A stretch of DNA of 44,945 nucleotides from an uncultured Alphaproteobacteria bacterium (lineage in GTDB: Bacteria; Pseudomonadota; Alphaproteobacteria; Caulobacterales; Caulobacteraceae). Both the position numbers and the translations under genes were made by a program. A model generated the notes under the pieces. That model worked only from the letters and a program-made list of their open reading frames with translations, did not search any database and had not been told where the DNA came from. The stretch is from contig CAITHQ010000201.1 of the NCBI GenBank assembly GCA_903892305.1, forward strand, positions 1-44,945, given 5' to 3'. Position 1 is the stretch's first letter; the number at the start of each line of letters is the position of its first letter. Of this stretch, positions 1 through 44,945 are shown piece after piece.

Positions 1-21
1 GCCCGCCGAATGGGGACTTAC

Positions 22-2385
22 ATGAAAATGAAACTCTTAGGCGGCGTTGCCGCCGCAACTCTGACCTTGGCGATGGGTCCAGCATGGGCCGCAGATGTCG
101 TTGCAGCCGCCGCACCGTCTGCCGAAGTCGAAGAAATCGTCGTCTACGGCAAGGGCGAAAGCCGCCAGGTCCAGGAAATCCCGGTCCAAGACATTGCACA
201 GGCTGCGCCTGGCACAAGTCCAATCAAGCTGGTTGAAAAGCTTCCGGGCGTGAACTTCCAGTCGGCCGATGCCTTCGGTGCCTATGAGTGGTCGACCCGG
301 ATTTCCATTCGCGGTTTCAACCAAAACCAGCTGGGCTTCACCCTGGACGGTATTCCCCTGGGCGATATGAGCTATGGCAATTTCAACGGCCTGCACATCA
401 GCCGCGCGATTTCGTCTGAAGACCTCGGCGGCGTGAAGCTGGCCCAGGGTGCCGGCTCACTGGCAACTGCGTCGACCTCAAACCTGGGCGGTGCCCTGCA
501 GTTCGCCAGCCGCGCCCCCTCCGACACCATGGCAGCCCTGGTCTCTGCGACCTATGGCTCCGACAACACCTCACGCATCTTCCTGCGTGGCGAAACCGGC
601 GTAACGGCGACAGGCGGCAAGGCCTATCTCTCCTATGCCCGCCAGCAGGCTGACAAGTGGAAGGGTCAGGGCGAGCAGAAGCAAGAACAGATCGATTTTA
701 AGTTCGTCCAGCCGATCGGCGATTTCACCCTGATTGGCCTCTACGACTATTCCAAGCGCCGCGAGAATGACTACCAGGATCTGTCCTTCGACATGATCAA
801 GCGCCTTGGCTACAGCCTCGACAACAATACCGGGCATTGGGCCGACGCGGTTCAGATCGCCAAGGCCTATAATACGGCGTCCAACTATGCCGGCGCTAAG
901 CCCATCCTCGACGGCAATGGCTGCTATACCGGTTCAGGCACCAACCCCTATCCGGGCAAGATCACCTGCGTCGACGACAGCTATTATGACGCCTCTGGCC
1001 TGCGGAACGACAAGCTCTGGGCTCTCGGCCTGTCCGGCCCGATCGGAGACTTGAAGGTCGACGGCAAGATCTATGGTCACACCAATGACGGCCAAGGCAC
1101 CTGGTACACACCCTATGTGCCCTCACCGGCCTACGGGGTCGTTGGGGCCACAACCAGCAACGCACCCCTGTCCGTCCGCACCACCGAATACGCCATCGAC
1201 CGTTTAGGCGCGATCGGCAATGCGACCTGGACCCTTGGGGCCCACAGCATCAGCTTCGGCGGCTGGATTGAAGAAAATCACTTCAACCAGTCTCGGCGGT
1301 TCTACGGCCTTGATCTGGCCTCGCCGCGCTCGTCCTTGGAATTCATGACCAAGCCCTTCTACACCCAGTGGGAATACGCCTTTAAGACCAAGACGACCCA
1401 GGGATATGTGGAAGATGTCTGGTCGGTCAACGACGCCGTGAAGGTCAATTTCGGCTTCAAGGCTGTGAAGGTTGAAGTCGGCGCCAGCACCATCCAGGGA
1501 TCGCCTGTTCTGAAGGGAACCATCACGTCTAAGGATGGCTTCCTGCCGCAGGTTGGGGTCAGCTACAAGATTAACAACGATCATGAACTCTTCGCGGGCT
1601 ACACTGAAAACATGCGCGCTTTTGGTGGGGCCCATACCGGTGCCTCGCCCTTTGCTGGCAATCAGGCAACCTTCGACCTGATCATCGGGACAACCAAGCT
1701 CGCCAATGGCAAGGCCCTGACCCTACAGCCTGAAACCTCCAAGACCCTGGAAGCTGGCTGGCGCTTCAATACCGGCGATGTCCAGGGCGTTGCCGCGGTC
1801 TATTATGTGGAATTCAAGAACCGCCTTCTGGGCAATTCCACCGGTGCAGGCATTGTCGGCAATCCGACCGTGCTCTCCAATGTCGGCGGGGTGAAGTCCA
1901 AGGGCCTTGAAACCGCCGCAACCTGGAAGGTCTCGGACGCCTGGAGCCTGTTCGGTTCCTACGCCTATAATGACAGCACCTATTCGGACAATGTTCTGGA
2001 TCCGACCTCTGGGGCGGTTCTCAAGGCCATTTCCGGCAAGACGGTGACCGACACGCCGAAGCATCTGTTCAATGCCGAACTGGCCTATGATCAGAACGGT
2101 TGGTACGCCAAACTCGGCGCGCACATGACCTCCAAGCGCTTCTTCACCTACACAAATGATCAGAGCGTGCCTGCGGTCACGACAGCTGACCTTTCGGCGG
2201 GCTACCGCTTTGAAGGTGAAGGTCTGACCAAGGGTCTGGAAATCCAGGCGAACATCACCAACCTCTTCGACAAGCAGTACATCTCGACGATCGGCTCCAA
2301 TGGCTTTGGCTATGCTGGCGATAATCAGACCCTGCTGAACGCCGCCCCGCGGCAGGCCTTCATTACGGTGCGCAAGGCCTTCTAA
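22..2385 (+). CDS. TonB-dependent outer-membrane receptor
   Basis: An outer-membrane beta-barrel that imports a scarce ligand using energy from TonB-ExbBD. The product is about 787 residues. A signal peptide (MKMKLLGG... ending near WAA) is followed by a TonB-box-like EEIVVYG, a plug domain with the typical ISIRGF and LDGIPLGD segments, and a long barrel. The end is typical of the family: NITNLFDKQYIS near the C-terminus and a terminal Phe. I place the start at 22 because a GGGGA ribosome site precedes that ATG at good spacing and the signal peptide then begins cleanly; an in-frame ATG at 10 would add four residues. The gene stands alone, and a strong hairpin follows it. The substrate cannot be read from sequence; no heme, siderophore or cobalamin partner gene is adjacent. 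Family call is secure, ligand unknown. Confidence 0.93.
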   Translation: MKMKLLGGVAAATLTLAMGPAWAADVVAAAAPSAEVEEIVVYGKGESRQVQEIPVQDIAQAAPGTSPIKLVEKLPGVNFQSADAFGAYEWSTRISIRGFNQNQLGFTLDGIPLGDMSYGNFNGLHISRAISSEDLGGVKLAQGAGSLATASTSNLGGALQFASRAPSDTMAALVSATYGSDNTSRIFLRGETGVTATGGKAYLSYARQQADKWKGQGEQKQEQIDFKFVQPIGDFTLIGLYDYSKRRENDYQDLSFDMIKRLGYSLDNNTGHWADAVQIAKAYNTASNYAGAKPILDGNGCYTGSGTNPYPGKITCVDDSYYDASGLRNDKLWALGLSGPIGDLKVDGKIYGHTNDGQGTWYTPYVPSPAYGVVGATTSNAPLSVRTTEYAIDRLGAIGNATWTLGAHSISFGGWIEENHFNQSRRFYGLDLASPRSSLEFMTKPFYTQWEYAFKTKTTQGYVEDVWSVNDAVKVNFGFKAVKVEVGASTIQGSPVLKGTITSKDGFLPQVGVSYKINNDHELFAGYTENMRAFGGAHTGASPFAGNQATFDLIIGTTKLANGKALTLQPETSKTLEAGWRFNTGDVQGVAAVYYVEFKNRLLGNSTGAGIVGNPTVLSNVGGVKSKGLETAATWKVSDAWSLFGSYAYNDSTYSDNVLDPTSGAVLKAISGKTVTDTPKHLFNAELAYDQNGWYAKLGAHMTSKRFFTYTNDQSVPAVTTADLSAGYRFEGEGLTKGLEIQANITNLFDKQYISTIGSNGFGYAGDNQTLLNAAPRQAFITVRKAF

Positions 2386-2401
2386 GGCGCACACAGTCCA
2401 G

Positions 2402-2455
2402 GCGACGTGGGAAAGGTTTGGTCCTTGCCCACGTCGCTATGGTCATTTCGATTTC
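2402..2455 (+). terminator. Strong hairpin behind the TonB receptor, probable terminator
   Basis: The arms GCGACGTGGG (2402-2411) and CCCACGTCGC (2427-2436) pair perfectly over 10 bp. After one mismatch the stem continues with AAGG/CCTT, closing on a six-base loop. The following bases are only moderately T-rich (to about 2455), so this may be a terminator or a 3' end-stabilising structure. It begins 17 bases after the receptor stop. Confidence 0.6.
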
Positions 2456-2496
2456 GACGCTGTCAAATGGCCTCCGACGCTTATGGAGTTAGGGGC

Positions 2497-4077
2497 ATGA
2501 TGAAGGCGGTTCTGACAATAGCTGTGATCCTGGCCGCCGGAGGCGCTCAGGCGCAAGACGATCCCGCCTTCCAGTCCATGGCGCAATTCCAGGCCCAGAT
2601 CGCCGCTGGCAAGGCCAGTTCTGTCTCGATCACTGAGGCCTACCTAGCCCGGATTAAGGCCCTGGATCGCAAGGGTTCCAAACTCAACAGCATTATCGCG
2701 TTAAATCCTCACGCCCTGGCTGACGCCAAGGCCTTGGATGCTGAACGCAAGGCCGGCCATATTCGGGGGCCCCTTCACGGCCTGCCCATACTGCTCAAAG
2801 ACAATATTGAGTCCGCCGACGGCACGGCGACCACTGCGGGCTCCCTGGCCTTGAAGGCTAACATCACCAACCGCGATGCGCCCCTAGTCAAACGCTTGAC
2901 CGACGCTGGCGCTGTGATCCTGGGCAAGGCCAACCTGTCGGAATGGGCCAATTACCGCTCGACCCGATCCGTCAGTGGCTGGAGCGCCATGGGCGGCCTA
3001 GTGCGCAATCCCTATGGCCTGGATCGCAGTTCCTGTGGCTCTAGTGCCGGGACAGGCTCTGCCATCGCGGCCGGTCTGGCCGCCGGGGGCGTCGGCACAG
3101 AAACCGACGGCTCCATTACCTGCCCTGCCGCCATCAATGGTCTGGTGGGTTTGAAGCCGACGGTCGGTTTGGTCTCGCGGACCTTTGTCGTGCCCATATC
3201 AGCCAGCCAGGACACAGCCGGCCCCATGACTCGCCATGTGGCGGATGCAGCAGCCATGCTGACCGCCATGGCCGGATCTGATCCCGACGATCCGGCCACC
3301 GTGGAGGCAGACCAACACAAGGTCGATTATCTGGCGGGCCTCGACGCTAAATCGCTAAAGAGCGCGCGACTTGGAATTCTAAGGATTACGGCAGGTCGCT
3401 CTGCCCAGGCCGATGCCCTATTCGCCGAAACCGCTAAGGCGTTGGAAGCCGCGGGCGCAACCCTGGTGGAGGTCAAGATTCCTGACCTGCCGGCGATCAG
3501 CACCGCAGAAGAGTTGATCCTGCGGACCGAGTTCAAGGCAGGGGTCAACGCCTATCTGGCCTCCACCAACCCTGAGAAGGTCAAGACCCGGACCTTGGCC
3601 GACCTCATCGCCTTCAATGCCACTGAGTCCAAGGAGCTGGCGCTATTTGGCCAAGAAATCTTCATCGCCAGTCAGGCCGGACCAGGCCTAGATGACCCCG
3701 CCTACCTAAAGGCCAAGGCCGACGCCAAACGCCTGGCGGGCGCCGAAGGCATAGACGCGCTAATCGCCAAGGACCATCTGGACGCCCTGATCGCTTGGAG
3801 CGGGCCGACCGGGATTGTTGATCCCGTCAATGGAACCCGGGTCTTCGGCCCGCCTTCTGGCCTCGCGGCCGTCGCCGGCTACCCGCATCTGACCGTGCCC
3901 ATGGGCTATGTTTCAGGCCTGCCTGTGGGCCTGTCTTTCATGGGCCCGGCCTGGTCCGAGGCCAAGATCTTGAGCTTGGGCTACGCCTTTGAGCAAATGA
4001 CCAAGGCGCGGCGCAACCCGACCTTCCCCGCCAGCGTCATGACCCGACCTGACATCGCCCCCGCAATCGACCCCTAA
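2497..4077 (+). CDS. Exported amidase-signature hydrolase
   Basis: A member of the amidase signature family (Ser-cisSer-Lys hydrolases acting on C-N amide bonds). With the start at 2497 the protein has 526 residues and opens with a clean signal peptide ending near AQA, so it should act in the periplasm or outside. The catalytic lysine is in LLKDN (about K101), the cis-serine in the CGSSAG loop (about S182), and the nucleophile in GTETDGSI (about S206), matching the family's order and spacing. Unusual is the SCGSSAGTGS loop in place of the common GGSSGGS. A longer frame begins at 2407, but that extension lacks signal character, whereas GGAGTTAGGGG lies just before 2497. Substrate unknown; it could be a peptide amide, aryl amide or wall-derived amide. 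It follows the receptor by about 110 bases, with a hairpin between, so shared transcription is doubtful. Confidence 0.88.
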   Translation: MMKAVLTIAVILAAGGAQAQDDPAFQSMAQFQAQIAAGKASSVSITEAYLARIKALDRKGSKLNSIIALNPHALADAKALDAERKAGHIRGPLHGLPILLKDNIESADGTATTAGSLALKANITNRDAPLVKRLTDAGAVILGKANLSEWANYRSTRSVSGWSAMGGLVRNPYGLDRSSCGSSAGTGSAIAAGLAAGGVGTETDGSITCPAAINGLVGLKPTVGLVSRTFVVPISASQDTAGPMTRHVADAAAMLTAMAGSDPDDPATVEADQHKVDYLAGLDAKSLKSARLGILRITAGRSAQADALFAETAKALEAAGATLVEVKIPDLPAISTAEELILRTEFKAGVNAYLASTNPEKVKTRTLADLIAFNATESKELALFGQEIFIASQAGPGLDDPAYLKAKADAKRLAGAEGIDALIAKDHLDALIAWSGPTGIVDPVNGTRVFGPPSGLAAVAGYPHLTVPMGYVSGLPVGLSFMGPAWSEAKILSLGYAFEQMTKARRNPTFPASVMTRPDIAPAIDP

Positions 4078-4154
4078 CGAACACGCCTTCGCCTAGATTC
4101 TGCCTCTTACGGTCTCCAAGCTGAAATACGGGGGCCACAAAGGAGGCGAGGAAA

Positions 4155-5921
4155 ATGTCCAGTTTGCGTAAGGGCGCCCATATCGCGCTGTGTCTATTCA
4201 CCGCCGGCAGCGCGCCAGCCCCTGTCTTCGCCGCCCCGGCGGCGGTCAGCGACGGCGAGCCCACCGCGCAGGCTTGCGCCAAGCTCGGCTATCCCATCCC
4301 CAGGACAGAGGTGGAAGAATCCTACATAGCCCACAGGAAAAGGAGGGCCCCCTACCCGACCGCTCTCGCCTACGCGCCGCCGCCGCCGCCTCCGACTCCG
4401 CCGCCGGCTGTCATGATGGCTGCACCCAGAATGGGCTTGCCTTTTGTGTCGGCAAAGCCTGTGGCGCCAGGGTCAACCCGGATGGCGGGAGACGTTGAGA
4501 CTGAGCGTTATCCCCACGCCACCGCCAACCCCATAAAGCGGACCGCAGAAGAACCTGTCTCCACCCTGTCTGCGGATGTCGACACCGCCGCCTACGCCAA
4601 TGTTCGGCGGATGCTGCAGAACGGTCAGACCCCGCCGTCGGACGCCGTGCGCGTCGAGGAAATGCTGAACTATTTCGACTATGGCTATGCCAAGCCGGAA
4701 TCCCCAGACGTCCCCTTCAAACCCAGCATCACGGTGACGCCGTCCCCCTGGTCGCAGGATCGTCAAATCCTGCACATTGGCCTTCAAGGCTATGACATAC
4801 CCCGCGCCGAACAACCGCCACTCAACCTGGTCTTTTTGATCGACACCTCCGGCTCCATGTCGTCTGAGGAACGCTTGCCCCTGGCCCGAAAGGCGCTGAA
4901 CCTGCTGGTCTCGCAACTGCGACCCCAGGATCACGTCGCCATGGTCGCCTATGCCGGATCGGCGGGCGAGGTCTTGGCACCGACTTCAGGCGCACAGAAA
5001 CTGAAGATGCGCTGCGCCCTGGGCGCCCTGGAGTCCGGCGGCTCAACCGCGGGCGGAGAGGGGCTCTCCCTGGCCTACGAGGTGGCCCAAAGGAACTTCG
5101 ACCCCAAGGCGGTGAACCGGGTCATTCTGATGACTGACGGCGACTTCAATGTCGGGGTCGCAGATCCCGCCAAGCTCACAGATTTTGTCGTCGAGAAACG
5201 CAAGACCGGGGTCTACCTGTCGGTCTATGGCTTTGGCGGCGGGAACTATAACGACACCCTGATGCAGGCCCTGGCGCAGAATGGCAATGGGACCGCCGGC
5301 TATATCGACACCCTGTCCGAGGCGCGGAAGGCCTTCCGTGACGACTTCTCCGGCTCGCTTTTCCCCATTGCTGACGACGTCAAGATCCAGGTGGAGTTCA
5401 ATCCGGCCCAGGTCTCAGAATATCGACTAATCGGCTACGAGACCCGTCTGCTCAACCGCGAAGACTTCAACAATGACAAGGTCGACGCTGGCGAGGTGGG
5501 GTCTGGAACCTCCGTCACCGCCCTCTATGAGATCACGCCCGCTGGAGCGCAGCCGTCCAGCGATCCTTTGCGCTATGGTCAGTCTATGCTGGCGGCGTCC
5601 ACAGGCGCCGGCGACGAAATCGCCTTCCTGAAGGTACGCTATAAACTGCCAGGCCAATCGGACTCTCATCTGATCAGCCGACCCATTGGCAAGTCTGATG
5701 TCGCCCAATCTGCGAGTTCAGCCCCAGAGGCGACGCGGTGGGCCCTGGCGGTCGCGGGATTCAGTCAGAAACTGCGCCATGATCCGTGGGTCTTAGACCG
5801 GTTTGGCTGGAAGCAGATCTACGCCCTGGCCGACAGCGCCAAGGGTGACGATCCCTTCGCGTTGAGGGCGGAATTCCTCAGCCTCGTCCGGGCCGCTGAA
5901 GGCCCGGAACGCGGCGAGTAG
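4155..5921 (+). CDS. Exported von Willebrand factor A protein, YfbK-like
   Basis: A 588-residue exported protein related to E. coli YfbK. A signal peptide (ending near FAAPAA) is followed by a proline-rich linker near residues 74-85. Next comes the conserved segment before the VWA domain (STLSADVDTAAYANVRRML...RVEEMLNYFDY), then a VWA domain whose metal site DTSGS begins near residue 230, with TDGDFNVG near residue 327. The C-terminal part resembles DUF3520. VWA domains of this type bind protein ligands through Mg2+, but the partner here is unknown. The start is supported by AGGAGG just upstream. It ends one base before the convergent acyl-CoA dehydrogenase stop, so the two genes' transcripts must meet there. 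YfbK-family functions are poorly defined; envelope location is inference from the signal peptide. Confidence 0.88.
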   Translation: MSSLRKGAHIALCLFTAGSAPAPVFAAPAAVSDGEPTAQACAKLGYPIPRTEVEESYIAHRKRRAPYPTALAYAPPPPPPTPPPAVMMAAPRMGLPFVSAKPVAPGSTRMAGDVETERYPHATANPIKRTAEEPVSTLSADVDTAAYANVRRMLQNGQTPPSDAVRVEEMLNYFDYGYAKPESPDVPFKPSITVTPSPWSQDRQILHIGLQGYDIPRAEQPPLNLVFLIDTSGSMSSEERLPLARKALNLLVSQLRPQDHVAMVAYAGSAGEVLAPTSGAQKLKMRCALGALESGGSTAGGEGLSLAYEVAQRNFDPKAVNRVILMTDGDFNVGVADPAKLTDFVVEKRKTGVYLSVYGFGGGNYNDTLMQALAQNGNGTAGYIDTLSEARKAFRDDFSGSLFPIADDVKIQVEFNPAQVSEYRLIGYETRLLNREDFNNDKVDAGEVGSGTSVTALYEITPAGAQPSSDPLRYGQSMLAASTGAGDEIAFLKVRYKLPGQSDSHLISRPIGKSDVAQSASSAPEATRWALAVAGFSQKLRHDPWVLDRFGWKQIYALADSAKGDDPFALRAEFLSLVRAAEGPERGE

Positions 5922-5922
5922 C

Positions 5923-7149
5923 TTAGCGGCCTGTAGGCATGTCCTTGAAGGCCACGTCCTTATCGACGCGAATATCGCCGGGCAGGCCAAGGACCCGCTC
6001 GGCGATAATGTTCTTCAGGATTTCATCCGTGCCGCCGGCGATCCGAAGACCAGGGGCGAACATGACTGAGCTCTGGAAGCCGCCGTGCTGCGGGGCCAGG
6101 TCGACATCATTGATGATGCCGTACTGATCGAGCATTTCCAGGGCTTCATTGGCAAGGTCCTGCATTTGCACGGCCGACACGATCTTGCCGATGGAACTTT
6201 CTGGGCCAGGCGTCTGGCCCCGGGACAGGGCGGTCATGGTCCGGTTGCGGGTGTGCTTTAGGCCTTCGGCCTGGACGTACCAATCGGCCAGCTTCTCGCG
6301 AAGCGAGCTGTCCTTCAGGGCCGGACCGCCGTCCATGCCCGGCGTCTGACGGGCGGCTTCCATGAACTGAGACCAGCCCATGCCCGTGGCCCCGCCGACG
6401 GCGAGACGCTCGTTCATCAGGGTGACCAGGCTGACCTTCCAGCCATCGCCAATACCACCAAGGCGCTGGCTATCCTTGATCCGCAGATCGGTGAAGAAAA
6501 CTTCGTTGAAGCCCGATCCGCCCGACATCTGATGGATCGGCTTCACCTCGACCGCCGGATCCTTCATGTCGATCCAGAACATGGTCAGACCCTTGTGCTT
6601 GGGCACAGTGGGATCGGTACGAACGATGACAATGCCGAAGTCCGAGAACTGGGCACCGGTGGTCCAGACCTTCTGGCCATTGATAATCCAGTCGCCAGAG
6701 CCATCGGAGGCGCGCTCGGCCTTGGTGCGGGCAGCGGCCACGTCAGATCCCCCGGACGGTTCTGAGAACAGCTGGCACCAGATCTCTTCGCCACGGATGG
6801 CGGGGCCGGAGAACCGCGCCTTGGTGGCCTCATCGGCAAAGTTCATCACGGTCGGTACGCACATGCCCAGACCGATCTGGAAGGGATTGCCAGGGATTGG
6901 ATAATTAGCCTCTTCCTGGCCGAAAATCACGCTCTGCAAGGGCGTACCGCCCTGCCCGCCCCATTCCTTGGGCCAGGTAATGCAGGCATAGCCCGCCGCA
7001 GCCTTCTTGGCCTGCCAGGCTCTTGAATCGGCCAGGGAGTCTGAACCCTCTGGGTCAGATCCCACATGCGCCTTTGGGGCATTGGCTTCGAGCCAGGTCT
7101 TCACCTGAGCGCGGTAGGCGGCTTCTTCGTGTGAATCGTTGAAATCCAT
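5923..7149 (-). CDS. Acyl-CoA dehydrogenase, probable catalytic subunit
   Basis: A flavoenzyme of about 408 residues that would introduce an alpha-beta double bond into an acyl-CoA thioester and pass electrons to ETF. Family hallmarks are WPKEWGGQGG, CQLFSEPSGGSD, INGQKVWTTGA and the C-terminal GGTDEILKNIIAERVLGLPG. A glutamate in LMNERLAVGG (about E247) lies where isovaleryl-CoA dehydrogenase has its catalytic base (LDLER), and the MCAD-type glutamate near the C-terminus is absent. The start at 7149 begins MDFNDSHEE and is preceded by AAAGGACA; a longer reading from 7275 overlaps the upstream gene and adds a non-family tail. It lies 14 bases downstream of a second dehydrogenase, so the two are probably one transcript. 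The exact acyl chain (fatty acid, branched or sterol side chain) is unknown. Confidence 0.9.
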   Translation of the reverse strand: MDFNDSHEEAAYRAQVKTWLEANAPKAHVGSDPEGSDSLADSRAWQAKKAAAGYACITWPKEWGGQGGTPLQSVIFGQEEANYPIPGNPFQIGLGMCVPTVMNFADEATKARFSGPAIRGEEIWCQLFSEPSGGSDVAAARTKAERASDGSGDWIINGQKVWTTGAQFSDFGIVIVRTDPTVPKHKGLTMFWIDMKDPAVEVKPIHQMSGGSGFNEVFFTDLRIKDSQRLGGIGDGWKVSLVTLMNERLAVGGATGMGWSQFMEAARQTPGMDGGPALKDSSLREKLADWYVQAEGLKHTRNRTMTALSRGQTPGPESSIGKIVSAVQMQDLANEALEMLDQYGIINDVDLAPQHGGFQSSVMFAPGLRIAGGTDEILKNIIAERVLGLPGDIRVDKDVAFKDMPTGR

Positions 7150-7163
7150 AATCTCGATGTCCT

Positions 7164-8276
7164 TTAAGCGGCCGCATTGCGGCGTTCGAGGTGGCTGACA
7201 AGTCGTTCTTTCCAGATCCGGGGCGCGCCGGCCACCAGGGACAGTTGGCGAGACCGCCGATAGTAGAAGTGGCAATCCATCTGCCAGGTAAAGCCGATAC
7301 CGCCGTGGGTCTGGATGTTTTCCTTAGACGCAAACCAGAAGGCTTCTGAGGCCGCAATCCGGGCCGCACTCGCGGCGATGGGCAGCTCGCTGGCATCGGT
7401 ATTGAGCGCCCAGGCTCCGTAATAGGCATTGGAGCGGGCCAGTTCGTTCTTCACATACATGTCGGCCAGCTTGTGCTTGATGGCCTGATAGCTGGCGATG
7501 GTGCGGCCAAAGGCGTAGCGCTCGAGGGCATAGTCCTTGGCCATTTCCAGGCTGCGGTCAGCGCCGCCGGTCTGTTCGAAGGCCAGCAGGATGGCGGCGC
7601 GGTCAAGGATTTGTTCCAGCAGGTTAAGGCCTTCGCCAGCACCGCCCAAGCGCTCAGCCTTGGCACCTGAGAAGGTCACCTTGGCGGCATCACGGGTTGG
7701 GTCCAGGGTCTTGAGCGGCTCACGGACGACACCGGCCATATCCACCAGATAGAGGCCCGGTTGACCGCCTTCCTTGGCCAGGACCAGGGCAACGTCAGCG
7801 ATATCGCCATCGGTCACAGGGATCTTGACCCCCGACAGCTTACCGCCGTCAACGCTGGCCGAGAGCGTCGCCGCCGAAACCGCACCAGGTCCTTCCGAGG
7901 TCGCCAAGCAGCCGATGATCTCACCCGCCGCGATCTTGGGCAGATAGGCTGATTTCTGGGCTTCTGTCCCGGCCAGCATGATGGCTTCGGCCAGCATATA
8001 GACTGTGGAAGCAAAGGGGATCGGCGCCACAACGCGGCCGAGTTCCTCGGCAATCACGCACAGCTCAAGATGCCCCAAACCCAGGCCGCCGTGGGCTTCA
8101 GGGATGGCTGCGCCTAGCCAGCCTTGGGCCGCGACGGCCTTCCAGAGGTCGGCGTCATAGGCCTTGGCGTCATCTTCCAGCACCTTGCGCACCTGCGAGG
8201 TTGGGCAGTTGGCTTCCAGGAACTTGCGCGCCTCGCCCTTTAGAAATTTTTGGTCGTCCGAAAAGTCGAAATTCAT
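7164..8276 (-). CDS. Acyl-CoA dehydrogenase, probable non-catalytic partner subunit
   Basis: About 370 residues with the acyl-CoA dehydrogenase fold: N-terminal FSDDQKFLKGEARKFL, the GGLGLGHLELCVIAEELGR segment, and C-terminal IQTHGGIGFTWQMDCHFYYRRSR. Both usual positions for the catalytic base are altered. The helix-G position reads ILDRAAIL (Asp near 225 in place of Glu), and the C-terminal loop reads LVAGAP with no Glu. That pattern is known from alpha-beta heteromeric acyl-CoA dehydrogenases, in which one subunit has lost the base, so I infer that it pairs with the enzyme encoded immediately downstream. ATG at 8276 fits the family's N-terminus and follows GAGGGCGG; a GTG at 8288 would add four residues. 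It is the first gene of the pair, and its upstream region is shared with the divergent gene at 8421. Confidence 0.88.
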   Translation of the reverse strand: MNFDFSDDQKFLKGEARKFLEANCPTSQVRKVLEDDAKAYDADLWKAVAAQGWLGAAIPEAHGGLGLGHLELCVIAEELGRVVAPIPFASTVYMLAEAIMLAGTEAQKSAYLPKIAAGEIIGCLATSEGPGAVSAATLSASVDGGKLSGVKIPVTDGDIADVALVLAKEGGQPGLYLVDMAGVVREPLKTLDPTRDAAKVTFSGAKAERLGGAGEGLNLLEQILDRAAILLAFEQTGGADRSLEMAKDYALERYAFGRTIASYQAIKHKLADMYVKNELARSNAYYGAWALNTDASELPIAASAARIAASEAFWFASKENIQTHGGIGFTWQMDCHFYYRRSRQLSLVAGAPRIWKERLVSHLERRNAAA

Positions 8277-8355
8277 TTCCGCCCTCACCCGGCATCTGCC
8301 GGTCCATAGTGATCTTGGTGACGACCATACGCGCCTTGCAGGCCCCCTGGGAAGA

Positions 8356-8370
8356 TTGACTTGGCGTCAA
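8356..8370. promoter_or_regulatory. Inverted repeat TTGAC-N5-GTCAA between divergent genes
   Basis: A perfect 5 bp inverted repeat, TTGAC TTGGC GTCAA, lies in the 144 bp between the acyl-CoA dehydrogenase pair (minus) and the hypothetical gene at 8421 (plus). It could be an operator. TTGAC also resembles a -35 element on either strand, but I found no convincing matching -10, so this is a weak call. Confidence 0.3.
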
Positions 8371-8420
8371 CAATTTCAGGGTTTTATGGGGAAGATCGAT
8401 TTTGATTTTAGGACCTCGCC

Positions 8421-8996
8421 ATGGCCAAGGCCGTTTTTCATAGAAACCAGCGGGTCTGGGTTGAAAGCGTGGGCGCCTGGGCGGTGATCGAAAAGATCAA
8501 TCCGGTCTGGGTCCGCGGCTTTGATGAGCCCGTAAAGGTTAGTTATGACGTTGGCTTAGGTCGGGATTTTCAGACGCACGAATTGCGCGCGGAACAATTC
8601 GAGGAAGAAGCGGACGTGGACATCGGGCCACGCTGGCGGCTCCTCCGCGCGCACAATAGATGGCAGACGATCGAAGACTGTCGCCAACACCCCTATCCGG
8701 GCAGCTTTCCCGTCGTGGTCACGGACGCGAACGACTGGGGTGGTTGGCGAACACCGGGTGCCGAATATGATCGTGATCCGCATAAGATTGAATACCAGGC
8801 CCGGCTGATTGCCTCTGCGCCGCATTTGCTCGCGATTGCTAGGTCTGTGGCCGCCTTGACGGCATCGACCCCCCGTCCGTCTGCTGAACTCAAGCGCCTA
8901 GCCTCAGAGGCTGGCAAGGTGGAAAAATTCCTGAAGGACTCGCCTGCCCCCCCAGAGGGGACGGACCTGGACGATGACGTAGCGAAGGCTGGATAA
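8421..8996 (+). CDS. Hypothetical protein, 191 residues
   Basis: I do not recognise this family. The product is soluble, with no signal peptide or membrane segment. The N-terminal 60 residues (FHRNQRVWVESVGAWAVIEK...) look like a small beta-rich module. Residues about 90-150 contain VVVTDANDWGG followed by EYQARLIASAPHLLAIARS. That second motif resembles the ARLIAAAPELL stretch found at the ends of many small phage and accessory proteins, a similarity I recall rather than one I can test here. The last 20 residues are acidic and proline-containing. ATG at 8421 gives the full frame; a conventional ribosome site is not obvious (TTTAGGACCTCGCC). It is transcribed away from the acyl-CoA dehydrogenases and converges on the glycosyltransferase gene 24 bases later. 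Confidence 0.75.
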   Translation: MAKAVFHRNQRVWVESVGAWAVIEKINPVWVRGFDEPVKVSYDVGLGRDFQTHELRAEQFEEEADVDIGPRWRLLRAHNRWQTIEDCRQHPYPGSFPVVVTDANDWGGWRTPGAEYDRDPHKIEYQARLIASAPHLLAIARSVAALTASTPRPSAELKRLASEAGKVEKFLKDSPAPPEGTDLDDDVAKAG

Positions 8997-9017
8997 AGAT
9001 TGCAAGGGCCTGAAAGT

Positions 9018-9034
9018 GCCTCAGCCCGTGAGGC
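9018..9034. terminator. Hairpin at the convergent gene ends, possible terminator
   Basis: GCCTCA (9018-9023) and TGAGGC (9029-9034) form a perfect 6 bp stem over a five-base loop, just where the hypothetical gene and the glycosyltransferase gene converge; it includes the latter's stop codon. There is no T-tract on either side, so termination is only a possibility. Confidence 0.25.
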
Positions 9035-11138
9035 CCATCAGGTCAGCCACGTCCAAACCTATGGGTACTAAGCCCTGATGCTGCCGCTCATGGATGGCTT
9101 CGAAGGCTGTTTCCAGACCCTGACAAAATCGGTCTGTATCGAAAAGTGGAAAAGCCATGCGCCCCTCTTTGAGGTGAGATTTTAGGGTCGCCAACCGCTC
9201 AGAATCCTGCGCGAGCGAGAGTGCCAGGACCTCATACTCTGCTGGGCTCTCAGTAATCAGCGCCGACAGCCCCACGGCATCCAAGAGGCTGGCGGCAACA
9301 CGAGACGCAAATCCATCTCCAGCAAAGGTGACGATGGGTAGGCCAGCCCATAGAGCGTCGCTGGCCGTCGTGTGGGCGTTGTAGTTGAAGGTATCCAAAA
9401 ACAAGTCTGCAAGTCGGTGGCGCGCCAAGTGTTCATTGACGGGTAGAGCCGGCGCAAAAACAAGGCGCGCTGGATCTAGGCCTGCCGCCTGGGCGCTGAG
9501 TCTGAGATTAGCCGCGGCTTCTGGATGGTTTTGCATGAGCCAGAGTACGCTGCCCGGCACGGCTTTTAGGAGCCGCATCCATATGGCAAAGACATCGGGC
9601 GTGATTTTGAAGTTTGCGTTGAAACAACAGAAAACGAACCCTTCATCAGGCAGGCCCACCTGCTTGCGGGTCGGCGTCACCTCCGAGATTTCCCGCTCAA
9701 CATTGTTCACCTGGTAGGCATGCGGCATGCGGATAATGGCCTCACTATAGGCCTCTTCCAGGGTCTTTGGGGTCACCCACCGATCGCCAATAATATAGTC
9801 CATGAACGGGGCGCCCATGGTGGCAGGGTGACCTAGATAGTTGATCTGCAGGGGGGCCGGTCGATGGGCGAAAATGCCAGGCCGACAATAGGTTGTGAAG
9901 CCATTGAGATCGATGAGGATGTCGATCTCCAGCTGACGGATCAATTGCGCTGCTGCGACGTCAGAAAGGTCCTTTAGGTCAAAAAATCGGTCAAAGGTCG
10001 GGATCAGCTTTTGACGGACCGCATCATTGGAGGCGGGACCTAAGGCAAGACCTGTCACCTCGAACCGGGTGCGATCATGCCGCTTAAAGAGCCCCGAAAT
10101 CAGGTGGGACATGGCATGATTGCGAAAGTCCGACGACACATAGGCGAGGCGAATTCGGTCATGATCGTAAACCTCACCGCGCCAGAGGGGGTCAAAAGCA
10201 GCGGGAAACCGGTCGCCAAGATGGATTTTCGCGGACTGAAGCTGAAGGTGCGGATCGGCGGTGTGGCTGAGAAAAGTCCACGGCAGATCCACCGTCTGAC
10301 CTTCGCGGGTCTTTTGGCGGATTTCCGCGACGATCTCCTGGTAGCCGGACCAATCGCAAGCCTTGGCCTTTTCCTGCAACATCAGGCCAAGTCCATTGAG
10401 GTGATGGGGTCGCCCTTTCAAGGCGATCGCCCAGGCCTTAGCTGACTCACCGGGGCGGCTCAGATCCGACAGCGCTTTTGCACGATTGACCTGCGCGAGG
10501 GGATAGTCTGGCTGGTTTCGCAGGGCATTCTCCGTGGCCACCAGGGCGTCATTCAATCGGCCCAGAAGGCGCAGGACCTGGCTGTAATTGTTCCAGGCCT
10601 GCGGAAAATCAGGCTTGAGCTCTAGGGCGCGTGCAAAGTCCACTGCCGCGTCGGCAGGCTGGCTTAGATCCGCCTTAAGGCCACCGCGAATAGCCCACCC
10701 CTCCGCAAAATCCGGCTCTAATGTCAGTAGTCGGTCATAATGTGCGATCGACTCAGACGTCAGACCCAGTTGCCGCAGCACATCGGCCTGGGACCGCAAC
10801 ACGGCGGGATCTCTGGGGGTTAGATCAAGGGTTCGGGCATAGGCCCTGCGAGCCTCCGATAGGTCCTTGAGGCCAAAGCAAAGGTTTCCATAGGCGGCGG
10901 CGACCACCGCGTTTCCAGAATGGGCGTCAAAGGCCTTAGACAACAGGGCCAGGGCACCCTGGAAATCTCCCTGATGCTTCTTGATAATCGCAAGGTTGTT
11001 GAGCGCATTGACCTCTGTGGGCCAAGCTTCAAGTATCTTGGCATACTGGGCTGCGGCGGCCTCGATCTGGCCCCGGCGGTGGACGTCAACCGCTTTGGCG
11101 ACCAGCTCACTAGGGCCTTGCCCCTCTAAATCAGCCAT
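9021..11138 (-). CDS. TPR-repeat O-GlcNAc-transferase-like glycosyltransferase (GT41 type)
   Basis: A 705-residue protein with two parts. Residues about 1-250 are tandem tetratricopeptide repeats (for example ALNNLAIIKKHQGDFQGAL). Residues about 310-690 match the SPINDLY/OGT catalytic region: IRLAYVSSDFRNHAMSH, DLNGFTTYCRPGIFAHRPAP, INYLGHPATMGAPFMDYIIGD, CCFNANFKITPDVFAIW (the lysine that contacts UDP in OGT), and a C-terminal ADLFLDTFNYNAHTTASDALWAGLP. Such enzymes transfer a sugar from a nucleotide sugar to Ser/Thr of proteins, with the TPRs choosing the acceptor. It is cytoplasmic. No sugar-synthesis or flagellin gene lies nearby, so the acceptor is unknown; a flagellin-modifying role is possible, since TPR glycosyltransferases do this in Caulobacter relatives. 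ATG at 11138 is preceded by GGAGACC. Confidence 0.9.
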   Translation of the reverse strand: MADLEGQGPSELVAKAVDVHRRGQIEAAAAQYAKILEAWPTEVNALNNLAIIKKHQGDFQGALALLSKAFDAHSGNAVVAAAYGNLCFGLKDLSEARRAYARTLDLTPRDPAVLRSQADVLRQLGLTSESIAHYDRLLTLEPDFAEGWAIRGGLKADLSQPADAAVDFARALELKPDFPQAWNNYSQVLRLLGRLNDALVATENALRNQPDYPLAQVNRAKALSDLSRPGESAKAWAIALKGRPHHLNGLGLMLQEKAKACDWSGYQEIVAEIRQKTREGQTVDLPWTFLSHTADPHLQLQSAKIHLGDRFPAAFDPLWRGEVYDHDRIRLAYVSSDFRNHAMSHLISGLFKRHDRTRFEVTGLALGPASNDAVRQKLIPTFDRFFDLKDLSDVAAAQLIRQLEIDILIDLNGFTTYCRPGIFAHRPAPLQINYLGHPATMGAPFMDYIIGDRWVTPKTLEEAYSEAIIRMPHAYQVNNVEREISEVTPTRKQVGLPDEGFVFCCFNANFKITPDVFAIWMRLLKAVPGSVLWLMQNHPEAAANLRLSAQAAGLDPARLVFAPALPVNEHLARHRLADLFLDTFNYNAHTTASDALWAGLPIVTFAGDGFASRVAASLLDAVGLSALITESPAEYEVLALSLAQDSERLATLKSHLKEGRMAFPLFDTDRFCQGLETAFEAIHERQHQGLVPIGLDVADLMGLTG

Positions 11139-11240
11139 TGAGGGTCTCCAGACCGCGCCATTAGCGCATGATCTAGCTCAGACGCGATGGATTGCCAAAG
11201 GTCTGAGGCCGACCCGCAAGCGACCGGCAGACCACCCCGT

Positions 11241-13175
11241 TTAGGTCGTCGGCTCGTACCAGATTGGCGACGACCAAGCCCGCTCCATGATTGTGGCCTG
11301 CATGTAAGGACTTGGCGGCGTCCCGTTCCGGATTGCATCCCAGCTGGACCAACGACAGGAGGGGTTTTCCAAAACCCGCACATAGTAGAAGGCCCGCTGT
11401 TTGGGATTGAAGGTGGGATCGGTCCAGACCGTTTTCAGCTCCACATCGCCTTTGAAGCGCTCAGGCTGGCAGGTCGCAAGATCGACCTTGGCCGCATTGG
11501 ACGGACACCGCCATGAGCCCTGATCAAGGGTGAGGTGATCAGAGCACGCCACGTCGAAGACCCGCTCCTTAGCCACGCCATTCTCAATCCAACCTTTTAC
11601 GATTTGCGCCCGCTGCAGATAGCCCGACGAGGGATCGCGCACGGCCCAGACCAGGAAGCTGGGCACCTTACCCTTGGCGGGCAAAAGATCGCCGCCCATG
11701 GGCACGCCACGGCTATAGGCCTGATGCACAGAGTCCAGGCGCAATGTCAGGTCGGTTGGGAAATTGTAGCTGGCAAAAAAGCGCACGCGGATGCGCGGCC
11801 CCGAAGTGGCGAAGGTTTCCCGGCGCTTCAGGGCTGCGAAGATCGCCTCTCGGGAATTCTCTTCGGCCCAGACCCCAGCTAGCCCGCTGGCACCCCAGGC
11901 CTGAGAGGGGGGAACGGCTGGTGCCTTTGGATCGGGTGCGGGCACGCCATCCCAAGTCTTGGCCCCATTTGGGGGAACGGATCGGCGGAGGTCTGCAGTG
12001 GCATCCGTGCGACCAACCTTACTGAAAAAATTGGGCTCCTCGACGCTACCAGGTGCCGCATTGTGCGTATCGGACGACCCGATAAAGCCAAGCTTGAACC
12101 CATTGATCCCCACCTTGTCCCGCATAAGCAGGCCATCTTCCAGGGCACGACGGACATAGCTGCCCGCGAACTTGGTCACCTTGATATCGCGCCCGATATA
12201 GGAATCCATGATCTCAAAATTAGCCCACTCGTCATTGGGCGACAGGGTCGGATGGGTCTCAGACGTGCCCTTGATCTGGGTGATTTCTGTCAAGGGCTCG
12301 TTGCGCGCGCGCAATTCGGCATAGGCGCGGTCGATCGGCTGACCGTTGATGCGCACGGAGTCAAACATCAGACCGTCGCTGCCATTGGCATTGTGGGGGA
12401 TGGCAAGGGCTTCGACCCCCTTGCCACGCCAAGCATCCATGGTGTGCCACAGATCTTCAGGATTGGCAGAATCCGAGGCGGAATAGGGTAGGTTCGGCAC
12501 CTTGGCCGACCGGAAAATCACATTGCGATGCAGGTTACGGCCACCCGGCGCAGAGGTGTATTCATAGCCCACCAAGGTCGTGAATTTTCCCGGCTGGTTA
12601 TTGCGGGTAGCCGCGTCTTGAACCTCTTTCCAGGCCCGGGACATGATGGAGGGGTCGTTGTATTCCTTGGGCAGGGTCCCAGCCGACCGGCCTGCTACAA
12701 AGGCCGCAAAAGCCTTCTGGATTTGGGCCGGATCGGTGCTGAACAGACCCTGGCTGAAAGGCAGGGCATGCAGGGGGCTGTCAACCTTGCCGGCTTCGCG
12801 GATCGCCGACATGTATTCGGAGTGGTCGGTGACTGCGACGAAGTCCAGCGGACCGCCCGCAAGCCTGATGTTGAAGCCGCTGGCATGGCCGATCGCTTCG
12901 CCGCGGGCAAACCGATAGGCGTCGTCAGGAGTGCGTCGGACATTGAAGATATAGGCGTCGTTTGAAAGATAGGTGTGGACGTGAAGGTCGCCGAAATAGG
13001 CATTCCGGTCGACATTGTATCCCGGCAATTGGGCTGGCTTGGGTGTATTGGCAGCCGTCGAGTGGGAGGGCTTTCCATCAACCGGTCGGCCACCGCTCCA
13101 GGCTGCACCCGCCAGCAGAGCCCCCACCAAGGCAGCAGCTCCCACATATCTGAGCCCAGATGCACTTTGGAACAT
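11241..13175 (-). CDS. Exported DUF3604 protein, PHP-like metal-dependent fold
   Basis: About 644 residues. The N-terminus is a signal peptide or membrane anchor (MFQSASGLRYVGAAALVGALLAGAAW). DUF3604 features follow: YFGDLHVHTYLSNDAY (the HxH metal motif of PHP-like hydrolases), DFVAVTDHSEYM, FTTLVGYEYTS, NLHRNVIFR, and near the end LDQGSWRCPSNAAKVDL and RAFYYVRVLENPSCRWSSWDAIRNG. The fold suggests a metal-dependent phosphoesterase or hydrolase of the periplasm, but no substrate is established for the family as far as I know. I use the second of two adjacent ATGs because GGAGG then lies five bases away; the first is at 13178, and an in-frame start at 13214 lacks export character at its front. 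It lies 102 bases upstream of the glycosyltransferase gene on the same strand; co-transcription is possible. Confidence 0.87.
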   Translation of the reverse strand: MFQSASGLRYVGAAALVGALLAGAAWSGGRPVDGKPSHSTAANTPKPAQLPGYNVDRNAYFGDLHVHTYLSNDAYIFNVRRTPDDAYRFARGEAIGHASGFNIRLAGGPLDFVAVTDHSEYMSAIREAGKVDSPLHALPFSQGLFSTDPAQIQKAFAAFVAGRSAGTLPKEYNDPSIMSRAWKEVQDAATRNNQPGKFTTLVGYEYTSAPGGRNLHRNVIFRSAKVPNLPYSASDSANPEDLWHTMDAWRGKGVEALAIPHNANGSDGLMFDSVRINGQPIDRAYAELRARNEPLTEITQIKGTSETHPTLSPNDEWANFEIMDSYIGRDIKVTKFAGSYVRRALEDGLLMRDKVGINGFKLGFIGSSDTHNAAPGSVEEPNFFSKVGRTDATADLRRSVPPNGAKTWDGVPAPDPKAPAVPPSQAWGASGLAGVWAEENSREAIFAALKRRETFATSGPRIRVRFFASYNFPTDLTLRLDSVHQAYSRGVPMGGDLLPAKGKVPSFLVWAVRDPSSGYLQRAQIVKGWIENGVAKERVFDVACSDHLTLDQGSWRCPSNAAKVDLATCQPERFKGDVELKTVWTDPTFNPKQRAFYYVRVLENPSCRWSSWDAIRNGTPPSPYMQATIMERAWSSPIWYEPTT

Positions 13176-13255
13176 CATTCCCTCCCCAGGGTCGAACAGC
13201 TTTGTTCGCGCCACTAAATCCTGCGTGAGCCTGCCTGTGAAGGGTCAATCGGCAG

Positions 13256-13294
13256 ACACAAAAAAGCCCGGAGACCTTGTGGGGCCTCCGGGTT
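13256..13294 (-). terminator. Rho-independent terminator of the OmpW gene
   Basis: Read on the minus strand, the sequence runs AACCCGGAG, a loop, then CTCCGGGC and TTTTTT. The arms at 13286-13292 and 13267-13273 pair over 7 bp, and an A-run on the plus strand (13259-13265) gives the U-tract. It begins about 18 bases past the ompW stop. Confidence 0.88.
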
Positions 13295-13310
13295 CAGTTG
13301 GGGGGGCTCT

Positions 13311-13958
13311 TTAGAACTTGTAGCCAACACCTGCTGAGACCACCCACGGGTCCAGATTCACCTTGGAGTTCAAGGTTCCCGCATTGATGTTGGCCTTGGT
13401 GTTGAAATAGATTTTCTTGACGTCGAGGTTGATGCTCCAGCGATCTTGCGTCGCCACGTCGACCCCGGCTTGGAGGGCGTAACCGACCCCGTCCTTCACC
13501 TTCACCTTGAAGCCGTTATAGTCCTTGCCGCCGTAGAACAGCATGTAGTTCAGCCCAGCGCCGACATAGGGGCTGACTCTAGCGGCCGGGGCGAAGTGAT
13601 ACTGAAGGGCGATCACGGGAGGTAGAACCCAGGTATCGTGAACCTTCACATTGGTGGCTCCGCCGACAGCCTTGATATCGTGCTTTGAGGTGCCAAGGAC
13701 CAGTTCGCCGGCAATGTGATCGGTCAGGAAATAGACAAGGCCGACAGTCGGAACCACGTCGGACTTTACCTGCGCCTCTAGGCCCGTCACTGCACCTGCC
13801 GCTGTCTTGATGGGGTCACCCGCATCTGGCGAAACATCGGTGATCCGCGCCTGCAGCATGAATAGACCAGCGTGCTTGCCTTGAAAGTCTTCTGCCGAAG
13901 CTGTGCCAGCGATCGCGAGGGCCCCGCACAGGGCCAATCCAATTCGAAGTTTTGACAT
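13311..13958 (-). CDS. ompW: OmpW-family outer-membrane protein
   Basis: A small 8-stranded beta-barrel of 215 residues. A signal peptide (MSKLRIGLALCGALAIAGTASA) is followed by AGLFMLQARITDVSPDAG, VGLVYFLTDHIAGELVLGTSKHDI, VLPPVIALQYHFAPAARVSPYVGAGLNYMLFYGG, SINLDVKKIYFNTKA and a terminal YKF, all typical of the OmpW family. OmpW proteins are thought to admit small hydrophobic molecules, and in enterobacteria expression responds to oxygen through FNR. ATG at 13958 is preceded by GGGGATAACAAC. The gene is monocistronic: a strong terminator follows. About 80 bases upstream is a near-consensus FNR/FixK-type box overlapping a second palindrome, which fits oxygen or stress control. The symbol reflects family membership, not proven orthology. 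Confidence 0.9.
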   Translation of the reverse strand: MSKLRIGLALCGALAIAGTASAEDFQGKHAGLFMLQARITDVSPDAGDPIKTAAGAVTGLEAQVKSDVVPTVGLVYFLTDHIAGELVLGTSKHDIKAVGGATNVKVHDTWVLPPVIALQYHFAPAARVSPYVGAGLNYMLFYGGKDYNGFKVKVKDGVGYALQAGVDVATQDRWSINLDVKKIYFNTKANINAGTLNSKVNLDPWVVSAGVGYKF

Positions 13959-14034
13959 GTTGTTATCCCCATTTTGCGGCCCTTTGGGAGGTTGCCGCCT
14001 GAATATGGGTCTAGGCCTTTGGACTCTGCGTGCC

Positions 14035-14060
14035 TTGATCCAACTCAAACAGGTGTTTGA
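14035..14060. promoter_or_regulatory. FNR/FixK-like box overlapping a perfect palindrome
   Basis: TTGATCCAACTCAA at 14035-14048 matches the FNR-family consensus TTGAT-N4-ATCAA at nine of ten positions. TCAAACAGGTGTTTGA at 14045-14060 is a perfect inverted repeat (6 bp arms, 4 bp spacer) sharing four bases with it. The sites lie about 83 bases upstream of the ompW ATG and 92-117 bases upstream of the pepN ATG. OmpW control is the more likely role from what is known of the family. Confidence 0.45.
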
Positions 14061-14151
14061 AGTCGCTTAGGTTGAGAAAAATTGAGGTATGGCGGGCTTG
14101 CTGTGAAGGGCGACCTCGCCCATTCCAAAGAGATCACATAGGGTTTTCGCC

Positions 14152-16770
14152 ATGCGCACTGACACACCCCAGCCGATCCGCCTCAGCGACTACCGCCCCC
14201 CCGCCTATCTGATCGATGAGGTCAGGCTTGAATTCGACCTCTCGCCAAACACAACGCGGGTTCGTGCGCGCATGGCCGTCCGCCGTAATGGCGATCATGC
14301 CGAACCCCTGAGCCTCAATGGCGAAAGGCTGAAGCCGATATCTGTGGCGATCGATGGTCGTAAACTCTCCGCAGACGAGCATCAGATTGACGCGGAGTTT
14401 CTGACCATACCTGCACCGCCAGCGGCCTTTGTGCTCGAGACCGAGGTCGAGATTAATCCCGAGGCGAACAAGGCCCTTGATGGCCTCTATATGTCTGGGG
14501 GTCGCTTCTGTACGCAGTGCGAGGCCGAAGGCTTCCGCAAGATTACCTGGTACCCAGATCGTCCCGATGTGCTCAGCCGATTCACCGTTCGGGTCGAAGC
14601 CGACAGGGTCTTTCATCACTTGTTGTCGAACGGCAATCTGATGGAGTCTGGGGTGCTGCCTGGGGGCCGTCACTATGCCATCTGGAACGACCCCTTCCCC
14701 AAGCCCTGCTATCTCTTCGCCCTGGTCGCTGGAGAATTGGACGTCCTGTCAGACACGCTGATCACCATGACAGGCCGAAAGGTTGATCTGAAAATCTATG
14801 TGGACCCCGGCATGGCGGCCCGGGCGGCCTATGCCATGGATTCCCTCAAGCGCGCGATGACATGGGATGAGACGGTTTTTGGTCGCGAATACGACCTAGA
14901 CCTCTTCATGATTGTCGCTGTGCGCGACTTCAATTTCGGTGCCATGGAGAACAAGGGGTTGAACATCTTCAACTCCTCTCTGTTGTTGGCCGACCCGTCC
15001 ACCGCCACGGACCTGGACTATGAGCGCATCGAGAGTGTCGTTGCCCATGAGTATTTTCACAACTGGACCGGCAACCGCATCACCTGCCGTGACTGGTTTC
15101 AGCTGTGTCTCAAGGAAGGGCTCACTGTCTTCCGCGACCAAAGTTTTTCTGCCGACATGCGCGGCGAGGCGGTTCAGCGGATCAAGGACGTTAAGACCCT
15201 GAGAGCAAGACAATTTGGTGAGGATCAGGGTCCCCTCGCCCACCCGGTGAGGCCGTCGAGCTATCATAAGATCGACAATTTCTACACCGCGACGATCTAT
15301 GAAAAGGGTGCTGAAGTCATTCGCATGCTGAAGACCCTGATCGGTCCGGAGAAGTTCCGCCAAGGCATGGATCTTTATTTTGACCGCTGGGATGGACACG
15401 CCACCACGGTGGAGGAATTCATCCGCTGTTTTGCCGAGGTCACCGGCCAGGACCTTTCCGACCTTTTCGGCTGGTACGAACAGGCTGGCACCCCACAGCT
15501 TGACCTAAAGCACACCTATATCGCTGAAACCAAGACCCTCGAGCTGGTCCTCAGCCAGCAGACCCCCGCTACGCCTGGACAGCCGACCAAGCGGCCTTTG
15601 CCAACCCCGATCCGTCTTGGCCTATTGGATGCCGACGGGCGGACCCTGGCCTTTGAGCGGGACGGCGAGGCTGTGGATGAGACGGTCATTATCCTGGATC
15701 AAGCCAGTACTCGCATCACCTTGACGGGCGTTGACTCACCACCCGTCGTATCTGCCCTGCGTGGATTTTCGGCGCCGGTCGGGCTGACCACCGACACCGC
15801 GCCAAAGGATCGCTATCTGCAGTTGGCGGGCGATCCAGATCCTTTTAATCGTTGGGAAGCTGGTCAGGACTTGGCCCGTGATCTGATCCTCCGCCGGGCT
15901 AAAGGCCAGCCCGATGAGGTTGGCGAAGAGCGCTATGCTCAGGCCATGGAGCGCGCCCTTTCTGATCAGGCCGCAGAGTCAGCATTTAAGGCTCTACTCT
16001 TGAGCCTACCAAGCGAAACCGATCTCGCCTTGGCGACGTCGCCATCCGATCCCGGCGCCATTCACACCGCCCGCGAAACGCTCAAGCAGAGACTGGCCTT
16101 GCATCTGGCAGATCACTTGAAGCGCTTGCATACGGGCCTGCAGGACCTGGGTGACTTCTCGCCAGACGCCGCCAGCGCTGGGCGACGCGCCCTAAGAAAC
16201 GCCGTTCTCGATCTGCTGGCCTCAAATCCTCGCGCCGATATTGCAGATCTTGCTGAAGGCCATTATCGGGCGGCACTCAACATGACGGACGCGATTGGCG
16301 GCCTCAATGCCTTAATGATCATCGGCGGCAAGGCCTTCGATACGGCCCTGGCTGACTTCTATGAGCGATGGAAACACGAGCCCCTGGTCATTGATAAGTG
16401 GTTCGCCCTTCAGGCCCGCGATCCGGGGGCAGGTGCCTTAGGACGTGTCTTGGGGCTGACGGTTCATCCAGCTTTTGACCAAACCAATCCCAATCGCCTG
16501 CGCGCCCTGGTCTCGACCTTTGCTGCAGCGAACCTGGTCAGCTTCCATGATCCCAGCGGCTCGGGGTATCATTTCCTTGCTGACCAAATTCTGGCCGTTG
16601 ATCGCTTCAACCCAATGACCGCCGCCCGTATGGTCGAACCTCTGGGTGGATGGCGACGATACATTCCAGAATTAGGCGTGCTGATGAAGGCCCAACTCAA
16701 ACGCATTTCTGAGACCGAGGGGCTATCAAAAAACGTCAGCGAACTGGTGACAAAGGCTCTTGCTGAATGA
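14152..16770 (+). CDS. pepN: Aminopeptidase N, M1 family zinc peptidase
   Basis: A cytoplasmic zinc aminopeptidase that removes N-terminal residues from peptides. The 872 residues match the length of E. coli PepN (870). GAMEN is at about 263-267 and the zinc motif HEYFHNWTGNR begins near H299, with the third ligand in KEGLTVFRDQ about 20 residues on. The N-terminal beta domain starts with RPPAYLIDEVRLEFDL. The C-terminal helical domain ends with a typical RYIPELGVLMKAQLKRI. The start follows an AGGG at suitable spacing. It is divergent from ompW and is followed 49 bases later by pleC on the same strand; the gap contains only a modest 6 bp hairpin (TGCCTG/CAGGCA, 16775-16801) with no T-tract. 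To my recollection, pepN also sits beside pleC in Caulobacter crescentus. Confidence 0.95.
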   Translation: MRTDTPQPIRLSDYRPPAYLIDEVRLEFDLSPNTTRVRARMAVRRNGDHAEPLSLNGERLKPISVAIDGRKLSADEHQIDAEFLTIPAPPAAFVLETEVEINPEANKALDGLYMSGGRFCTQCEAEGFRKITWYPDRPDVLSRFTVRVEADRVFHHLLSNGNLMESGVLPGGRHYAIWNDPFPKPCYLFALVAGELDVLSDTLITMTGRKVDLKIYVDPGMAARAAYAMDSLKRAMTWDETVFGREYDLDLFMIVAVRDFNFGAMENKGLNIFNSSLLLADPSTATDLDYERIESVVAHEYFHNWTGNRITCRDWFQLCLKEGLTVFRDQSFSADMRGEAVQRIKDVKTLRARQFGEDQGPLAHPVRPSSYHKIDNFYTATIYEKGAEVIRMLKTLIGPEKFRQGMDLYFDRWDGHATTVEEFIRCFAEVTGQDLSDLFGWYEQAGTPQLDLKHTYIAETKTLELVLSQQTPATPGQPTKRPLPTPIRLGLLDADGRTLAFERDGEAVDETVIILDQASTRITLTGVDSPPVVSALRGFSAPVGLTTDTAPKDRYLQLAGDPDPFNRWEAGQDLARDLILRRAKGQPDEVGEERYAQAMERALSDQAAESAFKALLLSLPSETDLALATSPSDPGAIHTARETLKQRLALHLADHLKRLHTGLQDLGDFSPDAASAGRRALRNAVLDLLASNPRADIADLAEGHYRAALNMTDAIGGLNALMIIGGKAFDTALADFYERWKHEPLVIDKWFALQARDPGAGALGRVLGLTVHPAFDQTNPNRLRALVSTFAAANLVSFHDPSGSGYHFLADQILAVDRFNPMTAARMVEPLGGWRRYIPELGVLMKAQLKRISETEGLSKNVSELVTKALAE

Positions 16771-16819
16771 TGGGTGCCTGATTGCGGCCTTGTGACAGGC
16801 ATTAGCGCATATCGAGGCC

Positions 16820-19423
16820 GTGACGGCACAGGCTCCGGCGGATAGACTCTCGCAAGCAGGGGTGACTCGGCCAGCAGTTTGGGAGCTTCAGGCCTTGGCC
16901 GAAAGCAGTGCGTATGCAGGAAAGAGTAACCGGAGGCATCGGCTCAGTGACCGCCGCACGCCTGCCGACACCTATTCTGCGCCGACCCAATCTCTGGCAA
17001 GGATGGGGATCCTCGCTGCCCTCTTGTTGATGACCATCTATTCCGGGTTTGCGTCCTATAAGGCGGTCAATCAACCTCCGCCTGGAACCCTGGCACAAGA
17101 GGCACTTCACCACCGGACGGAGACCTTGGCTGCACGCCTCGATGAAGAGGTCTCAGACCTGCGGGGGGGCGTTCTGGCAGCCCGGACCCTCATCAGAGAT
17201 GAGGTTCAGCAACCCTCCGATGCCATCAGGACAGGTCTGGCGGCGACGGCCGGTTCGGGCTTAGCCATGGCCGTCGTCGGTGAGCAAGGGGTCATAGCCA
17301 GCACTGGAAATACCAGCGGCATTGATTGGCTGAAGTTAAATCAGGCGGCAGCAGCATCTGCCAAGGACGTCTGGCTTGGCCCGTCCCAGTCTCTGAAGGC
17401 CGGACTGGTCGCGGCTGCAGCGACCCATACGATCAAGGGCGTCCGGCGGGTCATCGTCGTTGGAGACCCCTCACGCCTATCAGCTTGGTTTGCCAAAGAT
17501 AATATCGAAGCTGTCGTGACTCCTGAGGGCAGGATTGTCGCGGCCTCGGGGCGTATCTTGGCCGGGGAACAGCTGGGCATGGCCTTGGGGCTTGCGCCAT
17601 CGGCGCTCAACCTTGATGGCGGATTTGTCCGTGGAAAGCTCGCGGATGGTCAAAAGCTTAATGTCGCAGCTCGACCGGCATTGGGCGGCGCAATCTATGC
17701 CATTGCCGCGAGGCCAGAAGCCCCGAGCGAGTTTAGCGCCCAACAGTTTGAGCTCGGCCGTCTGCTTGCCGTTTGGGGGGCGTCGATACTACTCGGCATT
17801 TTGCTGATCAACCAAAGCCGTAAGGCTGAAGCGGCGCATCAAGACTTTGTCGATTCAGAGCATCGATTCCGCCTGGCTGTGGAAGCCGCCCGCTGCGGGA
17901 TTTGGGAATGGGATCTGGAAGCCGATCAAATGTACATGTCCGATGTCACCGGGGCGATCCTGGGGTGGGGCGGCGGCGGTGTGGTGTCTGGCGACGAAGT
18001 CATGGAGCGCGTCGCTGAAGAACACAGGGATCGGTTGCGACAGGCTCTGGCGACAGCTTCGGAATATGGGGGCTTCGACGTCTCTTTCCGCGCGATCTCG
18101 ATCGAAGACGGCCGGTCAACCTGGGTTGATGCACGAGGGCAAGCCTTCGGAAAGTCCGCTCGTGGGTTTACCCGCGTGATTGGCGTCGCCCTAGATGTGA
18201 CCGAGGAACGCAACGCTCAGGCTAGGGCGCAAGCCGCCGAAACGCGGCTGCGTGACGCGATTGAGAGTACGTCAGAGGCCTTTGTGCTTTGGGACCGTAT
18301 GGGTCAGCTCCTGATGTGGAACCGTAATTATCGGGACTATTTCTCTTTAGGTGAGCAAGGCCTAGAGCCAGGGGCCCACTACAAGAATATTACGCACCTC
18401 GCCAAGTTGGCGATCCGTCAGGAAGTCTTTCCCGATGCCGGTCGCAAGGGTGTCCGCGAGGCGGAATTGAATGACGGTCGCTGGCTACAGATTTCGGAAC
18501 GCCGAACGGCTGAAGGCGGGTTGGTCATGACTGCGGCAGACATCACCGCCATCAAGAACCAGGAAGAAGCCCGCCGTATTAATGAGGAGCAACTGCAGAG
18601 GGTCGTTAGCAGGCTCGAGCAAAGCCAGGTTCAGCTTTCGGAGCTAGCGCGCAAGTACGAGAGCGAGAAGGTCAGGGCCGAGGCCGCAAATCGGGCCAAG
18701 AGCGAATTCCTGGCCAATATGAGCCACGAGCTGAGAACACCGCTCAATGCGATCAACGGCTTTTCTGAAATCATGTCCCAGGAAATGTTCGGGCCTCTGG
18801 GGGATGCCCGCTACAAGGGCTACACCCAAGATATCCTATCGTCAGGTCAGCACCTGCTTGCCCTGATCAATGACATACTCGACATGTCAAAAATCGAGGC
18901 GGGCAAGATGGCGCTTCGCTTAGAGCCTCTTCTTCTTGAAGAGCTCGCAGAAGACGTCTGTCGCCTTATGCGTAATCGTGCGGATTCAGCCGACCTGCAG
19001 CTGAAGATCGCATTCCCAGACCATCTGCCAGAAATCGAAGCCGATTACCGGGCTCTCAAGCAGATCCTCATTAATCTGATGTCAAATGCCGTGAAGTTCA
19101 CACCGCGCGGTGGAACAGTCACCCTTCGGGCCGGACCCGTGGTTGACGGCTTAGGCGAGCATGTCCTGATTTCTGTGGAAGACACGGGGATCGGCATTGC
19201 CAAGGATGATCTTGAGCGCCTCGGCCAACCCTTTGTTCAAGTTGAAAGCCAGCACTCCAAGACCGTTCAGGGGACAGGTCTTGGGCTTGCCCTGACAAAA
19301 TCGCTGGTCGAGCTGCATGGCGGGGAATTGGTTATGCAAAGCGTTCAGGGCAAAGGGACCAGGGTCAGCTTCAAGGTCCGAGTCTATCAGAGAGACCCGG
19401 CGCGCGCCAAACAGGTGGCCTAA
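16820..19423 (+). CDS. pleC: PleC-like membrane histidine kinase/phosphatase with PAS domains
   Basis: About 867 residues. Order of parts: a basic cytoplasmic N-terminus (1-60); a first membrane segment near 62-80 (MGILAALLLMTIYSGFAS); an extracytoplasmic domain to about 310; a second membrane segment (LLAVWGASILLGILLI); two PAS regions (about 345-465 and 475-585); a short coiled coil; the dimerisation domain with FLANMSHELRTPLNAI (phosphorylated His about 636); and an ATPase domain with DTGIGIAKDD and GTGLGLALTKSL. The FGPLGDARYKGYTQDILSSGQHLL block is the signature of the PleC/DivJ group, and the pepN neighbour supports PleC. In Caulobacter, PleC acts on DivK and PleD to control polarity and development. 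The start is GTG with only GAGG close by; a later start, for example ATG at 17003, would remove the N-terminal tail. Confidence 0.82.
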   Translation: MTAQAPADRLSQAGVTRPAVWELQALAESSAYAGKSNRRHRLSDRRTPADTYSAPTQSLARMGILAALLLMTIYSGFASYKAVNQPPPGTLAQEALHHRTETLAARLDEEVSDLRGGVLAARTLIRDEVQQPSDAIRTGLAATAGSGLAMAVVGEQGVIASTGNTSGIDWLKLNQAAAASAKDVWLGPSQSLKAGLVAAAATHTIKGVRRVIVVGDPSRLSAWFAKDNIEAVVTPEGRIVAASGRILAGEQLGMALGLAPSALNLDGGFVRGKLADGQKLNVAARPALGGAIYAIAARPEAPSEFSAQQFELGRLLAVWGASILLGILLINQSRKAEAAHQDFVDSEHRFRLAVEAARCGIWEWDLEADQMYMSDVTGAILGWGGGGVVSGDEVMERVAEEHRDRLRQALATASEYGGFDVSFRAISIEDGRSTWVDARGQAFGKSARGFTRVIGVALDVTEERNAQARAQAAETRLRDAIESTSEAFVLWDRMGQLLMWNRNYRDYFSLGEQGLEPGAHYKNITHLAKLAIRQEVFPDAGRKGVREAELNDGRWLQISERRTAEGGLVMTAADITAIKNQEEARRINEEQLQRVVSRLEQSQVQLSELARKYESEKVRAEAANRAKSEFLANMSHELRTPLNAINGFSEIMSQEMFGPLGDARYKGYTQDILSSGQHLLALINDILDMSKIEAGKMALRLEPLLLEELAEDVCRLMRNRADSADLQLKIAFPDHLPEIEADYRALKQILINLMSNAVKFTPRGGTVTLRAGPVVDGLGEHVLISVEDTGIGIAKDDLERLGQPFVQVESQHSKTVQGTGLGLALTKSLVELHGGELVMQSVQGKGTRVSFKVRVYQRDPARAKQVA

Positions 19424-19436
19424 AGTCTTGGGCCCA

Positions 19437-22328
19437 TCAGGGGCCGACAATGCCCAGGAATGCGAGGTGAGCTTGCATCTGAACTTGAGCCAGCCGTTTC
19501 TGAAGGGTCCGAAAGTCACGAACCTTCGCGACCCGGGCCATAATCTTGCGAAATGCGAGAGGTTGATCTTCGGGATTGTCTTGGCCCGTCAGGGCAAGTT
19601 TCAAGATTTGCGTCAGGTTTTGCTGCAGCGCCCAGGCCGACCGAAGGCTGGACAAGACCTCCTCCTTGACCAGACCCGAAGTCCCCATGGCCTCCAATGC
19701 CTCTGCTGTGTTGACCCTGAGGGGGCCACCTTTTGCAGCATGGGCGATTTGTAGGTATTGCGCTGCAAACTCAATATCTACCAGACCGCCTGGGCTTAGC
19801 TTTAGGTCCCAAGGTCCGCTAGGCGGGCGCTCCTGGGTTAGAAGAACGCGCATGTCCCGGGTATCCTTAGCCATGGATTTTATCTTGCGGGGCTTACGAA
19901 GGGCCGTCTCGATCGCGTGACCAGAACGCATGGCAAAGTCTGGTGAGGTCGCCCAAACGACGCGCGCGCGGGTCAGGGCCAACAGTTCCCAGGTCTCGGC
20001 CTCACGCGCATAGTAATCCTCAAATGCGGCCATGCTGACCGCGACAGGCCCCTTGGTGCCAGAAGGGCGCAACTGCATGTCGACCTCATAGAGATCCCCC
20101 TCCCCGGTTGGCGTTGACAGGGCCGCGATCAATCTCTGCGTAAAGCGGCCATAGAAGATATCCGGGGTCCAGCCTTTAAGGTTGGACTGGCCGTCAGCGC
20201 TTTGGGGGGCATAGAGCGTCATCAGGTCCAAGTCAGAGCCCGCGCTCATCTCACGCGAGCCGCACTTGCCGAGCGCCACGACGGCCACATCCCCCGCCAT
20301 GGTCCCGCCGAGACGCTCGGCCTCTGCCAGGGCGACAGGGGCAAGCCCGGAAACACAGGCGTCGGCTAAATCCGCAAAGGCGCGTCCCGCCGCGTCAGCA
20401 TCAGCGGTGGCGCTCATCACCTGAACACCAATGCGAAACGCTTGTTCCCTGTGAATACGCCGCGCCGCATCCATGGCAGCCTCGAAGCCGTTTGCTCGGG
20501 CCAGCCCCGCCTTGATCGCGTCACGATCTTCCTGACCGCTGAAGGAGGCGAAAAAATCCCCATCCAGCATAGCGTCCAGAGCCGCGGGACGCCGGGCCAG
20601 GGTGTCTGCCAGTCGTGGTGCAAAGGCCATGACCTGCACCACCAGCTCAAAAAGCTTGGGGTTTGCTAGGAACAGGGCTTGGAGCTGAACGCCTGAGGAC
20701 AGTCGGCTAAAAAACTCTGCAAAACGCTTGAAGGCGACATCGGCGGCACCTGTGGCCTGGGCGGCGTCCAACAGCCGCGGGGCCAGCCTCGTAAACAGCT
20801 CCCGGCCTCGCTCAGTACGGGTGGCTGCGATATTGCCGTGATGCCAGCTACGAATAGTCTGGGAGACCAAGCCTGGGCTCTGCATGCCAATCTTGGCGAG
20901 GGTTTTCAGCGTCTCGGGGTCATCATCGACCCCAGTAAAGATCAAGCTGCCAAAGCGAGATGAAAGAGGCTCCTCATTGGGAAAAAGTTCGCTATAGCGC
21001 CCATTGACGGTTCTCAATGTCCGCTCAACGGCGGCGTCGAAACTGGCGAGCCGACCTTGCCCCATCAGGACGGCAACGCGACGACGCTCAATATCAGACT
21101 CTGGCAGCTTGTGGGTTTGCTCGTCAGCGATCATCTGAATGCGGTGCTCGATAGCCCGCAAGGTCTCATAACTCTCAGCCATGTCCTGACGGGCTGCAGG
21201 GGTGACATGACCGGCCAGAGTCAGGGCCGCCAGCGAATCTAGGGTTCGGGGACTTCGCAGACTTGGGTTGCGGCCCCCCAAGATCAGCTGTTGGGTCTGA
21301 ACATAGAATTCGATTTCCCGAATGCCGCCACGTCCTAATTTAACGTCGACGCCCTTGGCGGTCAGACGGTCATCGACCTTGTGGACATGAATTTGGCGTT
21401 TAATCGCCTGGATGTCGGAGATGGCCTCGAAGTCTAGGTTTTTCCGCCAAACAAAAGAGGTAAGTTCCTCAAGAAACGCCTCTGCGCAAGGCAGGTCACC
21501 TGCGCAGGCCCGCGCCTTGATAAAGGCTGCCCGCTCCCAGTTCTGTCCGACACTGCCATAATAGTCGAGTGCGGCGGGAACCCTGACCGCCAATGGGGTT
21601 GAACTGGGATCAGGGCGCAGGCGGAGGTCCACGCGGAACACATATCCGTCGACCGTCCTTTCCTGCATGATTTGCGAAAGTCGGTTGGTCAGACGAACGG
21701 CGACAGACTGAGCATCATCTCGGTCAGCAACGGCCAGGAGGTCTGGCTCGAAAAATACGGAAATGTCGATATCGCTGGAATAGTTCAGCTCAAAGGCCCC
21801 ATGCTTGCCCATGGCAATGCAGAATAGGCCAGGAACCGGCCCCTCTGCCCCCCCTCCCAGATGGGTCAATCGACCTGCATCGAGCTCAGCCTGTGCCGCC
21901 AATTTCAGGGCCGCCTGCAGGGCGCGATCGGCAAACCGCGTCATGGCGCCGGTCACTGCATCAAGGTCCCAGACGCCGCAAAGATCGCAGATGGCGGTCA
22001 ACAGGTGAGCCTCCGCCTTCCCTTGCCGCAGACTCGACATCCCCTCATTCAGAGAGAGGTCACCTGCCGCTTCGGCCCGTCGCAAAATACCTTCAAAGCT
22101 ATGATCCGGATCGCCGCTTAAAAACCGAGCCAGTCCATCGGGATCGCGGCGGGCGAGACTCGCCAGATAGGGAGATGCTCCAAAGATCGGGGCCAAGATC
22201 GGCCAAGCCGATGCAATTTTTGCAAAGGCATCAGGGTTCTTGGCAAGGAGAATACCGTGGAGGCGGTCAGAGGCCTTTAGGTTCGGATTTGGTCCACAAG
22301 GCTTCAAACGCGTAAGGAGGGCAACCAT
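19437..22328 (-). CDS. glnE: Bifunctional glutamine synthetase adenylyltransferase/deadenylase
   Basis: This enzyme adenylylates and deadenylylates glutamine synthetase in response to PII and glutamine. The 963 residues carry two nucleotidyltransferase domains. The N-terminal removase site is GKHGAFELNYSSDIDISVFF (near residue 178), and the C-terminal transferase site is GKCGSREMSAGSDLDLM (near 686). Linker features such as VKLGRGGIREIEFYVQ and the matching LSPGGLVDIEFAAQY in the second half are typical. Its ATG overlaps the TGA of the upstream sensor kinase by one base, so translation is probably coupled. It converges on pleC with a 13-base gap. The order degP, regulator, kinase, glnE is a recurring alphaproteobacterial arrangement, but how it relates to nitrogen control is not clear. 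Confidence 0.95.
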   Translation of the reverse strand: MVALLTRLKPCGPNPNLKASDRLHGILLAKNPDAFAKIASAWPILAPIFGASPYLASLARRDPDGLARFLSGDPDHSFEGILRRAEAAGDLSLNEGMSSLRQGKAEAHLLTAICDLCGVWDLDAVTGAMTRFADRALQAALKLAAQAELDAGRLTHLGGGAEGPVPGLFCIAMGKHGAFELNYSSDIDISVFFEPDLLAVADRDDAQSVAVRLTNRLSQIMQERTVDGYVFRVDLRLRPDPSSTPLAVRVPAALDYYGSVGQNWERAAFIKARACAGDLPCAEAFLEELTSFVWRKNLDFEAISDIQAIKRQIHVHKVDDRLTAKGVDVKLGRGGIREIEFYVQTQQLILGGRNPSLRSPRTLDSLAALTLAGHVTPAARQDMAESYETLRAIEHRIQMIADEQTHKLPESDIERRRVAVLMGQGRLASFDAAVERTLRTVNGRYSELFPNEEPLSSRFGSLIFTGVDDDPETLKTLAKIGMQSPGLVSQTIRSWHHGNIAATRTERGRELFTRLAPRLLDAAQATGAADVAFKRFAEFFSRLSSGVQLQALFLANPKLFELVVQVMAFAPRLADTLARRPAALDAMLDGDFFASFSGQEDRDAIKAGLARANGFEAAMDAARRIHREQAFRIGVQVMSATADADAAGRAFADLADACVSGLAPVALAEAERLGGTMAGDVAVVALGKCGSREMSAGSDLDLMTLYAPQSADGQSNLKGWTPDIFYGRFTQRLIAALSTPTGEGDLYEVDMQLRPSGTKGPVAVSMAAFEDYYAREAETWELLALTRARVVWATSPDFAMRSGHAIETALRKPRKIKSMAKDTRDMRVLLTQERPPSGPWDLKLSPGGLVDIEFAAQYLQIAHAAKGGPLRVNTAEALEAMGTSGLVKEEVLSSLRSAWALQQNLTQILKLALTGQDNPEDQPLAFRKIMARVAKVRDFRTLQKRLAQVQMQAHLAFLGIVGP

Positions 22329-23728
22329 CAGGCCCTCGGTAGGATAAGTGCGACCCTGAGGCCTGGGCCAATATCATCAACCTTGCCTGGGCCCTCGGCC
22401 AGTTCCAGGCGGCCCTTATGAGCCTCGGCGACCGCCGCCACCAAGGAAAGCCCGAGCCCGGATCCCGGCTGATTACGGCTGTTTTCAAGGCGTACAAAGC
22501 GGTCCACAATCCGCTCTCGATCCTCTTCGGGCACACCAGGTCCGGTATCTGTCACTGAAAATTCGACTTCCCCCGACGACCTTTGACGCACGCGAAGCAT
22601 GATGGCCCCGCCGCTCGGGGTATATTTGACCGCATTGTCGAGAATATTGGCCAAGGCCTGAGCCAAAAACTCATGATTACCGCGGACCAGGAGATCCTGA
22701 GCAAGTTCAGCCCGGAAATCGAGGCCGACATCTTCGCAGACCGGCTCGTACAGTTCGGCCAGGTTTGCAGCCAAGTGTCCAGGGTTAAGCCGTTCCGGAT
22801 TGGGCACATCTCCGGCCGCTTGTAGCCGAGCTATGGCCAGCACTGCGCCGAAGGTCTTGAGCACACCATCGGTGTCCTCCAGAGCTTGGGCCAGGGCATG
22901 CTCAGCATTTCCACGACCAGTTTCTTGGTCGATATAGGCGGCCTCTAATCTGGCGCGTAGTCGCGTCACCGGCGATCTCAGGTCATGGGCGATGGCGTCC
23001 CCGGCGTGGCGGTGAGCCGCCATTGACCGCTCCAAGCGATCGAGCATGTCATTTATGCCCTCCGCCAATTCGTCGAATTCATCCCGCGCCTCTCGAACAG
23101 GGGCCCTGGCGCTGAGATCACCGTTTCTGACCGCGGCCACGACATCGGTCATGGCTGACATGCTGCGGGAGACATTGCGACTGACCAGAACTCCCCCGGC
23201 CAGACCCAGAACTACCACAAGGGCTCCGGCCCCCCATAGGGCCCCGACAATCTTACCGACATAGGCTTGGTCTTGGCCGATATCGGCACCGACAAATAGG
23301 ATTGCACCTGACCCAAGCCGTCTTTGAAAGCCCCGCGCTGGATGCTTTACCAGTTTGTTGTCTGAATCCACGTCACTGACCGAGAAACTCACCCAGGTCG
23401 GCGTGCCATCAAATGACTCCACCGGACTTTCGGCGATGGACCCTGATATCCTTTGGCCCTGTGGCGAGGTCAGGAAATAGAGGAAGGGTCGCTCATTTGC
23501 GGCGCGCTCAATCAGCGACTGGTTCAGGCCATCCAAGCCACCGCGGTTGTAAGCCGCAGCAAGGGACGCGGCTTCCCGGGTGATGTCCTGGTCCGTCCGC
23601 CTCTGCGCTTCCCCGGCGGTGGCGACATAGATATAGGCCAGAAAGGCGCTCGCGGCCGCACCGAACAGGGCCAAGAACAGCAGGGTTAGGCGAAACGGCG
23701 TTGTTCGAAACAGGCGCGGCAGGCGCAT
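22328..23728 (-). CDS. Sensor histidine kinase with HAMP domain, partner of the adjacent OmpR regulator
   Basis: An inner-membrane kinase of 466 residues. First membrane segment is about 12-34; the periplasmic sensor runs to about 155; second membrane segment (GALWGAGALVVVLGLAGGVLVS) lies near 160-182; HAMP follows to about 238. The dimerisation motif is AGDAIAHDLRSPVTRLRARLE (His about 248), followed by a catalytic domain with NILDNAVKYTPSGG, DTGPGVPEEDRERI and GSGLGLSLVAAVAEAHKG. It lies 18 bases after the response regulator and overlaps glnE by one base. Its position directly downstream of degP suggests sensing of envelope state, but that is inference from context only. No specific ortholog name is claimed. 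Confidence 0.92.
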   Translation of the reverse strand: MRLPRLFRTTPFRLTLLFLALFGAAASAFLAYIYVATAGEAQRRTDQDITREAASLAAAYNRGGLDGLNQSLIERAANERPFLYFLTSPQGQRISGSIAESPVESFDGTPTWVSFSVSDVDSDNKLVKHPARGFQRRLGSGAILFVGADIGQDQAYVGKIVGALWGAGALVVVLGLAGGVLVSRNVSRSMSAMTDVVAAVRNGDLSARAPVREARDEFDELAEGINDMLDRLERSMAAHRHAGDAIAHDLRSPVTRLRARLEAAYIDQETGRGNAEHALAQALEDTDGVLKTFGAVLAIARLQAAGDVPNPERLNPGHLAANLAELYEPVCEDVGLDFRAELAQDLLVRGNHEFLAQALANILDNAVKYTPSGGAIMLRVRQRSSGEVEFSVTDTGPGVPEEDRERIVDRFVRLENSRNQPGSGLGLSLVAAVAEAHKGRLELAEGPGKVDDIGPGLRVALILPRA

Positions 23729-23746
23729 GGGTCCGCGCCTCCGAAA

Positions 23747-24418
23747 TCAGGTTTCTAGGCGATAACCCGCGCCGCGCACGGTCTGCAACATGGCGCGGTC
23801 AAAACCCTTGTCGATCTTTGCGCGCAGCCGCGAAATATGGACGTCGATCACATTGGTCTGCGGGTCAAAGTGGTATTCCCAGACCTTCTCCAGCAGCATT
23901 GTGCGGGTCACCGATTGCCCAGCGTGCCGCATCATGAATTCCAGCAGCTGAAACTCTCGTGGCTGAAGATCAATTTCCTTGCCCTGGCGATGCACCGTCC
24001 GGCCGATGAGGTCCATTTCAAGATCGCCGACCTTGAGCAGGGTCTGGACAGAGCCGGTTTCTCGACGTCGGGACAGGGCCTCGACCCGGGCGATCAATTC
24101 GGCAAAAGCATAGGGTTTGACCAAGTAATCGTCACCACCGGCCTTAAGGCCGGTGACGCGATCATTGATTTCACCAAGGGCCGAAAGAAACAGAACCGGC
24201 GTCTGGTCTCCATCCCTACGCAAGGTTTCAACCAGGGTGACACCGTCCATTTTCGGCATCATGCGATCGACGATCATCACATCGAACTCAGCCTTGCGGG
24301 CTAGGGCCAGACCTTCCTCGCCGTCCGTGGCGCGGTGGCAGTCATGGCCGCCCTCCGTCAGGCCTCGCGCCATAGCCTCAGCCGCCTCAAGATCGTCTTC
24401 GACAATCAGAATCCGCAT
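23747..24418 (-). CDS. OmpR-family response regulator
   Basis: 223 residues: an N-terminal receiver (MRILIVEDDLEAAEAMARG, phospho-acceptor Asp in DVMIVDRMMPKMDG, K in YLVKPYAFAEL) and a C-terminal winged-helix DNA-binding domain (REFQLLEFMMRHAGQSVTRTMLLEKVW...TNVIDVHISRLRAKID). ATG at 24418 gives the canonical start with GGGGGACA upstream; a longer frame to 24601 only adds sequence overlapping degP in another frame. It follows degP by 25 bases, so it is probably read from the degP promoter as well as any internal one, and precedes its cognate kinase. Targets are unknown; degP itself is a plausible one because of the linkage. Confidence 0.93.
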   Translation of the reverse strand: MRILIVEDDLEAAEAMARGLTEGGHDCHRATDGEEGLALARKAEFDVMIVDRMMPKMDGVTLVETLRRDGDQTPVLFLSALGEINDRVTGLKAGGDDYLVKPYAFAELIARVEALSRRRETGSVQTLLKVGDLEMDLIGRTVHRQGKEIDLQPREFQLLEFMMRHAGQSVTRTMLLEKVWEYHFDPQTNVIDVHISRLRAKIDKGFDRAMLQTVRGAGYRLET

Positions 24419-24443
24419 GCTGTCCCCCGAGGGTACTGGATCT

Positions 24444-25994
24444 CTACCCGGCCACTTTGAGCGGCAAAAATAGGGTCCGACCGCCTCGATAAATGCCCAC
24501 CAAGACGCTTTGGCGCGCCGCCTTTTTTGCAGCTTCCACCACGGCGGCGAAGTCTGCGGCGCTCGCCACTTCGCGATCGCCAGCGCGCACCAGAATATCA
24601 TCTGGGCGCACGCCCTTTTGCGCAGCGTCCGAATTCGGGTCTACTGCGGAAATCACCACGCCCTTGACCGCACCTTCAATACCCAAGCGACGACGAGTGG
24701 GATCGTCTAGAGGCGCAAAGGTCAGGCCGATAACAGCAGACTTAGCGCTTCCGCCGCTCTTACCTTGGCCTTGATCTTCCTTCTTGTTGTCGTTCGACGC
24801 CAATTCCTTTTCGCTTGGGCGGATGCCCGACCGAATATCGACCGTCTGGGCCTTGCCCATGCGCAGGATATCCAAATGTAGGACATCTCCAGGGCTAGCC
24901 TTAGCCACTTCGCGTGTCAGCTCCGCCGATGTCCTGACCCTCTGGCCATTGACAGAGACCACAAGATCACCCGCCGACAGCCCAGCCTTTTGCGAGGGGC
25001 CACCTGGAACCAGATCAGCGACAATCGCCCCCTTCTGACCCGGCAAACCTTGGGCCTCAGCCATTTCAGAGGTGAAGTTTTGGATGGAGGCACCAATATA
25101 GCCACGGGTGACCTTGCCGCCGGCGATCAGCTTCTTCGTGATATTGTCCGCCACATCGGCTGGAATGGCGAAACCAATGCCCACAGACCCGCCTGAAGGC
25201 GAGAAAATCGCCGTATTGACCCCGATTACGCGGCCATAAACGTCAAAGGTCGGCCCACCTGAGTTACCCCGATTAATGGGGGCATCGATCTGGATATAGT
25301 CAACGAAGGTCTCACCGATATCGCGGCCATAGGCGGAGATAATGCCAGCGGTCGCTGTGCCACCAAGGCCGAAGGGATTGCCCACCGTGATCACCCAATC
25401 GCCAACTCTTGGCTTGGCGGCATTTTCGAAGTTCACAAAGGTGAACCCTGATCCCTTAACCTTGATGACGGCCAAATCTGTGCCTTCGTCGCGACCGACC
25501 ACCACGGCATCGAGTTCACGCTCATCCTTGAGCACAACCTTAATCTCATCGGCGTTTTCGACGACGTGATTGTTGGTGACGATATAGCCGTCTGCGGAGA
25601 TGAAGAAGCCTGACCCCGCCGACTGCTGGGTTGGAGCCTTGCCCGTGGGCTTGCCTTTACCCGCCGAAGGCGCGTCTTCCTCATCGCCCTCTGGAGCACC
25701 ACGCGGCACGATATCAAAAGGCAGACCCGGGATCTGACGGCGCAGGCTGCCGGGGTCGACCTTTGAGGTCACATTAATGGATACGACAGCAGGTGAAACC
25801 TGCTCGAAGATGTCGGCGAAGGACAGGGGCGCACCCGGCGGAGGCGCAAAAATCGGCGCCGTCGAAGCCTGGATAAATCGCGCATCGCCGACCTTCGCAT
25901 TGGGCAACTGTACAGCAGCCCCTGCCATGGCACCCGTAACAATGACGCCGCCAGCAAGGACGCCTAAGAGATAACCGGTCTTCTTCGAAGTCAT
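24444..25994 (-). CDS. degP: DegP/HtrA periplasmic serine protease (Do-like)
   Basis: A periplasmic protease-chaperone of 516 residues that degrades or holds misfolded envelope proteins. An N-terminal signal or anchor (YLLGVLAGGVIVTGAMAGAAV) is followed by a trypsin-like domain with the full triad: His in TNNHVVENADE (about 143), Asp in EGTDLAVIKV (about 173) and Ser in NRGNSGGPTF (about 246). Two PDZ domains follow (about 285-380 and 410-505), with a charged lysine/glycine linker between them (NDNKKEDQGQGKSGG). It is preceded by a 146-base gap after ccmH that holds a hairpin close to the start, so it probably has its own promoter. Downstream genes are the two-component pair and glnE. Confidence 0.94.
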   Translation of the reverse strand: MTSKKTGYLLGVLAGGVIVTGAMAGAAVQLPNAKVGDARFIQASTAPIFAPPPGAPLSFADIFEQVSPAVVSINVTSKVDPGSLRRQIPGLPFDIVPRGAPEGDEEDAPSAGKGKPTGKAPTQQSAGSGFFISADGYIVTNNHVVENADEIKVVLKDERELDAVVVGRDEGTDLAVIKVKGSGFTFVNFENAAKPRVGDWVITVGNPFGLGGTATAGIISAYGRDIGETFVDYIQIDAPINRGNSGGPTFDVYGRVIGVNTAIFSPSGGSVGIGFAIPADVADNITKKLIAGGKVTRGYIGASIQNFTSEMAEAQGLPGQKGAIVADLVPGGPSQKAGLSAGDLVVSVNGQRVRTSAELTREVAKASPGDVLHLDILRMGKAQTVDIRSGIRPSEKELASNDNKKEDQGQGKSGGSAKSAVIGLTFAPLDDPTRRRLGIEGAVKGVVISAVDPNSDAAQKGVRPDDILVRAGDREVASAADFAAVVEAAKKAARQSVLVGIYRGGRTLFLPLKVAG

Positions 25995-26012
25995 TGGTCT
26001 TTCAGTTCCCTG

Positions 26013-26037
26013 TGGGACCGGGTTTTGAACCGGCCCA
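26013..26037 (-). promoter_or_regulatory. Hairpin in the degP leader
   Basis: On the minus strand TGGGCCGG and TT pair with AA, CCGG and TCCCA across a short loop, with single bulges: segments CCGG/CCGG and CCCA/TGGG are fully complementary. It lies 19-43 bases before the degP ATG. It could influence degP translation or end ccmH transcripts; there is no T-tract directly after it. Confidence 0.35.
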
Positions 26038-26140
26038 ATCCCGACACACTAGATTTGATCGCAAAGAGCGCAACTAGGCTCAAGTTACGAATAGGTCACG
26101 CTTAAGAGCGTTAAGGCGACCGTTCTGCGGCGCAATCATG

Positions 26141-26587
26141 TCATTGCGCCTGATCTTTCGACAATTGTGCGATTCTTTCCGCCTCTTCCGCCGTAAGGTC
26201 AATTTCGACCGCACGCTTGCGCAAAGTCAAAAGAAACAAGGCAAACCCCAGGACAATCACCCCGATCGGCACCCCCCAAAGGGCGGCGTTGGCCAGAGAC
26301 AAGGTCGGCTGGAGCAAAACGAACTCGCCATATCGTGAGACCAAATAGGCCTTCACCTGCGCATCTGTTCGGCCTGCCTTAATTTCCTCCCGCACCAGTT
26401 TGCGCAGGTCAGCGGCAAGGTCCGCCGTCGAGTCGTCGATAGACTCGTTCTGACAAACCAGACAACGCACCTCGCTAAATACCGCTCGGGCCCGCGCCTC
26501 TAGAACCGGATCAGACAGCCGCTCACTGGGGTCCGCCGCCGCTGCGAGGCTTAAAACCGCCCCCAGAATCGCTAGGATCCGCTTCAT
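26141..26587 (-). CDS. ccmH: Cytochrome c maturation protein CcmH (CycL)
   Basis: A membrane-anchored thiol protein of 148 residues that keeps apocytochrome c haem-binding cysteines reduced and presents them to CcmF. A signal sequence is followed by the redox motif in RCLVCQNESIDDSTADLAADLR (CxxC), then one membrane segment (ALWGVPIGVIVLGFALFLLTL) and a short charged tail. The length is that of the short CcmH type without the TPR extension; that extension is represented separately by CcmI upstream. Start overlaps the ccmF stop by four bases (ATGA), so translation is coupled. It is the last gene of the ccm block. Confidence 0.95.
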   Translation of the reverse strand: MKRILAILGAVLSLAAAADPSERLSDPVLEARARAVFSEVRCLVCQNESIDDSTADLAADLRKLVREEIKAGRTDAQVKAYLVSRYGEFVLLQPTLSLANAALWGVPIGVIVLGFALFLLTLRKRAVEIDLTAEEAERIAQLSKDQAQ

Positions 26588-28557
26588 GAAGCCTTTGCCG
26601 CACGCTGACCTACCGCCAGACGTAGCCTGCGGTCAGACAGAGATAGAAAACCGCCAAGGGCCATGGTGAGCGGGCCAAGAAAGATCAGGATGGCCAGTGG
26701 GTTCCAATAGGCGCGCACCAGCCAGACCGGCGCGGTAGGTCCCATCCGGCGCTCTCCGAGCACCACATAAAGGTGGTTCAGGCCCAGGGTGCAGATGGCC
26801 ACTTCCGATGTGGTTTGTCCGCCTGCTGGATAAAACCTGCGCTCTGGCGACGGCCGACAAATGTCAACGCCGGCCCTTCGCGCCGTGATCATGCCGCGCT
26901 CGGCGTCGAAATTAGGGCCGTCAACCGCGGCGACACGGTCAAGGGTCAGTTCATAGGCCCCGACCTTCAACTGGCCGCCTATAGGCAGGGTTTCAGCCGC
27001 CTCAACCCGCCAACCGGTTTCGAAACAGGCGCCCAGGATAAAGACGCCAAGTCCGATATGGGCGAGGCTCATACCCCAAGCCCCGCGGGGCAGGCCCATC
27101 ACCCGCCTCCAGGACTCGCCTAGGGATACTCTCAGGAACCGGGTGCGCTCGGCGACCTCTGTGAGGGCTCCGAAGATAAGCCAGACCGCCAGCCCAAGGC
27201 CAGCACTGGCTAGGGCCTTACGTGGGCTAACCAAGGCGTAGATCAGGAGGGAAATGCCGACGCCGCTAAGTGCGGCAAAGATCAGTCTTTGATAGACGCC
27301 TTTTGCGTCGGCGCGCTTCCAAGACAGCAGCGGCCCTGCAGGTAGCAAAACGATCATGACCGCCATCAGCGGCAGGAAAATCAAGTTGAAGTAAGGCGCG
27401 CCGACTGAAATCGGGGTCCCAGAAACCGCTTCCCGGATAAGGGGAAAAAGGGTTCCCAGCAAGACCATCACAGTCGCTGTGGCGAGCAGGATATTGTTCA
27501 TGACCAGGGCGCTTTCACGGCTGATTGGCGCGAAAACCCCTCCAGGCGCAAGAACCGGCGCGCGCCATGCGAAAAGACTAAAGGCCGAACCGGCGGTCAG
27601 GGCCAGAATGCCAAGCAAGAGCGCGCCTCGGGTGGGATCAACGGCAAAGGCGTGGACCGAGGTCAAGACGCCAGAGCGGACCAGGAACGCTCCGAGCATC
27701 GAAAAGGTGAAGGCGGAGATCGCCAGAAACACCGTCCATCCCGGCAGGGCTCCACGTTTTTCCGTCACTACAGCCGAATGCAAGAGGGCTGTGGCGATAA
27801 GCCAAGGCATGAAGCTGGCATTTTCAACGGGGTCCCAGAACCACCAACCGCCCCAGCCGAGCTCGTAATAGGCCCAGAAGGATCCCATCATAATGCCGAT
27901 GGTCAGCAGGCTCCAGGCTGCCAGGGTCCAGGGCCTGACCCAGCGCGCCCAGGCGGCGTCGACACGCCCCTCAATGAGGGCGGCAACGGCCAAGGAAAAC
28001 ACCACCGAGAGCCCAACATAGCCCGCATAAAGGAAGGGCGGATGGACGGCCAGGGCTGGGTCTTGCAGTAGGGGATTAAGGGAATGTCCCTCGACTGGAA
28101 TCCGCGCCAACCGCAGGAAGGGATTGGACGCCAGAACCGTGTAGCCCAGAAATACACTACCAAGCACGCCCTGGGTCATGACAGCCAGGGACTTCAGACC
28201 CTTGGGAAGGTTGCGGCCAAAGCCGGCAATGGCCGATCCAAATCCTGTGAGGGCCAGGCACCAAAGAAGCATAGAGCCCTCATGGCTCCCCCAGGTTCCG
28301 GCGATCTTATAGAGTAAGGGCTTCTCGGTATGGGAATTGGCCACGACATTGGCCACCGAGAAATCCGAAGTGATGAAGGCATGCATCAAGGCCGAAAAGG
28401 CTAAGGCGACCGCTAGGAAGGCCGCAAGCGCCGCGCCCTCGCCGGCTCCAGCCAATATGGAGGACCGCCGCCAGCGGCCTATGCCGGAAAGGCCGGCCTG
28501 GGCCAGAGACAAGCAAAAAGCCAGGACCAGGGCGAAACTGCCAAATTCAACGATCAT
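26584..28557 (-). CDS. ccmF: Cytochrome c haem lyase CcmF
   Basis: A polytopic inner-membrane protein of 657 residues that ligates haem from holo-CcmE onto apocytochrome c. The tryptophan-rich haem-handling motif is visible as WGGWWFWDPVENASFMPW, preceded by GTWGSHEGSMLLW and NPLLQDPALAVHPPFLYAGY, all strongly conserved in CcmF. More than a dozen hydrophobic segments and a C-terminal periplasmic domain (GGQLKVGAYELTLDRV...) are present. It overlaps ccmE by four bases upstream and ccmH by four bases downstream. Confidence 0.97.
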   Translation of the reverse strand: MIVEFGSFALVLAFCLSLAQAGLSGIGRWRRSSILAGAGEGAALAAFLAVALAFSALMHAFITSDFSVANVVANSHTEKPLLYKIAGTWGSHEGSMLLWCLALTGFGSAIAGFGRNLPKGLKSLAVMTQGVLGSVFLGYTVLASNPFLRLARIPVEGHSLNPLLQDPALAVHPPFLYAGYVGLSVVFSLAVAALIEGRVDAAWARWVRPWTLAAWSLLTIGIMMGSFWAYYELGWGGWWFWDPVENASFMPWLIATALLHSAVVTEKRGALPGWTVFLAISAFTFSMLGAFLVRSGVLTSVHAFAVDPTRGALLLGILALTAGSAFSLFAWRAPVLAPGGVFAPISRESALVMNNILLATATVMVLLGTLFPLIREAVSGTPISVGAPYFNLIFLPLMAVMIVLLPAGPLLSWKRADAKGVYQRLIFAALSGVGISLLIYALVSPRKALASAGLGLAVWLIFGALTEVAERTRFLRVSLGESWRRVMGLPRGAWGMSLAHIGLGVFILGACFETGWRVEAAETLPIGGQLKVGAYELTLDRVAAVDGPNFDAERGMITARRAGVDICRPSPERRFYPAGGQTTSEVAICTLGLNHLYVVLGERRMGPTAPVWLVRAYWNPLAILIFLGPLTMALGGFLSLSDRRLRLAVGQRAAKAS

Positions 28558-29039
28558 TTCGAAGACCCATAGGTCGGCGCGCTGCCGTCACCCCGCCACT
28601 CCCCCTGCTTCTTTAGGGCGGCGGTCAGTTCCTTGGGCATGTAACGCTCATCGTGCTTTGCCAGCACCTGCTTGGCTTCAAAAACCCCGTCTGTGCGGAA
28701 ATGGCCAGTGGCGACAATCCCCTGCCCCTCGCGGAAGAGATCAGGGAGATCGCCTTGGAAAACGATGCGATCGGACATGGTCTGATCCAGGACGAGAAAT
28801 TCTACCTGACCATCACCATGCTTGATGACACTGCCGGTCTGGACGAGCCCGCCCAGTTGCACAGAGCGATTGGGAGGCGGATTGGCGGCGGCAGCCTGTG
28901 ATGGCGTGTAGAAGTAAGAAATGGAGTCCGAAAGACCCCAAAGAGTCAGGCCTACAGCCAAGACAAGCACAGGGGCGACAGCGGCAAGGATGATGAGGCG
29001 CCGACGGGCCTTAGGAGACTTGGGCAGCCAGCCGCTCAC
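28554..29039 (-). CDS. ccmE: Haem chaperone CcmE
   Basis: A 161-residue periplasmic haem carrier tethered by one N-terminal membrane segment (RRRLIILAAVAPVLVLAVGLTLWGL). The covalent haem-binding histidine is in VLAKHDERYMPKE (about H128, with the ligand Tyr four residues on); E. coli uses H130. The beta-barrel core includes RSVQLGGLVQTGSV and QGIVATGHF. It overlaps both ccmI and ccmF by four bases. The CcmABCD haem-export genes are not in this window, so they must lie elsewhere. Confidence 0.96.
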   Translation of the reverse strand: MSGWLPKSPKARRRLIILAAVAPVLVLAVGLTLWGLSDSISYFYTPSQAAAANPPPNRSVQLGGLVQTGSVIKHGDGQVEFLVLDQTMSDRIVFQGDLPDLFREGQGIVATGHFRTDGVFEAKQVLAKHDERYMPKELTAALKKQGEWRGDGSAPTYGSSK

Positions 29040-30127
29040 TTCATGGCCTCCGCCTTAGACGCAGCGTCCAATTGGGACATAATGTCGGCGCGTCCGCGAT
29101 ACCGTCCTCTGGCTTGGGCCAAGGCAGCATCCCGCGCAGAGGTATCGCCCAGGACCGCATAGGACCGAACCAGGCGCACCCACCCCTCTGGATCATCGGG
29201 GTTCGCTTTCAGCTTTTCAGCCAAGCCCGCCACCATGTTCCGGATCACACCCATTTGGTCGCCACCTGAAGCTGGCGAGGCGGAGGGCTGGGCAAGATGA
29301 GGCGAGAGCACCTCCTTGATCGACTGTTCCAAATCCTGCCGTCGGGGATCAGATGGCGGTAGTTCGGATTGCATGGCGCGAAGGATAGCGACGGCACCGT
29401 CTCGATCTCCCGCCTGATCCTTGCCACGGGCAAGGTGGAAACGTGCAGTCATAGACTTGGGATCGCGCTTAAGCGCTTCTTGGAAGGCATTCTGGGCGGC
29501 ACCAGCTTCTTGGCCATTGGCCTGCATCACCAGAACTTCGCCCAGCATTTCCCAGAGGTCGGATCTTTGGGGAGCCAGAACAATTGCTCGTCTCAGGGCC
29601 CGCGCGGCACCCGACAGATTTTCAGATTGCACCTCGGCCAGGGCCAAATAGCGAAAGCCCTCGGGATCTTGCCGCTGCGCTGTAACCTGCTTCAGGACAG
29701 CCACCATCTCTGGAGCGCTGAGGCCAGCTGGGGGGGCCGAGCGCCAGTGTGCGATCCGCCCAGCCATGGGCTGATCTCGGAAAGCTGGGCTTCCGACCAA
29801 AAGATAAAGGGCAAGGGCCGAGGCACCCGCCAGGGCGATGATAGCGCCCACCCATGGTCTTTGAGCAGTCGGGGCGGTCCATGGCGCAAAGGCTTGGTCC
29901 GCTGCCCCCAGCAGGCGACGACTGGCCTCGACCTTGGCGGTCGCGTGCTCGGTTTTGTCGATCAGGCCACTATCAGCCAGGGCATCCAGTTCCTTGAGCT
30001 GCCGACGATACACCTCAAGCGTCGGGTCGCTGGACCCGGCGTTGGACGCAGCACCGGCTGCGCGGAGCAGAATAATGACGGCAGCGGCGGCGGATAGGGC
30101 GCCCGCGGCGACCCACAGGGTGATCAT
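29036..30127 (-). CDS. ccmI: Cytochrome c biogenesis chaperone CcmI (CycH)
   Basis: A 363-residue protein that binds apocytochrome c and hands it to CcmH/CcmF. N-terminal membrane segment (ITLWVAAGALSAAAAVIILL), then the conserved VYRRQLKELDALADSGLIDKTEHATAKVEASRRLL, a second membrane segment (VGAIIALAGASALALYLLVG), and a periplasmic TPR domain (FRYLALAEVQSENLSGAARAL, LWEMLGEVLVMQ, PDDPEGWVRLVRSYAVLGD). It heads the ccmIEFH block, 43 bases after the unassigned gene at 30171-31541. The gap contains two near-tandem copies of GCTAAACC-like sequence. The ribosome site is weak. Confidence 0.93.
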   Translation of the reverse strand: MITLWVAAGALSAAAAVIILLRAAGAASNAGSSDPTLEVYRRQLKELDALADSGLIDKTEHATAKVEASRRLLGAADQAFAPWTAPTAQRPWVGAIIALAGASALALYLLVGSPAFRDQPMAGRIAHWRSAPPAGLSAPEMVAVLKQVTAQRQDPEGFRYLALAEVQSENLSGAARALRRAIVLAPQRSDLWEMLGEVLVMQANGQEAGAAQNAFQEALKRDPKSMTARFHLARGKDQAGDRDGAVAILRAMQSELPPSDPRRQDLEQSIKEVLSPHLAQPSASPASGGDQMGVIRNMVAGLAEKLKANPDDPEGWVRLVRSYAVLGDTSARDAALAQARGRYRGRADIMSQLDAASKAEAMK

Positions 30128-30170
30128 AGCGCCGGTTTAGCGGGTTTAGGCGGTTCGCGCGAGAGGGCGA

Positions 30171-31541
30171 TCAGCCATATTTGGCATTATCCCGTCTCGC
30201 ATTATCGGTGGCCGCGACAATGCGTCGACGAACCAGGTCGGCGCTGACCGAATCGCGCACAATCTCCAGGAACTCTGCGGCGTAAGTCAGGTGGGTGATA
30301 GCCAGCTCAAAGTCTTCGACCTCATTTTCGCGGATCAAGGCAAAACCATCCTCTGCATAGCGATCCAGATGGTCACTCGCAGATTCAGCAACCTCTTTTC
30401 GTGCGGTAGCAAAGCCAGCGGCAGACGCGATTGGCAGGATGGCGTCCATAAAGGCCAGAAGTGTTCTGACATTTTCAATGTCCTTCGCCTTGGGCGGCGT
30501 CGTCATCCTAGGCACCTTGCGGCTGTAATGTGCGCCTCGGACAGTGTGATAAGGCAAGGCAGTGGCAATCAATATCTCAGTCTTGCCGATCTGGGATTCG
30601 ACCGCTTGGGCCAGCGCCTGCTTTTGCTTCTGAACGCGTGCGCCCCAACCGGAAGCTCGATCGAGCTCGATACCCGCCTCTAGCTCGGCAATCGTTTTTG
30701 CTAATAGCTTGATGGTGTTAGCAGCCACGATCGCGTCTTCCGGCGTACCCTTATAGCTGAACCTGCCAAGCTCAACGAGACTCAGATCAATTGACTCCAT
30801 AATGCGATTTGGGAATGTCGAAAGTTCCGAATCCGCCAGATAGCGCTGGGTCGGTCGATCCATGACCAGCGAAATTAGCCGCAGGATCATCCAAGGCTCT
30901 TTCAAGCCTGCCGACAGCATTTCAAAGAGCAAGGGGCCATTATCCGCCGACAGTGCTGTCGCATCCTTGTAGATAACGCGAATTGAGGCTGCGCGTTCGT
31001 CATTGGGCCTTTCCACCCAATCGACCAACCTCATGGAGGCATCTCGAGCGAGGGGCGCGATGGACAAGCAGTCGCAAAAGATCTTCTCTAGCTTGCGACC
31101 TGAACCGTTTAGTTTTGCCGAAGCAGCAATATAGGCCTCTGACTTGAGGCTCCGTAGGCCTCGCTCAACACAGCTCAAGAGGTCATTTAACGGGTCCGCA
31201 CGCCTTTCAAACCCTGCAACCTCCATGAACTGTCGCATCTTGGCAACGCGATCAGGCTCGTCGTCCTTCAGAGCTTTCCAAAGCAGGATCAGTACTGATC
31301 TGGGAAAAACGAGATGGTTCCTAATCTTAGCTGGATCGTCAAACATATGCAGGACTGGTGCGAAGACGATGTCGCGCAAGCGGCGATCCTTCATCTCATC
31401 AGAAATGAGCGCACGAACTTCCATAAGGGTGGGGTCAAAGACGCCAGCAAGGGCTGAATGCAATCCGCCGACCACAGTGTCTGGAGACTTTGCCACCAGC
31501 ATCCGCAAGACGTCAATTTTTCGGCCCGACAGACGGGACAT
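30171..31541 (-). CDS. Hypothetical protein, 456 residues, AT-rich gene
   Basis: I do not recognise this protein. It appears soluble and almost entirely alpha-helical, with no signal peptide, no clear membrane segment and no catalytic motif that I can name. Leucine- and alanine-rich helices recur across its length, as in scaffold or helical-repeat proteins. I start it at the ATG at 31541; a TTG codon one position earlier (31544) is also open. Base composition differs from the surroundings: four 60-base lines (30541, 30961, 31261, 31381) have 28 to 32 G+C, about 50%, while a line in ccmI (29281) has 36. That suggests a different origin or selection. An AT-rich leader (31545-31640) probably holds its own promoter. 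It lies 43 bases before ccmI on the same strand, so read-through into ccm is possible. Confidence 0.8.
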   Translation of the reverse strand: MSRLSGRKIDVLRMLVAKSPDTVVGGLHSALAGVFDPTLMEVRALISDEMKDRRLRDIVFAPVLHMFDDPAKIRNHLVFPRSVLILLWKALKDDEPDRVAKMRQFMEVAGFERRADPLNDLLSCVERGLRSLKSEAYIAASAKLNGSGRKLEKIFCDCLSIAPLARDASMRLVDWVERPNDERAASIRVIYKDATALSADNGPLLFEMLSAGLKEPWMILRLISLVMDRPTQRYLADSELSTFPNRIMESIDLSLVELGRFSYKGTPEDAIVAANTIKLLAKTIAELEAGIELDRASGWGARVQKQKQALAQAVESQIGKTEILIATALPYHTVRGAHYSRKVPRMTTPPKAKDIENVRTLLAFMDAILPIASAAGFATARKEVAESASDHLDRYAEDGFALIRENEVEDFELAITHLTYAAEFLEIVRDSVSADLVRRRIVAATDNARRDNAKYG

Positions 31542-31544
31542 CAA

Positions 31545-31640
31545 CTATTCCGCGTATAATATTATTTATCGATCTTAATGATATTCTCTGAAGGTTAAGG
31601 CTATCCAAATTTTCAATCGATTACGGCCTGCCGCATTATG
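31545..31640 (-). promoter_or_regulatory. AT-rich upstream region, probable promoter of the 456-residue gene
   Basis: The line 31561-31620 has only 17 G+C in 60. On the minus strand, TATTATACG and AATATCATTAAG are possible -10 elements, and TTAACC is a CtrA half-site-like sequence, but no full TTAA-N7-TTAA box occurs. Also the 3' side of the upstream sensor kinase; no clear terminator seen. Confidence 0.35.
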
Positions 31641-31645
31641 AGATG

Positions 31646-33034
31646 TCAGGACAGGGCCCTTGGAAGGATCAGGGTGACCAAGAGGCCGCCAAGACGGGAG
31701 TCACCCAAGCTGAGAGAGCCACCATAGGATCGTATCAGGTCGTCGATGATGCTTAGGCCCAATCCAGATCCGGGTGCCGTTTCATCCAACCGAGCCCCTC
31801 TGGCCAGAACCGCAGCCCTTTGGTCTGGCGCTAGGCCGGGTCCATCGTCCTCAATGGTCAGGGTCAGTTGCTCATCGCTTTCAGCCTGGGCACGGACGCG
31901 GACTTTCGAGGCCCCCCACTTACAGGCGTTTTCCATGGCATTGCCAGCGAGCTCCAACAGGTCCTGGCGTTCGCCCAAGAAAAACAGGTCTTCGTCAGCG
32001 TCCCAGTCGATTCTCATGGGCTTGGCGGAATGTATGCGGCCCAAGGTTCGGGAAAGCTCATCGAGCACTTCAGCGACCGAGGTGCGTTCGCCAAGGCCCT
32101 GGGCCCGCGCCGCCGCGCGGGCGCGACGCAGGTGATGATCCACCTGAAGCCGCATGGCCTCAGCCTGTCGCGTAACAATACTAGCAAGGCCACCGGGCTG
32201 TAGATCGGCTTCGGCCAGCAAAACCGATAGGGGCGTCTTCAGCGCATGCGCTAGATTGCCCACATGCGTCCTCTGACGTTCAACAATATCCTGGTTGTGA
32301 GCCATGAGCGCGTTGAGTTCCTCGGCAAGCGGGGTCAGCTCTGTGGGATAGGCACCTAAGATCTGATCCGACTTTCCCCGCCGCACCTCGGCGATCTCCC
32401 GGCGGAGGGCAAAGAGCGGGGTCAAGCCCACGCGCACCTGTATGACCACGGCACCAACAAGACCGGCACCTAGCAAGAGCAGAACGATGGCGGTGGCGGT
32501 TGTGAAGCTACGAATATCGCGATCAAGGTCACGACGATCCTCCCCAACCATAAAGATCAGCGGGACGCGGCCGTTTGGCAATTTCACTTGAGAGGCGCGG
32601 GCCCGGAGCGGCTCTGACAGCGGCCCCCGCGCATCGAAACTGACCGGAGCACCGGGGTTAGCCGCCAGTCGCGACACGAGGTTTGCCGGCGCGCGCAATT
32701 CTGAATCCCATAGGGATCTGGACCGCACAAGAATGCGAATACCCCCGCCATCGGATGGCTGCGCGATCTGCCAATATTTTCCAGAATAAGCGCGTAGGGC
32801 CCGCAAATCGGTCAAGGCTGGAGCGACGACACTGCCATCGGACTTGATCGTCGATCCTGCCACCAGATTGTCGATCAGTTCGGCCAAGTTTTGATCAAAC
32901 CGCCTTAGCCCGGACTGCTGAAACAGCAGAACCATAACCAGGGCAGACGCAAATAAGGCCGCCAAAGACCAGCCAGCCGCCAAAAATACCAGGCGACGAA
33001 CAAGTGAGGGTCTATGGAAAACCTCCAAGGTCAC
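31646..33034 (-). CDS. PhoQ-like sensor histidine kinase
   Basis: An inner-membrane kinase of 462 residues. First membrane segment (LVFLAAGWSLAALFASALVMVLLF), a periplasmic domain of about 130 residues, second membrane segment (TTATAIVLLLLGAGLVGAVVIQV), and a HAMP-like linker. The dimerisation motif HVGNLAHALKTPLSVLLAEAD (His about 263) has the NLAHALKTPL form of the PhoQ group. The ATPase domain includes GNAMENACKWG, DDGPGLAPDQ and GSGLGLSIIDDL. Its start overlaps the regulator's stop by four bases. It is the last gene of a PepSY, regulator, kinase set. The signal is unknown; PhoQ relatives sense divalent cations or membrane stress. Confidence 0.92.
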   Translation of the reverse strand: MTLEVFHRPSLVRRLVFLAAGWSLAALFASALVMVLLFQQSGLRRFDQNLAELIDNLVAGSTIKSDGSVVAPALTDLRALRAYSGKYWQIAQPSDGGGIRILVRSRSLWDSELRAPANLVSRLAANPGAPVSFDARGPLSEPLRARASQVKLPNGRVPLIFMVGEDRRDLDRDIRSFTTATAIVLLLLGAGLVGAVVIQVRVGLTPLFALRREIAEVRRGKSDQILGAYPTELTPLAEELNALMAHNQDIVERQRTHVGNLAHALKTPLSVLLAEADLQPGGLASIVTRQAEAMRLQVDHHLRRARAAARAQGLGERTSVAEVLDELSRTLGRIHSAKPMRIDWDADEDLFFLGERQDLLELAGNAMENACKWGASKVRVRAQAESDEQLTLTIEDDGPGLAPDQRAAVLARGARLDETAPGSGLGLSIIDDLIRSYGGSLSLGDSRLGGLLVTLILPRALS

Positions 33035-33723
33035 GCGCTGCCCGCAGCGTCCTTAAGCTCGCTGGCTGGTGCCGTCAGGCGATACCCCAGGCCGCGAACC
33101 GTATCGATGCGATCTGATCCGATCTTCTTACGAACCCGACCGACAAAGACTTCGATCGTATTGGAGTCCCGATCAAAATCTTGATCATAAAGGTGCTCGA
33201 CCAATTCCGTCCTGCTGATCACGCGCCCCTGATGCATCATCAGATAGTGCAGCAGTCGATATTCCAGGGATGTCAGTCGGAGAGGTTCGCCATTGACGCT
33301 GACCCGGGCTGCGCGGGGATCAAGGCGCAGCGCCCCCACAGACAAGCTAGGGGCCGCATGGCCGGCGGACCGACGCAAGAGGGCGCGAAGTCGAGCTAAG
33401 AGTTCCTCGGTATGAAAGGGCTTGGTGAGATAGTCATCAGCGCCGGCGTCAAACCCGGCCACCTTCTCACTCCAGGCACCGCGTGCCGTGAGGATCAGGA
33501 CGGGGGTGGAGACATGCCCTCGTCGCCAACGCTCCAACACAGACACGCCGTCGACCTTGGGCAAGCCCAGATCCAGAATGACCGCATCATAGGGCTCAGT
33601 CTCGCCCAGAAACTGAGCGTCCTCGCCGTCAGGGGCATGGTCCACCACATAACCAGCATCGCCTAATGCACGCTTCAGCTGGCGCGATAGGTCCTGGTCG
33701 TCCTCGACAAGCAGAATACGCAT
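33031..33723 (-). CDS. PhoP-like OmpR-family response regulator
   Basis: 230 residues with receiver (MRILLVEDDQDLSRQLKRAL, Asp in DAVILDLGLPKVDG, Lys in YLTKPFHTEELLARLRALLRR) and winged-helix domain (TSLEYRLLHYLMMHQGRVISRTELVEHLYDQDFDRDSNTIEVFVGRVRKKIG). The DGVSVL and FHTEELLAR segments fit the PhoP/QseB branch. It begins nine bases after the PepSY gene stop and overlaps the kinase by four bases, so the three genes form a compact operon. Confidence 0.92.
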   Translation of the reverse strand: MRILLVEDDQDLSRQLKRALGDAGYVVDHAPDGEDAQFLGETEPYDAVILDLGLPKVDGVSVLERWRRGHVSTPVLILTARGAWSEKVAGFDAGADDYLTKPFHTEELLARLRALLRRSAGHAAPSLSVGALRLDPRAARVSVNGEPLRLTSLEYRLLHYLMMHQGRVISRTELVEHLYDQDFDRDSNTIEVFVGRVRKKIGSDRIDTVRGLGYRLTAPASELKDAAGSA

Positions 33724-33732
33724 GACTTGTCC

Positions 33733-34065
33733 CTAGCCCCCCTGGCGACCGATGATTTGACCGGACTGTGCGTCGACAATGACAATAATCAGCCGATTAT
33801 CGGGGGTCTGCCACTGCACGAAATAGGCAGCCCGCCCGCCATAGTCGCCCAAGGTGGTGTTCAATTGGCGGCCAGGCATGTGAGCGCCGATTTGGGCAAT
33901 GACCACCGAAAGCGGAACGTGCCGTCCGCCTCGAACCGCGTCTAGGGCGCGGTCTTGATCGGCATCGCCAAAGCCCTGGCGATCAAACCTGCGATTGCCC
34001 TGAGCCACGGCAGGATTGGAAATCCCGGCGATCAGCAGTCCAATTATGGCGAAGCGGCAAAACAT
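33733..34065 (-). CDS. Small exported PepSY-domain protein
   Basis: 110 residues with a signal peptide (MFCRFAIIGLLIAGISNPAVAQ) followed by a PepSY-like segment: HVPLSVVIAQIGAHMPGRQL, GRAAYFVQWQTPDNRLIIVIVDAQSGQIIG. PepSY proteins are periplasmic, and several modulate proteases or two-component sensors. As the first gene of an operon with a PhoP/PhoQ-like pair, it may adjust the kinase; that is inference. I take the start at 34065, because the frame upstream to 34251 runs antiparallel to the dnaJ end and lacks signal character. Ribosome site weak. Confidence 0.82.
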   Translation of the reverse strand: MFCRFAIIGLLIAGISNPAVAQGNRRFDRQGFGDADQDRALDAVRGGRHVPLSVVIAQIGAHMPGRQLNTTLGDYGGRAAYFVQWQTPDNRLIIVIVDAQSGQIIGRQGG

Positions 34066-34147
34066 AGGTTCAGGTCTAGGCCCCAATGGCTGAACCCAGT
34101 CTGAATGACTGATCGGTTTGCGCCTAGGCAAAAACGATCTTCCCCGC

Positions 34148-35035
34148 CTAGCGTTTTCTGGGCGTATAGGGCCGCTTAGCTCGCCATTTTTCTGCGAAGG
34201 CGATGAGGTCATCGTCCAGTATTTCGGGCAGGACCAGCAAAAGCCGCGCAATCAAATCACCGCGCCGACCCGCCGCATCCGACAGCCCCTTGCCCTTTAG
34301 CCTCAGGGATTGACCAGAATTTGCCCCCTTCGGAACCGTCAGTGTCACGGCCCCATCGGGTGTCGGCGCCTGCACCTTACCGCCGAGGATGGCGTCTGGA
34401 ATTGAGACCGGTAGATCCATAACCAGGCTTTCGCCCTCGCGACGGAAAATGGCGTGGGGTTTGATGATCAGTTCGATCAGGGCGTCCCCTGGGCCCGCGC
34501 GTCCGGGCGCACCCTGCCCCTTCAGGCGGAGGGACTGGCCGTCCTCAGCGCCCATTGGGATCGTCATGTCGATTGTGCGCCCATCTGAAAAGGAAATCCG
34601 CTTCTTGCCGCCATGAATGGCGTCTTCAAGGTCGATCTCAACCTTGGCCCGCACATCGGCACCGCGGGGCGCAAATCCAGCGCCACCCCGCCCCCGACCA
34701 AGGATGTCGCCAAAAAGGTCACTGAGGTCGACACCGTCAAAGGCAGCCCCTCTTTGTCCGCCGCCATAGCCTGCAGCACCAGGATTGCCGCCAAACCCTC
34801 GGAAGGTCTCACGTCCGTCAGCGTCAATTTCTCCTGCGTCAAACTTCTTGCGCTTGTCCACATCACCTAAGATGTCGAAGGCCGCGCTGACCTGCTTAAA
34901 GCGCTCCTCGGCAGCCTTATTGCCCGGATTCGTATCGGGGTGATGCTGCTTGGCGAGCTTATGGAAAGCCTTACGGATTTCGCTGGCGCTCGCACCTCGG
35001 GAAACGCCAAGCTCCAGATAAGGGTCACGCGCCAA
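34148..35035 (-). CDS. DnaJ-class co-chaperone, class B (CbpA-like), TTG start
   Basis: 295 residues. The J domain (PYLELGVSRGASASEIRKAFHKLAKQHHPDTNPG) has the HPD motif needed to stimulate DnaK ATPase. A glycine-rich linker (about 78-105) and a two-part substrate-binding C-terminal domain follow (VEIDLEDAIHGGKKRISF, VTLTVPKGANSGQSLRLKGKGL). There is no cysteine-rich zinc domain, which separates it from true DnaJ. The only start that gives the family N-terminus (MARDPY) is TTG at 35035. An in-frame stop lies six codons upstream, and GGAG is 10 bases away. A nine-codon frame (ATG at 35054) overlaps the start in another phase. Confidence 0.9.
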   Translation of the reverse strand: MARDPYLELGVSRGASASEIRKAFHKLAKQHHPDTNPGNKAAEERFKQVSAAFDILGDVDKRKKFDAGEIDADGRETFRGFGGNPGAAGYGGGQRGAAFDGVDLSDLFGDILGRGRGGAGFAPRGADVRAKVEIDLEDAIHGGKKRISFSDGRTIDMTIPMGAEDGQSLRLKGQGAPGRAGPGDALIELIIKPHAIFRREGESLVMDLPVSIPDAILGGKVQAPTPDGAVTLTVPKGANSGQSLRLKGKGLSDAAGRRGDLIARLLLVLPEILDDDLIAFAEKWRAKRPYTPRKR

Positions 35036-35054
35036 GGAACTGTTTCTCCATCAT

Positions 35055-35079
35055 CTGCCTGTTAGCACCACTTAGGCAG
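35055..35079 (-). promoter_or_regulatory. Leader hairpin before the DnaJ-class gene
   Basis: CTGCCT and AGGCAG (outer arms at 35074-35079 and 35055-35060) pair over 6 bp around a 13-base loop, directly before the GATGGAG ribosome site and TTG start. Too short to act as a terminator; could tune initiation. Confidence 0.25.
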
Positions 35080-35127
35080 TTTATGCTCCGGCGCAAGGGC
35101 AATTGTTGCAAAAATACAACATTGAAC

Positions 35128-35589
35128 CTATGTGCCGCGTTCGATCATCAGATCCGGTGCCAAGTGTTCAAGGGCCGCCTCTTCGCCGTCCAAGTCCGCC
35201 TCGCTGAGGGTTTCCCCCCGAACAGAAACCCCCGCCCGGTGAACGCTCTCAGGATCACCGCTGATCAGAGGGTGCCAATCAGCCAATCCGCGGCCCTCAT
35301 GGACCCTTCGATAGGCGCAGGAGAGCGGCATCCAGGCCAGAGTCTTCACATTCTGCGGCGTCAGCTTAATGCAATCTGGGACATGCGCTTTTCGGTTTGC
35401 ATAGTCAGAACATTGACAGGCCTGGGAGTCGAACAAGCGGCAATGCACCCTTGCAGGCACGATATCGCCGGTGTCCTCGTCTTCAAATCGAATGAGGCAG
35501 CAAAGACCGCATCCGTCGCAGAGCTGCTCCCACTCGCGATCCGACATTTGGTCGAGGCGTTTTGTTTCCCAAAAAGGTCGTTTGATCAT
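35128..35589 (-). CDS. YcgN/UPF0260 cysteine-cluster protein
   Basis: 153 residues of the UPF0260 (YcgN) family. The hallmark is a set of cysteines, CDGCGLCC near residue 24, then [17 protein letters not shown] and PDCIKL, likely to bind a metal or iron-sulfur cluster. The N-terminal [26 protein letters not shown] and the C-terminal [23 protein letters not shown] are typical. No biochemical function is established, to my knowledge. It is divergent from the penicillin-binding protein gene, with only 55 bases between the two starts, and lies 92 bases upstream of the DnaJ-class gene on the same strand. Confidence 0.9.
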
Positions 35590-35644
35590 GCTATGGATGG
35601 ACTAGCGCAAATTCATTGCATCTGTCCCGCCCTGCTTTTTGATT

Positions 35645-37807
35645 ATGACTGACGATCCCGATCATTTTGCGAGACAACCTAGGCAAGACCCCAAGGGAAA
35701 CGGCCGGACCTCTGCCAATATTGACTCAAGGGACGTCGAAACCTTCCGCGCCGACCTGCCGAAACCTCGCAGGTCTACACCTAGAAAAACCAAAGCCAGG
35801 CGTCGCGGCTGGCGCTTCTGGCTAGGGACGATCACAGGTGCGCTCTTGCTGGCGACCGTGGCAGCCCTGTTAAGCGGATATGCCTTTGTGAGGGCGCAAT
35901 ATCTTCAGGATGTTCCGCCGACGCCGCCCAAGGAACAGCTGGACAGCATCAGCCGCGCGCCCGCCATTCGGTTCTTTGACAGAACCGGGACCCTGATCGC
36001 CTCCCGAGGCCCGAAATTTGGCGATCGCATGCGCCTGGCCCAGCTTCCCGCCTATGTACCAAAAGCTTTTCTGGCGGCCGAGGATCGCCGGTTTTACGAA
36101 CACGGTGCCCTGGATCTTTGGGGAATAGCTCGGGCCCTTATGGTAAATTACCAAGCAGGACGGGTAGTGCAAGGCGGCTCGACCCTGACACAGCAACTGG
36201 CTAAGGGGATGTTCTTTACCCCAGATCAGACCCTCAAGCGCAAGGTGCAGGAAGCTGTGGTTGCCCAACGTTTGGCCCGCATGCTGACCAAGGACGAACT
36301 CCTCGAGCTCTACCTAAACCGAACCTATTTTGGCGCGAACACCTTTGGGATTGATGGGGCCTCAAGGACCTATTTCGGTAAGCCCGCCAGCCAGCTGACC
36401 TTGGCGGAGGCCGCCCTCCTGGCCGGTCTGCCCAAGGCGCCGACCCGTATGGCCCTGACGCACAATATGACGGGCGCACTGGGACGCCAGAGGCTGATCC
36501 TCAACGCCATGCGCGAAGAGGGATGGATCACCCCTCAACAGCAGGCAGAGGCCCTGGCCAATCCACCGAAACTCTCGGGCAAGGAGTCCCAGATCGACAG
36601 CGTCATGGGTCATGCCCTCGACTATGCAACCAATGAAGTCCTGAAGTTAGTACCGCCAAACAGCCCTGATTTGATGGTTCGCCTGACCCTGGACACCGGA
36701 CTGCAAAACGCGGGCACCCAAGTCTTGAGACAGGTCGTTCGCGCTGATGGCTCCAAGGCCGGTGCCGACCAGGCCGCCTTGATGGCCATAACGCCGGAGG
36801 GTGCCATTCGGGTCATGGTGGGCGGCATTGATTATAATCAGAGCGTTTTCAATCGCGCGGTTCAGGCGCGTCGGCAGCCGGGCTCCAGCTTCAAGCCATT
36901 CATCTATGCCGCAGCCCTGGAAAAAGGGGTTCTACCCACAGACGTTATGATCGACGGTCCAATCCAATTTGGCGTTTGGGCACCAAAGAACTATGGCGGC
37001 GGCTATCGCGGCGCAGTGACGGTGGAAACCGCCTTGGCCCAATCTATCAACACAGTGGCCGTCAAATTGGCACAACAGGTTGGGGGCCCAGCCATCAGCC
37101 AACTGGCGGCACGATTTGGCTTTACAGGTATTCCGGCAAACCCCGACCTCTCTGTGGCTCTTGGTGCCTATGAGGTTCCACTGATCGAGATGGTCTCAGC
37201 CTTTCAGGTCTTTCAGAATGGTGGGCAGAGCAGCCAGCCCTTTATTGTCGACGAAATCCAAACCAATTCGGGCCAAAATCTCTATTCGCATCGGGTGGCG
37301 TCGCCCCTCCCGGTCTACGATATTGTTCACACCAGTATGATGGTGCGCATGCTGGAAAACGTGATCGCCAGCGGCACGGGAACCCGGGCAGGATTTGGTC
37401 GGCCTGCGGCTGGCAAGACGGGGACCAGCCAGAGTTGGCGCGATGCTTGGTTCGTGGGGTTCACCCCCGACTATGCGGCCGGTGTTTGGGTGGGGAATGA
37501 CGACAATAGGCCCATGAACAAAGTCACCGGTGGTACGATTTCAGCTGAAATCTGGCGACGCTTCATGATCACTGCCCATGCGAAACTCCCGCCCCGTGAT
37601 TTCGACTGGTTGGTTGAAGATCCTATTGTCTCTGCAGATGATTCTGCGGGTATGGACCCGGACGGAGAGATCAAATCCCACCAGGACGACATGCGAGGGG
37701 CCTTTTACGACACTTTGACCGATGACTTCGGCGCACCCCAGGCGAGCGAACCTGGCCCTGATGACACATCCACCGAAGACACCGGTGCTGGGGGGCACCC
37801 GCACTAA
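35645..37807 (+). CDS. Class A penicillin-binding protein (PBP1A-type glycosyltransferase/transpeptidase)
   Basis: A bifunctional peptidoglycan synthase of about 720 residues. A basic cytoplasmic tail (to about 55) and one membrane segment (FWLGTITGALLLATVAALLSGYAFV) are followed by the GT51 domain with FLAAEDRRFYEHGALD (catalytic Glu), GGSTLTQQLAKG, and ELYLNRTYFGANTFGIDGAS. The transpeptidase has SSFK (Ser about 414), SIN in QSINTVAV, and KTG in AGKTGTSQSW (about 591). The last 60 residues are acidic and disordered-looking. I start at ATG 35645; TTG at 35639 is in frame and open, and no good ribosome site precedes either. Which Caulobacter PBP paralogue it corresponds to cannot be decided here. 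Confidence 0.93.
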   Translation: MTDDPDHFARQPRQDPKGNGRTSANIDSRDVETFRADLPKPRRSTPRKTKARRRGWRFWLGTITGALLLATVAALLSGYAFVRAQYLQDVPPTPPKEQLDSISRAPAIRFFDRTGTLIASRGPKFGDRMRLAQLPAYVPKAFLAAEDRRFYEHGALDLWGIARALMVNYQAGRVVQGGSTLTQQLAKGMFFTPDQTLKRKVQEAVVAQRLARMLTKDELLELYLNRTYFGANTFGIDGASRTYFGKPASQLTLAEAALLAGLPKAPTRMALTHNMTGALGRQRLILNAMREEGWITPQQQAEALANPPKLSGKESQIDSVMGHALDYATNEVLKLVPPNSPDLMVRLTLDTGLQNAGTQVLRQVVRADGSKAGADQAALMAITPEGAIRVMVGGIDYNQSVFNRAVQARRQPGSSFKPFIYAAALEKGVLPTDVMIDGPIQFGVWAPKNYGGGYRGAVTVETALAQSINTVAVKLAQQVGGPAISQLAARFGFTGIPANPDLSVALGAYEVPLIEMVSAFQVFQNGGQSSQPFIVDEIQTNSGQNLYSHRVASPLPVYDIVHTSMMVRMLENVIASGTGTRAGFGRPAAGKTGTSQSWRDAWFVGFTPDYAAGVWVGNDDNRPMNKVTGGTISAEIWRRFMITAHAKLPPRDFDWLVEDPIVSADDSAGMDPDGEIKSHQDDMRGAFYDTLTDDFGAPQASEPGPDDTSTEDTGAGGHPH

Positions 37808-37893
37808 CCTGGCCAAGCCAGCGCAGCGACCGAATGCCATGACTGACCGAATTGGTTTGGATGCGCTGGCCAGCCCGGCTATGTCGGCGTTGC

Positions 37894-39687
37894 ATGAAAC
37901 CTCCAATCCTCGCCTTAAAATCCGTCCGCTTGGCTGACGGACCCAAGATGCTGTTCGATGGCGTCGAAATCGGCTTGGAAAGCCGGGTTCGCGCCTGCCT
38001 TGTCGGGCGCAATGGTGCCGGCAAGACCACCCTTCTCCGCGTCCTGGCCGGCGAGATCGAACCCGATGATGGTGAACGGGTTGTCACGCCCGGAACCCGT
38101 GTGGCCTTCGTGCCGCAAGAACCGATCATTGTCGGAGAGACGGTGCTTGATCATGCGACGGCGGGCGGGGCACAGGATTATGAAGCCGAGGCCATGCTTG
38201 ACCTCTTCGCCATACCGCCGTCCCGATCGGCCAAGGGACTGTCGGGCGGTGAAATCCGCCGTGTCGCCCTGGCGCGCGCCCTGGCAGAAGACCCAGACGT
38301 TCTATTGTTGGATGAGCCCACCAATCACCTGGACATCCTGGCTATCGAAACCCTCGAAGCCGAACTTTCCAGATCTAAAGCCGCGATCCTGATTGTCAGC
38401 CACGACCGCGCCTTTCTGGAGCGCGTAACGGGAAGATGCTTTTGGTTGGAGCACCGAAAGGTCCGGGCCCTGGATCGCGACTTTTCCGCCTTTGACGACT
38501 GGGTGGAAAAAATCCTCGCTGGCGAAGCCGAAGAATCTCGTCGGCTGGATAAGCAACTCGAGCGCGAAGAATACTGGCTGCAGCGAGGTGTGACGGGGCG
38601 ACGGGCCCGCAATGAGGGCCGTCGGCGGGCCTTGATGGACCTGCGCAAGGTTCGGGCTGAGCGACTTAAGGATACCCGAGGCGACCTGAATATCGGCCTC
38701 GCCAGTTCTGGTCTGTCAGGCAAGCGGGTGGTGGAGGTCAAGGACCTGGCCAAGAGCTTTGGCGACCGCGTCCTGCTCAAAGGCTTTTCAACCCGCATTC
38801 TGCGCGGCGACCGGGTGGCGATTGTCGGCCCTAATGGTGCGGGTAAGACGACACTTGTGAAATTGCTCTTGGGCGAACTGGCACCAGATTCCGGGTCTGT
38901 TCAATTGGGCGCTAATCTGGACATTGCCTATATCGACCAGTCGCGCATCGCGCTTAGGCCCGACATGATGCTGCGCGACGTCCTGACGCCCCTTGGCGGG
39001 GATCAGGTAATGGTCCGTGGTCAGCCTCGGCACGTGAACGCCTATGCCAAGGACTTCCTGTTCACAGAGTCACAGATTCGGCAGCCGGTGAAGAGTTTGT
39101 CAGGGGGAGAGCGCAACCGCCTTCTCCTGGCCCGCGCCCTGGCGACTCCAGCCAATCTCCTGGTGTTGGACGAGCCCACCAATGATCTAGATATGGACAC
39201 TCTAGACCTGCTGGAAGATGTGCTGGCAGATTATGAGGGAACATTGCTGCTCGTCAGTCACGATCGCGACTTTATCGACCGTCTGGCGACCTCGACCATA
39301 GCCCTCAATGGTCGCGGCGAGGTGGCCGAGACCCCAGGCGGTTGGCAGGACTTTCTCTCACAAAACCCGGACTTCTTTCGGGCCAAGGTGCCACGGTCTG
39401 AGCCAACCCGGACGCCACCGCCGAAAGCCCCACCGCCAAAGGTCGTCAAACTGTCCTACAAGGATCAAAGACGCCTCCAGGAGCTGGAGGCACTTGTGGC
39501 GGATTTACCTGCAAAAATCACAGCGATCGAGGTGCAACTGGCCGCGCCGAACCTCTACAGCGCAAATCCCCACCGCTTTGCAGACCTGACCCGCGACCTT
39601 GAAGCCGCCCAGGCCACACTTGCGGCGGCTGAAGAGGAATGGCTGATCCGCGAAGAGCAGAGAGAGGCCCTAGAAAAAGGGAACTAA
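37894..39687 (+). CDS. uup: ABC-F family ATPase Uup
   Basis: A soluble ATPase with two ABC cassettes and no membrane domain, about 597 residues. Cassette one has GRNGAGKTTLLR (about 40) and LSGGEIRRVALARAL with DEPTNHLD. A linker of charged helices (EEYWLQRGVTGRRARNEGRRRALMDLRKVR) precedes cassette two, with GPNGAGKTTLVK (about 313), LSGGERNRLLLARAL and DEPTNDLD. The C-terminal coiled coil (YKDQRRLQELEALV...) is the DNA-binding extension that marks Uup. ABC-F proteins act on ribosomes, and Uup is also linked to transposon precise excision and to DNA intermediates. The start fits the family (MKPPILALKSVRL), although the ribosome site is weak. A 32-residue frame from 37839 overlaps the start. 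It follows the PBP by 86 bases and may share its transcript. Confidence 0.92.
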   Translation: MKPPILALKSVRLADGPKMLFDGVEIGLESRVRACLVGRNGAGKTTLLRVLAGEIEPDDGERVVTPGTRVAFVPQEPIIVGETVLDHATAGGAQDYEAEAMLDLFAIPPSRSAKGLSGGEIRRVALARALAEDPDVLLLDEPTNHLDILAIETLEAELSRSKAAILIVSHDRAFLERVTGRCFWLEHRKVRALDRDFSAFDDWVEKILAGEAEESRRLDKQLEREEYWLQRGVTGRRARNEGRRRALMDLRKVRAERLKDTRGDLNIGLASSGLSGKRVVEVKDLAKSFGDRVLLKGFSTRILRGDRVAIVGPNGAGKTTLVKLLLGELAPDSGSVQLGANLDIAYIDQSRIALRPDMMLRDVLTPLGGDQVMVRGQPRHVNAYAKDFLFTESQIRQPVKSLSGGERNRLLLARALATPANLLVLDEPTNDLDMDTLDLLEDVLADYEGTLLLVSHDRDFIDRLATSTIALNGRGEVAETPGGWQDFLSQNPDFFRAKVPRSEPTRTPPPKAPPPKVVKLSYKDQRRLQELEALVADLPAKITAIEVQLAAPNLYSANPHRFADLTRDLEAAQATLAAAEEEWLIREEQREALEKGN

Positions 39688-39704
39688 GTGCCAAATCAGG
39701 CACT
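39687..39704 (+). other. Small hairpin at the end of uup
   Basis: AGTGCC and GGCACT pair perfectly over 6 bp around AAATCA, starting on the last base of the uup stop codon. No T-tract follows immediately (TGGAAACG), but an AT-rich stretch starts about 12 bases on. It may mark the transcript end. Confidence 0.3.
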
Positions 39705-39715
39705 GGAAACGTCAC

Positions 39716-39823
39716 GAATTTTCATATCGGTTAATTCTCTAATCATCTGATTTTAAATAATTTATAGGACAATCCACCAGATAGTCACCGGCTTATCCAC
39801 CGTATTTCGACAATCCGTCCACA
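39716..39823. other. AT-rich block next to three phased DnaA-box-like repeats
   Basis: The line 39721-39780 has only 17 G+C of 60. On its right lie CAATCCACC (39770), TTATCCACC (39793) and CCGTCCACA (39815), with shared TCCAC cores spaced 23 and 22 bp, all in one direction. Only TTATCCACC is close to the DnaA consensus TTATNCACA (one mismatch); the others have three. This may be a promoter with a phased regulator array, or DnaA-responsive DNA. It is not at the known alphaproteobacterial origin context (hemE). Confidence 0.35.
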
Positions 39824-39841
39824 TCCCCCTTCTTACGACCT

Positions 39842-40112
39842 GTTGCGGAAAACCCAGATCGGCGTGAACCTTTAATTGTCGAGAGGGAAAACGGCGCGGG
39901 CCAGACGGGAAACCGGAAGGAAAAGCGGGTTGGAGGCTCCCAGAACATAAAGCAAAGGGGTAACCTAGAGCTGGAAACGACTGGAGGCACCTGGAAGTTA
40001 GGAAAGCGCGGGGAAACCAGCGAAGACCTGACCAAGGACCTTATGGCACGGATCCCCCAACGGATCTGAGAGCGGGCGACGACACGGGAAACCGGGGCGT
40101 CGCCCTCTTGCT
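39842..40112 (+). ncRNA. Candidate structured leader or small RNA upstream of the ABC importer
   Basis: This purine-rich stretch has no credible protein frame. It contains several GNRA-type hairpins on the plus strand: ACGG-GAAA-CCGG at 39905-39916 and again at 40084-40095, and CGCGGG-GAAA-CCAGCG at 40007-40022 (five pairs and one mismatch). The 40084 copy is the tip of a strong stem, GGGCGACG/CGTCGCCC (40074-40105), followed by TCTTGCT, which could be a terminator. GGAAAC occurs four times here, plus once at 39705. It ends about 120 bases before the substrate-binding protein gene. CCAGCGAAGACCTGACC (40017-40033) recalls the 3' box of cobalamin riboswitches, but the conserved CCCCGCAACTGT core is missing. 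Boundaries are estimates; the minus strand would not give GNRA loops. Confidence 0.4.
40074..40112 (+). terminator. GAAA-tipped hairpin, possible terminator or attenuator
   Basis: Eight perfect pairs (40074-40081 with 40098-40105), an internal loop ACA/GGG, then a three-pair stem closed by GAAA. A modest T-rich run (TCTTGCTATCT) follows. Its position before an ABC importer allows either the end of a small RNA or transcription attenuation of the transporter. Confidence 0.45.
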
Positions 40113-40231
40113 ATCTGGGATGGCCTTCTTGGGCCTGCGCTCCAATATTTCCGGCGTCAGCCATGTAAAACTGCTTCCCTCCCCCGAGGGTACGGCTCTA
40201 GAGATTCTTCTATTCTCTGAGGGACTCTTAC

Positions 40232-41236
40232 ATGACCTTCTTGCGCGCCATCGCCATCGTCGCACTCATGGGCCTGATCAGCGCCTGTTCTCCCGCGAAA
40301 AAGGCGGATGCCCCCGCCGCGCAGACCCAAATCCGCTTTGCAACCGACTGGCGGGCCCAGGCTGAACAGGGTGGCTTTTACCAGGCGGTCGCTACTGGCG
40401 AATACGTCAAGCGCGGCCTCGATGTCCGGATTGTCCAAGGGGGCCCTGGGGTTAATGTCCCCCAACTCCTGGCAGCGGGTGCCGTCGAAGCGGGCATGGG
40501 ATCTAACAGCTTTATCGCCCTTAACATGGCAAATGAAGGCGTCCCGGTCCGGGCTGTCGCGGCCATGATGCAAAAGGACCCGCAGGTTCTCATTGCTCAC
40601 CCCGACCAGGGCATTGAGAAGATCGAAGACCTGAAGGGCCATCCCATCCTCCTGTCGGACGCCTCAGTCAGCGCCTTCTGGGTCTGGCTGAAATCTAAGT
40701 ACGGATTCACCGACAGCCAGGTGCGCAAATACACCTTCAACTCCGCCCCCTTCCTGGCCGACAAGTCCGTGGCTCAGCAGGGTTATGTGACCAGCGAGCC
40801 CTATACGATTGAGAAGGAGGCCAAGCTTACGCCAAAGGTCTTCTTGCTCGCCGACAATGGCTATCCCAGCTATGCGACCATGATCCTCGTTCCCCAGACG
40901 CAGATCGACAAGAACCCTGCCGCTGTTAAGGCCTTTATTGAGGCCTCCGCAGCGGGTTGGAAATCCTATCTCTACGGTGATGCTAAGCCTGGCGATGCGC
41001 TGATTTTGAAAGATAATCCAGAAATGACCCAGGATGTCCTGGATCAGGCCCGGGACAAGATGCGCAGCTACGGCATTGTTGATGGCGGCGACGCAAAGAC
41101 TGGCGGCGTCGGCGTGATGACCGACGCCCGCTGGGCGGCATTCGCCAAAATGGCGGTGGAGGAAGGGGTCTATCCCAAGACCCTGGACGTCTCCAAGGCC
41201 TATACCCTTCAGTTCGTCGCGCCGTCGGCAAAGTAG
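40232..41236 (+). CDS. ABC importer substrate-binding lipoprotein, NMT1/ThiY-like
   Basis: 334 residues, with a lipoprotein signal peptide (lipobox LISAC, Cys about 20). The body is of the NMT1 family (thiamine-precursor, sulfonate and nitrate binders): IRFATDWRAQAEQGGFYQAVATGEYVKRGLDVRI, GGPGVNVPQLLAAGAVEAGMGSN, EDLKGHPILLSDASVSAFWVWLKSKYGF. The DW...GGFYQA opening is closest to hydroxymethylpyrimidine binders of the ThiY/THI5 type, which is a recollection of the family, not a test. ATG at 40232 follows GAGGGA. It heads a three-gene importer operon with ATPase and permease. Upstream is a long structured region, but no recognisable TPP riboswitch. Substrate therefore open. Confidence 0.88.
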   Translation: MTFLRAIAIVALMGLISACSPAKKADAPAAQTQIRFATDWRAQAEQGGFYQAVATGEYVKRGLDVRIVQGGPGVNVPQLLAAGAVEAGMGSNSFIALNMANEGVPVRAVAAMMQKDPQVLIAHPDQGIEKIEDLKGHPILLSDASVSAFWVWLKSKYGFTDSQVRKYTFNSAPFLADKSVAQQGYVTSEPYTIEKEAKLTPKVFLLADNGYPSYATMILVPQTQIDKNPAAVKAFIEASAAGWKSYLYGDAKPGDALILKDNPEMTQDVLDQARDKMRSYGIVDGGDAKTGGVGVMTDARWAAFAKMAVEEGVYPKTLDVSKAYTLQFVAPSAK

Positions 41237-41245
41237 GCGAAAGGC

Positions 41246-41995
41246 ATGGCTTCCATTGTCGCCCTGGAACAGGTCGAGGTCGATTATCCTGGTCGCGGGC
41301 GCGCCTTGGGACCATTCAGCTTTTCCGTTGCCCCTGGCGAAATCGTCGCCCTGGTAGGGCCATCAGGCAGTGGCAAGTCAACCGCTTTGCGGCTGTTGGC
41401 AGGACTGGAGGACCCGACCCGCGGCGACCTGGAGCGTAATCTCGGGCGCGGAGAAACCAGCGTTGTCTTCCAGGCGCCGACCTTGGCCCCCTGGCTCAGC
41501 GCCCAAGCCAATGTCGCCTTGCCCCTTGAACTCTCTGGCATACCCAAGGCTGAGGCCCTGGCCCAGGCTGGTGCAGCCCTGGACCGGGTCGGCCTATCCA
41601 GCGCTTGGGCCGCGCGTCCGGCGCAATTGTCTGGGGGCATGGCCATGCGAGTGTCCCTGGCCCGGGCCTTGGCCACTGGCCCAAAACTCTTGCTCCTGGA
41701 TGAGCCCTTCGCCGCCTTGGACGAAATCACACGCCGCACCCTTGCTGACGACGTCCTGGCCCTCTGGTCGCAGTCCCGTCCTGCGATCGTCTTTGTCACC
41801 CACAGTGTTGAAGAAGCGGCCTATATGGCGGCCCGGGTGGTGGTCCTGACCAAGGGGCCAGGGCGAGTCGCCGGGGAAATCGCAATCCCAGGAGACCTGC
41901 CGCGGCCCAGGGCCTTTAGGGCGACTCCAGGTTTCAGACAGGCTGCTGAAGACATATCGGCCTGTTTGGCCCAGGGCGCGGAGGCGGTGTCTTGA
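41246..41995 (+). CDS. ABC importer ATP-binding protein (NitT/TauT/ThiZ type)
   Basis: 249 residues: Walker A GPSGSGKSTALRLLAG (near 38), Q-loop VVFQAPTLAPWLSAQANVALPLEL, signature LSGGMAMRVSLARALA, Walker B LLLLDEPFAALDE and switch His in VFVTHSVEEAAYMA. This is the cytoplasmic motor of the importer. It begins nine bases after the binding-protein stop with GGCGAAAGGC before the ATG. The permease's TTG start overlaps its TGA stop. Confidence 0.93.
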   Translation: MASIVALEQVEVDYPGRGRALGPFSFSVAPGEIVALVGPSGSGKSTALRLLAGLEDPTRGDLERNLGRGETSVVFQAPTLAPWLSAQANVALPLELSGIPKAEALAQAGAALDRVGLSSAWAARPAQLSGGMAMRVSLARALATGPKLLLLDEPFAALDEITRRTLADDVLALWSQSRPAIVFVTHSVEEAAYMAARVVVLTKGPGRVAGEIAIPGDLPRPRAFRATPGFRQAAEDISACLAQGAEAVS

Positions 41996-42759
41996 GACAG
42001 GTCCTCAACACCCTGGCCCCCCTCATCCTGCTTGGTTTTCTGCTCGCGATCTGGGAGGTCACCTGCCGCACGCTGAATGTGCCGGCCTATTTCCTGCCCC
42101 CGCCCTCGGAAGTAGCCCTTGCCGTGGCGCAAGACGCCCCCAGTCTCATCGCTGCGGCCTGGAACACTTTGTCGGTTGCCCTGCTGGCTCTGCTCCTGGC
42201 AAGTCTGTGCGCCCAAGCGGTCGCCATCGTCATTGCCCTCAGCCCACTGCTAGAACGCGCCGTCCGGCCTCTGGCTTCGGTTCTACAAGTCACCCCAGTG
42301 GTCGCTATTGCCCCCCTGGTGCTGATCTGGGCGGGGATTGACCACCCGGAAAGGGCGGTTATTGCGCTCGCCGTCCTTGTGGCGTTTTTCCCGATTTTCT
42401 CCGGGGCCGTCACAGGGCTGCATGCCGCCGATCCTGACCTTGAAAGACTGTTTGATCTCTACCAGGCCAGTCGGATCCAGCGGGTCCTGAGACTGCAGCT
42501 TCCTTCGGCCGTTCCCTTCCTGCTGGAGGGCCACAAGGTGGGTGCAGGTCTGGCCATCATCGGGGCGGTAGTTGCCGAATTCGCAGCTGGATCTGGCGGC
42601 ATTCGCGGACTGGCCTGGCGTATTCTGGACGCCGGCAACAAGCTACAAACGGCTCGCATGCTGGCCGCTCTGGTGGTGCTGGGCGTGATGGGTGTGGTGC
42701 TTCACGCTGTGTTAAATCGTATTGAACAGTTCGGGCTTAGATGGTGGCGTGGCCGTTAG
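41992..42759 (+). CDS. ABC importer permease, TTG start
   Basis: 255 residues with about six membrane segments and the BPD_transp_1 EAA-like loop (YQASRIQRVLRLQLPSAVPFLLEGHKVGAGLAIIGAVVAEF), typical of NitT/TauT/thiamine-precursor permeases; AYFLPPPSEVALAV near residue 35 is a family hallmark. Initiation is at TTG (41992), overlapping the ATPase stop as TTGA, with GGAGGCGG eight to twelve bases upstream. That arrangement points to translational coupling. No downstream terminator is evident in the 36 bases before the next gene. Confidence 0.92.
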   Translation: MRQVLNTLAPLILLGFLLAIWEVTCRTLNVPAYFLPPPSEVALAVAQDAPSLIAAAWNTLSVALLALLLASLCAQAVAIVIALSPLLERAVRPLASVLQVTPVVAIAPLVLIWAGIDHPERAVIALAVLVAFFPIFSGAVTGLHAADPDLERLFDLYQASRIQRVLRLQLPSAVPFLLEGHKVGAGLAIIGAVVAEFAAGSGGIRGLAWRILDAGNKLQTARMLAALVVLGVMGVVLHAVLNRIEQFGLRWWRGR

Positions 42760-42795
42760 GCGTGGGTTAAGCGATTATCCTTAGAGAAGGTGGAC

Positions 42796-43938
42796 ATGAA
42801 GCCTCATGCCCTCGCCCTTGCGATCTCTGCCTTGTCGGCTGCAACGGCCATGGCACAGGGTGTCGGTGATCGATACGGTTACTCCAGGACTGACTATGAC
42901 TCCCAACAGGGTCATTACGCCTATGGCCGGGCCCTAACCTGGGCCAATAAGACCAACTTTGACGCACCCCCGCCCCCATACGACGCTCGCGACCCAAGGA
43001 ATGGCGACCCAAGGAATAGCGACCAAAGTCGGGGACATGACATCTGGAACCAAAGGTCTCAGCCGGGAACAGGTGCTCCGCAGGTCCAAGCCTATGCGCC
43101 GCAATTGCCGCCGAATTGGAGGCCGCCTGCTCAATCCTATAATCGCGAGCCATTACGCCCTCAGGTCTACTCGCAGTCTCAGGGCGACCAGGGGCAATCG
43201 GCAGCCCGCAGCTATGACCCGGCTCCCCCCAGGCCCAGAATCTACGGGCAAATCAATGGCAATTTCTACGGCCGGACACTGACGCCACAGTCGCAGATGG
43301 CTCAAATGGAGCAGGCTGCAAGAGTTTATGGCTCAGCCAGCAACCCCACGCCCAATGCACCGCAAGCGCCCTATACTCAGCAAGTCTTGACCGCCAATAC
43401 CCGAGGTCCTCAGCCGTCTGAAGCCACAATTCAGGGCGGAAAGTCTTATGACGCGACCCCGATCCAGGCCCGAACCTATGGCCCGTCTGGGCAGGACGTA
43501 ACCGAGCGTGTTCAAGAGGCGAGGTCGGCACCCAGTTCCCAGGTTTTGGCTAGGGCATCAGCATCCCCAACAGCAGGGCAGGCTCCCGCGCGCCAGCAAA
43601 ATCCGCAGGCCATGTCTGACTCTAACCCCCAGGCGGAACCAGTCCGCTCAGCCCAGAGGCCAAACTCAGCGACCACCAGATTGGCCATACCGGTTGCAGA
43701 TCAGGGTGGCGGTTCAAGATCCCCCCCTGCCCCTGTGAGGATGGCGGAAACCGACCCGCCCGGTCGCGGCCAAGTCCATCTCTACTCCCTGCACCGGGAA
43801 TATGGCTTGAAGCCTGACGCCATTCCCGCCCCTAATCCTAATCAGGGTCTGGTCTTAATCGGCCCAGGCGAGGCTCCCGTGGCCTCAAACAAAGCGCTCA
43901 ACCAAGACGACGAACCGGCCAAAGAGAAGGCCTTCTAG
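42796..43938 (+). CDS. Secreted low-complexity Pro/Gln/Tyr-rich protein, hypothetical
   Basis: 380 residues. A signal peptide (MKPHALALAISALSAATAMAQG) leads into a long disordered-looking region rich in Pro, Gln, Ser, Arg and Tyr. An imperfect module recurs: ARSYDPAPPRPRIYG and GKSYDATPIQARTYG, with shorter RPQVYS and ARVYG forms. A short DNA duplication gives DPRNGDPRNSD near residue 70. The last 60 residues are more ordered (VHLYSLHREYGLKPDAIPAPNPNQGLVLIGPGEAP). I know no function; an envelope-associated or exported protein is inferred. ATG at 42796 follows GAGAAGGTGG; a GTG two codons earlier is also open. The downstream DUF2336 gene begins five bases after the stop, so the two are likely co-transcribed. 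Confidence 0.82.
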   Translation: MKPHALALAISALSAATAMAQGVGDRYGYSRTDYDSQQGHYAYGRALTWANKTNFDAPPPPYDARDPRNGDPRNSDQSRGHDIWNQRSQPGTGAPQVQAYAPQLPPNWRPPAQSYNREPLRPQVYSQSQGDQGQSAARSYDPAPPRPRIYGQINGNFYGRTLTPQSQMAQMEQAARVYGSASNPTPNAPQAPYTQQVLTANTRGPQPSEATIQGGKSYDATPIQARTYGPSGQDVTERVQEARSAPSSQVLARASASPTAGQAPARQQNPQAMSDSNPQAEPVRSAQRPNSATTRLAIPVADQGGGSRSPPAPVRMAETDPPGRGQVHLYSLHREYGLKPDAIPAPNPNQGLVLIGPGEAPVASNKALNQDDEPAKEKAF

Positions 43939-43943
43939 AGCCC

Positions 43944-44945
43944 ATGGAACCGACCAGTAAACTTCATAACCTGATCGCACTGGCCCAGGAACCCTCTAGC
44001 GAGCGTCGGCGCGAACTCATGCGCGGCGTGACCGATCTCTTCTTCAGCAGCGACGAGCATGCGGGACCTGAGGCCATGCCCCTGTTCGACGATATTCTCA
44101 GTCAATTGGCCAGCGAGATGGAAGTCGCTGTCCGCGTTGAATTGGCCGAGCAGATGTCGGTTGTCCAGGCGCCTCCGCTTCGGTTGATCCGCAAGCTCGC
44201 CGCCGATGAGTCCTTAGACGTTGCCCATTCCATCCTGCAAAACTCCCCCGCACTGACAGAAGGCGACCTGCTGGATGTGGCGAAACTCGCTGGCCAAGGA
44301 CATCTTCAAGCCATCTCAAGGCGAACTGAGGTGTCGAAATCGCTATCAGACGTCATCGTCTCGCGGGGGGATGACACGACCCTGGGCGCTTTGGTTTCCA
44401 ATCCCGGTGCTCAAATGTCTCGGCAAGCCCATGAGATCGTCGTCGATCGGGCCATCGCCAATCCGGATCTTCACTCGGCTGTGGTCAACCGCAAGACCCT
44501 GCCCCCGGATCTGCTGAACGACATGTATTTCATTGTCGAAGGCAATCTTCGGGCAAAGATCATGGAAAGGAACTCCGCCCTGGACCCGGCGGCCTTGGAC
44601 GCAGCCCTGGCCAGAGGGCGCGAAAAAATGGCCACCCGCGACGGGGCCTTACCCCCAGATTATGTAAGCGCCGAAAAGTTCATAAAGGCGATGCTGGTCA
44701 GAGGCCCTATCAGCCCCTCAACCCTGGCAGGTTTTCTGCGCAGCCGTGAAACCACCAAGTTCCTTCTGGCCCTAGCAGGCTCGGCAAACATCGATTTCGG
44801 CACTGCCAGGCGGATACTAGAGAAGCGCGAACTCGATGCCCTGTCGATTGTCTGCAAGGCCTCAGGTTTCGACCGGTCCCTGTTCCTGACCTTCGCAATC
44901 TTGATCCTGGACAAGGAAGAAAACGCCATGGGCAAGTCGCGTGCC
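43944..44945 (+). CDS. DUF2336 protein, cut by the window end
   Basis: At least 334 residues, open to the last base, so the C-terminus is missing. It fits the alphaproteobacterial DUF2336 family: LHNLIALAQEPSSERRRELMRGVTDLFF, MEVAVRVELAEQMSVVQAPPLRLIRKLAADESLDVAHSILQNSPALTEGDLL, then ISRRTEVSKSLSDVIVSRGDDTTLGALVSN and DLLNDMYFIVEGNLRAKIMERN. The protein is soluble and helical, resembling HEAT-like repeats. Members are common in Caulobacterales and other alphaproteobacteria; no molecular function is established that I can cite. It starts five bases after the low-complexity secreted protein. Confidence 0.88.
   Translation, partial: MEPTSKLHNLIALAQEPSSERRRELMRGVTDLFFSSDEHAGPEAMPLFDDILSQLASEMEVAVRVELAEQMSVVQAPPLRLIRKLAADESLDVAHSILQNSPALTEGDLLDVAKLAGQGHLQAISRRTEVSKSLSDVIVSRGDDTTLGALVSNPGAQMSRQAHEIVVDRAIANPDLHSAVVNRKTLPPDLLNDMYFIVEGNLRAKIMERNSALDPAALDAALARGREKMATRDGALPPDYVSAEKFIKAMLVRGPISPSTLAGFLRSRETTKFLLALAGSANIDFGTARRILEKRELDALSIVCKASGFDRSLFLTFAILILDKEENAMGKSRA

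Follow-up and report, generated by a model that had tools for sequence, protein, structure and literature searches.

A conserved structured RNA of Caulobacteraceae, probably a stand-alone small RNA and probably not the leader of the ABC importer beside it

We analysed a stretch of 44,945 bases (the window) from the genome of an uncultured member of the Caulobacteraceae, the genus of which we took to be Phenylobacterium. The window contains a gene-free gap of 544 bases (39688-40231) ahead of a three-gene ABC importer, as the initial annotation had it, and the coordinates check out. The gap is flanked at its 5' end by a gene for an ABC-F ATPase. The nearest NCBIfam model to this gene is Uup, with 540.9 bits, which is below the cut-off of 900, and we use the name uup only as shorthand for the ABC-F gene. 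The three importer genes (40232-42759) encode an NMT1/THI5-like lipoprotein, an ATPase and a permease. We saw an importer of this type adjoining an ABC-F gene repeatedly in Caulobacteraceae, and also at a locus from Parvibaculum (L207).

The features of the region are listed below. R1 is a covariance model with 245 positions that was built from 35 copies of the RNA, and A1 consists of these 35 training copies, taken from 38 that were collected; the three omitted were L024 (a deletion copy), L032 (aberrant in its 5' part) and L050 (cut by a contig end).

37852-39687, + strand: ABC-F ATPase gene, the 5' flank of the gap.
39843-39871, + strand: promoter-like block of the RNA, TTGCGG at 39843-39848 (first T at -35), a 17-nt spacer and GAACCT at 39866-39871; conserved in position.
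39878-40114, + strand: structured small RNA with predicted ends, one copy of a family; 155.2 bits with R1 (E 1.3e-33, model positions 1-245 of 245), this copy being among the 35 used to build R1.
39878-39886, + strand: closing helix P1, 5' side (39878-39880 and 39884-39886); its pairs are formed in 94-96% of A1.
39889-39932, + strand: arm P2/P3, with a GNRA hairpin at 39906-39915 (loop GAAA, 39909-39912); helix 92.1% paired.
39935-39990, + strand: arm P4, with a tip hairpin at 39957-39966 (loop GUAA, 39960-39963); compensatory change.
39991-40037, + strand: arm P5, with a tip hairpin at 40007-40022 (loop GAAA, 40013-40016); compensatory change at pair 40010-40019 (E 0.017).
40039-40047, + strand: closing helix P1, 3' side (40039-40041 and 40045-40047); pairing in A1 and compensatory events.
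40049-40068, + strand: hairpin P6, stem 40049-40055/40062-40068, loop CCCAAC at 40056-40061; its pairs are formed in 99.2% of A1 and 99.3% of A4.
40071-40114, + strand: terminator-like hairpin with a GNRA tip at 40085-40094 and the tail CTTGCTAT; compensatory change.
40174-40200, + strand: putative promoter-like block of the importer gene, CTTCC followed by GCTCTA at 40195-40200; recurs upstream of the gene.
40232-41236, + strand: gene for the NMT1/THI5-like substrate-binding lipoprotein of the importer (Pfam PF09084, E 8.6e-28), a neighbour that lies outside the RNA.

The short motifs that had first been noticed in the gap are all where they were reported. The 12-base direct repeat ACGGGAAACCGG is at 39905 and 40084, the five occurrences of GGAAAC are at 39705, 39908, 39973, 40012 and 40087, and, by reading, an 8-bp stem is formed by 40074-40081 and 40098-40105. 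The motif GGGNRACC, at 39907, 39958, 40011 and 40086, makes up four hairpin tips. It occurs 3.40 times per copy in the 35 copies, compared with 0.21 in dinucleotide shuffles. The whole window has 13 occurrences on the plus strand and 8 on the minus strand, and 4 of the 13 are within the 237 bases of the RNA.

We found that the RNA is conserved in relatives, as the initial annotation had anticipated. A BLASTN search with the gap gave matches in 27 of 60 genomes, including its own. The other 26 were all among the 35 genomes from its own genus; the 24 genomes from other families of the order gave no match. With R1, 98 of 101 genomes of the genus had a match at E <= 0.001 and three had none; the lengths in the family are 231-271 nt. 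There were one to six matches per genome, some of them short or on the reverse strand, arising from the palindromic terminator. A search for plasmid-borne relatives gave no plasmid match. Eleven further copies from the genus, L119-L127 and the weak L117 and L118, were inspected and are outside all counts.

Beyond the genus the matches become fewer and weaker. In a sample of the family, R1 matched 61 of 199 genomes, 38 from the same genus and 23 from others. Nine genomes of genus g32 (presumably Caulobacter) had a match over the whole model, with E from 7e-26 to 1.1e-8, and the other 14 matches were shorter or weaker. R1 matched 18 of 200 genomes in a sample of the order and 4 of 289 in a sample of the class; the only matches from outside the family were in G036 and G422 and were short (38 and 72 bases). 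A search with a g32 copy as a DNA query matched 22 of 199 family genomes, at full length in only three, all of them g32; so few full-length matches indicate that the g32 form has diverged.

Among 80 importer loci, R1 matched 23 at E <= 3.9e-20 and one at 1.5e-7, with weak matches or none in the rest. A larger homologue, of 371-378 nt, is present upstream of the same importer gene in 21 of the 80 loci (17 from Brevundimonas, four labelled only as Caulobacterales or Caulobacteraceae bacterium). This larger form has the same promoter block, the 5' box GCCGAGGGACACGGCGGCGCGG or near variants of it, and a P6-like hairpin and terminator at its 3' end, and at some loci over 1 kb separates it from the importer gene. 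One of these larger copies, used as a DNA query, matched 42 of 199 family genomes. Thirty-six of these belong to genus g13 (presumably Brevundimonas), 28 of them with full-length matches.

Several individual loci differ from this general picture. In the Brevundimonas form, for example L165:3469-3843 (+) and 20 similar loci, the RNA is ~375 nt long with a mean column identity of 79% (19 copies), and by eye several arms have UUCG-like tips where Phenylobacterium has GNRA. One close relative has a 132-nt copy (L024:4026-4157, minus strand) that retains P6 and the terminator-like hairpin and is missing ~105 bases from its interior, which by eye correspond to arms P4 and P5. At L147, L152 and L154 only 119-229 bases separate the matches to uup and the importer, and R1 has no match there, so that a locus can lack the RNA gene as a whole.

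In the consensus fold, P1 encloses the three arms P2/P3, P4 and P5, and is followed by P6 and then by the terminator-like hairpin. In A1, 89.1% of the cells are paired, compared with 81.9% in shuffled and 31-47% in slid controls, and both partners vary in 35 of 67 pairs (20.2 in shuffles). In 80 further copies, which were a selection from the R1 match list, 91.3% of the cells are paired and 45 of 67 pairs change on both sides (29.3 in shuffles), in an alignment that was fitted to the model. All eight pairs of the P5 outer stem vary on both sides in A1, but only 73.5% of the cells there pair.

Two measures of covariation gave different answers. By a G-test with APC correction, against a phylogenetic null in which column changes were re-dealt over the tree (60 null alignments), no pair was significant. 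A test that counts compensatory changes on the branches of the tree, devised after that result and the more favourable of the two, was applied to a structure-free alignment of 115 copies (~29,000 column pairs). Its best twelve column pairs were all inside predicted helices (P1, P2, P4 and its tip, P5 and its tip, and the terminator); eleven were in the A1 register and one, 39998-40029, was one base off. At a corrected E < 0.05 there were six pairs in four helices (P4 tip, P4 middle, P5 tip and terminator). The P4 pairs are 39959-39964 (E 1.9e-6), 39952-39971 (E 3.1e-4), 39957-39966 (E 0.021) and, above the threshold, 39937-39987 (E 0.14), and those of the terminator-like hairpin are 40084-40095 (E 4.4e-6) and 40074-40105 (E 8.1e-5). 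Pair 39890-39931 of P2/P3 had four compensatory events (E 0.096) and pair 39879-40046 of P1 had three (E 0.36). The covariation expected of a structured RNA was therefore found by event counting, with six significant pairs, and not by the G-test, with none.

The fold of the single sequence is only modest evidence and is not decisive. It had a z of -1.74, with 11 of 200 shuffles as good; the whole gap had a z of -0.81 (18 of 100), and the minus strand folded no better than its shuffles (z -0.33). The real evidence for a structured RNA is conservation together with compensatory change, and on that evidence the proposal that the gap holds a plus-strand structured RNA is correct.

The RNA is preceded by a promoter-like block of its own. 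In 138 of 144 copies TTGC is at exactly -35 relative to the start of the RNA, which is also the start of P1: 66 of 69 at the importer site, 42 of 45 elsewhere in the genus (a 46th copy has no sequence there), all nine from g32 and all 21 of the Brevundimonas type. A scan for consensus sigma-70 promoters called no site at 39843-39871, and a generic terminator scan did not call the 3' hairpin, the tail of which is U-poor. Both the promoter-like block and the terminator-like hairpin are strongly conserved.

The terminator-like hairpin is 117 bases ahead of the ATG of the importer gene, and between them the importer appears to have a separate promoter-like block. In many copies, by eye and unscored, CTTCC or TTGGAA followed by GCNCTA-like letters is found upstream of the importer gene. 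In 16 of the 69 importer-site copies from the genus, and in three copies from g32, a gene for a MASE1 hybrid histidine kinase separates the RNA from the importer, and where it intervenes the block stays with the importer gene (L034, L025). One such kinase gene is L034:5220-7367 (+); others are at L025 and L114-L116. On present evidence the RNA is probably not the leader or riboswitch of the importer. Of the span originally marked out as a leader, 39842-40231, the part that stands is 39843 to ~40114, which comprises the RNA and the promoter-like block ahead of it, and 40115-40231 is the importer gene's own upstream region.

The RNA gene is also found at a second site. Among 115 copies from the genus, 69 are at the importer site, 40 are beside rnd and/or ppx, and six are unassigned. 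We take these neighbours to be rnd (RNase D), ppx and ppk by recognition from their sequences, without a family search. Of the 46 copies away from the importer, 39 have an antisense gene as their nearest called neighbour downstream and six a sense gene, with no data for one. The pattern of a riboswitch, with every copy sense-upstream of a gene, is thus broken in 39 of the 45 non-importer copies with data. On a tree of the copies, the label importer-site versus rest changes twice, compared with a mean of 36.5 when labels were shuffled, indicating two old paralogous lineages that are vertically inherited, one next to uup and the importer and the other between rnd and ppx; the mean identity between them is 63%. 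By a hand count from the R1 list, 44 of 101 genomes of the genus have two places above 100 bits. The window's own genome has a single R1 match, the importer-site copy. Its rnd is at the ends of two contigs and has an unrelated open frame 51 bases downstream.

We compared the RNA with known systems. At the Rfam gathering score the whole window had no match to the cobalamin (RF00174) or TPP (RF00059) riboswitch, and neither matched at E up to 10 in 39500-40400, where the only match listed was a chance one to SNORD28 (E 3.8, minus strand, 39689-39751), outside the RNA and far below the cut-off. At the homologue loci L165, L109, L116 and L039, a search at E up to 1 gave only one sub-threshold match, to whalefall-1, away from the RNA. 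A TPP riboswitch was rejected on the lack of an RF00059 match in 39500-40400, and the other Rfam families on the lack of any match above the cut-off. The RNA resembles 6S RNA in being a stand-alone structured RNA, and 6S RNA paralogues exist elsewhere, but RF00013 did not match it and the genome has its own 6S gene at another place (G000:C157). The window copy has many GGA triplets (14), like the protein-sequestering RNAs CsrB and RsmZ. The number per copy is near the level in shuffles (11.57 compared with 10.35), and CsrA was found in none of 40 genomes, including the window's own, by a search that matched 3 of 14 named genomes as a control. A small protein was also rejected. The lengths of 231-271 give all three remainders modulo 3; the longest closed open reading frame has a median of 18 codons (maximum 60, eight in the window copy). 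Against this, between 36 and 53 of the 115 copies lack a stop codon in any given frame, which is frequent in GC-rich sequence.

Three small RNAs of Alphaproteobacteria are the closest points of comparison. The gene for CcnA is at the replication origin, unlike the RNA here, which is beside uup and the importer or beside rnd and ppx; the comparison is by description. In Caulobacter crescentus, a CCCC loop of CcnA pairs with GGGG near the start codons of ctrA and gcrA (PMC8959179). GsrN of C. crescentus is described as ~100 nt long, limited to Caulobacteraceae and usually adjoining general stress response genes, with a C-rich loop that is its best conserved part and pairs with the G-rich katG leader (PMC5869019). 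The RNA here differs from that description in its 231-271 nt and its multiple arms. The alphaR8/SisA-D RNAs have several paralogues, intrinsic terminators and a core UUUCCUCCCU, with sisA beside an FGase gene (PMC12559287). In that description they resemble the RNA here as alphaproteobacterial small RNAs with paralogues; by reading, the core UUUCCUCCCU is absent from the window copy. We found no description of an RNA at 39878-40114 in open-licence papers, and no Rfam family matches it. The RNA family is undescribed so far as we searched, and the suggestion of an undescribed structured RNA holds.

How the RNA functions can be considered in light of these results. The initial annotation offered three possibilities: a diverged cobalamin-type element, a new riboswitch class for the ligand of the importer, or an independent small RNA ending at the hairpin at 40105. 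The resemblance of strings like GGAAACCUGC to the letters of the B12 box speaks for the cobalamin-type element, which is nevertheless extremely improbable, since RF00174 gave no match in 39500-40400 even with E allowed to reach 10. A new class of riboswitch or attenuator, in which P1-P5 would bind the ligand of the importer and the 3' hairpin would terminate or read through, would account for the order of RNA and then importer that is shared by Phenylobacterium, g32 and Brevundimonas-type loci, for a terminator-like hairpin so close to the ATG, and for the aptamer-like look of a multi-arm fold. It is hard to reconcile with the separate promoter-like block of the importer gene past the hairpin, the intervening kinase gene, the antisense neighbours of most other copies, and the three loci where uup and the importer are close together and R1 finds nothing. 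We regard it as improbable, and the claim of a ligand-sensing leader is unsupported on these same grounds. An independent small RNA, with a promoter-like block of its own, fits best of the three.

With conservation, fold, paralogy and position established, we consider it probable that this is a stand-alone, trans-acting structured small RNA of the Caulobacteraceae. It is also possible that the RNA pairs with no mRNA and is structural or protein-binding, either the core of a ribonucleoprotein or a 6S-like sequestering RNA, with the GGGNRACC tips or the junction as the binding site. A large stable fold, four identical tip motifs so far above their frequency in shuffles, and the U-poor terminator tail are consistent with this. 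In the Brevundimonas form, several arms have UUCG-like tips by eye and GGGNRACC falls to 1.21 per copy (0.40 in shuffles), indicating that the RNA can do without GGGNRACC. In addition, 6S RNA has a gene of its own, and CsrA was found in none of the 40 genomes searched. We think this explanation rather unlikely. Less likely again is that the RNA is a family-specific RNA machine of the Caulobacteraceae, with a ribozyme- or aptamer-like three-arm core that would serve as the core of a ribonucleoprotein or as a ligand sensor in trans.

For a trans-acting small RNA, the loop of P6 is the candidate site of pairing. Within 75 nt of the 3' end, CCCAAC is present in 93 of the 115 copies from the genus (59 of 69 at the importer site and 34 of 46 elsewhere), although the two lineages share only 63% identity on average. 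The genus copies thus have the conserved exposed C-rich loop that marks C-rich-loop small RNAs. The loop differs in the g32 and Brevundimonas copies inspected, which have no CCCAAC. CCCAAC is complementary to G-rich ribosome-binding sites. The predicted duplex of the P6 loop with the importer leader had a mean energy of -10.9, compared with -7.0 when leaders were taken from other genes (76 leaders) and -7.3 when the letters of the leaders were shuffled; the P value overstates the difference because the copies are related. This set contained the 52 of 78 importer-site copies that had a start codon found and a C-type loop, with CUCCC-loop copies excluded. In the window copy the energy is only -7.4, and pairing would be weak in its own species. 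In one clade with a CUCCC loop, we looked for matching changes in the importer leader; the effect was small (-10.3 compared with -9.2, seven leaders), and we did not accept it as compensation.

Based on these results, we propose that a small RNA gene occupies 39878 to ~40114 and stands alone, with a promoter to itself and an end that resembles an intrinsic terminator. The transcript would fold into P1, three arms with GNRA loops, P6 and the terminator-like hairpin, and would act in trans. The C-rich loop of P6 may pair with G-rich ribosome-binding sites, for example that of the neighbouring importer mRNA, and the remainder of the fold may give stability or bind a protein. Pairing of the P6 loop with G-rich leaders, in the manner of GsrN and CcnA, seems to us the most likely mechanism, and we put it forward tentatively.

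The results warn against annotating this RNA as an importer riboswitch. A folded RNA that is nearly genus-wide, has two old lineages and has relatives in other genera points to a core function that is unnamed in the libraries used.
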